A DNA stretch of 44,283 nt from Candidatus Venteria ishoeyi. Its GTDB lineage: Bacteria; Pseudomonadota; Gammaproteobacteria; Beggiatoales; Beggiatoaceae. The first letter of the stretch is position 1, and each line of letters opens with the position of its first letter. Location: assembly GCF_030378065.1 (NCBI RefSeq), contig NZ_JAUCGJ010000009.1:1-44283 (forward strand). Reading direction: 5' to 3'. The notes under the pieces are model-generated. The model searched no databases. It saw only the letters and a program-made list of their open reading frames with translations, and was not told where the DNA came from. Shown here one piece after another: positions 1 to 44,283 of this stretch. A program made the translations under genes and the position numbers.

Positions 1-127
1 CAGGATTTTTATTCATTTTCAAGGCGTGAAAACAGGCGCATAGCAAGCTATGTAACTGTTTTCACAACGCAGAAAATGGAGGAAAAGACCAGCCAAGTTG
101 CTGAAGTTATAAAATTCTCACTCCTTA
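1..127 (+). mobile_element. MITE-like dispersed repeat, copy A (left end outside window)
   Basis: This stretch is closely similar to 32715-32840 (same strand) and, inverted, to 9358-9494. It carries a nested palindrome at 28-63: GAAAACAG, gcg, CATAGC, aa, GCTATG, taa, CTGTTTTC. Its right end, ATTCTCACTCCTTA, is the inverted counterpart of the left end seen in the other copies, so it acts as a terminal inverted repeat. A TA dinucleotide follows the end. No open reading frame of its own is supported. The left end is missing because the window begins inside the element. It lies downstream of the PAAR gene. Confidence 0.8.
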
Positions 128-145
128 GTATAAGACCGAAGCGGT

Positions 146-168
146 TTTTTGCACCATCAGTGCAAAAA
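146..168. repeat. Inverted repeat downstream of the PAAR gene
   Basis: A perfect 9-bp inverted repeat, TTTTTGCAC / GTGCAAAAA, with a 5-nt loop. The T-run is on the 5' side and the A-run on the 3' side on both strands, which is the reverse of an intrinsic terminator, so it is listed as an inverted repeat of unknown role between the PAAR gene and the MITE. Confidence 0.5.
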
Positions 169-193
169 GAAGCTTACGTCGAATTCAGATTAA

Positions 194-484
194 TTAGCCA
201 CCAATTAAAACCGTCGGCATACCCATGGCAATCATATCCGGCGGACCCAGGCACATAGCATTATCCAGCATTCTGGCTGCGGGAAACATACCGATTAACA
301 CGGTAAAGGAACCTTTGAGTATAGGGCCGCCGACATGGGGTACCACGACATTGGTCATTGGACAGACGTGCATGTCTAATATCCGTGCGGCAGGCATACT
401 GCCAATTAACACGGTTGGAAAACCGATGATAATAGCACCGCCATGCATGGTAGGATCACCCATTCTTGCTGCTGGAAACCCCAC
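194..484 (-). CDS. PAAR-domain protein (type VI secretion spike tip family)
   Basis: A 96-residue protein that is essentially one PAAR domain. The name-giving motif occurs as FPAARMGD (3-10), MPAARILD (30-37) and FPAARMLD (68-74), with repeated PTVLIG-type turns. Candidate zinc ligands are His14, His39, Cys41 and His50. In this family the domain folds as a small cone that caps the VgrG spike of a type VI secretion system and can carry effectors. The start is GTG at 484: AGGAGGT lies just upstream, while an overlapping ATG at 487 is out of frame. There is no VgrG, Hcp or effector gene beside it; the neighbour on one side is a repeat and on the other divergent purE. It is therefore an orphan PAAR, either a spare tip for a system elsewhere or a structural relic. 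Family assignment is confident. Confidence 0.88.
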   Translation of the reverse strand: MGFPAARMGDPTMHGGAIIIGFPTVLIGSMPAARILDMHVCPMTNVVVPHVGGPILKGSFTVLIGMFPAARMLDNAMCLGPPDMIAMGMPTVLIGG

Positions 485-572
485 ATTACCTCCTTGGACT
501 GGAAATTTAATTCAAAATCCGTATAATCACACGGTTTTATTTTTGTTCAATTTTTTTAGTTTTAGGTGAGTA

Positions 573-1085
573 ATGATAGCAAATAAATCGATTTTTGTTG
601 CAGTATTAATGGGTTCTGACTCTGATCTGCCTTTGATGCAAACAACATTGGATACGCTTAAAAAACTCGCGGTTCCTTATGAAGTAAAAATCACTTCGGC
701 CCATCGCACACCAACGGCAACCAAAGAATATGTGGCAGACGCTGAAGCGCGTGGCTGCGGCGTGTTTATCGCAGCAGCAGGTCTGGCAGCGCATTTAGCG
801 GGTACGGTTGCAGGCTTAACCCTGAAACCGGTTATTGGTGTACCGATTGATGCAGGCCCGTTGCAGGGTATGGATTCGTTGTTATCAACCGTGCAAATGC
901 CTGGTGGTATCCCGGTTGCTTGCGTTGCCATTGGTAAAGCAGGGGCTAAAAATGCCGCTTATCTGGCTGCTCAAATGTTGTCACTGGCTGATGAAAACCT
1001 GACAGAGCGTTTACATCAGGAACGTGCTGATAACGCGGCTGCGGTGATTGCTAAAGACCAAGCCTTGCAGGCACAACACGCTTAA
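573..1085 (+). CDS. purE: N5-carboxyaminoimidazole ribonucleotide mutase PurE
   Basis: PurE moves the carboxyl group of N5-CAIR to give CAIR in de novo purine synthesis, in the cytoplasm. The 170-residue length fits class I PurE. Visible hallmarks are the substrate-binding GSDSD (14-18), SAHRTP with His45 (42-47), the AAGLAAHLAG loop (68-77) and MPGGIPVA (109-116). The ATG is preceded by an AGGTGA-type ribosome site. The usual partner purK is not adjacent; instead tsaC follows after 14 bp on the same strand, so purE probably heads a tsaC-moaD-moaE transcript. Confidence 0.96.
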   Translation: MIANKSIFVAVLMGSDSDLPLMQTTLDTLKKLAVPYEVKITSAHRTPTATKEYVADAEARGCGVFIAAAGLAAHLAGTVAGLTLKPVIGVPIDAGPLQGMDSLLSTVQMPGGIPVACVAIGKAGAKNAAYLAAQMLSLADENLTERLHQERADNAAAVIAKDQALQAQHA

Positions 1086-1099
1086 TTCTTAAGCCAGTT

Positions 1100-1672
1100 T
1101 TGAGTCCAACACAGCTACGCCGAGTTTGCCACAGCCTGCGCCGTGGCGGCATTATCGCCTACCCCACCGAAGCCGTGTGGGGGTTGGGCTGTGATCCCCG
1201 CAATGCAGGCGCGGTACGGCGTTTATTAGCGCTTAAACAACGTCCTATGCACAAGGGGCTGATTCTGGTTGCGGATAATTTGCAGGTATTATCACCCTGG
1301 CTATTACCGCTGCCAGAAAAACTGCGCATTCGCATACAACAGCCATCAGTGCATCCCATCACCTGGGTTTTAGCGGCTCACCCGCGATGTCCGCGCTACT
1401 TACGTGGCAAACATGATACACTGGCAGTGCGTTTAAGCATTCATCCAGCCGCGCACAATATGCGGAATTTATGCAGGCAATGGCGTGGCCCGTTGGTTTC
1501 TACCAGCGCAAATTTTACAGGTCACGTGCCTGCCCGCAGTTTGTGGGATTTGCGGCGTAGTGGCGTATTAAAACAAGTTGATGATTATTTGCCAGGATTG
1601 ACAGGCGGTTTATCCGTTCCCAGTGAAATTCGCGATCCTGGTAGTGGTAAGGTGATACGGAGTGGCCTATGA
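1100..1672 (+). CDS. tsaC: Threonylcarbamoyl-AMP synthase (TsaC/YrdC family)
   Basis: TsaC makes threonylcarbamoyl-adenylate from threonine, bicarbonate and ATP, the first step of the t6A37 modification of ANN-decoding tRNAs. The 190-residue single YrdC domain shows YPTEAVWGLGCDP (21-33), the LKQRP..KGLILV segment (45-57) and the nucleotide-site STSAN (134-138). The length matches short TsaC rather than two-domain Sua5. The start is TTG at 1100 with no clear Shine-Dalgarno sequence; no better in-frame start is visible, so initiation may depend on translation from purE 14 bp upstream. The last codons overlap moaD through ATGA. Confidence 0.92.
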   Translation: MSPTQLRRVCHSLRRGGIIAYPTEAVWGLGCDPRNAGAVRRLLALKQRPMHKGLILVADNLQVLSPWLLPLPEKLRIRIQQPSVHPITWVLAAHPRCPRYLRGKHDTLAVRLSIHPAAHNMRNLCRQWRGPLVSTSANFTGHVPARSLWDLRRSGVLKQVDDYLPGLTGGLSVPSEIRDPGSGKVIRSGL

Positions 1673-1899
1673 TTACAGTGCGGTTTTTTGGCAGTTTGCG
1701 GGAACAGGTGGGTTTTGCTGAGCAACAAATCAGCGCAGCGCCTGAACAAACAATAGCGCAGGTATGGCAACAGGTTTGCCCTGATTTCCCCCGACCTGAA
1801 AATACACTGAGTGCGTTAAACCAGGAATACATGGACTTTAACACCCCGGTTCAGGCAGGTGATGAAGTGGCATTTTTCCCACCTGTGACGGGAGGTTGA
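1669..1899 (+). CDS. moaD: Molybdopterin synthase small subunit MoaD
   Basis: A 76-residue ubiquitin-fold sulfur carrier ending in the diagnostic Gly-Gly (FFPPVTGG), whose thiocarboxylate donates sulfur to precursor Z in molybdopterin synthesis. The ATG overlaps the tsaC stop (ATGA), implying translational coupling, and moaE starts 2 bp downstream. Only moaD and moaE are here; moaA, moaB and moaC are not in the window. Confidence 0.94.
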   Translation: MITVRFFGSLREQVGFAEQQISAAPEQTIAQVWQQVCPDFPRPENTLSALNQEYMDFNTPVQAGDEVAFFPPVTGG

Positions 1900-1900
1900 T

Positions 1901-2344
1901 ATGTCGGTACAACTGACTGAACAGGCATTTAATCCCTGGCAAATACTGCAAACCCATGAAAGTCAGCTTGAGGCGCGTTATGGCAAGGGGCACTGGGGCG
2001 CGGCAAGTCATTTTATTGGCACCATGCGGGATTTAAATGAAGGTGACAGCGTACAGGCCATGTTTCTGGAGCATTATCCCGGCATGACTGAGACCTACCT
2101 GAAAAAAATCAGTGATGAAGCCCTGCAACGCTGGGATATTCTCGATACCTTGATCTTGCACCGGGTGGGTACCATTTTACCTGGTGAAAATATTGTTCTG
2201 GTAGCGGCCTGGGCCAGTCATCGTGGGCCAGCGTTTGATGCCTGTCGTTATTTGATTGAAGAGCTGAAACATCGCGCACCCTTCTGGAAAAGAGAAACCT
2301 TGCCCGATCAAGCACGTTGGGTCAGCGAAAATACACCGGCCTGA
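1901..2344 (+). CDS. moaE: Molybdopterin synthase catalytic subunit MoaE
   Basis: The large subunit of molybdopterin synthase (147 residues) converts cyclic pyranopterin monophosphate to molybdopterin with sulfur from MoaD. Conserved elements are HRVG (87-90), ASHR (105-108) and the catalytic-lysine segment PFWKRE (128-133), matching the PFWK signature of MoaE. It follows moaD by 2 bp, an arrangement expected for two subunits made in equal amounts. Confidence 0.95.
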   Translation: MSVQLTEQAFNPWQILQTHESQLEARYGKGHWGAASHFIGTMRDLNEGDSVQAMFLEHYPGMTETYLKKISDEALQRWDILDTLILHRVGTILPGENIVLVAAWASHRGPAFDACRYLIEELKHRAPFWKRETLPDQARWVSENTPA

Positions 2345-2371
2345 ATACAAGTTGGTGTTCAGTGACCGCTT

Positions 2372-2396
2372 CTTTTAGCCGGGATACGACTAAAAG
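2372..2396 (+). terminator. Weak hairpin after moaE
   Basis: CTTTTAG (2372-2378) and CTAAAAG (2390-2396) form a 7-bp stem with an 11-nt loop shortly after the moaE stop. No U-run follows, so termination is only possible. It does separate the purE-moaE block from the sulfide dehydrogenase genes. Confidence 0.25.
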
Positions 2397-2466
2397 CCAC
2401 TAATACCTCAATATAAACCATTGATTCCAACAAAAAACCCGTAACAAACCAAAGGATTTCCATTTT

Positions 2467-2784
2467 ATGCGATTTCATTTCCCAGGTTTTGGCATTTTAT
2501 GCATTTGCTTTAGTTTGCTGAGCATAGCAGAAAGTCAGGCAGAAGATTCACTGACGCTGAATCTGCCGATCATGACTTATAATTGTTTCACCTGTCACGG
2601 CGACCGGGGTATCAGCCAGGGGGCTGCTCCTTCTTTGCATAAGCTGCCGGCAAAATATATTCGTCAGACCTTGCTGGAATATCGCGCAGATCGTCGTCCT
2701 GGTACAATTATGCCACGTATCAGCAAAGGTTTTTCTCCACAAGAATTGAATGCGCTGGCAAATTATATTGCGCAATTACCCTAG
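2467..2784 (+). CDS. Monohaem c-type cytochrome, probable sulfide dehydrogenase subunit
   Basis: A 105-residue secreted cytochrome: a signal peptide (about 1-25), one haem site CFTCH (40-44) and a likely distal methionine Met82 in the IMPR segment, a class I cytochrome layout. It ends 9 bp before the flavoprotein gene, which fixes its likely role as electron acceptor subunit (FccA/SoxE-like) passing electrons from sulfide oxidation towards the respiratory chain in the periplasm. The familiar FccA of Allochromatium is a larger di-haem protein; this is the short monohaem type. Function rests mainly on the neighbour. Confidence 0.85.
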   Translation: MRFHFPGFGILCICFSLLSIAESQAEDSLTLNLPIMTYNCFTCHGDRGISQGAAPSLHKLPAKYIRQTLLEYRADRRPGTIMPRISKGFSPQELNALANYIAQLP

Positions 2785-2793
2785 GGCATATCC

Positions 2794-4089
2794 ATGAACA
2801 GAAGACATTTTTTACAAATGAGCGGTTCCGGTTTGGTGGGATTACTGGGTTTAGCTGGTTGCACTGAAACCCAAGTACGACCAGGTTTTACAAAAGCCAA
2901 AGTTATCGTTATTGGCGGCGGTTTTGCAGGCAGTACCGCAGCTAAACACTTACACCTGTTTAATCCTAATCTGGATATTACCTTAATTGAAGCAAATGCG
3001 CGTTATACCACAGGGCCTGGCAGTAACTGGGTATTGGCGGGTTTACGCGATATATCTTCCATCCGTTTTAATTATGTAAAATTAGCGCAAAATTATGGCA
3101 TTCGTTACGTACAGGATACTGTCACAGCAGTTGATGCGGATAAGCAGCAAGTACACCTGCAAACCGGGGCCAAGCTGGATTATGATCGCCTGATTGTTGC
3201 GCCCGGTACGGATTTTCGTTGGGATACCATAGAAGGTTATACGCCTGAGATTGCCAATACTTTGATTCCCCATGCCAGTAAGGGTGCTGCGCAACTGGAA
3301 TTATTACACAAACAACTGCAAACCATGAAAAATGGGCGGCGGGTGGTTATCTCAGTCCCTGCTGCACCTTATTCCTGCCTGGTTGCACCTTATGAACGTA
3401 TCAGCCTGATTGCACATTATCTGAAACAGCATAAACCACGCTCCCGGATTTTAGTGCTGGATAGTAAGGATAATTTTGCACAGCAGTCTTTATTTGAAAG
3501 TGGCTGGAAAAAACTCTACCGTTATAAGCGCAGAAACAGCCTTATCCAGTGGCGCTCCTTATCCAAGGGCGGTAAAGTCGTGGCTGTGGATGCCAAAAAA
3601 CAACGTCTGATAACGGAATTTGATCATTATAAAGGCGATGTATTGAATGTCATTCCTCCGCAAAAAGCCGCTGCACTGGCAGATATGATTGGTCTAAGCG
3701 ATGCCTCTGGCTGGTGTCCGGTAAATCCACAGACTTTTGAATCCACCCAAATACCTAAAATCCATGTGATTGGTGATGCCGCGCAAGCCTCACCGATGCC
3801 TAAATCTGCTTTTTCCGCTAACTCCCAGGCTAAATCCTGTGCCGCTACTGTTGCCGCATTGCTGGATGGGAAAACCCTGCCCACACCTTCCTGGCTGAAT
3901 ACCTGTTACAGCCTGATCGGGCCGCAGTATGGCATATCCAACACCATGATTTATCGCCTGGACGCTAAGGGTCAGATATTTGCCATGCCCGATGCGGGTG
4001 GCGACAGTCCTGCAAATAGTAATAAACAACTGGAAGCGGTCTATGCTGATAGCTGGTATAACAATATTACGCAGAATAGTTTTGCATAG
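2794..4089 (+). CDS. fccB: Flavocytochrome c sulfide dehydrogenase, FAD subunit
   Basis: A periplasmic flavoprotein oxidising sulfide, 431 residues. It begins with a twin-arginine signal (RRHFLQ, 3-8) followed by a hydrophobic stretch ending LLGLAGC. FAD-binding motifs are GGGFAG (41-46) and VIGDAA (325-330). The redox-active cysteine pair typical of FCSD is present: Cys195 in APYSCLVAPYER and Cys308 in GWCPVNP. The C-terminal part (about 355-431) is the FCSD-specific flavin/cytochrome-binding domain. Odd points: the first motif reads SCLVAP where many homologues have RCPPGP, and Cys23 sits in a lipobox-like context. It lies 9 bp after its cytochrome. Family is confident; lipidation is inferred. 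Confidence 0.93.
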   Translation: MNRRHFLQMSGSGLVGLLGLAGCTETQVRPGFTKAKVIVIGGGFAGSTAAKHLHLFNPNLDITLIEANARYTTGPGSNWVLAGLRDISSIRFNYVKLAQNYGIRYVQDTVTAVDADKQQVHLQTGAKLDYDRLIVAPGTDFRWDTIEGYTPEIANTLIPHASKGAAQLELLHKQLQTMKNGRRVVISVPAAPYSCLVAPYERISLIAHYLKQHKPRSRILVLDSKDNFAQQSLFESGWKKLYRYKRRNSLIQWRSLSKGGKVVAVDAKKQRLITEFDHYKGDVLNVIPPQKAAALADMIGLSDASGWCPVNPQTFESTQIPKIHVIGDAAQASPMPKSAFSANSQAKSCAATVAALLDGKTLPTPSWLNTCYSLIGPQYGISNTMIYRLDAKGQIFAMPDAGGDSPANSNKQLEAVYADSWYNNITQNSFA

Positions 4090-4118
4090 CTTGGTCAAAA
4101 AATTTGTGGATCACGCTC

Positions 4119-4340
4119 ATGCGCCAACAAAAAATCAAAGAAACGCCGGTCATCCGCTTTGACTGGGCAATCAAATATCTCCTCAGAGATAAAGCAAATT
4201 TTGATGTACTGGAAGGCTTTTTAGCGGAAGGGAAAATTGAAATGGCTCAGAAAATGCGCAAAGATGGTCTGGAACTTACCTTAATCAGTAAATATACCGG
4301 CTTATCAATTGCCGAAATTAAACAATTGGATGTAAATTAA
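4119..4340 (+). pseudogene. Internally deleted Rpn/PD-(D/E)XK transposase-nuclease remnant
   Basis: The first 30 residues contain FDWAIKYLLRDKANFDVLEG, the N-terminal signature of the Rpn/PDDEXK transposase family. The remainder (MAQKMRKDGLELTLISKYTG, then LSIAEIKQL) matches the typical C-terminal tail of the same family. The nuclease core of roughly 200 residues that should lie between is absent without breaking the frame, leaving 73 residues. ATG at 4119 is more likely than the upstream in-frame TTG at 4104. It sits 1 bp before lolB, so it could survive as a translated leader of that gene. Whether the tiny protein does anything is unknown. Confidence 0.65.
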
Positions 4341-4341
4341 G

Positions 4342-4941
4342 ATGCGCCGTCACTTAATACTTTTTTTATGTCTGTTACTCTTATCCGCTTGCAGTCTCAC
4401 CCCTGAAAAAACAGAAAATGAACAACAACGGCAACAACAGTGGCTAGCCAAGCAAGCACAACTAAATAAGCTCAGCCACTGGAAAATCAATGGCAGTATT
4501 GCAGCCTATTCCCAGCAGGAAGACTGGAGTGCGCGTTTTCACTGGCGACAGCAAAATCAGGCTTATAGCTTACGTTTACATGCCCCTCTGGGACAAGGCA
4601 TGTTGAATTTAAGTGGTGATGAACAGGGGGTTATCTTAAAAACTGCCCAGCAAACCCTGCGCGCAAAAACGCCTGAAGCCCTGCTTAAAGATGATGCCGG
4701 TATCAGTATGCCGGTCAGTTATCTGTATTATTGGATACGCGGCTTGCCAGTACCCACGCAGCCGATAACAGCGCAGCAGTGGAACCAGAAAAATCAGCTT
4801 GCAGAACTACAACAAAATGGCTGGGTGATTGAATACGAACGTTATCAACAATGGGACGGGGTATTGCTGCCTAAAAAACTGCGTATTAAAAATGACCAGT
4901 ACCATGCCAAAATCGTGATTTCTCGTTGGGAATTAAAATGA
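4342..4941 (+). CDS. lolB: Outer-membrane lipoprotein receptor LolB
   Basis: LolB takes lipoproteins from LolA and inserts them into the outer membrane. The 199-residue protein starts with a lipoprotein signal (LLSAC, acylated Cys17), followed by the LolB beta-barrel fold with WKINGSIA (48-55), a W-S-A-R-F-x-W strand and PVSYLYYWIRGLP. The ATG is 1 bp after the preceding remnant's stop. lolB is often followed by ispE; here its stop overlaps the start of a histidine kinase (ATGA), an uncommon partner. Confidence 0.88.
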   Translation: MRRHLILFLCLLLLSACSLTPEKTENEQQRQQQWLAKQAQLNKLSHWKINGSIAAYSQQEDWSARFHWRQQNQAYSLRLHAPLGQGMLNLSGDEQGVILKTAQQTLRAKTPEALLKDDAGISMPVSYLYYWIRGLPVPTQPITAQQWNQKNQLAELQQNGWVIEYERYQQWDGVLLPKKLRIKNDQYHAKIVISRWELK

Positions 4942-6626
4942 GCGCACAACCCAGCCTATTGCCTCCGATACCCGCTCGCCATGAATACCGTTTAGTGGGT
5001 TTATTATTATTAACCGTTTATGCGGTGCATTGGCCCAATTTACCCATCTGGGGCAGTCAGATTCTTCTGGCTTTGCATTTTCTGCTGTTTCTGCTCTGGC
5101 AACCTTTATACAATCTGGATAATTTTTTATCGGCTAAAAAACTGCTGTTATCTGTTTTTTTTATGCTGATTTGCGTTCTATTCATGCATCCCTTGTGGTT
5201 ATTTATCTGGAAAGTCATATTAGCAGGCTTAATGGCAGGACGTGTATTGCCCGATGTGCGTGGCAGAATGCTGAACCTGACGGGGATTGTTTTTCTGTGT
5301 CTATGTCTGTTTATTTTTGATCTGCCACGTTTATTTGCAAATCCCTGGCTGGACAGTGCCTTGTATGAGCAGTTTTTTCTGATAACTCCGGTTTTGATTG
5401 CACCGTTTTTCTTGCTTAATGCAGAAAAAGCAGATGGCTTAAACAGTGATATTAACTTTTTTCATGGTCTGATTTTTTCTTTATTATTGATACTGATTGC
5501 CCTGGTGACGCTGTGGAGCCTGCAATACGCACCCGTGGCTTACCCGGTGGCGCTGTTTCGCGCTGCCTTATTGCTGACTTTAATCATTTTGTTAATCAGT
5601 GCTGTCTGGTTGTTAGCCGGTGCCGGACAATCTCTGCAACAACTCTGGTCGCCGCACCTGCCAGGCAGTAGTAGTAGTTTTGAACAATGGTTGGCAACTT
5701 TAAGCCAACCCGGCAGTACCAAAACCATGACGCCAGAGCAGTTTCTGGAATCGGGGCTGCAACAACTCAAGCAGATTCCCTGGATTACCGGCGTAGGCTG
5801 GACCTCCAATTATGGGCATGGTGCATTAGGTGATGAAGATCGTTATAAAGCCAGCATCATTGCCCAGTCCCTGGAAGTCGTGGTGTTTGCTCGCCACCCC
5901 ATACAAGGCAGTTATTACGCGCATATCAAACTGTTGGTACAGTTGCTGGAGCATTTTCACCAGGCGCGGCGGCGTGAAGAAGATTTTGCGCAGCAGGCGC
6001 ATTTGCAGGCGATTCATGAAACCGGGGCCAAACTCACCCATGACATTAAAAACCTGTTACAGTCTTTATATGCTATTACCTCAGCGATTCAGACCAGCCA
6101 ACCAGCACACTTTGGTGAAACCCAGCGTTTGCTGCAAGGTCAGTTGCCGCACCTGAGCCAGCGCCTGAAACGTACTCTGGACAAGCTGCAACAGCCATCG
6201 CAATCAGTCTATTCCACCACGCCAGTGCGGGTCTGGTGGGATAATCTCTGTGCACGTTATCGTAAACGTGATATTGAATTTACCATGCGTATTATGTGGA
6301 ATGCCAATATTCCGGAAGAGTTATTTGATAATGTGGTAGAAAATCTGATGGAGAACGCCTTAAACAAACGTAACCGGGAATCTGAACTTGAAATCCGGGT
6401 CACCCTGGAAACCACGGAAAACCAGGTTTCCTTAACAGTATGCGATAATGGCAGCTCAGTATCACCAGAAATTGAAAAACAGTTGCTTAATCAACCGGTA
6501 CCATCCCGTGATGGTTTTGGTATTGGTTTATATCAGGCGGCAAAACAAACCATCCACACGGGTTATCGCCTGCATATCACCCATAATCAAACTGGACAAG
6601 TTTGTTTTGAATTGGCTAGCGTATAA
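4938..6626 (+). CDS. Membrane sensor histidine kinase, orphan
   Basis: A 562-residue protein with several predicted membrane helices in the first ~230 residues, a soluble linker (about 240-345), and a kinase core: a THDIKN H-box with His368, an N-box near ENLMENALN (468-475), G1 DNG (503-505) and G2 GFGIGL (526-531). The H-box has the short THDIKN form, and no HAMP domain is recognised. The start is ATG at 4938, overlapping the lolB stop by ATGA; an upstream TTG at 4926 would extend it needlessly. No response regulator is nearby, so its partner and signal are unknown. Coupling to lolB suggests sensing at the envelope, which is inference. Confidence 0.85.
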   Translation: MSAQPSLLPPIPARHEYRLVGLLLLTVYAVHWPNLPIWGSQILLALHFLLFLLWQPLYNLDNFLSAKKLLLSVFFMLICVLFMHPLWLFIWKVILAGLMAGRVLPDVRGRMLNLTGIVFLCLCLFIFDLPRLFANPWLDSALYEQFFLITPVLIAPFFLLNAEKADGLNSDINFFHGLIFSLLLILIALVTLWSLQYAPVAYPVALFRAALLLTLIILLISAVWLLAGAGQSLQQLWSPHLPGSSSSFEQWLATLSQPGSTKTMTPEQFLESGLQQLKQIPWITGVGWTSNYGHGALGDEDRYKASIIAQSLEVVVFARHPIQGSYYAHIKLLVQLLEHFHQARRREEDFAQQAHLQAIHETGAKLTHDIKNLLQSLYAITSAIQTSQPAHFGETQRLLQGQLPHLSQRLKRTLDKLQQPSQSVYSTTPVRVWWDNLCARYRKRDIEFTMRIMWNANIPEELFDNVVENLMENALNKRNRESELEIRVTLETTENQVSLTVCDNGSSVSPEIEKQLLNQPVPSRDGFGIGLYQAAKQTIHTGYRLHITHNQTGQVCFELASV

Positions 6627-6721
6627 AAAATGCTGTAAGCGATGCCTATTTGATTCCTGCAAGTTTTAAAATATGTTTCTTTATTCATCATTCTGCACAG
6701 CATTTTTTGGATTTATGTACC

Positions 6722-8263
6722 ATGTTTAGTTTTTATCGGATTACCAATACTGGATTTTACATTGGCCTGCTTATTTTATTATCGGCTTGCGGTGGCGGCG
6801 GTGGTGGCAGCCCAACCTCTGAAACACCACTCTCCCCGCAAGCTGATATTACAAGCGAAACACCCGCAGAAACATCACCTATAGTTGCTTCTGTATGGGA
6901 TCAGCAATTAATGGTCTTGATTCAAGAACATGAATTAAGCGGCGATCCCCGCAAGCAGATTTTTCCTTCAATTGAATCCCCCCTGGCGCAATTAGGACGA
7001 GACTTGTTTTTCTCCAAGGCACTCGGTGGTGATGTCGATGTGGCTTGCGTCAGTTGTCATCACCCCATGCTGGGTGGTGCAGATGACTTACCCTTAGCAG
7101 TCGGTGTCAGTGCAGAACTGCCTGATGTGCTTGGCCCAGGGCGTAAGCAAGCTGCGGTTGCCGGTTTTTTTGATGGTGGCCCGAATGTGGCGCGTAACAC
7201 ACCAACGGTGTTCAATGCCGGTTTATGGCAAAAGGTTTTGCTGCACGATGGTGGCATTGAACGTTTAGAACAGGGGATACGCAGCCCTGAAACCCAATTT
7301 GGGCAGCCCGATCCCAATGTTGGCGCAGACCTGGTAACGGCGCAAAACCGTTTTCCACTGAGTACCTTTTCTGAGATGCGTGGTTTTAGCTTTTTTCCAC
7401 AACACCTCAGCCATGAATACCGCCAGCAAATAGCCTTGCGTCTCAGTCAGCAAAGTTTGCCCAATTACTGGCTAACAGCTTTTCAGCAGGCTTTTAACAG
7501 CGATGCCGGGGCTGAGACCTTAATTGATATAAGCCATATCAGCGAAGCTTTAGGTGCGTATGTTAATTCGATGATTTTTGTGGAATCCCCCTGGAAAGCC
7601 TATGTTGAAGGGGATTTAAGCGCACTCAGCGACACTGCCAAACGGGGAGCCATCACATTTTTCAGCAGCCATGAGCAAGGCGGCGGCGCTTGTTTTGAAT
7701 GTCATCAAGGAGATTTTTTCACGGATGAGGATTTTCATGTTTTAGCCATACCGCAAATCGGGCGGGGCAAAGGGCACGGTATAACGGGTGATGATGATTT
7801 TGGACACTTTAATGCCACGAAAAATCCCCAGGATCGCCATGCGTTTCGCACGCCAAGCTTGCTCAATGTCGGACAAACCGCGCCTTATGGACATAGCGGC
7901 GCTTATTTGACTTTAGAGGCAATTATCCGTCATCAACTGGATATTAATGCTGCCGTTATTGTTTATGATTATCAACTCTCTGCGCTGTCATCCATACAAG
8001 CCGGTATTCAGCAGCAAAATGCCAAAACCAATACTGAAAACGCCTTGGCAGATTTGCAAAAACGTACTGAAGATCAAGAAAAACTGCCGGTTATCAATAT
8101 GAGCGATGAGCAAATTGATGAACTGGCCGCGTTTCTGCACAGTCTTACCGATCCCTGTATTCTTGATAGAGCTTGTCTGGCTCCCTGGCTGCCTGACAAT
8201 CATAGCGGTGGCCCGGATCATTTACGCTTGAATGCGGTAAATCAGCAGGGTGACTTGTTGTAA
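6722..8263 (+). CDS. Di-haem cytochrome c peroxidase/MauG-family lipoprotein
   Basis: About 513 residues. A lipoprotein signal ends LLSAC (Cys23) and runs into a Gly-rich linker (GGGGGG). Two c-haem sites follow: CVSCH (109-113) and CFECH (324-328), the arrangement of the bacterial cytochrome c peroxidase/MauG superfamily, which reduces peroxide or oxidises protein or cofactor substrates in the periplasm. RNTPTVFNA and FRTPSLLNV are typical family segments. ATG at 6722 is preferred over an upstream in-frame start at 6650 because it places the lipobox correctly. A C-terminal segment with two cysteines (DPCILDRACLAPW) recalls MbnH-like members, but no MbnP-like partner is adjacent, so the substrate is open. 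Confidence 0.88.
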   Translation: MFSFYRITNTGFYIGLLILLSACGGGGGGSPTSETPLSPQADITSETPAETSPIVASVWDQQLMVLIQEHELSGDPRKQIFPSIESPLAQLGRDLFFSKALGGDVDVACVSCHHPMLGGADDLPLAVGVSAELPDVLGPGRKQAAVAGFFDGGPNVARNTPTVFNAGLWQKVLLHDGGIERLEQGIRSPETQFGQPDPNVGADLVTAQNRFPLSTFSEMRGFSFFPQHLSHEYRQQIALRLSQQSLPNYWLTAFQQAFNSDAGAETLIDISHISEALGAYVNSMIFVESPWKAYVEGDLSALSDTAKRGAITFFSSHEQGGGACFECHQGDFFTDEDFHVLAIPQIGRGKGHGITGDDDFGHFNATKNPQDRHAFRTPSLLNVGQTAPYGHSGAYLTLEAIIRHQLDINAAVIVYDYQLSALSSIQAGIQQQNAKTNTENALADLQKRTEDQEKLPVINMSDEQIDELAAFLHSLTDPCILDRACLAPWLPDNHSGGPDHLRLNAVNQQGDLL

Positions 8264-8296
8264 AATCTGAGTGAGGGATTACCCGTCATTTAATAC

Positions 8297-8334
8297 AAAA
8301 AACCCGTATTTCACTATAGAAATACGGGTTTTTT
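8297..8334. terminator. Strong bidirectional intrinsic terminator
   Basis: A 16-bp perfect stem with A-run on the left and T-run on the right (core AACCCGTATTTC / GAAATACGGGTT) and a 6-nt loop. It lies between the convergent peroxidase and ompW genes and has the correct A-stem-U polarity for both. Confidence 0.93.
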
Positions 8335-8375
8335 TATTTAATTTGAAATCAAATCAAAGCGATATAGGGTTCAGC

Positions 8376-9092
8376 TTAGAAGCTTTTGCCAACACCGATA
8401 CCGAATACCCAAGGATTCAGTTTAACTTTGGTTTCAACGATACCTGTATCAGAAGTAATTTTGGCAGTAGGCTCTAAAGCAATGTATTTAACATCAGCAT
8501 TTAAGAACCAGCCATTGTCCATCATGAAATCTGCACCAATTTGTGCGGTTAAACCGAATTCATTTTCAACTTCAGCTTTAGTAATATTATTCAGTACTGA
8601 GCTCAGATTATTATCTGCTTTCTCACTATAGAAAAATGTATAGTTGATACCAGCACCAACATAAGGCTGGAATTTAGCGTCAGGCATGAAATGATATTGT
8701 GCGATCAAAGCCGGTGGTAATACACCGGTTTCCATGATTTTGAGGCCTTTAGGTGCAGTGCCACCAGTAGGAACTTGTAAAAGAGGAATACTTTCACCAC
8801 TCACTTCCACATCATGTTTGGTAGGAATATCAAGCAGTAATTCCACACCCCAGTTTTTGGAGATCATGTAGGTGATGTCGATATCCAGAGTGGCTTTACT
8901 TTGCGCTTCCACCGCGCTATCTTTTAACTCAGTACCATCAAGCTTCAGATTTTCACTGGTACCACTAGGTGCAATGTTAATAATACGACCACGAACCAGA
9001 ATGTCACCGGCTTCATGTGCATAAGCAGGAATGCTGGCGGCAAAAGCGGCAGCAATACTGAGAGAGAGTGCGGTTTTTTTCATCATGGACAT
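8376..9092 (-). CDS. ompW: OmpW-family outer-membrane protein
   Basis: A 238-residue eight-stranded beta-barrel protein with a cleavable signal peptide (about 1-25, ending AYAHEA). Family segments are GDILVRGRIINIAP near the N-terminus, GVLPPALIAQYHF (143-155), PYVGAGINYTFF and the C-terminal VFGIGVGKSF ending in Phe, as required for barrel assembly. OmpW proteins form narrow channels for small hydrophobic molecules. ATG at 9092 has GGAG 8 nt upstream; ATGs two and three codons later are possible alternatives. Single gene, own promoter region 9093-9350. Confidence 0.92.
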   Translation of the reverse strand: MSMMKKTALSLSIAAAFAASIPAYAHEAGDILVRGRIINIAPSGTSENLKLDGTELKDSAVEAQSKATLDIDITYMISKNWGVELLLDIPTKHDVEVSGESIPLLQVPTGGTAPKGLKIMETGVLPPALIAQYHFMPDAKFQPYVGAGINYTFFYSEKADNNLSSVLNNITKAEVENEFGLTAQIGADFMMDNGWFLNADVKYIALEPTAKITSDTGIVETKVKLNPWVFGIGVGKSF

Positions 9093-9356
9093 CTTTCATT
9101 CTCCAGAATTAATCAATATTTACAGTGTGGCATGAATACAACACTATAAAGTGTTTGTTATTAGTCTTAAGAAACTATCTATTGCCTATTTACAGGCTCT
9201 TAAGATAGGTTTTAGACACGTTAAAATCTCTAAACGTTGTTATTATACCACTTTATAATGAAATTAATATGCCTATTTGATTTTTTATCACAGATAAACC
9301 TTATGGTTATTCAATGGGTGTTCGATATACGTGTTGTTTTTTCTGCCCTATGGTTT
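9093..9356. other. Intergenic region upstream of ompW
   Basis: This AT-rich stretch should carry the ompW promoter. I see an imperfect inverted element near 9176-9210 but no operator I can name. No gene is supported; the forward reading frame that continues from here into the MITE is not protein-like. Confidence 0.4.
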
Positions 9357-9530
9357 AAGGAACGAGGATTTTATAATTCTCGAAACCAAGCTGGCCTTTT
9401 TCTCCATTTTCTGCGTTATGCCTGTTTGGACTTAGGCAGTTACATAGCTTGCTATGCGCCTGTTTTCATGCCTTGAAAATGAACAAAAATCCTGCGCCCG
9501 GTTTCGGTTCTTATTTCATCCTCGTTCCTA
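9357..9530 (-). mobile_element. MITE-like dispersed repeat, copy B (complete)
   Basis: The reverse complement matches copies A and C over most of its length, including CAGGATTTTT, the CATAGC/GCTATG palindrome and the GCAGAAAATGGAG segment. The ends are inverted repeats of each other: AGGAACGAGGAT at 9358 and, inverted, at 9517-9528. The flanking bases give TA at both boundaries. Copy B has a longer interior than copy C around the central palindrome. Its outer end overlaps the mutL stop codon TAG, so the insertion may have supplied that codon. No coding capacity. Confidence 0.82.
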
Positions 9531-11402
9531 ACGTCCACGTAAAAACAATTGATCCAACTGCTGCATATCCAGTTGCACCCAGGTTGGACGACCATGATTG
9601 CACTGATTGCTACGCGCGGTATTTTCCATATCACGCAGCAGCGCGTTCATTTCATCCAGACTGAGACTGCGGTGCGCGCGTACTGAACCATGACAGGCCA
9701 TAGTTGCCAATACCCTGTCCATGTGCTCATGCAAACGTGGACTGTTTTCAAAAGTCATCAAATCTGCAATCACATCGCGCAATAATTGCCCAGCATCGGC
9801 TTTGCGTAGTAGCACGGGAATCTGACGTAACAAAAGTGTCTCCGGTGCAGCACGGGAGACTTCAAAGCCTAGTTCAGTAAAAAACTTTGTAGATTGCTCC
9901 GCTTGATCAGCTTCCCGCTCAGTGACTGAAATACTGACGGGCACTAATAAATGCTGGCTTTGTATGCTTTGTTTAGCATGTGCTGTTTTCATCTGCTCAT
10001 ATACAATACGTTCGTGCGCTGCGTGCATATCCACAATCACTAATCCTTGAGCATTTTCCGCGAGAATATAAATGCCTTGTATCTGCGCCCGTGCATAACC
10101 AAGAGGTGGCAATGGATTTTCCGTTGCTGGCGGTAAATGTACTTTTGCGGCAGCATCTGCGGCGGCACTGGCTTGCTGAAAGAACTGGGTATATTGCTGA
10201 TTTGCTTCTTTAATTTTCAATGGGTGCTGTCTGGGAAGCGGAAATGGGGTATTTTTTTCAGCAAAATCGGGACGGTCTAAAGAGGCAATATTGGCTTTAT
10301 TTTCAGATATGCTGGCATTTATTGTATTGGCATTCACAGGCGCGTTGGATAATCCCGGGTTTTGTGCTGTATTTTCCGCTTCAGTGGCTTGCGGGCGGGT
10401 TTGTGCCAGACAATCAGTCACTGCACGAAACAGAAAATCATGTACCCAGCGACTTTGGGCAAAGCGCACTTCATGTTTGGTGGGGTGTACATTCACATCA
10501 ACCTGACTGGGATCAATATCCAGATACAGCACATAAGCCGGATGGCGTCCACCGTATAACACGTCCTGAAAAGCCTGACGCACTGCGTGATTAATCAGCT
10601 TATCGCGGATAAAACGTCCATTAAGAAAAAAATACTGCATATCAGCCTGGGCGCGGGAAAAAGTGGGACTTGCCACCCAACCGCTGAGTTTCATGCCGCT
10701 TTGCGCTGTGTCCACGCTCAGCGCGGCAGCACTGAAATCCTTGCCACACACTTTGGCAATACGCTGTAGTTTTTCATTATCTTCAGTTGCCGGACGTAAG
10801 GATAGACTCAGTTTATTGTGATAATTCAGTTGCAGATTCAAATTGAAACGGCTTAAACCGATACGCCGCACCACATCCTGTAAATGCCCCCATTCGGTTT
10901 TTTCGCTGCGCAGAAATTTACGCCGCGCGGGGGTGTTATAAAACAGGTCACGGATTTCAACGCAAGTGCCGACCGGGTGACTGGTAATTTCCGGCTCAGC
11001 AGAATGATTAGGTTCCAGCATCATCGCATACGCACGCTCGGCATCAATAAAGTGTGAAATTAGTTTCACCCGTGCAACTGAACCGATACTGGCCAGCGCT
11101 TCACCACGAAATCCCAGGCTGCCAATTTGTTGCAAATCACGCAGATTATGAATTTTACTGGTCGCATGGCGGCTAAGTGCTAGTTTTAATTGTTCTGCGC
11201 GGATACCATGCCCATTATCGCGCACCCGAATCAAGGCAATACCACCCTGCTCAATATCCACTTGAATTTGACTGGCTCCAGCATCCAGACTGTTTTCCAG
11301 AAGTTCTTTCACCACCGAGGCAGGACGTTCAACAACTTCCCCCGCAGCGATCTGGTTGGCAATAGTGGCAGGTAATAAGGTGATAGCGGCAGGTGTTGGC
11401 AT
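9528..11402 (-). CDS. mutL: DNA mismatch repair protein MutL
   Basis: MutL couples MutS mismatch recognition to MutH or other nucleases. The 624-residue protein has the GHKL ATPase motifs IAAGEVVERP (18-27) with ELLENSLDAGA, RDNGHGI and GFRGEALASIGS, then a variable linker, and a C-terminal dimerisation domain with MHAAHERIVYEQ and ACHGSVRAHRSL. The DQHA(X)2E(X)4E metal motif of endonuclease-type MutL is not seen, which fits a MutH-dependent gammaproteobacterial type. The reading frame ends TAG inside the edge of MITE copy B. The common neighbours miaA and hfq are absent. Confidence 0.95.
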   Translation of the reverse strand: MPTPAAITLLPATIANQIAAGEVVERPASVVKELLENSLDAGASQIQVDIEQGGIALIRVRDNGHGIRAEQLKLALSRHATSKIHNLRDLQQIGSLGFRGEALASIGSVARVKLISHFIDAERAYAMMLEPNHSAEPEITSHPVGTCVEIRDLFYNTPARRKFLRSEKTEWGHLQDVVRRIGLSRFNLNLQLNYHNKLSLSLRPATEDNEKLQRIAKVCGKDFSAAALSVDTAQSGMKLSGWVASPTFSRAQADMQYFFLNGRFIRDKLINHAVRQAFQDVLYGGRHPAYVLYLDIDPSQVDVNVHPTKHEVRFAQSRWVHDFLFRAVTDCLAQTRPQATEAENTAQNPGLSNAPVNANTINASISENKANIASLDRPDFAEKNTPFPLPRQHPLKIKEANQQYTQFFQQASAAADAAAKVHLPPATENPLPPLGYARAQIQGIYILAENAQGLVIVDMHAAHERIVYEQMKTAHAKQSIQSQHLLVPVSISVTEREADQAEQSTKFFTELGFEVSRAAPETLLLRQIPVLLRKADAGQLLRDVIADLMTFENSPRLHEHMDRVLATMACHGSVRAHRSLSLDEMNALLRDMENTARSNQCNHGRPTWVQLDMQQLDQLFLRGR

Positions 11403-11520
11403 GGTTATGTCATATCAGTTAAGGTGTGTTAGCTCTATTTTATCAGATTCAGATTTCCTAATTCACTTGCATTCGGTGTAAACTCATTCACTGCTTAAAG
11501 ACCGCAATTGGCAAATAACC

Positions 11521-12546
11521 ATGTTTTTATTCAAAGTATTTTTAAAAAATTATAAAGCCATTAAACTGGTTCGTGAAAATAAAACCATCGTACTGATATT
11601 TCTTGGTTTTTCAGTTTTATTTGCAATCTATATGATGGCATTTGAAGGCTTAAACCTGATTGACAGCTATTATTTTCTGGTCACGACAGCCACGACTGTC
11701 GGTTATGGCGATATTTCACCAAAAAGTGATGTGGGCAAACTGCTGGTGACCATTTATATGGTCATCGGCATTGCATTACTGGGATTATTTTTAGGTAAAA
11801 TAACGGATCTGATGGTTGACATCAGTTCAAAACGTAAAAAAGGTCTGATTAAAATGAAAACCAGGGTCGACTTGATTATTGCCGGTTATCCGGGAGACGA
11901 AAAAGTCAGCAACATTATCACTGAATTGCGCAACGATGAAAGATATAAAAAAGCCACAATTGTTTGCGTTAATCGTCTGATTGAAGAAAAATCACCCTGG
12001 ATGAATGCGCTTGATGTTGATTATGTGCATGGCGTGGCATCAGACATCAGCATACTTGAAGCTGCCGGCATCAAAAACGCCAAAACGGTTTTAATACTGG
12101 CTAATGATCCTGGTTCCATCGAATCTGACGACCTCAACACATCTATTTGCGCGGTTATCAGCCGCATCAATCCGACAGTGCGCACCATCATCGAAAAAGT
12201 CCGTCAGGACGACATGCTTTTCAAAATCGCCAATGCCGATACCATCGTTGACATTGCCCCCGCCAGCGTACTGGCGCAGGAAATTCTTGATCCGGGGGCC
12301 ATTGAACTGCAAAATGCAATTTTTTCCACCGATACCCAGGGTACACAGTTCAATTTTACCTATGAAGGCGAGGAAATCCGCTGGAGCGATTTGGCATTAT
12401 CTATCTTAAAACGTGATGCCATTCCTGAAGGGTTTAAAAATCCTGGCGCAGTAAATTTCAATTTATTACCACGCCAGGAGGATAAGGTGCAGTCACAAGC
12501 ACTGGTGAAATACCGGGGCATTGAATTGATTAAAGACATGCTTTAG
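11521..12546 (+). CDS. Two-helix potassium channel with RCK domain
   Basis: The 341-residue protein has an N-terminal pore module: helix about 23-41, pore loop with the potassium filter TTVGYGD (58-64), and second helix about 73-93. A cytoplasmic Rossmann-like RCK/TrkA-N domain (about 110-235) begins VDLIIAGYPGDEKV, and the rest forms a C-terminal regulatory region. Such channels open in response to nucleotides or ions bound by the RCK ring. The glycine-rich nucleotide motif is altered (AGYPGDEK instead of GxGxxG), so ligand binding may differ. Divergent from mutL, monocistronic. Confidence 0.92.
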   Translation: MFLFKVFLKNYKAIKLVRENKTIVLIFLGFSVLFAIYMMAFEGLNLIDSYYFLVTTATTVGYGDISPKSDVGKLLVTIYMVIGIALLGLFLGKITDLMVDISSKRKKGLIKMKTRVDLIIAGYPGDEKVSNIITELRNDERYKKATIVCVNRLIEEKSPWMNALDVDYVHGVASDISILEAAGIKNAKTVLILANDPGSIESDDLNTSICAVISRINPTVRTIIEKVRQDDMLFKIANADTIVDIAPASVLAQEILDPGAIELQNAIFSTDTQGTQFNFTYEGEEIRWSDLALSILKRDAIPEGFKNPGAVNFNLLPRQEDKVQSQALVKYRGIELIKDML

Positions 12547-12591
12547 TCAAAAACACTGAAATCTAGCGCATACCCCAAAAAAGTTATGAGA

Positions 12592-13197
12592 TCATTGTTT
12601 TGGCGTAATAACTTCATGCACGGAAAAAGCACCGCGAATATCACCCGCCTTAAAACCGGTGGCTTTATCATCGGGATACAGTGCATTAATTTGTTTTTGC
12701 ACATTGGGAGGAATTTCTGTACCGTGACATTTCAGGCAAACTGGCTGGGTAGGAATGGCTTTCATATAACGGAATTCCTGATATCCTGCTTCTCCTTCCG
12801 TAACCAGGCTTGCTTCCATTTTTACCGGATCTTCACCTTTGGCTTTGCGCTGTTCAAAATCCTTCAGCATAGCCATTTCCCATTTATCCGGGGTGTTTTT
12901 TGGATTACGCGGTTTCAAACTGATGCGGCTGATGTCCTGTGTCTGTTTTTTAGATACATCATCAGTAATTGTAGCGGCTTTATCATTACAAATTGCCAAG
13001 GCAGCCATTGGCCCTCCTGCCTTCATACCTGCGCCTAACTCAGCTTTAAGTGCGCCGCCTAACGCCTTCACCGTATTGCGGTAGTCGGATAATTTTTGGC
13101 CAGGAAATTCTTCTGCCACTGCTGATGTTGCATTCAAGCCCAGCATAGTTAGTGTCAACATAGAAAGAATTTTGCTACGATGTGAATTTTTTTTCAT
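12592..13197 (-). CDS. Periplasmic c-haem protein, Tll0287-like (DUF3365) family
   Basis: A secreted protein of about 201 residues with a signal peptide (ending SAVAEE) and one haem-binding CLKCHG (154-159). The AICNDKA segment and the ISLKPRNPKNTPDKWE stretch are typical of the Tll0287-like/DUF3365 haem domain, which has a PAS-like fold and often acts as a redox or gas sensor when fused to signalling domains. Here it stands alone. The start at 13197 is chosen because GGAG lies 7 nt upstream; an ATG two codons earlier (13203) is too close to that site. Function is not known. Confidence 0.85.
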   Translation of the reverse strand: MKKNSHRSKILSMLTLTMLGLNATSAVAEEFPGQKLSDYRNTVKALGGALKAELGAGMKAGGPMAALAICNDKAATITDDVSKKQTQDISRISLKPRNPKNTPDKWEMAMLKDFEQRKAKGEDPVKMEASLVTEGEAGYQEFRYMKAIPTQPVCLKCHGTEIPPNVQKQINALYPDDKATGFKAGDIRGAFSVHEVITPKQ

Positions 13198-13285
13198 GAA
13201 CATACTCCATTAAGATTCTAAAAAAACCTACATTCTGCGCAACTCAATTTGAGTGCGCCAACCCGGTTTTTCAACTCAAATTTTT

Positions 13286-14980
13286 ATGTCTACAGTGAAT
13301 AAAGTTTATACCAGTCTGCGCGGCATCAGTTCAGTCATTAAAGACATCGGGCGTTTGCGTGAAATTTTATCAATTTTAATCAAACATGGTTTTGGTGTTT
13401 TGATTACCCGTTTGCGCCTGGTGGAAGTGATCGGGGTTAAAAACCTGAGTAAAAATCAGGATGATGCAAACAGTCACTATTCCACATCACAGCGTATTCG
13501 TATGGCGCTAGAGGAATTAGGCCCCACCTTTATCAAGCTGGGGCAAATTTTATCCACGCGCCCGGATCTGGCATCCCCGGAGCTGATTAAAGAACTTCAG
13601 CAATTACAGGATCAGGTGCCGGAATTGCCCTTTGAGCAAATACAGGCGCAGATTGAGACAGAGCTGGGACAACCACTGGCGCAATTATTCAGTGAGTTTG
13701 ACCGGCGGGCGCTGGCTTGCGCTTCAATTGCCCAGGTGCATCGCGCAGTATTGGCACGCGAGAAAATTGAAGTCGCAGTTAAGGTGCAACGCCCGGAATT
13801 AACCAATCGTATAGAACGCGATTTAAATATTCTATATTTCCTGGCGCGGCGCTCGGAAGTGCTGGCTCCCGACTTGGCACTGATTGATCCGGTGGGCATA
13901 GTTCACGAATTTGAAAAAGCGATTTATCAGGAGCTTGATGCCAATCGTGAGTTGACGCATTTACAGCGCTTTCAGGAACATTTTGCCGCATTTCCTGAAG
14001 TCAAAATTCCCATACCCTATCCGCAATATTGCAGCCAGCGCATCCTGACACTGGAGTTTATTTATGGTGTGAAAATCACTCTGGCCCCCAAACAGTTTCA
14101 ACTGAAACCCGAAGAGCTTGGCCCACGCCTGATGCGGGTATTATTTCGCATGATTTTTCAAAATGGTTTTTTTCATGGGGACTTACACCCCGGTAATATT
14201 CTGGTGCAGGCAGATGGTCGCCTTGTTTTACTGGATTTTGGCATGGCCGGACGGCTCTCCCGCCCACAACGGGATCATATTTTAGATGTCATGATCGGTA
14301 TCAGTCAGCAGGATTATGCGCTGGTGGCGCGGGCGTTTTATGACATCGGTATCAAAATGCCGGGAGCCAGTTATGATTATGCCGCCTTTGAGCATGATGT
14401 GATTTTAATCATGAGTGAACATTTTGAGGATCGCACCCTCGGCCAGATTGAAATCGGACAGTTTTTTATGGCTTTGGTGCGCGGTGCCATCGCGCATAAT
14501 ATCCGAATGCCGTCAACTTATACCTTATTGTTTAAGGCATTGATGACAGTAGAGGGCATTACTAAAAATCTGATGCCTAATCTGAATTTTATTGAAGAGG
14601 CACAACCCTTGGTGCAGGAAGTTCTCGCCCAACGCTATCACCCACGCCGGATGCTGCAAGATGGTGGTTATTTATTACTGAGTATGAGTAAATTACTGCG
14701 CCAGTTTCCCGATACGGCAAGACAATTGCTGCACGATGCCGAACAGGGGCGTTTATCATTTCGGGTTGAATTAAAACAATGGGACTGTTGGCTGGAAGAA
14801 CAGCGTAACCTGCGCCAGAGCATGAGTTTGAGTGTGGGTTTCGGGGCTTCAATTATCGCCGCAAGTTTAGCCCTGGACAGTGGCCCGGAAGGCTGGTTTG
14901 GCCTGAACATGCCCTCATTAGTGTTATATGGCATTGGCGGTATTTTAGGGTTTTTATTATTGTTAAGGCATTGGCGGTGA
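13286..14980 (+). CDS. ubiB: UbiB/ABC1/AarF-family atypical kinase
   Basis: About 564 residues. Family motifs: TFIKLGQILSTRPDL with the KxGQ motif that replaces the usual glycine loop, ASIAQVHRA, HGDLHPGNILV (catalytic loop) and LLDFGMAGRL (metal site). Two hydrophobic C-terminal segments anchor it to the membrane. UbiB-family proteins support ubiquinone synthesis, probably by ATP-driven lipid handling. The canonical ubiE-ubiJ-ubiB context is absent, so this could be a paralogue. ATG at 13286 is preferred; a GTG at 13253 adds 11 unlikely residues. Confidence 0.9.
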   Translation: MSTVNKVYTSLRGISSVIKDIGRLREILSILIKHGFGVLITRLRLVEVIGVKNLSKNQDDANSHYSTSQRIRMALEELGPTFIKLGQILSTRPDLASPELIKELQQLQDQVPELPFEQIQAQIETELGQPLAQLFSEFDRRALACASIAQVHRAVLAREKIEVAVKVQRPELTNRIERDLNILYFLARRSEVLAPDLALIDPVGIVHEFEKAIYQELDANRELTHLQRFQEHFAAFPEVKIPIPYPQYCSQRILTLEFIYGVKITLAPKQFQLKPEELGPRLMRVLFRMIFQNGFFHGDLHPGNILVQADGRLVLLDFGMAGRLSRPQRDHILDVMIGISQQDYALVARAFYDIGIKMPGASYDYAAFEHDVILIMSEHFEDRTLGQIEIGQFFMALVRGAIAHNIRMPSTYTLLFKALMTVEGITKNLMPNLNFIEEAQPLVQEVLAQRYHPRRMLQDGGYLLLSMSKLLRQFPDTARQLLHDAEQGRLSFRVELKQWDCWLEEQRNLRQSMSLSVGFGASIIAASLALDSGPEGWFGLNMPSLVLYGIGGILGFLLLLRHWR

Positions 14981-15048
14981 TTTCACAGGGTATGCACCTA
15001 TTTATGAAATATCCGGGTTCAATTATTGATGCCGTTGATTAAAGATAT

Positions 15049-15093
15049 ATGAGTCATTATAATGAGTCATATAAAGTAATAAATATGAGTCAC
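15049..15093 (+). promoter_or_regulatory. Triplicated ATGAGTCA(T/C) operator candidate
   Basis: ATGAGTCAT occurs at 15049-15057 and 15062-15070, and ATGAGTCAC at 15085-15093, just before the antitoxin ATG at 15099. The word is a near-palindrome. Toxin-antitoxin operons of the VapBC type are generally autorepressed by antitoxin binding to such repeated sites, so this is a likely autoregulatory operator and promoter. Confidence 0.6.
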
Positions 15094-15098
15094 TTATC

Positions 15099-15359
15099 AT
15101 GAATCAATTAACTGTTCGAGGTTTTGGGCCTGAATTGGCGCAATATATAAAACTGCTTGCTGAAAATGAACATATTTCCTTAAACCAGGCTGCATTACGT
15201 TTAATGTTAAAAGGGGCAGCACTGGATAATTCTTCCAATTTATGCCAGCTTGGAAATGCTTTAGATGCATTTATTGGTAGTTGGTCTGCTGAAGAGGCAC
15301 AGCAATTTGATCAACAAACAGCACAATTGCGACAAATTGATGATGAGTTGTGGCAATGA
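15099..15359 (+). CDS. VapB-type antitoxin (ribbon-helix-helix)
   Basis: An 86-residue protein. The N-terminal 40 residues (strand QLTVRGFGPE, then two helices with AENEHISLNQAALRLML) resemble a ribbon-helix-helix DNA-binding domain; the acidic C-terminus (SAEEAQQFDQQ to DDELWQ) should wrap the toxin. It overlaps the following PIN-domain toxin by ATGA and lies behind three ATGAGTCA repeats, the expected antitoxin-first layout. Confidence 0.82.
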   Translation: MNQLTVRGFGPELAQYIKLLAENEHISLNQAALRLMLKGAALDNSSNLCQLGNALDAFIGSWSAEEAQQFDQQTAQLRQIDDELWQ

Positions 15360-15748
15360 AATTAATGTTGGATACCAATACTTATTCCGCATTAATGAAA
15401 AACGATCAAGCTGTTGTCAACATCGTGCGTTGTGTGGAGAAAATCTTCTTATCAGACATTGTCATTGGCGAGCTTCTGTATGGTTTTCGTAATGGCAATC
15501 GTTTTTCTCAAAACCACCAACAACTGAACAGTTTTTTAGCCAATCCTTTTGTACAGGAGTTAGTTGTTGAACGTGATACCGCAGATCGTTACAGTCGTAT
15601 CCTAATCGCTTTGCGAAAAAAAGGTAAACCGATTCCAAGCAATGATCTATGGATTGCAGCCCATGCCATGCAAAAGGGCTGTGAATTATTATCATACGAC
15701 AAACACTTTTCTCATGTAGACGGGCTGGCATGGTTACATCCGGGCTAA
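15356..15748 (+). CDS. VapC-type PIN-domain ribonuclease toxin
   Basis: A 130-residue PIN domain with the expected acidic residues: Asp6 (LDTNTYS), Glu39 (IGELLYG), Asp97 (SNDLWIAA) and Asp115 (SYDKHF). PIN toxins cleave tRNA or rRNA when freed from antitoxin. The ATG at 15356 overlaps the antitoxin stop, giving translational coupling; an in-frame GTG at 15350 is less likely. All catalytic acids are present, so it is probably active. Confidence 0.88.
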   Translation: MKLMLDTNTYSALMKNDQAVVNIVRCVEKIFLSDIVIGELLYGFRNGNRFSQNHQQLNSFLANPFVQELVVERDTADRYSRILIALRKKGKPIPSNDLWIAAHAMQKGCELLSYDKHFSHVDGLAWLHPG

Positions 15749-15884
15749 GAACTCAGTTCTTTGTAAAGTGGAATTTTCAACGTATTGATAAAATCCTTAT
15801 TCCTAAAGTCCAATGATATAATCTATACGTGACTTTTCCTGAAGTATACCTATATAAACTTCCAACAAAATTAAGTAATAAAAA

Positions 15885-16274
15885 ATGACGACACGATTTT
15901 TGCAAAAATTAGAATACAGTGCCTGGGAAGCACAATGCAGTTTGATATTCAATTCCCAACCACCATTTACAGAAGATATTGATGATGATATTGCTGTTCA
16001 GGAAGCGCAGCCGAAATTAAAAAAGCCCCAGTTATATAAAGTGGTGCTACTCAATGATGATTATACGCCGATGGATTTTGTGATTGAAATTCTGGAGCGT
16101 TTTTTTAATATGAACCGAGAAACCGCCGTGCATGTCATGCTTAATGTACATACCAAGGGCAAAGGGATTTGTGGTACTTTTACCCGTGATATTGCCGAAA
16201 CTAAAGTCACCCAGGTCAGTGAATATGCCAGTCAACATGAGCATCCCTTACGCTGTACGTTGGAACCCGCTTAA
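15885..16274 (+). CDS. clpS: ATP-dependent Clp protease adaptor ClpS
   Basis: ClpS delivers N-degron substrates to ClpAP. The conserved core runs from about residue 50: [20 protein letters not shown] with the NDDYTPMDF loop that binds N-terminal residues, then [15 protein letters not shown] with the ClpA-contacting segment. The 129-residue length exceeds the usual ~106 because of an N-terminal extension of about 20 residues; ATG at 15885 is the only good start, with a weak ribosome site. clpA follows after 19 bp. Confidence 0.94.
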
Positions 16275-16293
16275 AAGCTTATGAGGTTTGTTG

Positions 16294-18552
16294 ATGTTAA
16301 GTAAAGAACTTGAAACCACATTAAATACGGCTTTTCAGGATGCCAGAGATAAGCATCATGAATTTATGACCGTTGAACATTTATTACTGGCTTTATTGGA
16401 TAATGAGGCTGCGGTACAGGTGTTGCAGGCCTGTAATGTTGAAATTCAACAGTTACGCAAAGAACTTACCCAGTTTTTAGACGACAGCACGCCACGCCTG
16501 GGCCATAAAGATGAGCGTGATACCCAGCCGACTATCGGTTTTCAACGGGTATTGCAACGCGCGGTTTTCCATGTGCAGTCTTCCGGTAAAAAAGAAGTCA
16601 CCGGGGCCAATGTGCTGGTGGCCATTTTTGGGGAACGCGAATCACAGGCGGTGTATTTTCTGGATAAACAGGATGTCAGCCGTCTGGATGTGGTGAATTA
16701 CATTTCCCACGGCATTTCCAAAGTGGAAAATGTGCAGGACGAAGAACTAGAGCAACAGGAAGAAGAACCCCATCAGGAAACCCAGCCGAAAAAAAATCCC
16801 CTGGAAGTGTTTACGGTCAACCTTAATGAACAGGCGATGCTGGGAAAAATTGATCCCTTGATTGGTCGTCAGGATGAAGTTGAGCGCACCCTGCAAATCT
16901 TATGTCGGCGGCGCAAAAATAATCCTTTGTTTGTGGGGGAAGCGGGTGTCGGTAAAACCGCAATTGCCGAAGGTCTGGCAAAGTTGATTGTGGATAAAAA
17001 AGTCCCAGAAATTCTGGCGGAAAGTATTATTTATGCGCTGGATCTGGGTACTTTGCTGGCGGGTACAAAATATCGCGGTGATTTTGAAAAACGCCTGAAA
17101 GCAGTATTAAACCAATTGCGTAAACAACATGGTGCAATTTTATTTATTGATGAAATTCATACCATTATCGGCGCAGGTTCGGCTTCTGGCGGGGCGATGG
17201 ATGCTTCAAACCTGATTAAACCGGCTTTGGCTTCCGGTGATCTCAAATGTATGGGTTCCACCACCTACCAGGAATATCGCGGTATTTTTGAAAAAGATCG
17301 CGCCCTGGCACGGCGTTTTCAGAAAATTGACGTGCCGGAACCTTCGGTGCATGAAACCATACAGATTCTGACTGGATTAAAATCCCGTTTTGAAGAGCAT
17401 CATGAAATTAAATATGCCAAACAATCTTTGCGTGCGGCTGCGGAATTATCAGATAAATATATCGGTGACAGGCATTTGCCGGATAAAGCCATTGATATTA
17501 TTGACGAAGCCGGGGCGCGGCAACGCCTGCTGCCACCCTCACGGCGTAAAAAAACCGTAGGATTGCACGATATTGAGCAGATTGTGGCAAAAATTGCCCG
17601 TATTCCGCCCAAAAATGTTTCGACATCCGACAAAGATGTGCTGCAACATTTGGAGCGCGATCTAAAATTAGTCGTCTATGGTCAGGATGAGGCGATTAGC
17701 AATCTCACTTCTGCCATCAAAATGTCCCGCTCCGGTTTGGGTAACCCGCAAAAACCCATTGGTTCTTTCCTGTTTTCCGGCCCTACCGGAGTGGGTAAAA
17801 CTGAAGTCACCCGACAACTGGGTAAAATTCTGGGTATCGAACTGATACGTTTTGATATGTCGGAATATATGGAGCGGCATACGGTTTCCAGGCTGATTGG
17901 CGCGCCGCCGGGGTATGTCGGATTTGATCAGGGCGGTTTGTTGACCGAAGAAATCAGCAAACATCCCCATGCCGTGTTATTACTGGATGAAATTGAAAAA
18001 GCCCACCCGGAAGTGTTTAACTTATTGCTGCAAGTCATGGATCACGGCACGCTGACCGATACCAATGGTCGCAAAACCGATTTTCGTAATGTGATCATTG
18101 TCATGACCACCAATGCCGGTGCGGATCAACTTAACCGTGCTTCTATCGGTTTTCAAACCCAGGATCACAGCAGCGATGGCATGGAAGCACTGAAACGTAT
18201 TTTCAGCCCGGAATTTCGTAACCGTCTGGATGCGATTGTGCAGTTCAAAACCCTGTCGCCAAGCAGTATTGCCCATGTGGTCGATAAATTTATCATTGAG
18301 CTGGAAACCCAGCTTGAAGATAAACATGTCACCCTGGAAGTGACGGAAGCAGCAAGAAAATGGCTGGCTAAAAATGGTTATGATCCAAAAATGGGTGCGC
18401 GTCCAATGGCACGTTTAATTCAGGAAAAACTCAAGCAGCCACTGGCGGAACAACTGTTGTTTGGTTGTCTGGAAAAAGGTGGGAACCTGCTGGTGGATGA
18501 GCAGGACGGCAGCCTGGTGCTGGATTATGAAAATGAGACAATAACGGCTTAA
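16294..18552 (+). CDS. clpA: Clp protease ATPase subunit ClpA
   Basis: An AAA+ unfoldase that feeds proteins into ClpP, 752 residues from ATG 16294 (GAGG lies 7 nt upstream; two TTG codons just before it are not needed). Layout: N-terminal Clp_N repeats (about 1-145) that bind ClpS, an acidic linker ([11 protein letters not shown]), first AAA module with Walker A GEAGVGKT and Walker B LFIDEIHT, second AAA module with GPTGVGKT and [10 protein letters not shown], and the C-terminal small domain ([11 protein letters not shown]). No middle coiled coil, so ClpA rather than ClpB. Operon with clpS. Confidence 0.96.
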
Positions 18553-18609
18553 ACTAAATGCATAGATAAAGAATTCAGCATAGATTCCTTTGGCGGGATA
18601 AGATAAAAA

Positions 18610-19785
18610 TTGAAAGATAAAACTGTAATTGACTTATTTGCTGGCGCTGGTGGCCTATCATGTGGCCTGAAAATGGCGGGTTTTCAATCATTGTTAGCAA
18701 ATGAAATAGAGCCTGCCTATGCAAAAACCTACCAGCGCAATCACCCCGATACTGATCTTGTCATTGGTGATGTGCGCCAAGTTCACGCCTCAAACATTCG
18801 AGAAAGGTTAGGCCTTAAAAAAGGTGACGTTGATCTGTTGGCAGGGGGGCCACCTTGTCAAGGGTTTTCAATCAATGCACCAATTAGAACACTTGATGAC
18901 GATAGAAACCATTTATTTAAGGAATATATCAAAGTTGCCCAAGCATTATTACCAAAAGCAATCTTAATTGAAAATGTACCTGGAATCGTTTCTCTGGGCA
19001 AAGGAACAGTAGTTGAACAAATTTATAATGAATTAGAAAAACTAGGTTATAAGGTTGATCACAGAATATTGTTTGCCGGACACTATGGTGTTCCACAAAT
19101 GCGCTTTAGAACTATATTTATTGCCATACATGCATCTAATATTGAAATAGAATTCCCGGAACCATTATATGATGCCAAGGCGGTCACAAATTTTACTGGC
19201 GCAAAAGAGCTTTGCCTGGAAGTGTTGCCTTTATTTGCTCCCAGCCTCAAATCACAAACAAATGTATGGGATGCGATTTCTGATATGCCTGAAATAACAT
19301 CCGGCGAAAAAAATGAAAAAATAAAATATGGTTCACTTAATCCACAAAGTGAATACCAAAAGATACTGAGAAATGGTAGTGATTATGTATATAACCATAG
19401 CTGTAATAATCTTGGAAAAATAAATCTTGAACGCTTAAAATATATTCCACAAGGAGGTAGTTGGCGTGACATTCCTTTTGACTTATTACCGGCAGGCCTA
19501 AAAAGAGCAAAGCGGAGTGATCATACTAAACGATATGGCAGACTTGATCCAAATGGATTGTGTTCCACGGTTTTGACAAAATGTGATCCTCATTGGGGCA
19601 GCTTTTTCCATCCAACACAAGACAGAGTTATCTCAGTTAGAGAGGCGGCAAGAATACAATCTTTTCCTGATAGTTATCATTTTACTGGCTCAGTTACACA
19701 GCAATACGAACAAGTTGGAAATGCTGTTCCACCATTAATGGCATATGAAATAGGAAAAAAAATAATGAATTTGTTGAACCAGTGA
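18610..19785 (+). CDS. DNA (cytosine-5-)-methyltransferase of a restriction system
   Basis: A 391-residue C5-methyltransferase: motif I DLFAGAGGLSCG (8-19), catalytic motif IV GGPPCQGFS with Cys83, motif VI ENVPG (121-125), motif VIII in PQMRFRTIFIA, and motifs IX-X near REAARIQSFPD and QVGNAVPP. Recognition comes from the variable region about 190-320. The start is TTG at 18610. The stop overlaps the start of a NotI-family endonuclease, so it is the protective methylase of that pair. Codon use is visibly richer in A+T than in clpA and ftsW around it, suggesting transfer. Confidence 0.94.
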   Translation: MKDKTVIDLFAGAGGLSCGLKMAGFQSLLANEIEPAYAKTYQRNHPDTDLVIGDVRQVHASNIRERLGLKKGDVDLLAGGPPCQGFSINAPIRTLDDDRNHLFKEYIKVAQALLPKAILIENVPGIVSLGKGTVVEQIYNELEKLGYKVDHRILFAGHYGVPQMRFRTIFIAIHASNIEIEFPEPLYDAKAVTNFTGAKELCLEVLPLFAPSLKSQTNVWDAISDMPEITSGEKNEKIKYGSLNPQSEYQKILRNGSDYVYNHSCNNLGKINLERLKYIPQGGSWRDIPFDLLPAGLKRAKRSDHTKRYGRLDPNGLCSTVLTKCDPHWGSFFHPTQDRVISVREAARIQSFPDSYHFTGSVTQQYEQVGNAVPPLMAYEIGKKIMNLLNQ

Positions 19786-20690
19786 TGAGAAAAAATAAAG
19801 ATTTAATCGAGGTTTTTGGGTACGCGCCTAATGACTTATCAAAAGAAGCTCGTTCATTATGGAATATTGGGGGTTGTCCATTTATCAATAAATCATGTAT
19901 TAAAATTAATCATGATCAAACCATCACCTATGGTACATGCTCTGTAACGTCTCCGTATGGGGATATAATTATTTGCCCCAATCGTCTATACAGTAATAAT
20001 TACGAAATACTAAAACGTGTATCTAATGATGCATTTGGAAATCTACCATTTTTTCTTTTCGACCAATATATTGAAAATCGGACTACAGTAAATGATTGCA
20101 TTGTTGCTCTTGGAAAGAATTCTGGAAAAGAAGTGCAGGTTGGTCGTCACTTATCTATGGATTGGGTGCTGGCAAAAATAAAAGATACTGAACTTATTGA
20201 ATACGTGGGTATTGAAATTCAAAGTATTGATATAACAGGTAATTATAGAGATGCATGGCATGCTTATAAAAATCTTCCAAATACAAAACTGCCGATTGAT
20301 AGTATTCCATCTTCAAACCATGGTCTCAATTGGGCCAATGTACATAAGAGATTGATTCCACAGTTAATACGAAAAGGTGTTGTTTATTCAAGATCAAACC
20401 TGGTAAAAAAAGGTTTGTACTTCATACTTCCAGAAATTGTGTACAAAAAATTTGAAGATGTGATTGGCCAGGATATTCCCAACGTCATAAAGCCCGCCCA
20501 TGATACTCTGACCGTTTTTACCTATGAATTGGGAAAAAACGTACAAGCTGGAAGTCAACGAGAATTAAGCAAAGTTCGCAAGTTGCGATTTACACTGGAC
20601 GATTTTTCAAACCGCTTTATTTCAGGACCAAATTTACCACCTGGAGAAGCACTTGATGATGCCGTTAAACGCATCCTCACTCCTAAGTAA
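19785..20690 (+). CDS. NotI-family type II restriction endonuclease
   Basis: About 301 residues. Four cysteines, Cys31 and Cys38 (CPFINKSC), Cys52 (GTCSV) and Cys64 (ICPNRL), match the NotI family, whose members carry a structural iron in a Cys4 site. The nuclease core reads MDWVL (Asp126) and IEIQSIDITGNYR (Glu144, Gln146), in line with the PD-(D/E)XK variant of NotI with Glu-x-Gln. The ATG overlaps the methylase stop (TGATG); a GTG one codon earlier is possible. The recognition site cannot be read from sequence: NotI itself cuts GCGGCCGC, but relatives vary. Confidence 0.82.
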   Translation: MRKNKDLIEVFGYAPNDLSKEARSLWNIGGCPFINKSCIKINHDQTITYGTCSVTSPYGDIIICPNRLYSNNYEILKRVSNDAFGNLPFFLFDQYIENRTTVNDCIVALGKNSGKEVQVGRHLSMDWVLAKIKDTELIEYVGIEIQSIDITGNYRDAWHAYKNLPNTKLPIDSIPSSNHGLNWANVHKRLIPQLIRKGVVYSRSNLVKKGLYFILPEIVYKKFEDVIGQDIPNVIKPAHDTLTVFTYELGKNVQAGSQRELSKVRKLRFTLDDFSNRFISGPNLPPGEALDDAVKRILTPK

Positions 20691-20711
20691 AGTGTATTAA
20701 CAAGCTGCTTT

Positions 20712-21896
20712 ATGAAAAACATAAAATCTGCGAATAGCCTGCATCCCACTGCCTCCAGACGTGTACAGCAAATGTGGAATAGGCGGGATACCCTGTTCCA
20801 GCACGATGGCTGGTTAATCTTTGCGCTGCTGGGTTTATTACTCAGCGGTCTGGTGATGGTGGCTTCCACATCGGTGCAACTTGGCGATCTTCGGCATGGT
20901 GACAGTCTGTATTTTTTCTGGCGGCAGCTCATCTATAGCGGGGTAGGGGGCTTGTGCGGGCTTATCGGCTGGAAGCTGGGCACTCGACAATGGCAGCAAC
21001 TCAGTGTTTTTTTCTTGTTATTCGGACTGTTGCTCTTATTATTGGTATTGATTCCCGGTATCGGGCGTGAAGTCAATGGCAGTATGCGCTGGATGGATTT
21101 GGGGCCGATTCGCTTACAGCCTTCCGAGCCAATGAAGTTGTTTATGATTTTATATCTATCCGGCTATCTGGTACGACGTAGCGAGGAAGTTCGGGAATCA
21201 GTCAGCGGCTTTATCAAACCCATGCTGGTGTTGATTCTGATTACCGCTTTATTATTGCTGGAACCAGATTATGGTGCGGTGGTGGTGTTATTTCTCACTG
21301 TGCTGGGTTTATTATTTCTGGCTGGTGTGCCACTCAAGCAGTTTTTGGTCTGGTTATTGGTCGTATCCATGACCCTATTTGGTGTCATGTTGCTGGCACC
21401 CTATCGTTTACAGCGTTTATCCAGCTTTGTTGATCCCTGGGCCGATCCCTTTAACGGGGGATTTCAACTAACCCAGGCATTGATTGCAATGGGGCGTGGT
21501 GGCTGGTTTGGCGTTGGTTTGGGAGAGAGCGTGCAAAAGCTCACCTATTTACCTGAAGCGCATACCGATTTTGTGTTTGCCATACTTGCAGAAGAACTGG
21601 GTTTAAGCGGCAGTCTCTTGATTATTGCGTTGTTTGCCTTATTAATTAGCCGAGGCTTACGCATTGCCCGCACTGCCATGTTGTTGCAACGCCCCTATGC
21701 CGCTTGGCTGGCTTATGGCATTAGCCTGAATATTGGTTTGCAGGTCACTATCAATTTAGGCGTCAACATGGGACTGTTACCAACTAAGGGACTCACGCTG
21801 CCATTGATGAGTTATGGCGGTTCTAGTATGCTGGTGGTCTGCCTGATGATGGGCTTGTTGCTGCGCGTGGATTATGAAAACCGCTACGAGAGCTGA
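20712..21896 (+). CDS. ftsW: Cell-division peptidoglycan glycosyltransferase FtsW
   Basis: A SEDS-family membrane enzyme (394 residues, about ten helices) that polymerises septal peptidoglycan from lipid II with PBP3. FtsW-like features are VMVASTSV, RWMDLGPIRLQPSEPMK, SFVDPWADPFNGGFQLTQ, YLPEAHTDFVFA and the LMSYGGSSM loop; the PEAHTDF and SFVDPW segments favour FtsW over RodA. It is not in a dcw cluster here: a restriction gene ends 21 bp upstream and a CorB-type gene follows. Its promoter must lie inside or upstream of the restriction genes, unless transcription reads through. Confidence 0.92.
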   Translation: MKNIKSANSLHPTASRRVQQMWNRRDTLFQHDGWLIFALLGLLLSGLVMVASTSVQLGDLRHGDSLYFFWRQLIYSGVGGLCGLIGWKLGTRQWQQLSVFFLLFGLLLLLLVLIPGIGREVNGSMRWMDLGPIRLQPSEPMKLFMILYLSGYLVRRSEEVRESVSGFIKPMLVLILITALLLLEPDYGAVVVLFLTVLGLLFLAGVPLKQFLVWLLVVSMTLFGVMLLAPYRLQRLSSFVDPWADPFNGGFQLTQALIAMGRGGWFGVGLGESVQKLTYLPEAHTDFVFAILAEELGLSGSLLIIALFALLISRGLRIARTAMLLQRPYAAWLAYGISLNIGLQVTINLGVNMGLLPTKGLTLPLMSYGGSSMLVVCLMMGLLLRVDYENRYES

Positions 21897-21897
21897 T

Positions 21898-21927
21898 GGA
21901 TAATACCCCTTGAAGGGGGTGTTATCC
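21898..21927. repeat. Palindromic repeat after ftsW (possible terminator)
   Basis: A 12-bp imperfect stem, GGATAATACCCC / GGGGTGTTATCC, 2 bp after the ftsW stop, with one G-U type position. Nearly the same hairpin occurs at 23918-23945 after btuB, so it is a small dispersed palindrome at gene ends. No U-run follows. Confidence 0.65.
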
Positions 21928-21983
21928 GTAAAACCATCATGAAATATTATCTTATTTTTTATTAACCCCTTATTGATTTCCCT

Positions 21984-23243
21984 ATGGATGACATTCCCAT
22001 AAGCGCCTTATTTGGCAGCTTGGTTTTTTTAATATTTGCTTCTGCTTTTTTTTCTGGTTCTGAAACCAGCATGATGGCGATTAATCGCTATCGCTTGCGT
22101 CATCTCGCTGAAAAAGGCAACCGCTCCGCTCAGCGGGTACTTAAATTATTGGAACGCCCGGATCGTTTAATCGGTGTGATTTTGCTGGGCAATAATTTTG
22201 TTAATATCCTCGCTTCTTCAATTGCCACTGTGATTGCCGTAAAATGGATGGGGCAGGCGGGTATTCCGCTGGCAGCAGCACTATTAACCATTGTCATCCT
22301 GATTTTCAGTGAAGTGACACCAAAAACACTGGCTGCGCTACATCCTGAACGGATTGCTTTTCCGGCATCTCTTTTAATCCGGCCTTTGTTATGGCTGCTT
22401 TATCCTTTAGTTTGGGTTACCAATATTATCGGTAATAACCTCTTAAAACTCATGGGGGTTTCTGCGGAAAAACATGGCGATGCCGCGCTGAGTTCTGAAG
22501 AATTGCGCACGGTGGTACTCGAAGCCAGCGGTGTGCTGCCGCATAAAAACCAGCAAATGCTACTGGGCATTCTGGACTTGGAAAAAGCCACGGTTGAAGA
22601 CATCATGGTGCCGCGCCATGAAATTGTCGGTATTGATATTAACGACTCGCTCACCTTGATTATTGACCAGCTTAACCATGCACCTCACACCCGCTTGCCG
22701 CTGTTTCAGGAAACGATAGATAATGTTGTCGGCGTGGTACATATCCGCAAATTGCTCAAACATTTTCAGAATAATGCCTTTGACAAGGAGCTACTCAAAA
22801 AAACCTCCAGAGATATGTATTTCATCCCGGAAGGCACCCCGCTGACCACGCAACTGCTGAACTTTCAACAACACAAAAGACGCATGGGTCTAGTGGTTGA
22901 TGAATATGGTGATATTCAGGGCTTGGTCACTTTAGAAGATATTTTAGAAGAAGTGGTGGGAGAATTTACCACCAGTCCCGATACTTACAGTCAGGACATT
23001 CATCCACAACCCGATGGCAGTTGGCTGGTTGATGCCAGCATCACCATACGCGAACTTAATCGCACATTGCATTGGGCATTACCCACCGATGGCCCAAAAA
23101 CCTTAAATGGACTTATTTTGGAATACCTTGAAACCATCCCCAAAACCGGCACCAGCCTGCGCCTGCATAAACATCCGATGGAAATTATGCAAATGAGCCA
23201 GAGCGCAATTAAGATGGTAAGGATTCAACCGGAACAAGGTTAA
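21984..23243 (+). CDS. CNNM/CBS-domain membrane protein (CorB/CorC, HlyC family)
   Basis: The 419-residue protein has an N-terminal CNNM (DUF21) membrane domain with SAFFSGSETSMMAINRYRLR (about 21-40) and FSEVTPKTLAA, a pair of CBS domains (IMVPRHEIVGID to DEYGDIQGLVTLEDILEEVVGE) and a C-terminal CorC_HlyC domain (about 335-419). It resembles E. coli YfjD (CorB). Members are linked to magnesium and cobalt efflux. No strong ribosome site is visible before ATG 21984. A terminator-like hairpin follows. Confidence 0.9.
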   Translation: MDDIPISALFGSLVFLIFASAFFSGSETSMMAINRYRLRHLAEKGNRSAQRVLKLLERPDRLIGVILLGNNFVNILASSIATVIAVKWMGQAGIPLAAALLTIVILIFSEVTPKTLAALHPERIAFPASLLIRPLLWLLYPLVWVTNIIGNNLLKLMGVSAEKHGDAALSSEELRTVVLEASGVLPHKNQQMLLGILDLEKATVEDIMVPRHEIVGIDINDSLTLIIDQLNHAPHTRLPLFQETIDNVVGVVHIRKLLKHFQNNAFDKELLKKTSRDMYFIPEGTPLTTQLLNFQQHKRRMGLVVDEYGDIQGLVTLEDILEEVVGEFTTSPDTYSQDIHPQPDGSWLVDASITIRELNRTLHWALPTDGPKTLNGLILEYLETIPKTGTSLRLHKHPMEIMQMSQSAIKMVRIQPEQG

Positions 23244-23253
23244 TCGGAGTTTG

Positions 23254-23298
23254 ATTCAGGCTTGATTCATCGCTTATGGTGATGAATGAAGCCTGAAT
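23254..23298 (+). terminator. Long hairpin after the CorB-type gene
   Basis: ATTCAGGCTT and GATTCATC pair with GATGAAT and GAAGCCTGAAT around a short loop, followed by TTTT and another T-run. It lies 11 bp after the stop codon and before a convergent gene. Confidence 0.75.
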
Positions 23299-23346
23299 TT
23301 TATGCTGGGTTTTTGCTTTTGTGTACCTAATTTGGCGTGATACAAA

Positions 23347-23877
23347 TCAACCGCGATGATGGCTTTCCAAAATTTCCCGCTCTTTTTCCAAATCACGCTC
23401 TACTGCCTGACTGTGTTCAAATTTTTCCGGGTAGCGTGCCATGAGTTTTTTAATATTGGCTGCTTTGGCTTCTTCCGGGCTGCGATTTAAGTTACGGTAT
23501 AACATTGCCAGATACCATTCAATATCACCACATTCTTCAAAAGCATTAACCGCATCAAAGTTTTGGCCTTGCATGGTAGCTAATACCGCTTCCAGCAATT
23601 CTGTGGCTTCCGTATATAAACCTAAAGCCGCATGTAAAACATCTGGCGCTAATGCCTGTGTATTCAAGTTGGAATCTGCTGTTTGCAGTGATTGTGTCGG
23701 GTGCGCTGTATCCAATGCTTTGCCATAAAACAGGCTCTTTTTAATGGCATCGGCATTTTGTCCGGCACTGATGGCATCATGCAGCGCCTGTTCTAGCATT
23801 GCGGGACTAACGATATCTTCGTGAAATTGAGTTGAGGCAGTACGTGCAGAGGCTTGCAGATAGGTTTTGCTATCCAT
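23347..23877 (-). CDS. MazG-like nucleotide pyrophosphohydrolase-fold protein
   Basis: A 176-residue protein whose C-terminal half shows the paired acidic motifs of the all-alpha NTP pyrophosphatase (MazG-like) fold: TEATELLEAVL (ExxE) and FEECGDIEWYLAML (ExxD), where four acids hold magnesium. The N-terminal ~80 residues are helical and of unclear role. Similar single-domain proteins are found in phages and bacteria and hydrolyse NTPs to NMPs. It lies downstream of btuB on the same strand, separated by a palindromic repeat, so it might share the riboswitch-controlled transcript. Confidence 0.72.
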   Translation of the reverse strand: MDSKTYLQASARTASTQFHEDIVSPAMLEQALHDAISAGQNADAIKKSLFYGKALDTAHPTQSLQTADSNLNTQALAPDVLHAALGLYTEATELLEAVLATMQGQNFDAVNAFEECGDIEWYLAMLYRNLNRSPEEAKAANIKKLMARYPEKFEHSQAVERDLEKEREILESHHRG

Positions 23878-23917
23878 TTTTATTTTCTTCTCGTTTCTAA
23901 ATGAAGTTCATAAGAGA

Positions 23918-23945
23918 GATAACACCCCGTTAAAGGGGCGTTATC
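23918..23945. repeat. Palindromic repeat after btuB (possible terminator)
   Basis: GATAACACCCC, a GTTAAA loop and GGGGCGTTATC form a stem with one mismatch, 5 bp beyond the btuB stop. It is close in sequence to the hairpin at 21898-21927. It could end or attenuate the btuB transcript before the MazG-like gene. Confidence 0.65.
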
Positions 23946-23950
23946 CCTAA

Positions 23951-25786
23951 TCAGTGTTTACCCTGATATTGTATACTTAACCAGAATGTTCGTCCCGGCA
24001 TGGTATAACGATAAGCTGTTTCATAGTCTTTATTGAAAATATTATCGATTTTCCCACGCAGTGTCCAATGTTCATTCAGGGCGTATGCAGCACGTAGATT
24101 TAACAAACCATAACCCGCCAGTTTAATACTGTTTTGGCTGTCTTCATAACGTTGGCCTTGTGCCAGCAGATGTGCGGAGAGGCGTGTTTTACCCAGTTGT
24201 TTAACCAGTTCCAGATTCAGTGTCTGACGGGCGCGGCGCGGTAGTATTTTTTCACTGTCTTGATCTTTCGGGTTACTCAGCGCCAAGTTCGCATTAATTT
24301 GCCAGTCTTCCGGTAATTGCCAGCGCGCTTCCAATTCCAAACCACGAATCCGCGCCTTATGCACATTTTGTGGCAGGAAGCTGCCATCTGCCGGATTAAA
24401 AATACTGGCAATTAAATCTTTCACCTTGTTTTCATAAAGCTGCACAGACCAGGTAACATTAGCCAGTTGCCCTGATAAACCCAATTCCAGGTTTTTGGAT
24501 TTTTCCGGGCTTAACTCGGCATTGCCAAAACCCGGATAATACAACCAGTTAAAACTGGGTGCATTAAAAGCCGTAGCGTAACTCAGTCTGGCGCGCAGTT
24601 GTTTGGAAACCTCATAAGCCAATGCAATATTACCGGTTTGCTGATGACCAAATTGCTGGTTTTTATCATGGCGCAAAGCCAACTGAAAACGCCAGCGCTC
24701 AAATTGATCACGATATTGACCATAAAAGCCTTCATTTTTACGGCTGTCTTCGATATAGGCCGTGGTGCTGTCGGCACGGTCGCGTAAATAATCATAACCC
24801 AGAATCAATTGCTGGTCGGTATTAAAATTAATTTCATTAACCCAGCTAAACTGCTGGCGTTTGGTATTAAACACCGCTTGCGCCAGACCATGCCCGAAGT
24901 TATCCGCATCATCCCGGCTTTCTCCTGCCTGCAAGCGTAATTCCCAGATGTTTGTTGCCTGCACATCGGCAGATAATCCCCAGACCTGCTGTACAAAGTC
25001 AGCCTGATTCTGAAACGAGGAATCATATTCCGTGCGTCCCTGTGCGCGTAAAAAATGCGCACCCAGAGACACGTCCTGGTTAAGGTGATGTCTGATTTTT
25101 CCACTGAAAGCTGTATTACGATAAGCATCACGATCTGGCTCATCAGTGAAGCAGCCAGCACCCAAATCGGGTTTACAGGTATCAAAGCCCCGACTTTTCA
25201 GACTGCTGGCAGAGAGGTTATAAAATGTGCCCTCACCTGCACTGCCCTGAATCCCCGCTTCCACTTGCCAGGTTCTAAAACTACCTGCGGATAATTTAAG
25301 CTGAGAAATGGTCTGCGGGCTGCCTGTACGGGTAAAAATCTGAATCACGCCACCAATGGCCTCAGATCCATATAAACTGGAGCGCGCCCCACGCACCACT
25401 TCAATACGCTCAACTTCGCTCAGTGGCAGCAAATATAAAGCAGAAAGTCCCAGTGTTGGCGAGCCAATTTTAATTCCATCTATCATCACCAGGACATGGC
25501 TGGCATTACTGCCGCGCATAAACAGAGAAGCGGGTTGTCCGGCATTGCCGCTTTGGGATATATCCACGCCCACTACGCTGCGTAAGACTTCAGGTAAGCT
25601 TGTCGCTTGCTGGCGTTCGATGTCTGCGCGTTGAATGATGGTTATTGCCGCTAATGTAGATTCTACCGTTTCCGGTGTGCGGCTGGCAGTGACGACCATG
25701 TCCGGTAATTGAGTGGCTTCCGAGGCAAAAGCAGATGAAACTAAAACTGAGAATAAAACAGGACTGCCAAAGTAAAGGGTTTTCAA
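23951..25786 (-). CDS. btuB: TonB-dependent vitamin B12 receptor (BtuB type)
   Basis: An outer-membrane TonB-dependent receptor of about 611 residues. It has a signal peptide (FSVLVSSAFA|SEA), a TonB box-like DMVVTASR, a plug domain (VLRSVVGVDISQSG to GARSSLYGSEAIGGVIQIFT) and a 22-strand barrel ending MPGRTFWLSIQYQ. The start is TTG at 25786: AGGAGG lies 4 nt upstream. Reading further upstream to an ATG at 25930 would run through the riboswitch and is rejected. The cobalamin riboswitch leader makes cobalamin or a related corrinoid the probable substrate. No btuCDF genes are nearby. Confidence 0.93.
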   Translation of the reverse strand: MKTLYFGSPVLFSVLVSSAFASEATQLPDMVVTASRTPETVESTLAAITIIQRADIERQQATSLPEVLRSVVGVDISQSGNAGQPASLFMRGSNASHVLVMIDGIKIGSPTLGLSALYLLPLSEVERIEVVRGARSSLYGSEAIGGVIQIFTRTGSPQTISQLKLSAGSFRTWQVEAGIQGSAGEGTFYNLSASSLKSRGFDTCKPDLGAGCFTDEPDRDAYRNTAFSGKIRHHLNQDVSLGAHFLRAQGRTEYDSSFQNQADFVQQVWGLSADVQATNIWELRLQAGESRDDADNFGHGLAQAVFNTKRQQFSWVNEINFNTDQQLILGYDYLRDRADSTTAYIEDSRKNEGFYGQYRDQFERWRFQLALRHDKNQQFGHQQTGNIALAYEVSKQLRARLSYATAFNAPSFNWLYYPGFGNAELSPEKSKNLELGLSGQLANVTWSVQLYENKVKDLIASIFNPADGSFLPQNVHKARIRGLELEARWQLPEDWQINANLALSNPKDQDSEKILPRRARQTLNLELVKQLGKTRLSAHLLAQGQRYEDSQNSIKLAGYGLLNLRAAYALNEHWTLRGKIDNIFNKDYETAYRYTMPGRTFWLSIQYQGKH

Positions 25787-25789
25787 AAT

Positions 25790-25866
25790 ACCTCCTAAAG
25801 GTTTAAAACCAGCGGAGGTAAAACAAACAGGCGCAGAAAGCAACCCTGTCAGTCGCCCTCCGCGAC
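25790..25866 (-). promoter_or_regulatory. Translational expression platform of the B12 riboswitch
   Basis: In transcript order: a hairpin AGTCGC/GCGACT (25851-25867) exposes GGAGG in its loop, as part of GCGGAGG (25857-25863). Downstream lies ACCTCCGC (25812-25819), then the btuB ribosome site AGGAGGT (25790-25796). ACCTCCGC is complementary both to GCGGAGG and to the AGGAGGT site, so it can sequester either. This is a classic anti-SD / anti-anti-SD switch read directly from the sequence. Confidence 0.7.
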
Positions 25867-25885
25867 TTAACAAAAGTTTTGCTTT

Positions 25886-26088
25886 CAGGCCGGTATCCGG
25901 GCTTACAGTATGCCTTATTCGCCTTCCCATGCATTAACACACACAGTGGCTTAGAGAATAAAACTTGGTACTGATTCACCGTTGCGGGGGCAGCGTCAGC
26001 TTTGTACTGACTTCCCGTTTAACCTGTTTTAGATAAAATGGCAGATGGCATTACGCTTATCCACCCTGCTAAAAAACAAGCACCTGAA
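25886..26088 (-). promoter_or_regulatory. Cobalamin riboswitch
   Basis: On the minus strand the conserved blocks occur in order: a 5' segment with CAGGTGCTT, the hallmark GCTGCCCCCGCAACGGTGA, GCCACTG, GGGAAGGCG, and the B12 box AAGCCCGGATACCGGCCTG. This is a complete adenosyl/methylcobalamin-binding aptamer upstream of btuB and should reduce receptor synthesis when cobalamin is plentiful. The remaining 26089-26201 up to the ligA end should hold the promoter; no gene is seen there. Confidence 0.95.
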
Positions 26089-26201
26089 TAAAATAAACGC
26101 GAAAGCTTACCTTAAATTCAAATATTTCGCATAGGATTTTTTATATCCACAAAAAGACCTGTCCTGGCCTATGAGGAAAGCGGAAATTGCTGAGATAAAG
26201 C

Positions 26202-28547
<2,346 letters not shown>

Positions 28548-28582
28548 TTAAAGAGTCTAAATTTTGGAGTAATTAATTCAGT

Positions 28583-29230
28583 ATGGAAGAGTTAAATAAT
28601 ATTAAGAATATTAAAATTTTATTAATTGATTTGGAAAATTGCCCAAATCAAATACTTCAATTGCAAAAAAATTTAGAAGAATATACAAAAGTTATTATTT
28701 GTTATGCAAAAACAGGGGTTAAAATTCCTTTAGATTGGTTAGTTCCATTAAGCACTGTGGTGAATGATGATAAATTAAAAATTTTTAAAATGACAAATAC
28801 TGGGAAAAATTCAGCAGATTTCGGTATCTGTTTTTTTGCCGGTTCATTAATGCAGGAATTTAAAAAAAATGCACATTTTGTAATAATATCAAATGACACT
28901 GACTTAGATCATGTTGTTAATTTATTAGTAAGTCAAGGCTGTACAGCAGAACGTATAGGAACAAAAAAAGATGTCGTTACTTTAAATAATAAGTTAGATT
29001 TACCTGCAATACAATTATATTGTACACATTTAGTAAATTACAGTAAAAACAGACCCTCAAAAAAAGATACTTTACTTAATAGCATTAAGAATAAGTTGAA
29101 AGATTCACCAGAAGCAGCTGAAGATATACTTCAATCCTTAATAAAAAGAAAGGCTCTTGAAATAGCTGAAAAAAAAGTAACTTATAATGATAAAAAAATA
29201 AATGAAATTGCAAACTTAACAAACCTGTAA
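28583..29230 (+). CDS. PIN-like domain protein (NYN/PIN nuclease fold), AT-rich orphan
   Basis: A 215-residue protein with a PIN-like nuclease pattern: LLIDLENCPNQ (Asp16, Glu18), NSADFGICFFAG (Asp79) and VIISNDTDLDHVV (Asp105, Asp107, Asp109), all consistent with a metal site. The C-terminal ~65 residues are lysine-rich and helical (DSPEAAEDILQSLIKRKALE) and may bind nucleic acid. Base composition is far more A+T-rich than ligA and the beta-CASP gene beside it, pointing to transfer. It stands alone with its own promoter region (28491-28582). Role unknown; relatives occur in defence islands, so an anti-phage RNase is possible but unproven. Confidence 0.65.
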   Translation: MEELNNIKNIKILLIDLENCPNQILQLQKNLEEYTKVIICYAKTGVKIPLDWLVPLSTVVNDDKLKIFKMTNTGKNSADFGICFFAGSLMQEFKKNAHFVIISNDTDLDHVVNLLVSQGCTAERIGTKKDVVTLNNKLDLPAIQLYCTHLVNYSKNRPSKKDTLLNSIKNKLKDSPEAAEDILQSLIKRKALEIAEKKVTYNDKKINEIANLTNL

Positions 29231-29262
29231 GGCTATTCAAATTTCAAATTCAAAATATTTAG

Positions 29263-30654
29263 TTACCTGACAGGAATACTGACTTCATGGCCCAATGCCT
29301 GCAAAGTCTTCTGTAGCGCCTGTTTTGCACCATCATCACCATGCACCAGACGGATTTCCTGCGGTTTCTGGGGAATGCCAGAGACAAATGCCAGTAAATC
29401 AGCCTGTCCAGCATGGGCGGAATAACCGCCAATGGTATGAACCTGGGCGCGAATATTGTATTTTTCCCCATCCAGCCTCACATAACCACCATGCGGGCCA
29501 TGATGCTGAATGACATTACCCGGCGTGCCGCGTGCCTGATAACCGACAAATAAAACATCGTGGCGCGAGTCACCCAGCAGGGCTTTGAGATAATTGAGTA
29601 TGCGCCCACCGCTACACATGCCGCCTGCGGCAATCACCACGCAGGGACGGGCGGTTTTTTTGAGGTATTTTACCGTTTGCTGGTGTTCTTTGTGGTCGTT
29701 AATAGTGGTCAGTTGTTCAAACGCCAGAGGATGACGACCATTTGCTATTTTTTCTTTGGCTTCTGCATCCCAATATTGCTTAAGCTGGCGATAGACTTTG
29801 GTAAAACGGCTGGCGAGCGGTGAATCAACAATGATTTCCAGTTCATCCCAGGGCAGACCTGCCGCCACTTCAGTATCACGATTGCGGTGAATGAGTTCTT
29901 CCAGTTCATACAATAATTCCTGGGTGCGCCCGATGCTGAAAGCAGGCACCAGAATTGCGCCTCTATCGCGCAAAGCGTGTTCCAGCACACTTTGTAAACG
30001 CTCAATACGCTGGGCGCGGTTTTCATGGTCATGATCGCCATAAGTGCTTTCCAACACCAGCGTATCAGCGCGTTGCGGGGCTTGTGGGTCGCATAAAATC
30101 GGCGTATTGGGCGGCCCCAAATCACCGGAAAATACCACATGATGCGCGCTATCACCGCTTCCCAAACGGCATTCCACATAAGCGGAACCGAGAATATGTC
30201 CAGCGCGTTGTAAACGGATAGACAATTCCGGGGTAATTTCATACCAATCATCGTAATCCAGAGCAATGATTTTTTGTTCCAACAATTCCCGAAACCGTTC
30301 CAGCACCTTGCGATCCCGGGTCACGCCGATGCGCATGGCATCTTCCAGCACCAGCGGCAGCAACAATGCGGAGGGTTTGCTGCAAATAATCGGGCCATCA
30401 AAGCCAGCGGCAAACAAATAAGGAATGCGCCCGGTGTGGTCGATATGGACATGGGTGACGAGCAGCGCGCGAATGTGTTCTATGGGAAAATCAATCGCCA
30501 GTTGTTCCGCGCTGGCCCTACCTTCCGGGGCAGCTTCATCCCCCTGAAACAGACCGCAATCAATCAGTACGCCGTCACCGCTGGCTGTGCGCAGTTCGTG
30601 ACAAGAGCCGGTTACGCCATCCACAGCGCCGTGATGAGAAATAAAATTGTGCAT
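29263..30654 (-). CDS. Metallo-beta-lactamase/beta-CASP RNA-processing nuclease
   Basis: The 463-residue protein is related to CPSF73/Ysh1-type nucleases. The metal motif THVHIDHTG (67-75, His68, His70, Asp72, His73), the motif 3 histidine in AGHILGSAYVE, motif 4 in FSGDLGPPN, the beta-CASP insertion (about 210-390: VLVPAFSIGRTQELLYEL, IAAGGMCSGGRILNYL) and the C-terminal RMMBL part (VHTIGGYSAHAGQADLL) are all present, so it should cut or trim RNA. Minus-strand neighbours are a thioesterase and a protease, with no obvious joint pathway. Confidence 0.9.
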   Translation of the reverse strand: MHNFISHHGAVDGVTGSCHELRTASGDGVLIDCGLFQGDEAAPEGRASAEQLAIDFPIEHIRALLVTHVHIDHTGRIPYLFAAGFDGPIICSKPSALLLPLVLEDAMRIGVTRDRKVLERFRELLEQKIIALDYDDWYEITPELSIRLQRAGHILGSAYVECRLGSGDSAHHVVFSGDLGPPNTPILCDPQAPQRADTLVLESTYGDHDHENRAQRIERLQSVLEHALRDRGAILVPAFSIGRTQELLYELEELIHRNRDTEVAAGLPWDELEIIVDSPLASRFTKVYRQLKQYWDAEAKEKIANGRHPLAFEQLTTINDHKEHQQTVKYLKKTARPCVVIAAGGMCSGGRILNYLKALLGDSRHDVLFVGYQARGTPGNVIQHHGPHGGYVRLDGEKYNIRAQVHTIGGYSAHAGQADLLAFVSGIPQKPQEIRLVHGDDGAKQALQKTLQALGHEVSIPVR

Positions 30655-30689
30655 TTTTTTATGCTAACTCCATAAGCTTTTTATTACGG

Positions 30690-31043
30690 TCAGTTAATGG
30701 GACATTTATTGCCATTTTTATCGATACAAACAAAAGTGACCATTGTCGAAAATATCTCTGCGCAATCATCCTCCAATGAACTTGCCACGCTAACGATAAC
30801 ACGATAAGTCACAGAGGTGTTTCCGGTTTTTTCTTTCTCAACATTAAATAAAAGAATACTGCCTAACTCTACCCGTTTTTTATAGCTCACCTCATCCATG
30901 CCGACCGTGACAAAACTCTTTCCGGGGTGCTCCAATCTTGCGCAAATATAAGCTGATTCATCCACCCACTTGAGTAAGTTTCCACCAAATAAGTAGCCGT
31001 AATGATTTAAGTGTTCTGTTAAAATTAACTGATAATTTTGCAT
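30690..31043 (-). CDS. Hotdog-fold acyl-CoA thioesterase
   Basis: A 117-residue single hotdog domain. EHLNHYGYLFGGNLLKWVDE is the family signature, with the Asn-His and Glu/Asp positions of the YciA/BFIT-like class, followed by VTVGMDEVSYKKRVELGSIL. These enzymes hydrolyse acyl-CoA thioesters in the cytoplasm. The ORF lies 35 bp upstream of the beta-CASP gene on the same strand, so they may be co-transcribed. Substrate unknown. Confidence 0.85.
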   Translation of the reverse strand: MQNYQLILTEHLNHYGYLFGGNLLKWVDESAYICARLEHPGKSFVTVGMDEVSYKKRVELGSILLFNVEKEKTGNTSVTYRVIVSVASSLEDDCAEIFSTMVTFVCIDKNGNKCPIN

Positions 31044-31107
31044 AAATTAACCTGAATCCGGTGCAAAAAATGGTTATTAAAAGGCGCAATAGGTTGACCA
31101 ACAGCGT

Positions 31108-32517
31108 CTAATACACCCGTATCCGAATCACCTGCTCGCCGCGCAAAATCCGAATAGATAATGAGCGGTGGCGGTATTCAAAGAACTGGCTTAAGATTTT
31201 AAAGCTGTCAATATCCGTGCGGTTTAAGGACAGCAGTATATCACCACTGCGCAGCCCGATTTTATCGGCGTTAGAATCTGGTGCTACGCGATGAAATTCC
31301 AAACGTGGCAGACGTTCGCCGCTGTTGGTGCTGAGTTGGGTTTCACTCAATTGCGCGCCTTTGAAATAACGGCTGAATAAATCGCCTTTCCGGGTGGGGG
31401 TTTCCCGTATCGTGGCGCTTAACTGACGTGTTTTACCCTGGCGCAGAATGGATAACTGAACCGTTTCACCAACACGTAATAAACCCACCCGGTTTCTCAT
31501 GACTGAACTGCTGGTAATGGGATGCTGATCCAGACTCAGGATAATATCACCGACTTTTAAGCCTGCTTTTTCTGCTGCGGAATCTTTATCCACCTGAGCG
31601 ACAATCACGCCTTTCTGGTCTTCAAGCTGCATGGCTTTTGCCAGTGCCGGGGTGATTTCCTGTATTTCAACCCCCAGCACGCCGCGCCGCACTTCGCCAT
31701 ACGCACCTAAATGCTCGGTAATTTTTTTCACCATATTTACCGGAATTGCAAAGCCAATACCGATATTGCCCCCGCCGGGAGCGAGAATAGCGGTATTAAT
31801 ACCAATCAGTTCACCACGTAAATTAATTAAAGGCCCGCCGGAATTACCGGGATTAATCGAAGCATCGGTCTGAATAAAATCCTCATAGCCTTCAATGCCA
31901 AGCCCGGTGCGGCCCAAGGCACTGATAATACCGGAAGTCACGGTCTGACGCAGGCCAAAAGGACTGCCGATAGCCAGCACAAAATCGCCCACCCGCAGTT
32001 TTTCAGAATCTGCCAGCGGCAGGCTGCTTAAAGAACTTTGGGGAATTTCCAGCAAGGCTATATCGGTTTCCGAATCCGCGCCCAGTAATTTCGCTTCCAA
32101 CTCGCGCCCGTCACCCAGTGTCACCATGATGCTGTCGGCATCGGCAATCACATGATGATTAGTCACTACCCAGCCTTTGTTTTTATCAATAATCACCCCG
32201 GAACCCAGGCTTTGGGTTTTGTGCGAAGGGCGGTCTTCATCCAGCTCCGGCACATCAAAAAAGAAGCGGAAAAATGGGTCTTTTAACAAGGGGCTGCTGA
32301 AATTGCGTACCTTGGTGCGGGTGGCAATATTCACCACCGCCGGCATGGCTTTTTCCAGTATCGGTGCCAAGCTGGGCAGGGCTTGTTGAGCGTTATTCTG
32401 TGGAATGGCGAGCGGCAAGGCCACCCTTTGTATCCCGGTGCTGTCGATTTGCTCGGCATGGCAGGCGCTTAAAGAAGGCAGCGCAAACAGTAATAAAAAA
32501 AAGTAAGGTGTTTTCAT
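31108..32517 (-). CDS. degQ: DegP/DegQ-type serine protease, probably lipidated
   Basis: A 469-residue HtrA protease: a trypsin-like domain with the triad His122 (TNHHVIADAD), Asp152 (SETDIALLEI) and Ser226 (GNSGGPL), then two PDZ domains (about 270-360 and 390-465). HtrA proteins degrade or refold damaged envelope proteins. Unusually the signal ends PSLSAC (Cys19), a lipobox, so the protease may be membrane-anchored rather than freely periplasmic. The gene is monocistronic; 32518-32678 upstream should hold its promoter. Confidence 0.92.
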   Translation of the reverse strand: MKTPYFFLLLFALPSLSACHAEQIDSTGIQRVALPLAIPQNNAQQALPSLAPILEKAMPAVVNIATRTKVRNFSSPLLKDPFFRFFFDVPELDEDRPSHKTQSLGSGVIIDKNKGWVVTNHHVIADADSIMVTLGDGRELEAKLLGADSETDIALLEIPQSSLSSLPLADSEKLRVGDFVLAIGSPFGLRQTVTSGIISALGRTGLGIEGYEDFIQTDASINPGNSGGPLINLRGELIGINTAILAPGGGNIGIGFAIPVNMVKKITEHLGAYGEVRRGVLGVEIQEITPALAKAMQLEDQKGVIVAQVDKDSAAEKAGLKVGDIILSLDQHPITSSSVMRNRVGLLRVGETVQLSILRQGKTRQLSATIRETPTRKGDLFSRYFKGAQLSETQLSTNSGERLPRLEFHRVAPDSNADKIGLRSGDILLSLNRTDIDSFKILSQFFEYRHRSLSIRILRGEQVIRIRVY

Positions 32518-32678
32518 ACAGTTTTACCCAATACAAGATTAAGTTAGCGTGAGATTCTGGCGGTTTTCAGCGCGATAAGCACTGAAAAAAGCTTGAATCG
32601 AACTCAGATTAATATAGGGGTAAAATTTCATATTGGTGCAATATATTAAGATTTATTCATGCTGAAAAACAGTTCCAT
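32518..32678. other. Intergenic region upstream of the DegQ-like gene
   Basis: AT-rich, no ORF supported. It probably holds the promoter of the divergent minus-strand protease gene. No operator or RNA gene is recognised. Confidence 0.4.
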
Positions 32679-32842
32679 AAGGAGTGAGGATAAAATAAAT
32701 ACAGAAACTGGGCGCAGGATTTTTATTTATTTTCAAGGCGTGAAAACAGGCGCATAGCAAGCTATGTAACTGTTTTTGGAACGCAGAAAATGGAGAAAAA
32801 GACCAGCCAAGTTGCTGAAGTTATAAAATTCTCGCTCCTAAG
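32679..32842 (+). mobile_element. MITE-like dispersed repeat, copy C (complete)
   Basis: The left end AAGGAGTGAGGATAAAAT pairs as an inverted repeat with the right end ATTCTCGCTCCTA. Between them are GGCGCAGGATTTTT, the nested GAAAACAG-CATAGC / GCTATG-CTGTTTT palindrome and GCAGAAAATGGAGAAAAAG, shared with copies A and B. TA occurs at both boundaries. Length about 164 bp, non-coding. It sits between the DegQ-like gene and the end of the response regulator gene. Confidence 0.85.
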
Positions 32843-32879
32843 GTACAACCCGGAGCTTAATAAAAGGGCTTGTCCCAGA

Positions 32880-33593
32880 TTAGTTAATACTATTAATTGC
32901 AGCCGGTAAAACCAGCTTATAACCCACGCCATAAATCGAATGAATAATCTCAAGGCCCGGTTGTATATTCGCCAGTTTTTTACGCAGGTTTTTGATATGG
33001 GTATCCACTGTGCGATCCGTGACGATGCGGTTGTCTTCATAAACATGGTCTAATAACTGCGCGCGGGAATAGACCTTATCCGGGTGTTCCGCCAAAACCT
33101 TGAGCAGACGGAATTCCGCCGGGGTTAAGTCCAGGCTTTGTTGTTGGAAGCGAATCTGATAGGCCGTAGTGTCAATGCTGAATGCGGGTTTCGGGTCAGT
33201 CGAGTCAGTTGTGGTCTGATGCGCATAATCCAGGCGACGGAAGATCGCTTTCACGCGGGCGACCACTTCTCGCGGGCTGTAGGGCTTGCAGATATAATCA
33301 TCCGCGCCTAATTCCAGTCCCAGCAGGCGGTCGATTTCTTCCACTCTGGCGGTGGTCATGATAATCGGTACCTGGGAAAAGCTGCGAATTTCCCGGCACA
33401 GTTCAATGCCATCACGCCCCGGCAGCATTAAATCCAGCAGAATTAAATCGACAGGCTGATTTTTAAGCCAGGGGATAACGGATAATCCATTATCCAGAAT
33501 ATGTGGGATAAAACTGGCCTGCTTCAAATAATCCGCCAGCAAACTGGCAAGTTTTGGTTCATCTTCCACAATCAGAATCTGGCGTGATGCCAT
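32880..33593 (-). CDS. OmpR/BaeR-type response regulator
   Basis: About 237 residues: a receiver domain with the acidic pocket (EDE, 11-13), phospho-acceptor Asp54-55 region (LLDLMLPG) and CKPYSP lysine, then a winged-helix Trans_Reg_C domain (about 135-230: LTPAEFRLLKVLAEHPDKV, VDTHIKNLRKKL, GVGYKL). It should regulate transcription when phosphorylated by the kinase encoded upstream, whose stop overlaps this start (TGATG; a GTG one codon earlier is also possible). Closest in style to BaeR. Confidence 0.93.
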   Translation of the reverse strand: MASRQILIVEDEPKLASLLADYLKQASFIPHILDNGLSVIPWLKNQPVDLILLDLMLPGRDGIELCREIRSFSQVPIIMTTARVEEIDRLLGLELGADDYICKPYSPREVVARVKAIFRRLDYAHQTTTDSTDPKPAFSIDTTAYQIRFQQQSLDLTPAEFRLLKVLAEHPDKVYSRAQLLDHVYEDNRIVTDRTVDTHIKNLRKKLANIQPGLEIIHSIYGVGYKLVLPAAINSIN

Positions 33594-35128
33594 CACTTGT
33601 TATCCTTGGCTTTTGGTAATCTCAGGCAGATACCCAGACCGCCCAGTGGCGAGGCTTGGGCAGAAATCTCGCCAGCGTGAGCAGTAACGATATTCCGGCA
33701 AATCGCCAGACCCAGGCCAGCACCCCCCAAAGCCCGACTGCGCGATTGATCCACGCGGTATAAACGTTCAAATAACTTGGGCATGGCGGCCTCTGGCACT
33801 GCTGGGGCTGAGTCATTAAATATCAGGGTAAACTGTTCTGTCGCCGTTTGCAGGCTGATGTTTAACTCACCTCCGGCATCCGTGTAGCGCACGCTGTTTT
33901 CCAGCAGGTTAGTAAACAGTTGTTGCAAACGTTGACGGTCGGCAAATACCGGCATGTTTGCCATGACGTGATTTGTCACCTGGATGTTTTTACTTTGAAA
34001 ACGGGCAGCAAAGCTTTCCAGACTTTGTTGCAGGATTTCGTTAACATCAGTGATTTCCTTGCGATAGTCCAAAGCACCGAGATCAGATAAGGTTAAATCG
34101 TATAAATCATCCACCAGCTTACCTAATGATAGCGTCTCTTTGTGCAGGGATAATAAATGCGCTGCTGACAAGGGTCTGATGCCATCTTGCATGGCTTCAA
34201 TTTCGCCGCGCAGTACTGCCAGCGGGGTGCGTAGTTCATGGGAAATATCAGCAACCCACTGGCGGCGCATTTGTTCATTACGTGCCAGGGCTTGTGCCAG
34301 ATGATTAAAATCTGTGGCCAGTTGTCCCAGTTCATCCTGGCTATGGACTTGTACGCGGGTCTGGTAATCACCACTGCTGAGACGGTGCGCGCCCTGGGTG
34401 ATATGTTGCACCGGGGTTAATAACTGACGCACCAATACCCAGGCTGCCAGGGCTGAAAGTAATAAAGCCAGGGCTGCGATAATATAATAGTTTTGGGTTT
34501 GTTGCGCACGAAAAGCCTGCACGAATTCATCTTCCACCCGCTGATGTGGACTGATGCCCAGCCAGGCAATAATTTCTCCCTCTGATTTTACGGGATGCAG
34601 GTTTTCCAGCACGATAGCATTCGGGGTGGAACTGCCTTGTGAAAATTTATGTTCGGGTGTCATTACCACTTGTTTTTGTGGATCTAAAATCCACAAACGC
34701 GGCAATAAGGGAAATAAAGGATGTGAGCGACGCCCGCGACGGTGTCTGCGGTGGGGACGATGTCGCCTGTCTGTCAATTCGCGTATTTTTTGAGGCAAGC
34801 TATCTGCGGCTATTTTACGGCTCTCTTGTGCCGTTTTGTCAGTGGGTGGCTTTAAGCTCCAACGCAGGGTGCGCATGATTAAAAAGTGTTTATGTCGCAA
34901 TAATTCCCAACCACCATAAGTTTGGTAAATATTACCCAGTACCGGCACAAGTTGTTCCAGTTGCGCCACTTCCTGATGATGCAGATAACGCTGTAGACCG
35001 GTCTTAAAAGTCCAATGCACCGATGCTGCCATGCCCAGAATTAACAGCATGGCGATGAGCATAAAAGCAAACAATAGCTTAGGAAAGAGTTTCAGTTTCA
35101 TTCGATCTGAATTCGGCGCAAGCTTCAT
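33593..35128 (-). CDS. Sensor histidine kinase with Arg/His-rich periplasmic stretch
   Basis: A 511-residue BaeS-like kinase: first membrane helix about 18-38, periplasmic domain about 40-212, second helix about 213-234, HAMP (about 235-287), HisKA with WVADISHELRTPLAVL (His297) and a HATPase domain ending GGAGLGLAICRNIV. The periplasmic part holds RRHRPHRRHRRGRRSHP (121-137), an unusually basic, His-rich segment that could bind anions, metal or an acidic partner. The gene just upstream encodes an acidic EF-hand protein with its own His-rich tail. Overlaps the response regulator gene. Confidence 0.92.
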   Translation of the reverse strand: MKLAPNSDRMKLKLFPKLLFAFMLIAMLLILGMAASVHWTFKTGLQRYLHHQEVAQLEQLVPVLGNIYQTYGGWELLRHKHFLIMRTLRWSLKPPTDKTAQESRKIAADSLPQKIRELTDRRHRPHRRHRRGRRSHPLFPLLPRLWILDPQKQVVMTPEHKFSQGSSTPNAIVLENLHPVKSEGEIIAWLGISPHQRVEDEFVQAFRAQQTQNYYIIAALALLLSALAAWVLVRQLLTPVQHITQGAHRLSSGDYQTRVQVHSQDELGQLATDFNHLAQALARNEQMRRQWVADISHELRTPLAVLRGEIEAMQDGIRPLSAAHLLSLHKETLSLGKLVDDLYDLTLSDLGALDYRKEITDVNEILQQSLESFAARFQSKNIQVTNHVMANMPVFADRQRLQQLFTNLLENSVRYTDAGGELNISLQTATEQFTLIFNDSAPAVPEAAMPKLFERLYRVDQSRSRALGGAGLGLAICRNIVTAHAGEISAQASPLGGLGICLRLPKAKDNK

Positions 35129-35205
35129 TCAGCGCCAAAGACACTGAAAGCCGCTTCCGCCTCATGCTCAATAATTGATTATGTGCTCATTACCTTGACA
35201 GTAAC

Positions 35206-35787
35206 TCACTTGTAAAAACCATGACCTTGACCATGACCTCTGCCATGCCCCCGGTGTCCCCGACCACGCTTCATCGGCATATGATTGCTAAATTCTGTTT
35301 CCGAGATGATACCATCACCATCAGCGTCAATGTGAGCAAATTGCCGCCACAAGCGACCTTGCTGGCTTTTAAGTTCAGCCATTTCATTAACGTCCAAAGT
35401 AGCACTTTGATCAGTATCGGCTAAACCAAACAGCGTTGCCGCCACTACCGGGTTGCGATGCCCGGCCTGAAATTCTGCAACACTGAGTACGCCATTACCA
35501 TCGCTGTCCATTTCTGCCAAACGTGTGGCACGATTTTGTGTACGTTTATTCTGCATCAGGGTCTGCAATTCCTGAAGACTTAAACCGGCATTGCCATCGC
35601 TGTCATATTGACTGAATTCCGCGCTGCGACCAGCTTGAATTTCCTGAATGGTGACTTCGCCATTGCCATCTGTATCATACTGCGCGGCAATGCGCGCCAG
35701 GTGATGCTGCCCCCACTGCGCAAAAGCAACGGTGCTGACACCTAAACCTAAAACCACTGCCAGACTGATAAGTTTTTTGTTTAACAT
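35206..35787 (-). CDS. Secreted EF-hand protein with His-rich tail
   Basis: About 193 residues: signal peptide (LISLAVVLGLGVSTVAFA), then five EF-hand-like calcium loops (DTDGNGEVTIQE, DSDGNAGLSLQE, DSDGNGVLSVAE, DTDQSATLDVNE, DADGDGIISETE) and a Gly/His/Arg tail (RGHRGHGRGHGQGHG). The fourth loop lacks some usual ligands. The start is ATG at 35787 (GAGG upstream) rather than 35814. It heads an operon with a sensor kinase and regulator, so it is likely a periplasmic calcium or metal-binding input or target of that system. The pairing is seen; the sensing role is inferred. Confidence 0.86.
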   Translation of the reverse strand: MLNKKLISLAVVLGLGVSTVAFAQWGQHHLARIAAQYDTDGNGEVTIQEIQAGRSAEFSQYDSDGNAGLSLQELQTLMQNKRTQNRATRLAEMDSDGNGVLSVAEFQAGHRNPVVAATLFGLADTDQSATLDVNEMAELKSQQGRLWRQFAHIDADGDGIISETEFSNHMPMKRGRGHRGHGRGHGQGHGFYK

Positions 35788-36098
35788 GAGACTTTTCCTC
35801 GTCATTGTGACCATTTTGTCAAATAAATCCAGAAACTGGAAAGACTGTATTTCCGTTTTCCTTATGACATAGCATGACGCCCCAATTTGAGGGAAATTTG
35901 AAGAAAATGTGAGTTTTTAGCTAACGATCATGTTGGTGCCCCATCACCCCGGAACATAAAACAGCCCCAGAATTTGTATTGTTTTATAGTAAAGCTTGTC
36001 ATATTTAAGCTATAACCCGGATAAACATCTTTACCTGAATAATAAAATTCCATTACACTATCGCTTTTTTGCCTGTCAATACAGAGAAAAACCGAGCA

Positions 36099-36386
36099 GT
36101 GATTAATCAGCAGCATATAACAATTAAAATTGCCATCATAAGCATTATATTGCTTATGGGGCAGTTTTTTGCGCTTATGCACTCGGTTGAACATCCTTTT
36201 CACGAGTCGGTTGAATCCTGCCAGGTCTATTTTGTACTTGAGCAATCTGGAAATGGTTTGACTTGTGATGGCATTGCAAGCATATTTTCAGGTTTCCATT
36301 CAAATTGCCGGGTAGATTTTATCAGCGCACTGGTTTCCCAATCGCTGACATCCTGCCACATTCGCGCCCCCCCTTTTCTCTCGTAA
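36099..36386 (+). CDS. Small His/Cys membrane protein of a zinc-uptake operon
   Basis: About 95 residues: one hydrophobic segment (IKIAIISIILLMGQFFALMH), then a short tail with HSVEHPFHE and Cys residues (VESCQVYF, LTCDG, SNCRVD, TSCHIRAPP) ending RAPPFLS. Such small His/Cys proteins ending RAPP-like are, to my knowledge, found beside zinc ABC transporter genes; the following three genes fit that. The start is uncertain: GTG at 36099 is chosen, TTG at 36069 is an alternative. The minus-strand reading frame over 35928-36245 lacks such a pattern and is not accepted. Confidence 0.6.
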   Translation: MINQQHITIKIAIISIILLMGQFFALMHSVEHPFHESVESCQVYFVLEQSGNGLTCDGIASIFSGFHSNCRVDFISALVSQSLTSCHIRAPPFLS

Positions 36387-36519
36387 TCTGAACATCATTT
36401 TAATATCTGGGAGTCTGTCAGATTTATTTTTATCAGGCAGTTTTTAAGCCTGACAAGCTTCCAGCACGCCCTCCATGAGAGCGGCATTTTATTATTTTCT
36501 GTTTACGGGACTCTATTCC

Positions 36520-37908
36520 ATGCGTATTAAATTACTTGTGGCAAGCATTGCTATTGCCATTTCAAACACAAATCCGGTTTTTGCTGCGGATGATATTAAA
36601 TTATTACAACAACAGTTGGAAAAACTGAAGCAAAATTATGATCAGCGCATACAGGCCTTAGAGGCGCGCCTGAAAAAAGCGGAAACCCATGCTGAACAAG
36701 CCAGCACCCAAGCTTCACAACTTACACATAAAGCCGGCCAGGTTGAAACGCCGAGTGCAACCAGCAATGCTCAAAATAGCTTAAATCCTGCTATCAGCCT
36801 GATTCTCGATGGTCGTTATGCCAGCTTTAAACAACAGCCGGATAAATATGAACTACCGGGATTTGCCTTAGGTAATGAAGCCGGGGTGGGAGAAGAAGGT
36901 ATTTCACTGGGTCATACTGAACTGACTGTCAGCGCTAATATTGATGACAAGTTTTATGGTGAAACCACACTGGCGATCCATGAACATGAAGGCAGTACAG
37001 AACTGGAATTGGAAGAAGCCTTTGTACAAACCCTGGGGCTGGGTAATGGCCTGGGCGTAAAAGCCGGTCGTTTTTTCTCAGCAGTCGGTTATTTGAACGA
37101 ACAACATGAACATATCTGGGATTTTGCCGATGCCCCGCTGATCTATCGTGGTTTGTTTGGTAATCAACTGCGTGATGATGGCCTGCAAATCAGTTATATC
37201 GCACCCACCGATACTTTCCTGCAACTGGGCGCGGAGGCCTTTAGAGGCAGTCGCTTTCCCGCAGGTGGTGAACATGGCGGCGTCGGTGCATGGACGGCAT
37301 TTGCCCATCTGGGCGGTGATATAGGCGTTGAGCATAGTTGGTTGTTGGGTCTGAGCCATTGGCAGGCCAATGATATTGATGGGCGCACCAGCGGTGGTCA
37401 CAGTCATGATGGCGAAGCAGTTGAAATACCGTCTTTTACCGGAAAGAGCAAAATTAATGCCCTGGACTTGGTGTATAAATGGTCGCCCAACGGTAATTCA
37501 AAAAACCAAAACTTTAAATTGCAATTTGAATATTTTGATCGGCGGGAAGATGGCGTAGTCACGCTTCTGAATAGTGACCCATTGGAAACCACCCATTATG
37601 ACGGTCATCAAAAAGGCTGGTATGCACAAGCTGTATATCAGTTTATGCCACAATGGCGTACCGGGCTGCGTTATGACCAACTGGGCAGCAGCAATTCCGC
37701 TTCTGATGATGAGCTGTTAGGCGAAGCGGGGCTGGATAATGAAGGTCATACCCCCAGACGTTACAGCGTCATGCTGGAATGGCTGCCCAGCGAGTTTAGT
37801 CGTATTCGGCTGCAATTTAACCAGGATAAATCCTATGAAAATACGGATAAGCAGCTCTTTTTGCAGTATACCCATAGTCTGGGCAGTCATGGTGCGCACA
37901 CATTTTAA
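36520..37908 (+). CDS. Outer-membrane porin-like protein of the zinc operon
   Basis: About 462 residues. A signal peptide (to NPVFA) is followed by a coiled-coil segment (DIKLLQQQLEKLKQNYDQR, then IQALEARLKKAETH) and a beta-barrel with many alternating strands, ending QYTHSLGSHGAHTF. His-rich loops occur (HEHEGSTE, GGEHGGVG, GGHSHDGEAVE). Porin-like proteins of this design sit in zinc-regulated loci, so it is a candidate zinc entry or scavenging channel of the outer membrane. ATG at 36520 is preferred over 36475. Seven bases precede the ZnuA gene except for a short spacer. Confidence 0.75.
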   Translation: MRIKLLVASIAIAISNTNPVFAADDIKLLQQQLEKLKQNYDQRIQALEARLKKAETHAEQASTQASQLTHKAGQVETPSATSNAQNSLNPAISLILDGRYASFKQQPDKYELPGFALGNEAGVGEEGISLGHTELTVSANIDDKFYGETTLAIHEHEGSTELELEEAFVQTLGLGNGLGVKAGRFFSAVGYLNEQHEHIWDFADAPLIYRGLFGNQLRDDGLQISYIAPTDTFLQLGAEAFRGSRFPAGGEHGGVGAWTAFAHLGGDIGVEHSWLLGLSHWQANDIDGRTSGGHSHDGEAVEIPSFTGKSKINALDLVYKWSPNGNSKNQNFKLQFEYFDRREDGVVTLLNSDPLETTHYDGHQKGWYAQAVYQFMPQWRTGLRYDQLGSSNSASDDELLGEAGLDNEGHTPRRYSVMLEWLPSEFSRIRLQFNQDKSYENTDKQLFLQYTHSLGSHGAHTF

Positions 37909-37920
37909 AGGCGAAATATC

Positions 37921-38826
37921 ATGTTAAAGCAATGGCTTAAAATAATTATATTTGTATTTTTTCCAGCATTATTGAGTGCCGGTTCGGCTTATGCTGATTT
38001 GCGGGTATTTGCCTGTGAACCGGAATGGTCAGCATTGACCCAATCTCTGGGAGGGAAGCATGTAACGCTTTACACTGCAACAAGCAACCGACAGGATCCG
38101 CATCATATACAAGCGCGTCCGAGTTTAATTGCCAAAGCGCGGCGTGCTGATTTGCTGGTATGCACGGGCGCGGATCTTGAGATCGCCTGGCTGCCGCTGT
38201 TGTTACGAAAATCTGCTAATACAAATATCCAGCCAGGTCGGGCCGGTTATTTTATGGCAAGCGATCATGTGCTGTTGCTCGATAAGCCAACACGATTGGA
38301 TCGTAGTGAAGGTGATGTTCATGCAGCGGGCAATCCTCACATCCATCTGGATCCTGAACGTATTTTGCAAGTGGCGACCCGTTTAACGCATACCTTGATA
38401 AAGATTGATCCGTCAAATCAGACTGATTACAAACAAAACCTGAGCTTGTTTACCCAAAAATGGCAAAACAAGATAAGTTTGTGGCACAAACAGACACAAG
38501 CACTGACAGATAAAAGCATTGTAGTGCATCATAACAGTTGGGTTTATCTGTTGCAGTGGTTAGGTCTGAATCAAGTTGCCACGCTGGAGCCTAAGTCGGG
38601 CATCCCGCCCACCAGCGCGCATTTGAGTTCATTGCTTTCCACTCTGCAACAAAAACCTGCACATATAATTGTTCATGCCAGTTATCAGGATGCTAAAGCG
38701 GCAAACTGGCTATCACGGAAAACGGCAATTCCTATCGTTGCATTAGATTTTAGTCCAGCCCTGGATGAATCTCTGGAGTCGTGGTTTGACCGCCTGATCA
38801 GCCGGCTTTCAGGGGCTGGCGCATAA
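37921..38826 (+). CDS. znuA: Zinc/manganese ABC transporter substrate-binding protein (ZnuA-like)
   Basis: A 301-residue periplasmic cluster A-I binding protein with signal peptide (to SAYA). Metal-site candidates are His61/62 (DPHHIQARPS), His140 and His142 (GNPHIHLDP), His204 (VVHHNSW) and an acidic residue in the C-terminal lobe (ASYQDA). The long His-rich loop of many ZnuA proteins is missing; only SEGDVHAAGNP occupies the position. The stop overlaps the znuB ATG (TAATG). Confidence 0.88.
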   Translation: MLKQWLKIIIFVFFPALLSAGSAYADLRVFACEPEWSALTQSLGGKHVTLYTATSNRQDPHHIQARPSLIAKARRADLLVCTGADLEIAWLPLLLRKSANTNIQPGRAGYFMASDHVLLLDKPTRLDRSEGDVHAAGNPHIHLDPERILQVATRLTHTLIKIDPSNQTDYKQNLSLFTQKWQNKISLWHKQTQALTDKSIVVHHNSWVYLLQWLGLNQVATLEPKSGIPPTSAHLSSLLSTLQQKPAHIIVHASYQDAKAANWLSRKTAIPIVALDFSPALDESLESWFDRLISRLSGAGA

Positions 38827-39590
38827 TGGATGGATTGGATGTTAGCATCCTCGGGCCGGCATTTATTGCCGGCTTGTTAGTGCTGATTACTCACGTACCA
38901 CTGGGTCAGGAAGTTTTAAAGCGCGGTATCATTTTTATTGATCTGGCTATCGCGCAGATTGCTGGATTGGGTGTTATCGCGGCATCACGGCTCGGTTTTG
39001 AAACGCACGGATGGGAAGTGCAAATCATAGCAATAGGTAGTGCCTTACTCGGTGCATGGGGGTTAAGCCTGTTGGAAAAACACCAGGCAAAGATCCAGGA
39101 AGCATTGATTGGCGTTTTTTTTATCTTGGCGGCAACGGGCAGCATACTGTTACTGGCGGATAATCCCCACGGTGGCGAGCAGCTCAAGGCACTTCTGGTG
39201 GGGCAAATCCTGTGGCTTACCTGGGCGCAGCTCATGCCACTCGCCCTGATAACCGGGCTGATAGCATTGTTATGGTTTTTGTTTCAACACAACAGACGTA
39301 TTGTATTTTATTTAGTATTTGCCGTTGCTGTAACCAGTTCGGTGCAACTCGTTGGCGTTTACCTGGTTTTTGCCAGTCTTATTATTCCAGCGCTGGGAAG
39401 TCGTGGAATACGCAAATCCTTGATCGTGGGATATGGCATCGGTGCACTTGGGTATGGGCTGGGCTTGATTTTATCATCAGTGCTAGACCTGCCCAGTGGT
39501 GCTGTTATTGTCTGGATGATTGCTATCATTGCATTGTTGCCTGGATTTTTCATCAAATACACAACAAAGGGAACGTTACCATTTTCGTGA
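38826..39590 (+). CDS. znuB: Zinc/manganese ABC transporter permease (ZnuB-like)
   Basis: A 254-residue ABC-3 family permease with about eight hydrophobic helices. Recognisable parts are FIAGLLVLITHVPLGQEVL, FIDLAIAQIAGLG, ADNPHGGEQLKALLVGQIL and SVQLVGVYLVFASLIIPAL. It should carry zinc (or manganese) across the inner membrane. No ZnuC ATPase gene lies before or after it; the operon ends in a terminator. Confidence 0.88.
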   Translation: MDGLDVSILGPAFIAGLLVLITHVPLGQEVLKRGIIFIDLAIAQIAGLGVIAASRLGFETHGWEVQIIAIGSALLGAWGLSLLEKHQAKIQEALIGVFFILAATGSILLLADNPHGGEQLKALLVGQILWLTWAQLMPLALITGLIALLWFLFQHNRRIVFYLVFAVAVTSSVQLVGVYLVFASLIIPALGSRGIRKSLIVGYGIGALGYGLGLILSSVLDLPSGAVIVWMIAIIALLPGFFIKYTTKGTLPFS

Positions 39591-39611
39591 CAAATATTTA
39601 GGTGATTAATA

Positions 39612-39640
39612 TCAAAAATGGAAGTGTTCCCATTTTTTGA
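39612..39640 (+). terminator. Intrinsic terminator after znuB
   Basis: TCAAAAATGG / CCATTTTTTGA form a 10-bp stem with an 8-nt loop, followed by TTTTTG. It lies 22 bp after the znuB stop and closes the zinc operon. Confidence 0.85.
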
Positions 39641-39663
39641 TTTTTGTTCAAATTTTCCAAAAT

Positions 39664-39688
39664 GGCGGATAGCAATCGCTTATCCGCC
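39664..39688. repeat. GGCGGATA/TATCCGCC palindrome
   Basis: An 8-bp perfect inverted repeat with a 9-nt interior followed by TTACGGG. Similar GGCGGATA...TATCCGCC sequences are widely dispersed in proteobacterial genomes. Only one good copy is visible here; a degenerate version may lie at 40340-40375. Confidence 0.5.
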
Positions 39689-39703
39689 TTACGGGTTATC
39701 GTG

Positions 39704-40096
39704 CTATGAGTTACTTTTCCCAGTTGTTGCTACTGCTCCAGAGCATTTTTTAATAATTACTGATTGTTGAACAGCATCATGTTCACCCTTTAGGCGAGCG
39801 TATTCGGCTTCCTGTTCTTTTGTGCCACCGAGGGCGAATAGCGCAGGCCAAAATAAAACAGCACCTATGCCAGCGATTGCCTTGTCATTTTCTGCGGCTT
39901 CATCAAGACGTCCTGCCAGTTGACTAACTCTAACCTGAATTCTTTGATTTTCACTTGCAAGTTGTTTGCAATTATATGACTGGTATTGTATTGGTGAGAC
40001 ATATGCTGTTGCCACGTCTTTTGATGCTGTAGCGCATCCGGCAAGAGTAACGAGTGCAATAGCAGAATAAAATATAGTAGATATTTTGTTTTTCAT
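39704..40096 (-). CDS. Small lipoprotein, unrecognised family
   Basis: A 130-residue protein with a lipoprotein signal (TLAGC, Cys21). The mature part has YNCKQLASENQRIQVRVSQL, a helical/coiled-coil stretch, a hydrophobic patch AIAGIGAVLFWPALFAL (75-91) and KEQEAEYARLKGEHDAV. Two cysteines (NC, KKC) could form a disulfide. I do not recognise a function, though this type of lipoprotein is common in proteobacteria. Convergent with znuB. Confidence 0.7.
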   Translation of the reverse strand: MKNKISTIFYSAIALVTLAGCATASKDVATAYVSPIQYQSYNCKQLASENQRIQVRVSQLAGRLDEAAENDKAIAGIGAVLFWPALFALGGTKEQEAEYARLKGEHDAVQQSVIIKKCSGAVATTGKSNS

Positions 40097-40569
40097 GTAC
40101 TTTTTCCATTTTTGTAAATAAATAATAAATATTGTTTCTATTATTACTGTTTTATAGTGCTAAAACCTCCTTACTTGTCATTTTTAGGGCTACCTGTTTG
40201 CACCCCATCATTATTGAGGCTGCCCTATTTAGTGCGGTAGTCAGCTATAGAAAAGACAACGTTTTTAGGTCTTCATAAGTTATTGTCTTTTCTATAGTCT
40301 GACGGTCTCAGGAATGCCTTGCTTCCTATGACAGGGTGGATGATGCTATCGCTTATACGCCCTACCGCGCTAGGATAGGGTAACAGAAATGGTATTTTTT
40401 CAAATTTAAGTGGGTGTCTTCAAATTTTTGCTATTTTCTTAATCAAATAATACTATATGCTATATAAAACATAATATAATATAATCGAATATATAACTTA
40501 AAACGCTTGCAACCAGTAAAAGAAATACACCAATCTTTGCCAAAAGCACAATAAAAACTGATTAACACT
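40097..40569. other. Intergenic region before the type IIG gene
   Basis: 473 bases without a supported gene. It holds the long inverted repeat at 40240-40303, a degenerate palindromic patch near 40340-40375 and a very AT-rich block (40440-40505) that may contain the promoter of the type IIG gene. The composition shift at about 40430 marks the likely edge of the acquired gene. Confidence 0.5.
40240..40303. repeat. Long perfect inverted repeat
   Basis: The arms CTATAGAAAAGACAA (40245-40259) and TTGTCTTTTCTATAG (40283-40297) are perfect complements, extended by GTCAG on the left and CTGAC on the right across one unpaired base. The loop is 23 nt. It lacks a terminator-like tail. It may be a small mobile element, an attachment structure, or a folded RNA. 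Confidence 0.8.
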
Positions 40570-43500
40570 ATGACTATTTTTCAAAATTCGGTACTACAGA
40601 AGTATTTAAAAACGCAAGATGAAAAGACGATTGATGAAGCTTATTGTCAATTTAGCCGCTATTTTCATAATACTGAAATACAACAGAATATAAGAAATTC
40701 AAAGGAGGAACAATTTCAGGAAGGATTTTTACGGGAACTTTTTGTTAAAATTTTAGGATACACTCTTAATCCTCAGCCGGATTTTAACCTGACAACAGAG
40801 CTTAAAAACGAAAAAGGGGCAAAAAAAACCGATGGTGCTATTCTAAAAAATGCTAAGGCGTTAGCTGTAATAGAATTAAAAGGCACAAATACCAAAGATT
40901 TAGATAAAGTTAATAATCAGGCATTTAATTACAAAAATAATCATAGCGACTGTATTTATGTGATTACCTCAAACTTTGAGAAATTACGTTTTTTTATTCA
41001 TAATGCCGTTGCTTATCTTGAATTTAATCTGTTTACGCTGACAGAAGAAGAATTTAAAATACTCTGGCTGTGTTTGAATGCTGAAAATCTGTTAGCTGGT
41101 GTTCCGGCCCAAATAAAACAAGACAGTATCATAGTTGAAGAAAATGTAACCAAACAGCTTTATAAAGACTATTCTACATTTAAGCATCAACTCTGGCAGA
41201 ATATCTGCAAAAATCAGCCTGATTTAGATAAGCTTTTACTATTCAAAAAAACTCAAAAATTACTGGATAGATTTCTATTTGTTTTTTTTGCCGAAGACAG
41301 TGGTTTGCTGCCGCCCAATTCTATTAGTGCAATGGTGAAACGCTACGAACAATTGATTAAATTAGATGCCCAAAAACCACTTTATGATATTTTTAAACAA
41401 TTTTTTAATTATATCAATACAGGGCGAAAAGGCGAAACCGCTCAGGATGATATTTTTGCCTATAATGGCGGATTGTTTTTGCCTGATAAATTGTTAGATG
41501 GTTTAATCATTGATGATGAGTTACTAAAACCTCATGTATTGACAATGACTGGCTATAATTTTGAGAGTGATATTGATGTTAATATACTGGGGCATATTTT
41601 TGAAAATTCACTGAGTGAAATTGAAAATGTAACCGCACAGCTTGAGGGAAAGACGGTTGATAAAAGCAAGACCAAACGCAAAAAAGATGGGGTTTTCTAT
41701 ACCCCAAAGTATATTACAAAATATATAGTTGAAAACACAGTCGGGAAACTTTGCGAGGAGAAAAAAACGGAATTAAGTATTGTCGATAAAGAATACGCCA
41801 AGGGACGAAAAAACAGAAGAAAAAAAATTGTACAGACTTTGTATGATAATTTGCAGGAATACCGCAACTGGCTTTTGGAAATTACTATCTGTGATCCTGC
41901 CTGTGGCAGTGGTGCTTTTTTAAATCAGGCTTTGGAGTTTTTGATAGCGGAACATGCCTATATTGATGAATTAGAGGCTGTTTTATTAGAATCAAGTATT
42001 GTTTTTCAGGATGTGAGTGATCATGTTTTAGAGAAAAATATTTTTGGTGTGGATATTAATGAAGAAAGCATTGATATTGCAAAACTGTCACTTTGGTTAC
42101 GAACTGCACAACGTGGTAGAAAACTGACCTCTTTGAATAATAATATCAAATGTGGCAACTCTTTGATTGATGATCCTGAAGTGGCAGGTGAGAAAGCGTT
42201 TAACTGGGAAAAGGAATTTCCGCAGGTTTTTGAAAATGGTGGGTTTGATGTGGTTGTTGGGAATCCTCCTTATGTTGATATGAGAAAGATGCTTACTGAA
42301 GAGATTAAATTCTTTAAAAAGAAATATTTAACGGCTTCAAACAGATTAAATCTATTTGGCTTATTTGTTGAGCATTCTTTTAATATAATGCGAAAAGGAA
42401 GTGAATATGGAATGATAATTCATAGAAATCTAATAAGGTCAAATGAATATGAAAAATGCAGAGAATTGATTTTAAACAATACTGAATTAAATTCAATATT
42501 AAGCTTTAAAAATGGTTTGTTTGAAGGAGTGACGGGAGAAATGACCATTTTAACTTTTTCAAAAAAAAATAAACCAAATTTAAAAAATGAAGTGAGAATA
42601 TACAACTATGAAAATAAAATAGATAAGAGTTTTCACAAATCAATAATAAAACAAGAAATATTTAATAAATGTTTAGGAAAAAGATTCAATGTTTATATAA
42701 CTAAAGAAAAAGCCAATGTTCTTGATAAGTTAAATTTAAACATTGTTCTTTTGGGTAAAATATCCGATACCCTACAAGGGATTATTGCTGGTGATGAAAA
42801 AAAATATGTTTCAAAAAACAAGTTAAGTGAAGAGTATAAGGCAATAATTAGAGGAAGGGATATTAAAAGATATTCAGCAAAAGACCACTATGAATTTATT
42901 TATTATATAGAAGGCACAAAAGTTTTAACCAGAAGTAGGAAAAAAGAAAATTTTGAATGCCCTGAAAAAATATTAACACAACATGTTTCAGGAGGTATAA
43001 ATGCTTATTTAGACAAAAACAGATTGTACTATATGCAAACGATTAATGGAACAATTGTAACTGACAAAAATTATAATACAAAATATATATTAGTATTGTT
43101 GAACTCTGTAGCAATTTCATTTTATTATGATAATATTTTTAATTTAGGGGCAGAGTTTACAACTGCGGTTGCTATTAAAAATTTAGATTTAATACCTATT
43201 AAAAATATTCCTCTTTTAGAGCAACAACCCTTCATAGAAAAATCCGACCTAATGCTATCCCTAAACAAAGACCTACAAACAGAAAAAAACAACTTCCTAA
43301 ACACTCTACAAGAAGAAAAAGGCATTAAAAAAATCACCAAAAAATTAGATACATTTTATAAAATGGAATACGATGTATTTAAAAAAGAGTTGGCAAAACA
43401 AAAAGTAAAAATCAGCTTAGGCAATGAAAACAACGAATGGCGAGAATATTTCAATACAACCACACAAAAAACAAATGAACTACAAACCAAAATAAACCAA

Positions 43501-43587
43501 ACCGACAAAGAAATAGATAAAATGGTTTATAAACTCTATGAACTCACACCCGAAGAAATAGAAATCGTGGAAAATTCTGTAAAATAG
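40570..43587 (+). CDS. Type IIG restriction-modification enzyme (fused nuclease and N6-adenine methylase)
   Basis: A 1005-residue single-chain enzyme. The N-terminal PD-(D/E)XK nuclease has TDGAILKNAKALAVIELKG (Asp88, Glu102, Lys104). A helical connector runs to about 370. The methylase has GVFYTP (374-379), motif I CDPACGSGAFLNQAL (441-455) and motif IV GNPPYVD (564-570). The C-terminal target-recognition region runs from about 740, ending in a coiled helix (IDKMVYKLYELTPEEIEIVE). This is the Eco57I-like layout. The catalytic motifs are intact. Strong A+T bias and a lone position between repeats suggest recent gain. A BREX PglX is less likely because no other BREX gene is present. Confidence 0.92.
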   Translation: MTIFQNSVLQKYLKTQDEKTIDEAYCQFSRYFHNTEIQQNIRNSKEEQFQEGFLRELFVKILGYTLNPQPDFNLTTELKNEKGAKKTDGAILKNAKALAVIELKGTNTKDLDKVNNQAFNYKNNHSDCIYVITSNFEKLRFFIHNAVAYLEFNLFTLTEEEFKILWLCLNAENLLAGVPAQIKQDSIIVEENVTKQLYKDYSTFKHQLWQNICKNQPDLDKLLLFKKTQKLLDRFLFVFFAEDSGLLPPNSISAMVKRYEQLIKLDAQKPLYDIFKQFFNYINTGRKGETAQDDIFAYNGGLFLPDKLLDGLIIDDELLKPHVLTMTGYNFESDIDVNILGHIFENSLSEIENVTAQLEGKTVDKSKTKRKKDGVFYTPKYITKYIVENTVGKLCEEKKTELSIVDKEYAKGRKNRRKKIVQTLYDNLQEYRNWLLEITICDPACGSGAFLNQALEFLIAEHAYIDELEAVLLESSIVFQDVSDHVLEKNIFGVDINEESIDIAKLSLWLRTAQRGRKLTSLNNNIKCGNSLIDDPEVAGEKAFNWEKEFPQVFENGGFDVVVGNPPYVDMRKMLTEEIKFFKKKYLTASNRLNLFGLFVEHSFNIMRKGSEYGMIIHRNLIRSNEYEKCRELILNNTELNSILSFKNGLFEGVTGEMTILTFSKKNKPNLKNEVRIYNYENKIDKSFHKSIIKQEIFNKCLGKRFNVYITKEKANVLDKLNLNIVLLGKISDTLQGIIAGDEKKYVSKNKLSEEYKAIIRGRDIKRYSAKDHYEFIYYIEGTKVLTRSRKKENFECPEKILTQHVSGGINAYLDKNRLYYMQTINGTIVTDKNYNTKYILVLLNSVAISFYYDNIFNLGAEFTTAVAIKNLDLIPIKNIPLLEQQPFIEKSDLMLSLNKDLQTEKNNFLNTLQEEKGIKKITKKLDTFYKMEYDVFKKELAKQKVKISLGNENNEWREYFNTTTQKTNELQTKINQTDKEIDKMVYKLYELTPEEIEIVENSVK

Positions 43588-43636
43588 AATTTCTATCGTT
43601 CCCACTCTCTCACCTCTATATAAGGAAATTGAGAGG

Positions 43637-43801
43637 AAATTGAGGACATCCAAGAAAATATACATACAAAACAAGGGAAATTGAGGACATCCAAGAAAAT
43701 ACAAATACAAAACTACACTGCCATTCCAATTTCCTCCACCAAAATTGAGCAAAATTGAGGACATCCAAGAAAATACGAAATTGAGGACATCCAAGAAAAT
43801 A
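43637..43801. repeat. Cluster of 24-bp direct repeats
   Basis: AAATTGAGGACATCCAAGAA (followed by AATA) recurs at 43637, 43678, 43752 and 43778, and again at 44157. Between some copies lies a second shared block with ACTACACTGCCATTCC ending TTTCCTC, whose CCAATTTCC is the inverse of GGAAATTG at the start of the unit. Spacing is irregular (41, 74, 26, 379), so it is not a CRISPR array. It follows the type IIG gene by about 50 bp. Confidence 0.85.
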
Positions 43802-44283
43802 CAAATACAAAACTACACTGCCATTCCAATTTCCTCAACCACTCAAATTATTAAAATTCAGAAATAAATCAGAAAAAACAGCCTAATCGTATGGAAAAAA
43901 CAGAAATCAGCCACAACTTACCTCTGGCAGGTACTTTTACGCCATAAATATTGTTTAATCCAAAATGGAAATATACGTTATTGATATAACAACCGCACCG
44001 CGCTTTGCCCCTTAAACCATTTGCGCCCCTGCCTTTCAGTTTCTTCCAGCAAATGCCGCATAATGCCAACAACCTTATAAAAATGATTGCCATAATGCTG
44101 TATGCCATCTACCCAGTTATCTTGCTTGATTTCCAGACGTTGCAAAATAGGCTGAAAAATTGAGGACATCCAAGAAAATACAAATACAAAACTACACTGC
44201 CATTCCAATTTCCTCAACCACTCAAATTATTAAAATTCAGAAATAAATCAGAAAAAACAGCCTAATCGTATGGAAAAAACAGA
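43778..44283. repeat. 379-bp direct repeat, second copy cut by window end
   Basis: Bases 43778-43904 and 44157-44283 are identical over 127 positions, giving a repeat period of 379 bp. The base before each copy differs (g at 43777, a at 44156), so the identity starts exactly there and runs to the last base of the window. The unit contains one of the 24-bp repeats, a block with TTCCTCAACCACTC, and a unique interior of about 250 bp. Confidence 0.92.
43978..44156 (-). pseudogene. Possible C-terminal remnant of a protein, unrecognised
   Basis: The unique interior of the 379-bp unit reads on the minus strand as a protein-like tail: LEIKQDNWVDGIQHYGNHFY, then a stretch ending GRKWFKGQSAVRLLYQ and TAA at 43978. 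Composition is more normal than the flanking AT-rich repeats. It has no credible start; the frame simply runs on into the repeat. It could be the last piece of a transposase, but I cannot name the family. Confidence 0.25.

Follow-up and report, generated by a model that had tools for sequence, protein, structure and literature searches.

What might a gene for a secreted EF-hand protein be doing beside a sensor kinase and its response regulator? The question is raised by a 44,283-nucleotide stretch from Candidatus Venteria ishoeyi (hereafter the window), in which an EF-hand gene, a BaeS-like kinase gene and a BaeR-like regulator gene lie tightly packed between 32880 and 35787, all on the minus strand. 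The EF-hand ORF, its His-rich tail, the kinase and the regulator all lie where the original prediction had placed them (Table 1). The EF-hand ORF is open from 35814, and the alignment gives the ATG at 35787 as the start common to relatives; the kinase ORF begins at 35128, its conserved start being probably 35101. The EF-hand and kinase genes are separated by 77 bp, or by 104 bp counted to the kinase start common to relatives, and the last 4 bp of the kinase ORF also belong to the regulator ORF. A scan of the minus strand found no terminator-like site between the EF-hand and kinase genes and no sigma-70-like promoter near the EF-hand start, including the interval between that start and the upstream box described below. 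The same scan returned a single weak terminator-like hairpin, at 35840-35828.

Table 1. Features of the EF-hand/kinase/regulator locus, in window coordinates.
Feature	Position	Strand	Basis or remark
Secreted five-EF-hand protein	35206..35787	(-)	Pfam EF-hand above cut-off; orthologues aligned
Gly/Arg/His-rich C-terminal tail GRGHRGHGRGHGQGHGFYK	35209..35265	(-)	Sequence; orthologue comparison
BaeS-like sensor histidine kinase	33593..35128	(-)	HAMP, HisKA, HATPase_c
Basic stretch RRHRPHRRHRRGRRSHP, kinase residues 121-137	34718..34768	(-)	Part of hypervariable linker
BaeR-like response regulator	32880..33596	(-)	Response_reg, Trans_reg_C
Tandem direct-repeat box TTTTCTTCAAATTTCCCTCAAATTG, predicted regulator site	35883..35907	(-)	95 bp upstream of EF-hand start
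Possible third half-site AAAAACTCACATTTTCTTCAAATTT, overlapping the box	35894..35918	(-)	PWM score 16.5

The EF-hand protein, which begins with what resembles a Sec signal peptide, matched PF00036 with 74.3 bits (cut-off 25.4) and contains five 12-residue EF loops (DTDGNGEVTIQE, DSDGNAGLSLQE, DSDGNGVLSVAE, DTDQSATLDVNE and DADGDGIISETE). Since the EF loops are canonical (three of the five; two carry Ala at loop position 6), Ca2+ would be the most likely ligand. Tails rich in Gly, Arg and His are present in most EF-hand orthologues of the family. In the AF2 model the core reached a pLDDT of 78-94 per 10-residue block, the N-terminus and tail staying below 52. In Pfam only EF-hand families were matched at E <= 0.001, with no LTXXQ or PepSY domain. 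Two named identities were rejected on their NCBIfam curated scores, XopAW (66.5 against 120) and lanmodulin, LanM (55.4 against 135).

The kinase is homologous to E. coli BaeS over its full length, periplasmic domain included (41% identity over 494 columns), and the regulator is 59% identical to E. coli BaeR. Both fall below the curated scores for these proteins: the kinase obtained 457 bits (500 for NF012163 and 603 for NF007837), and the regulator 334.5 against 380 for the NCBIfam BaeR model. Searched against the PDB, the family kinase profile matched 5wvm (E 1.5e-14 over profile positions 34-96, with no single stretch passing), a fusion containing a two-component sensor kinase, which we take to be the BaeS sensor domain; the sensor segment of the kinase by itself matched nothing there. 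Fold searches were uninformative on mechanism, the kinase model retrieving mostly kinase cores and the EF-hand model weak matches to calmodulin and ALG-2 (TM 0.24-0.33 to the query, among the 50 listed). The gene order of kinase and regulator is also that of E. coli BaeSR, and the promoter box appears related; mdtABC-like ORFs were not found beside this locus, and the kinase loop has 49 residues compared with 17 in the aligned segment of BaeS. Spy is a target of BaeSR in E. coli, whereas the predicted target here is the EF-hand protein.

The co-occurrence of the three genes that the original prediction proposed to check held across genomes. The EF-hand gene lies beside the kinase or regulator gene, in line or divergent, in 13 of the 15 kinase-bearing genomes of the family, and therefore the linkage is not due to chance; the remaining two (G017 and G021) have the kinase with no adjacent EF-hand gene. 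The 15 were defined by a kinase match at E <= 1e-60, plus G027 (two pieces, 1.5e-40, beside its EF-hand gene); not counted as the same kinase were G031 (2.7e-51, 33% identity, regulator first, no EF-hand gene seen) and the second kinase of G033 (1.8e-46). Outside the family an EF-hand gene was found within 0.7 kb at 6 of 28 BaeSR-like loci, and none was found at most of these loci. On the kinase tree the linkage was gained or lost nine times, at least four of these changes being forced by well-supported branches. Homologous operons lacking the basic loop of the kinase, which had been named as refuting the prediction, do exist; the other half of that condition, random absence of the EF-hand gene, was not borne out.

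Upstream of the EF-hand gene lies a direct-repeat box with a period of 11 bp, which resembles the published BaeR site and is kept in the EF-hand promoters of the family. The overlapping third half-site is not significant alone (a site at 43616 with no connection to it reaches 16.4). With the stricter pattern, no second copy within two mismatches was found in this genome, and close copies were scarce in the four genomes searched. G002, a complete relative, has just one exact match apart from that of the operon, and this match stands 140 bp ahead of another, unlinked EF-hand gene. A looser pattern gave 12 places in this genome and 2 in the control (the best, with one mismatch, at C45:50172), so further targets of the regulator are possible.

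We then scored 30 loci absent from the building of the matrix (L103 was excluded as almost a duplicate of L099). The best site lay upstream of a kinase, EF-hand or LTXXQ gene in 17 of them (13 kinase, one of these shared with LTXXQ, 3 EF-hand and 1 LTXXQ), while 300 column-permuted matrices gave a mean of 4.6 and a maximum of 13; this control replaces a Poisson-binomial P, which assumes sites to be equally likely along a locus. At the seven EF-linked loci outside the family the best site was at the EF-hand gene in only three (weakly, 6.9, in L084); the EF-hand site ranked second in L076 and third in L078, and was absent from L058 and L085. Fifteen EF-hand promoters scored highly, 12 of which had been training sites of the matrix; only EF-hand genes preceded by at least 120 bp of sequence were scored. 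The BaeR 9-mer quoted in PMC3799227, TCTNCANAA, occurs exactly at nine sites in 7 of the 15 family EF-hand upstream regions (1.1 expected) and not in the promoter of this locus, and the E. coli mdtA promoter scored 5.4 with our matrix, second best in that 17 kb. Because the box precedes the EF-hand gene, close copies are scarce and the second match in G002 again precedes an EF-hand gene, the EF-hand gene of this locus is very probably a target of its own regulator, which we infer to bind the box.

How, then, might the EF-hand protein relate to the kinase? The original prediction had the basic loop of the kinase holding the acidic EF-hand protein, and at this locus the charges fit (loop +9, EF core -12). 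The basic stretch is presumably periplasmic, because it is flanked by two long hydrophobic helices (residues 14-71 and 201-251 of the AF2 model). However, the loop is hypervariable and predicted to be disordered (pLDDT below 50 at 119-121 and 123-138), and its net charge spans -13 to +9 among EF-linked kinases, the operon of G002 having the same EF-hand gene with an acidic loop (-13) and an EF core of -22. Loop and EF core charges were uncorrelated (rho 0.02, n=17; phylogenetic contrasts r 0.21, p 0.41), and docking by charge was rejected as a general rule; even as an account of this locus we consider it very unlikely. Covariation of the loop with the EF-hand tail, which had also been proposed as a check, was found in that the two charges rise together (rho 0.74, n=17), but they do so with the same sign, and phylogenetic contrasts gave p = 0.06. 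In these correlations the two EF-hand proteins of G016 were averaged, and the loop counts and kinase tree were made without G026 (kinase in two overlapping frames) and G312. Pro-rich loops are typical of EF-linked and non-linked kinases alike, and no conserved loop element accompanying the EF-hand gene was found; the basic loop is one state of a fast-changing linker, not a conserved docking element. Alternatively, the loop histidines could let the kinase sense Cu2+ or Zn2+, with the EF-hand protein as a separate part. E. coli BaeS is described as clustering with Cu2+, its in vitro copper binding needing four periplasmic His (PMC4780735), each of the 13 family loops compared has 1-9 His, and the EF-hand tail here is also His-rich. 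Yet the loops of the EF-linked kinases L076, L085 and L099 have none, and the adjoining ZnuA-like and outer-membrane genes had no match in the 20 stretches compared; a zinc link through these metal-uptake neighbours was rejected. We regard such metal sensing as improbable.

A stronger competitor, quite possible in our judgement, is that the EF-hand protein is output only: it would be produced on the signal of the kinase, as Spy is in E. coli, would buffer cations in the periplasm or serve in the envelope, and would never touch the kinase. The box demands no more than that the EF-hand gene be a target, the box before the unlinked EF-hand gene of G002 fits an effector, and Spy-like (LTXXQ/Metal_resist) genes occur at other BaeSR-like loci (L077, L080 and L094 above the cut-off, L091 and L092 below; a minimum, the Pfam scan covering 20 chosen neighbours). 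An effector needs no fixed linkage to its regulator, yet the genes stay neighbours whether in line or divergent, and two-component systems of another class show the pairing as well. That the EF-hand gene hitchhikes in a conserved operon with no functional coupling is scarcely credible. In its favour, the kinases of G017 and G021 have no EF-hand gene next to them, and none was found at most BaeSR-like loci outside the family; against it, both in-line and divergent arrangements occur, the linkage changed repeatedly on the kinase tree, and the box is shared. Our preferred reading, at a little under even odds (roughly 0.48), is a self-regulated three-component module in which the secreted EF-hand protein binds cations and feeds back on the kinase as a co-sensor. 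Its computed support consists of the gene linkage, the BaeSR homology, the conservation of the box and the rarity of close copies of it in four genomes.

In such a co-sensing module the BaeS-like kinase would sense envelope or ionic conditions and phosphorylate the BaeR-like regulator, which would bind the tandem box and drive the operon; its first product, the EF-hand protein, would bind divalent cations, most likely Ca2+, and act on the periplasmic domain of the kinase as CpxP does on CpxA and DbfQ on DbfS. That the protein touches the kinase, and in which direction it would feed back, is inferred. The comparison with CpxP made originally is apt as layout: CpxP, itself small and periplasmic, is under the control of the kinase CpxA and in turn acts back on it (PMC4160245), and here too a small, presumably periplasmic protein would be under the regulator of its kinase, with a putative feedback. 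Unlike CpxP, the EF-hand protein has no LTXXQ match, its contact with the kinase is conjectural, and its core is acidic whereas CpxP is a basic partner. DbfQ of Vibrio cholerae is described as a small secreted protein encoded upstream of the kinase and regulator genes, and in relatives also on the opposite strand (PMC12714742), an arrangement shared with our family; it has a PepSY domain instead of EF-hands, and kinase binding, shown for DbfQ, is presumed here. CiaX of Streptococcus mutans is reported as a calcium-binding protein of a three-gene two-component operon controlled by its own regulator (PMC8317062), as proposed here, but it comes from a Gram-positive bacterium and is termed an SD-domain protein (PMC10574481), not an EF-hand one. 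By analogy, the best reading is that the EF-hand protein occupies the accessory slot filled elsewhere by CpxP, PepSY (DbfQ) or CiaX proteins. A single accessory slot of two-component systems may thus be open to small proteins of several folds (LTXXQ, PepSY, EF-hand). The EF-hand/BaeSR-like pairing, which recurs in other bacteria, suggests a built-in extracellular-ion co-sensor.

In Caulobacter vibrioides a periplasmic EF-hand protein, CaBP, is likewise tied to transcription, the partner there being an ECF sigma factor, SigV, and the membrane link is stated to be unknown in PMC13171946. Among the literature matches listed, with subscription journals largely outside their range, no title or opening of an abstract concerned an EF-hand/BaeSR or EF-hand/kinase operon, nor was any paper joining BaeS with EF-hand relevant by its title. 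The conserved module of EF-hand protein, kinase, regulator and likely regulator box makes the link from a periplasmic EF-hand to transcription testable in one operon. We tentatively extend the idea, while holding it doubtful, to secreted EF-hand proteins as periplasmic co-sensors of histidine kinases recruited recurrently in proteobacteria, systems of the BaeSR type and those of the OmpR/EnvZ type having each taken them up separately. If true, Ca2+ outside the cell could act on transcription in Gram-negative bacteria in a calmodulin-like manner, and a membrane link of the kind absent from the Caulobacter account would be supplied. EF-hand genes do recur beside OmpR/EnvZ-like systems in other proteobacteria, and at loci picked by EF-hand similarity alone (the best 79 of at least 125 confirmed) a two-component gene, scored at >60 bits to the genes of this locus, lay within 5 kb in 33 of the 79. 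The nearest such gene was less than 500 bp away at 21 of these 33, which per 500-bp slot amounts to 21/155 in the nearest slots versus 12/1184 further out.

The layout put forward in the original prediction, in which genes for a secreted EF-hand protein, a sensor kinase and a response regulator follow one another, is sound: three minus-strand genes lie in close succession, in a genome of 115 contigs (4.4 Mb). The EF-hand protein carries five EF loops plus a Gly/Arg/His tail. Over its full length the kinase is homologous to E. coli BaeS (41% identity across 494 columns), as is the regulator to E. coli BaeR (59% identity), and their gene order is that of E. coli baeSR. Since both proteins score below the curated BaeS and BaeR cut-offs, BaeSR-like is the proper name. 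The neighbours at 36475-39590 of the window (a divergent outer-membrane-like protein, a ZnuA family protein and an ORF read as permease-like from its sequence) had no match in the 20 stretches searched.

Genes of the window's module, and loci in which EF-hand genes adjoin other two-component systems
Feature	Position or locus	Strand	Remark
Secreted EF-hand protein	35206-35787	-	first of three closely spaced genes
Sensor kinase	33593-35128	-	HAMP, HisKA and HATPase_c domains
Response regulator	32880-33596	-	receiver and Trans_reg_C domains
EF-hand genes directly adjoining two-component systems, other proteobacteria	L110, L111, L117, L124, L125, L126, L133, L134, L135, L146, L148, L149, L158, L159, L167

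Within the family (the window's genome, G000, and its Beggiatoaceae relatives) the kinase is present in 14 of 42 genomes at E <= 1e-60, and in 15 once G027 is added, whose kinase is in two pieces and scores lower; the 15 exclude two weaker matches, one in G031 and one to a second kinase in G033. An EF-hand gene adjoins the kinase or the regulator in 13 of these 15 genomes. It stands in line and upstream in G000, G002, G009, G010, G014, G026 and G028, and is divergent in G016, G027, G033, G035 and G312; G003 differs in that the EF gene is divergent to the regulator and the kinase lies 4 kb off. One gene separates it from the kinase in G002 and G026 (L051:6843-7343 and L052:1546-2046), encoding a DUF4405 membrane protein by a Pfam match on the G002 product. 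No EF gene adjoins the kinase in the fetched stretches of G017 and G021.

The best supported step of the proposed mechanism is that the regulator would target the EF operon through a box of direct repeats in tandem (period, 11 bp) found upstream of the EF genes; we give this predicted target a probability of about 0.8. Scored with a matrix derived from 14 sites (11 genomes), the window box, itself one of the 14, reaches 30.2. The next scores in the window are 16.5, possibly a third half-site that overlaps the box, and 16.4, at an unrelated place (43616); the top scores in 20 Markov shuffles were 8.4-19.6. The 35 EF genes scanned fall into 15 with scores of 21.8-31.7 and 20 with scores of at most 9.3. 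Of the high scorers, 12 are training sites; the three others are in G027, in G025 and at the second EF gene of G002. Kinase-bearing genomes account for five of the low scorers: one each in G050 and G021, two in G017, and a second gene of G009. The published BaeR consensus, as quoted in an excerpt of PMC3799227, has nine exact occurrences across the regions upstream of 15 family EF genes, against 1.1 expected, and the window's EF upstream region holds no exact copy of the consensus so quoted. We put the probability of the target relation no higher because the box outside the family is mostly at the kinase and because no promoter match was found at the EF gene. In G025 the EF gene and box adjoin a 116-residue kinase remnant (L208:5478-5828), and in G021 two boxes lie between the kinase and a divergent gene for an Lcl_C-domain protein (L049:4908-4964), at the expected position of the EF gene.

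A search elsewhere in the window's genome with a pattern derived from the window site, at up to three mismatches, turned up two places, each with three mismatches, against one for the reversed control. The EF promoters of G010 and G028 were matched exactly, with one further three-mismatch site. In G002 a looser pattern matches exactly at two sites, the EF operon and a place 140 bp before the gene for an unlinked, 274-residue secreted EF-hand protein (L184:1661-2485); a one-mismatch copy of the EF promoter in that genome (L188:1501), with no EF gene after it, is perhaps a duplication remnant. In the window's genome this looser pattern has 12 matches (best, one mismatch; the window's own site unlisted) against two in the control, which leaves room for weaker targets. 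Two box-like repeats 70 bp apart (G000:C45:50102-50191; L181, L193), about 260 bp before a lipoprotein-like ORF, are possibly a further target or a simple repeat.

The best site fell upstream of a kinase, EF or LTXXQ (Spy/CpxP-like) gene in 17 of 30 non-training loci, a number reached by none of 300 column-permuted matrices (mean 4.6, maximum 13; reversed matrix, 8). Since 13 of the 17 sites belong to kinase genes, one of them being shared with an LTXXQ gene, with three at EF and one at LTXXQ genes, the box outside the family marks mostly the kinase promoter. Seven of the loci so tested are EF-linked: the top site lies at the EF promoter in L084 (weakly), L090 and L099, the EF promoter ranks second in L076 and third in L078, and it has no site in L058 and L085. 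The best box precedes an LTXXQ/Spy-like gene in L080 and L091. In Psychromonas (L099, L103) the EF-hand partner is a far larger ORF of 491-548 aa, with a box between it and the regulator.

Kinase matches (E <= 1e-65) occur in 28 of 274 gammaproteobacterial genomes; of the 30 places concerned, 28 are outside the family. An EF-hand gene lies within 0.7 kb of six of these 28 places (L058, L076, L078, L084, L085, L090), and L094 has an EF-hand match barely over the cut-off together with an LTXXQ gene. LTXXQ or Metal_resist genes score over the cut-off in L077, L080 and L094 and under it in L091 and L092, as minimum counts; the LTXXQ/Spy-like small genes at these five BaeSR-like loci sit near the spot occupied elsewhere by EF-hand genes. 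On a kinase tree of 44 rows the EF label takes nine changes, at least four forced by well-supported branches, the 'none' label including short-flank loci. Starting from the EF genes, a two-component gene (over 60 bits to the window's) lies no more than 5 kb away in 33 of the best 79 of at least 125 loci. For 21 of these 33 the nearest one is less than 500 bp off, which gives 21 of 155 slots of 500 bp versus 12 of 1184 further out; the 79 loci are non-independent, family loci recurring among them. Compared with the window's kinase, the partners in Rhodobacteraceae, Rhodoferax, Pseudomonas, sphingomonads and Salinisphaeraceae score low, and the five such systems scanned (L110, L111, L124, L135, L148) were closest to OmpR/EnvZ, below the cut-off. 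Judged by sequence, OmpR/EnvZ-like systems are a second partner class for EF-hand genes in other proteobacteria.

The original prediction proposed that the Arg/His-rich loop of the kinase (residues 121-137) could dock the acidic EF-hand protein, and this does not hold up: the loop is variable in length and charge, and its charge shows no relation to that of the EF core. In the 13 family kinases compared the region is of low complexity, either Pro/His/Arg-rich or acidic, and differs widely in length; loops of all EF-linked kinases (19 rows) span 19-145 residues and net charges of -13 to +9, while the net charge in unlinked kinases (20 rows) is -4 to +6. E. coli BaeS has a short loop of 17 residues at this position, and AF2 pLDDT is below 50 for the window's basic stretch. 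Loops do tend to be more positive where the EF tail is so (rho 0.74, n=17; phylogenetic contrasts, r 0.47, p 0.06), a weak lead which, if real, would fit competition of tail and loop for one acidic surface, not mutual attraction. By analogy, it is possible that the kinase itself senses a metal, as E. coli BaeS binds Cu via periplasmic His according to an excerpt of PMC4780735.

The EF-hand protein probably takes Ca2+ as its ligand, as established EF-hand chemistry suggests. Whether it would then feed back on the kinase we regard as evenly balanced, by analogy with CpxP (PMC4160245), DbfQ (PMC12714742) and CiaX (PMC8317062), as excerpts of those papers describe them, and from the fixed linkage. 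The module offers a testable route from periplasmic EF-hand proteins to transcription. In G017 the periplasmic loop of the kinase (L060:4852-6567) consists of PPHEGMG-like tandem repeats.
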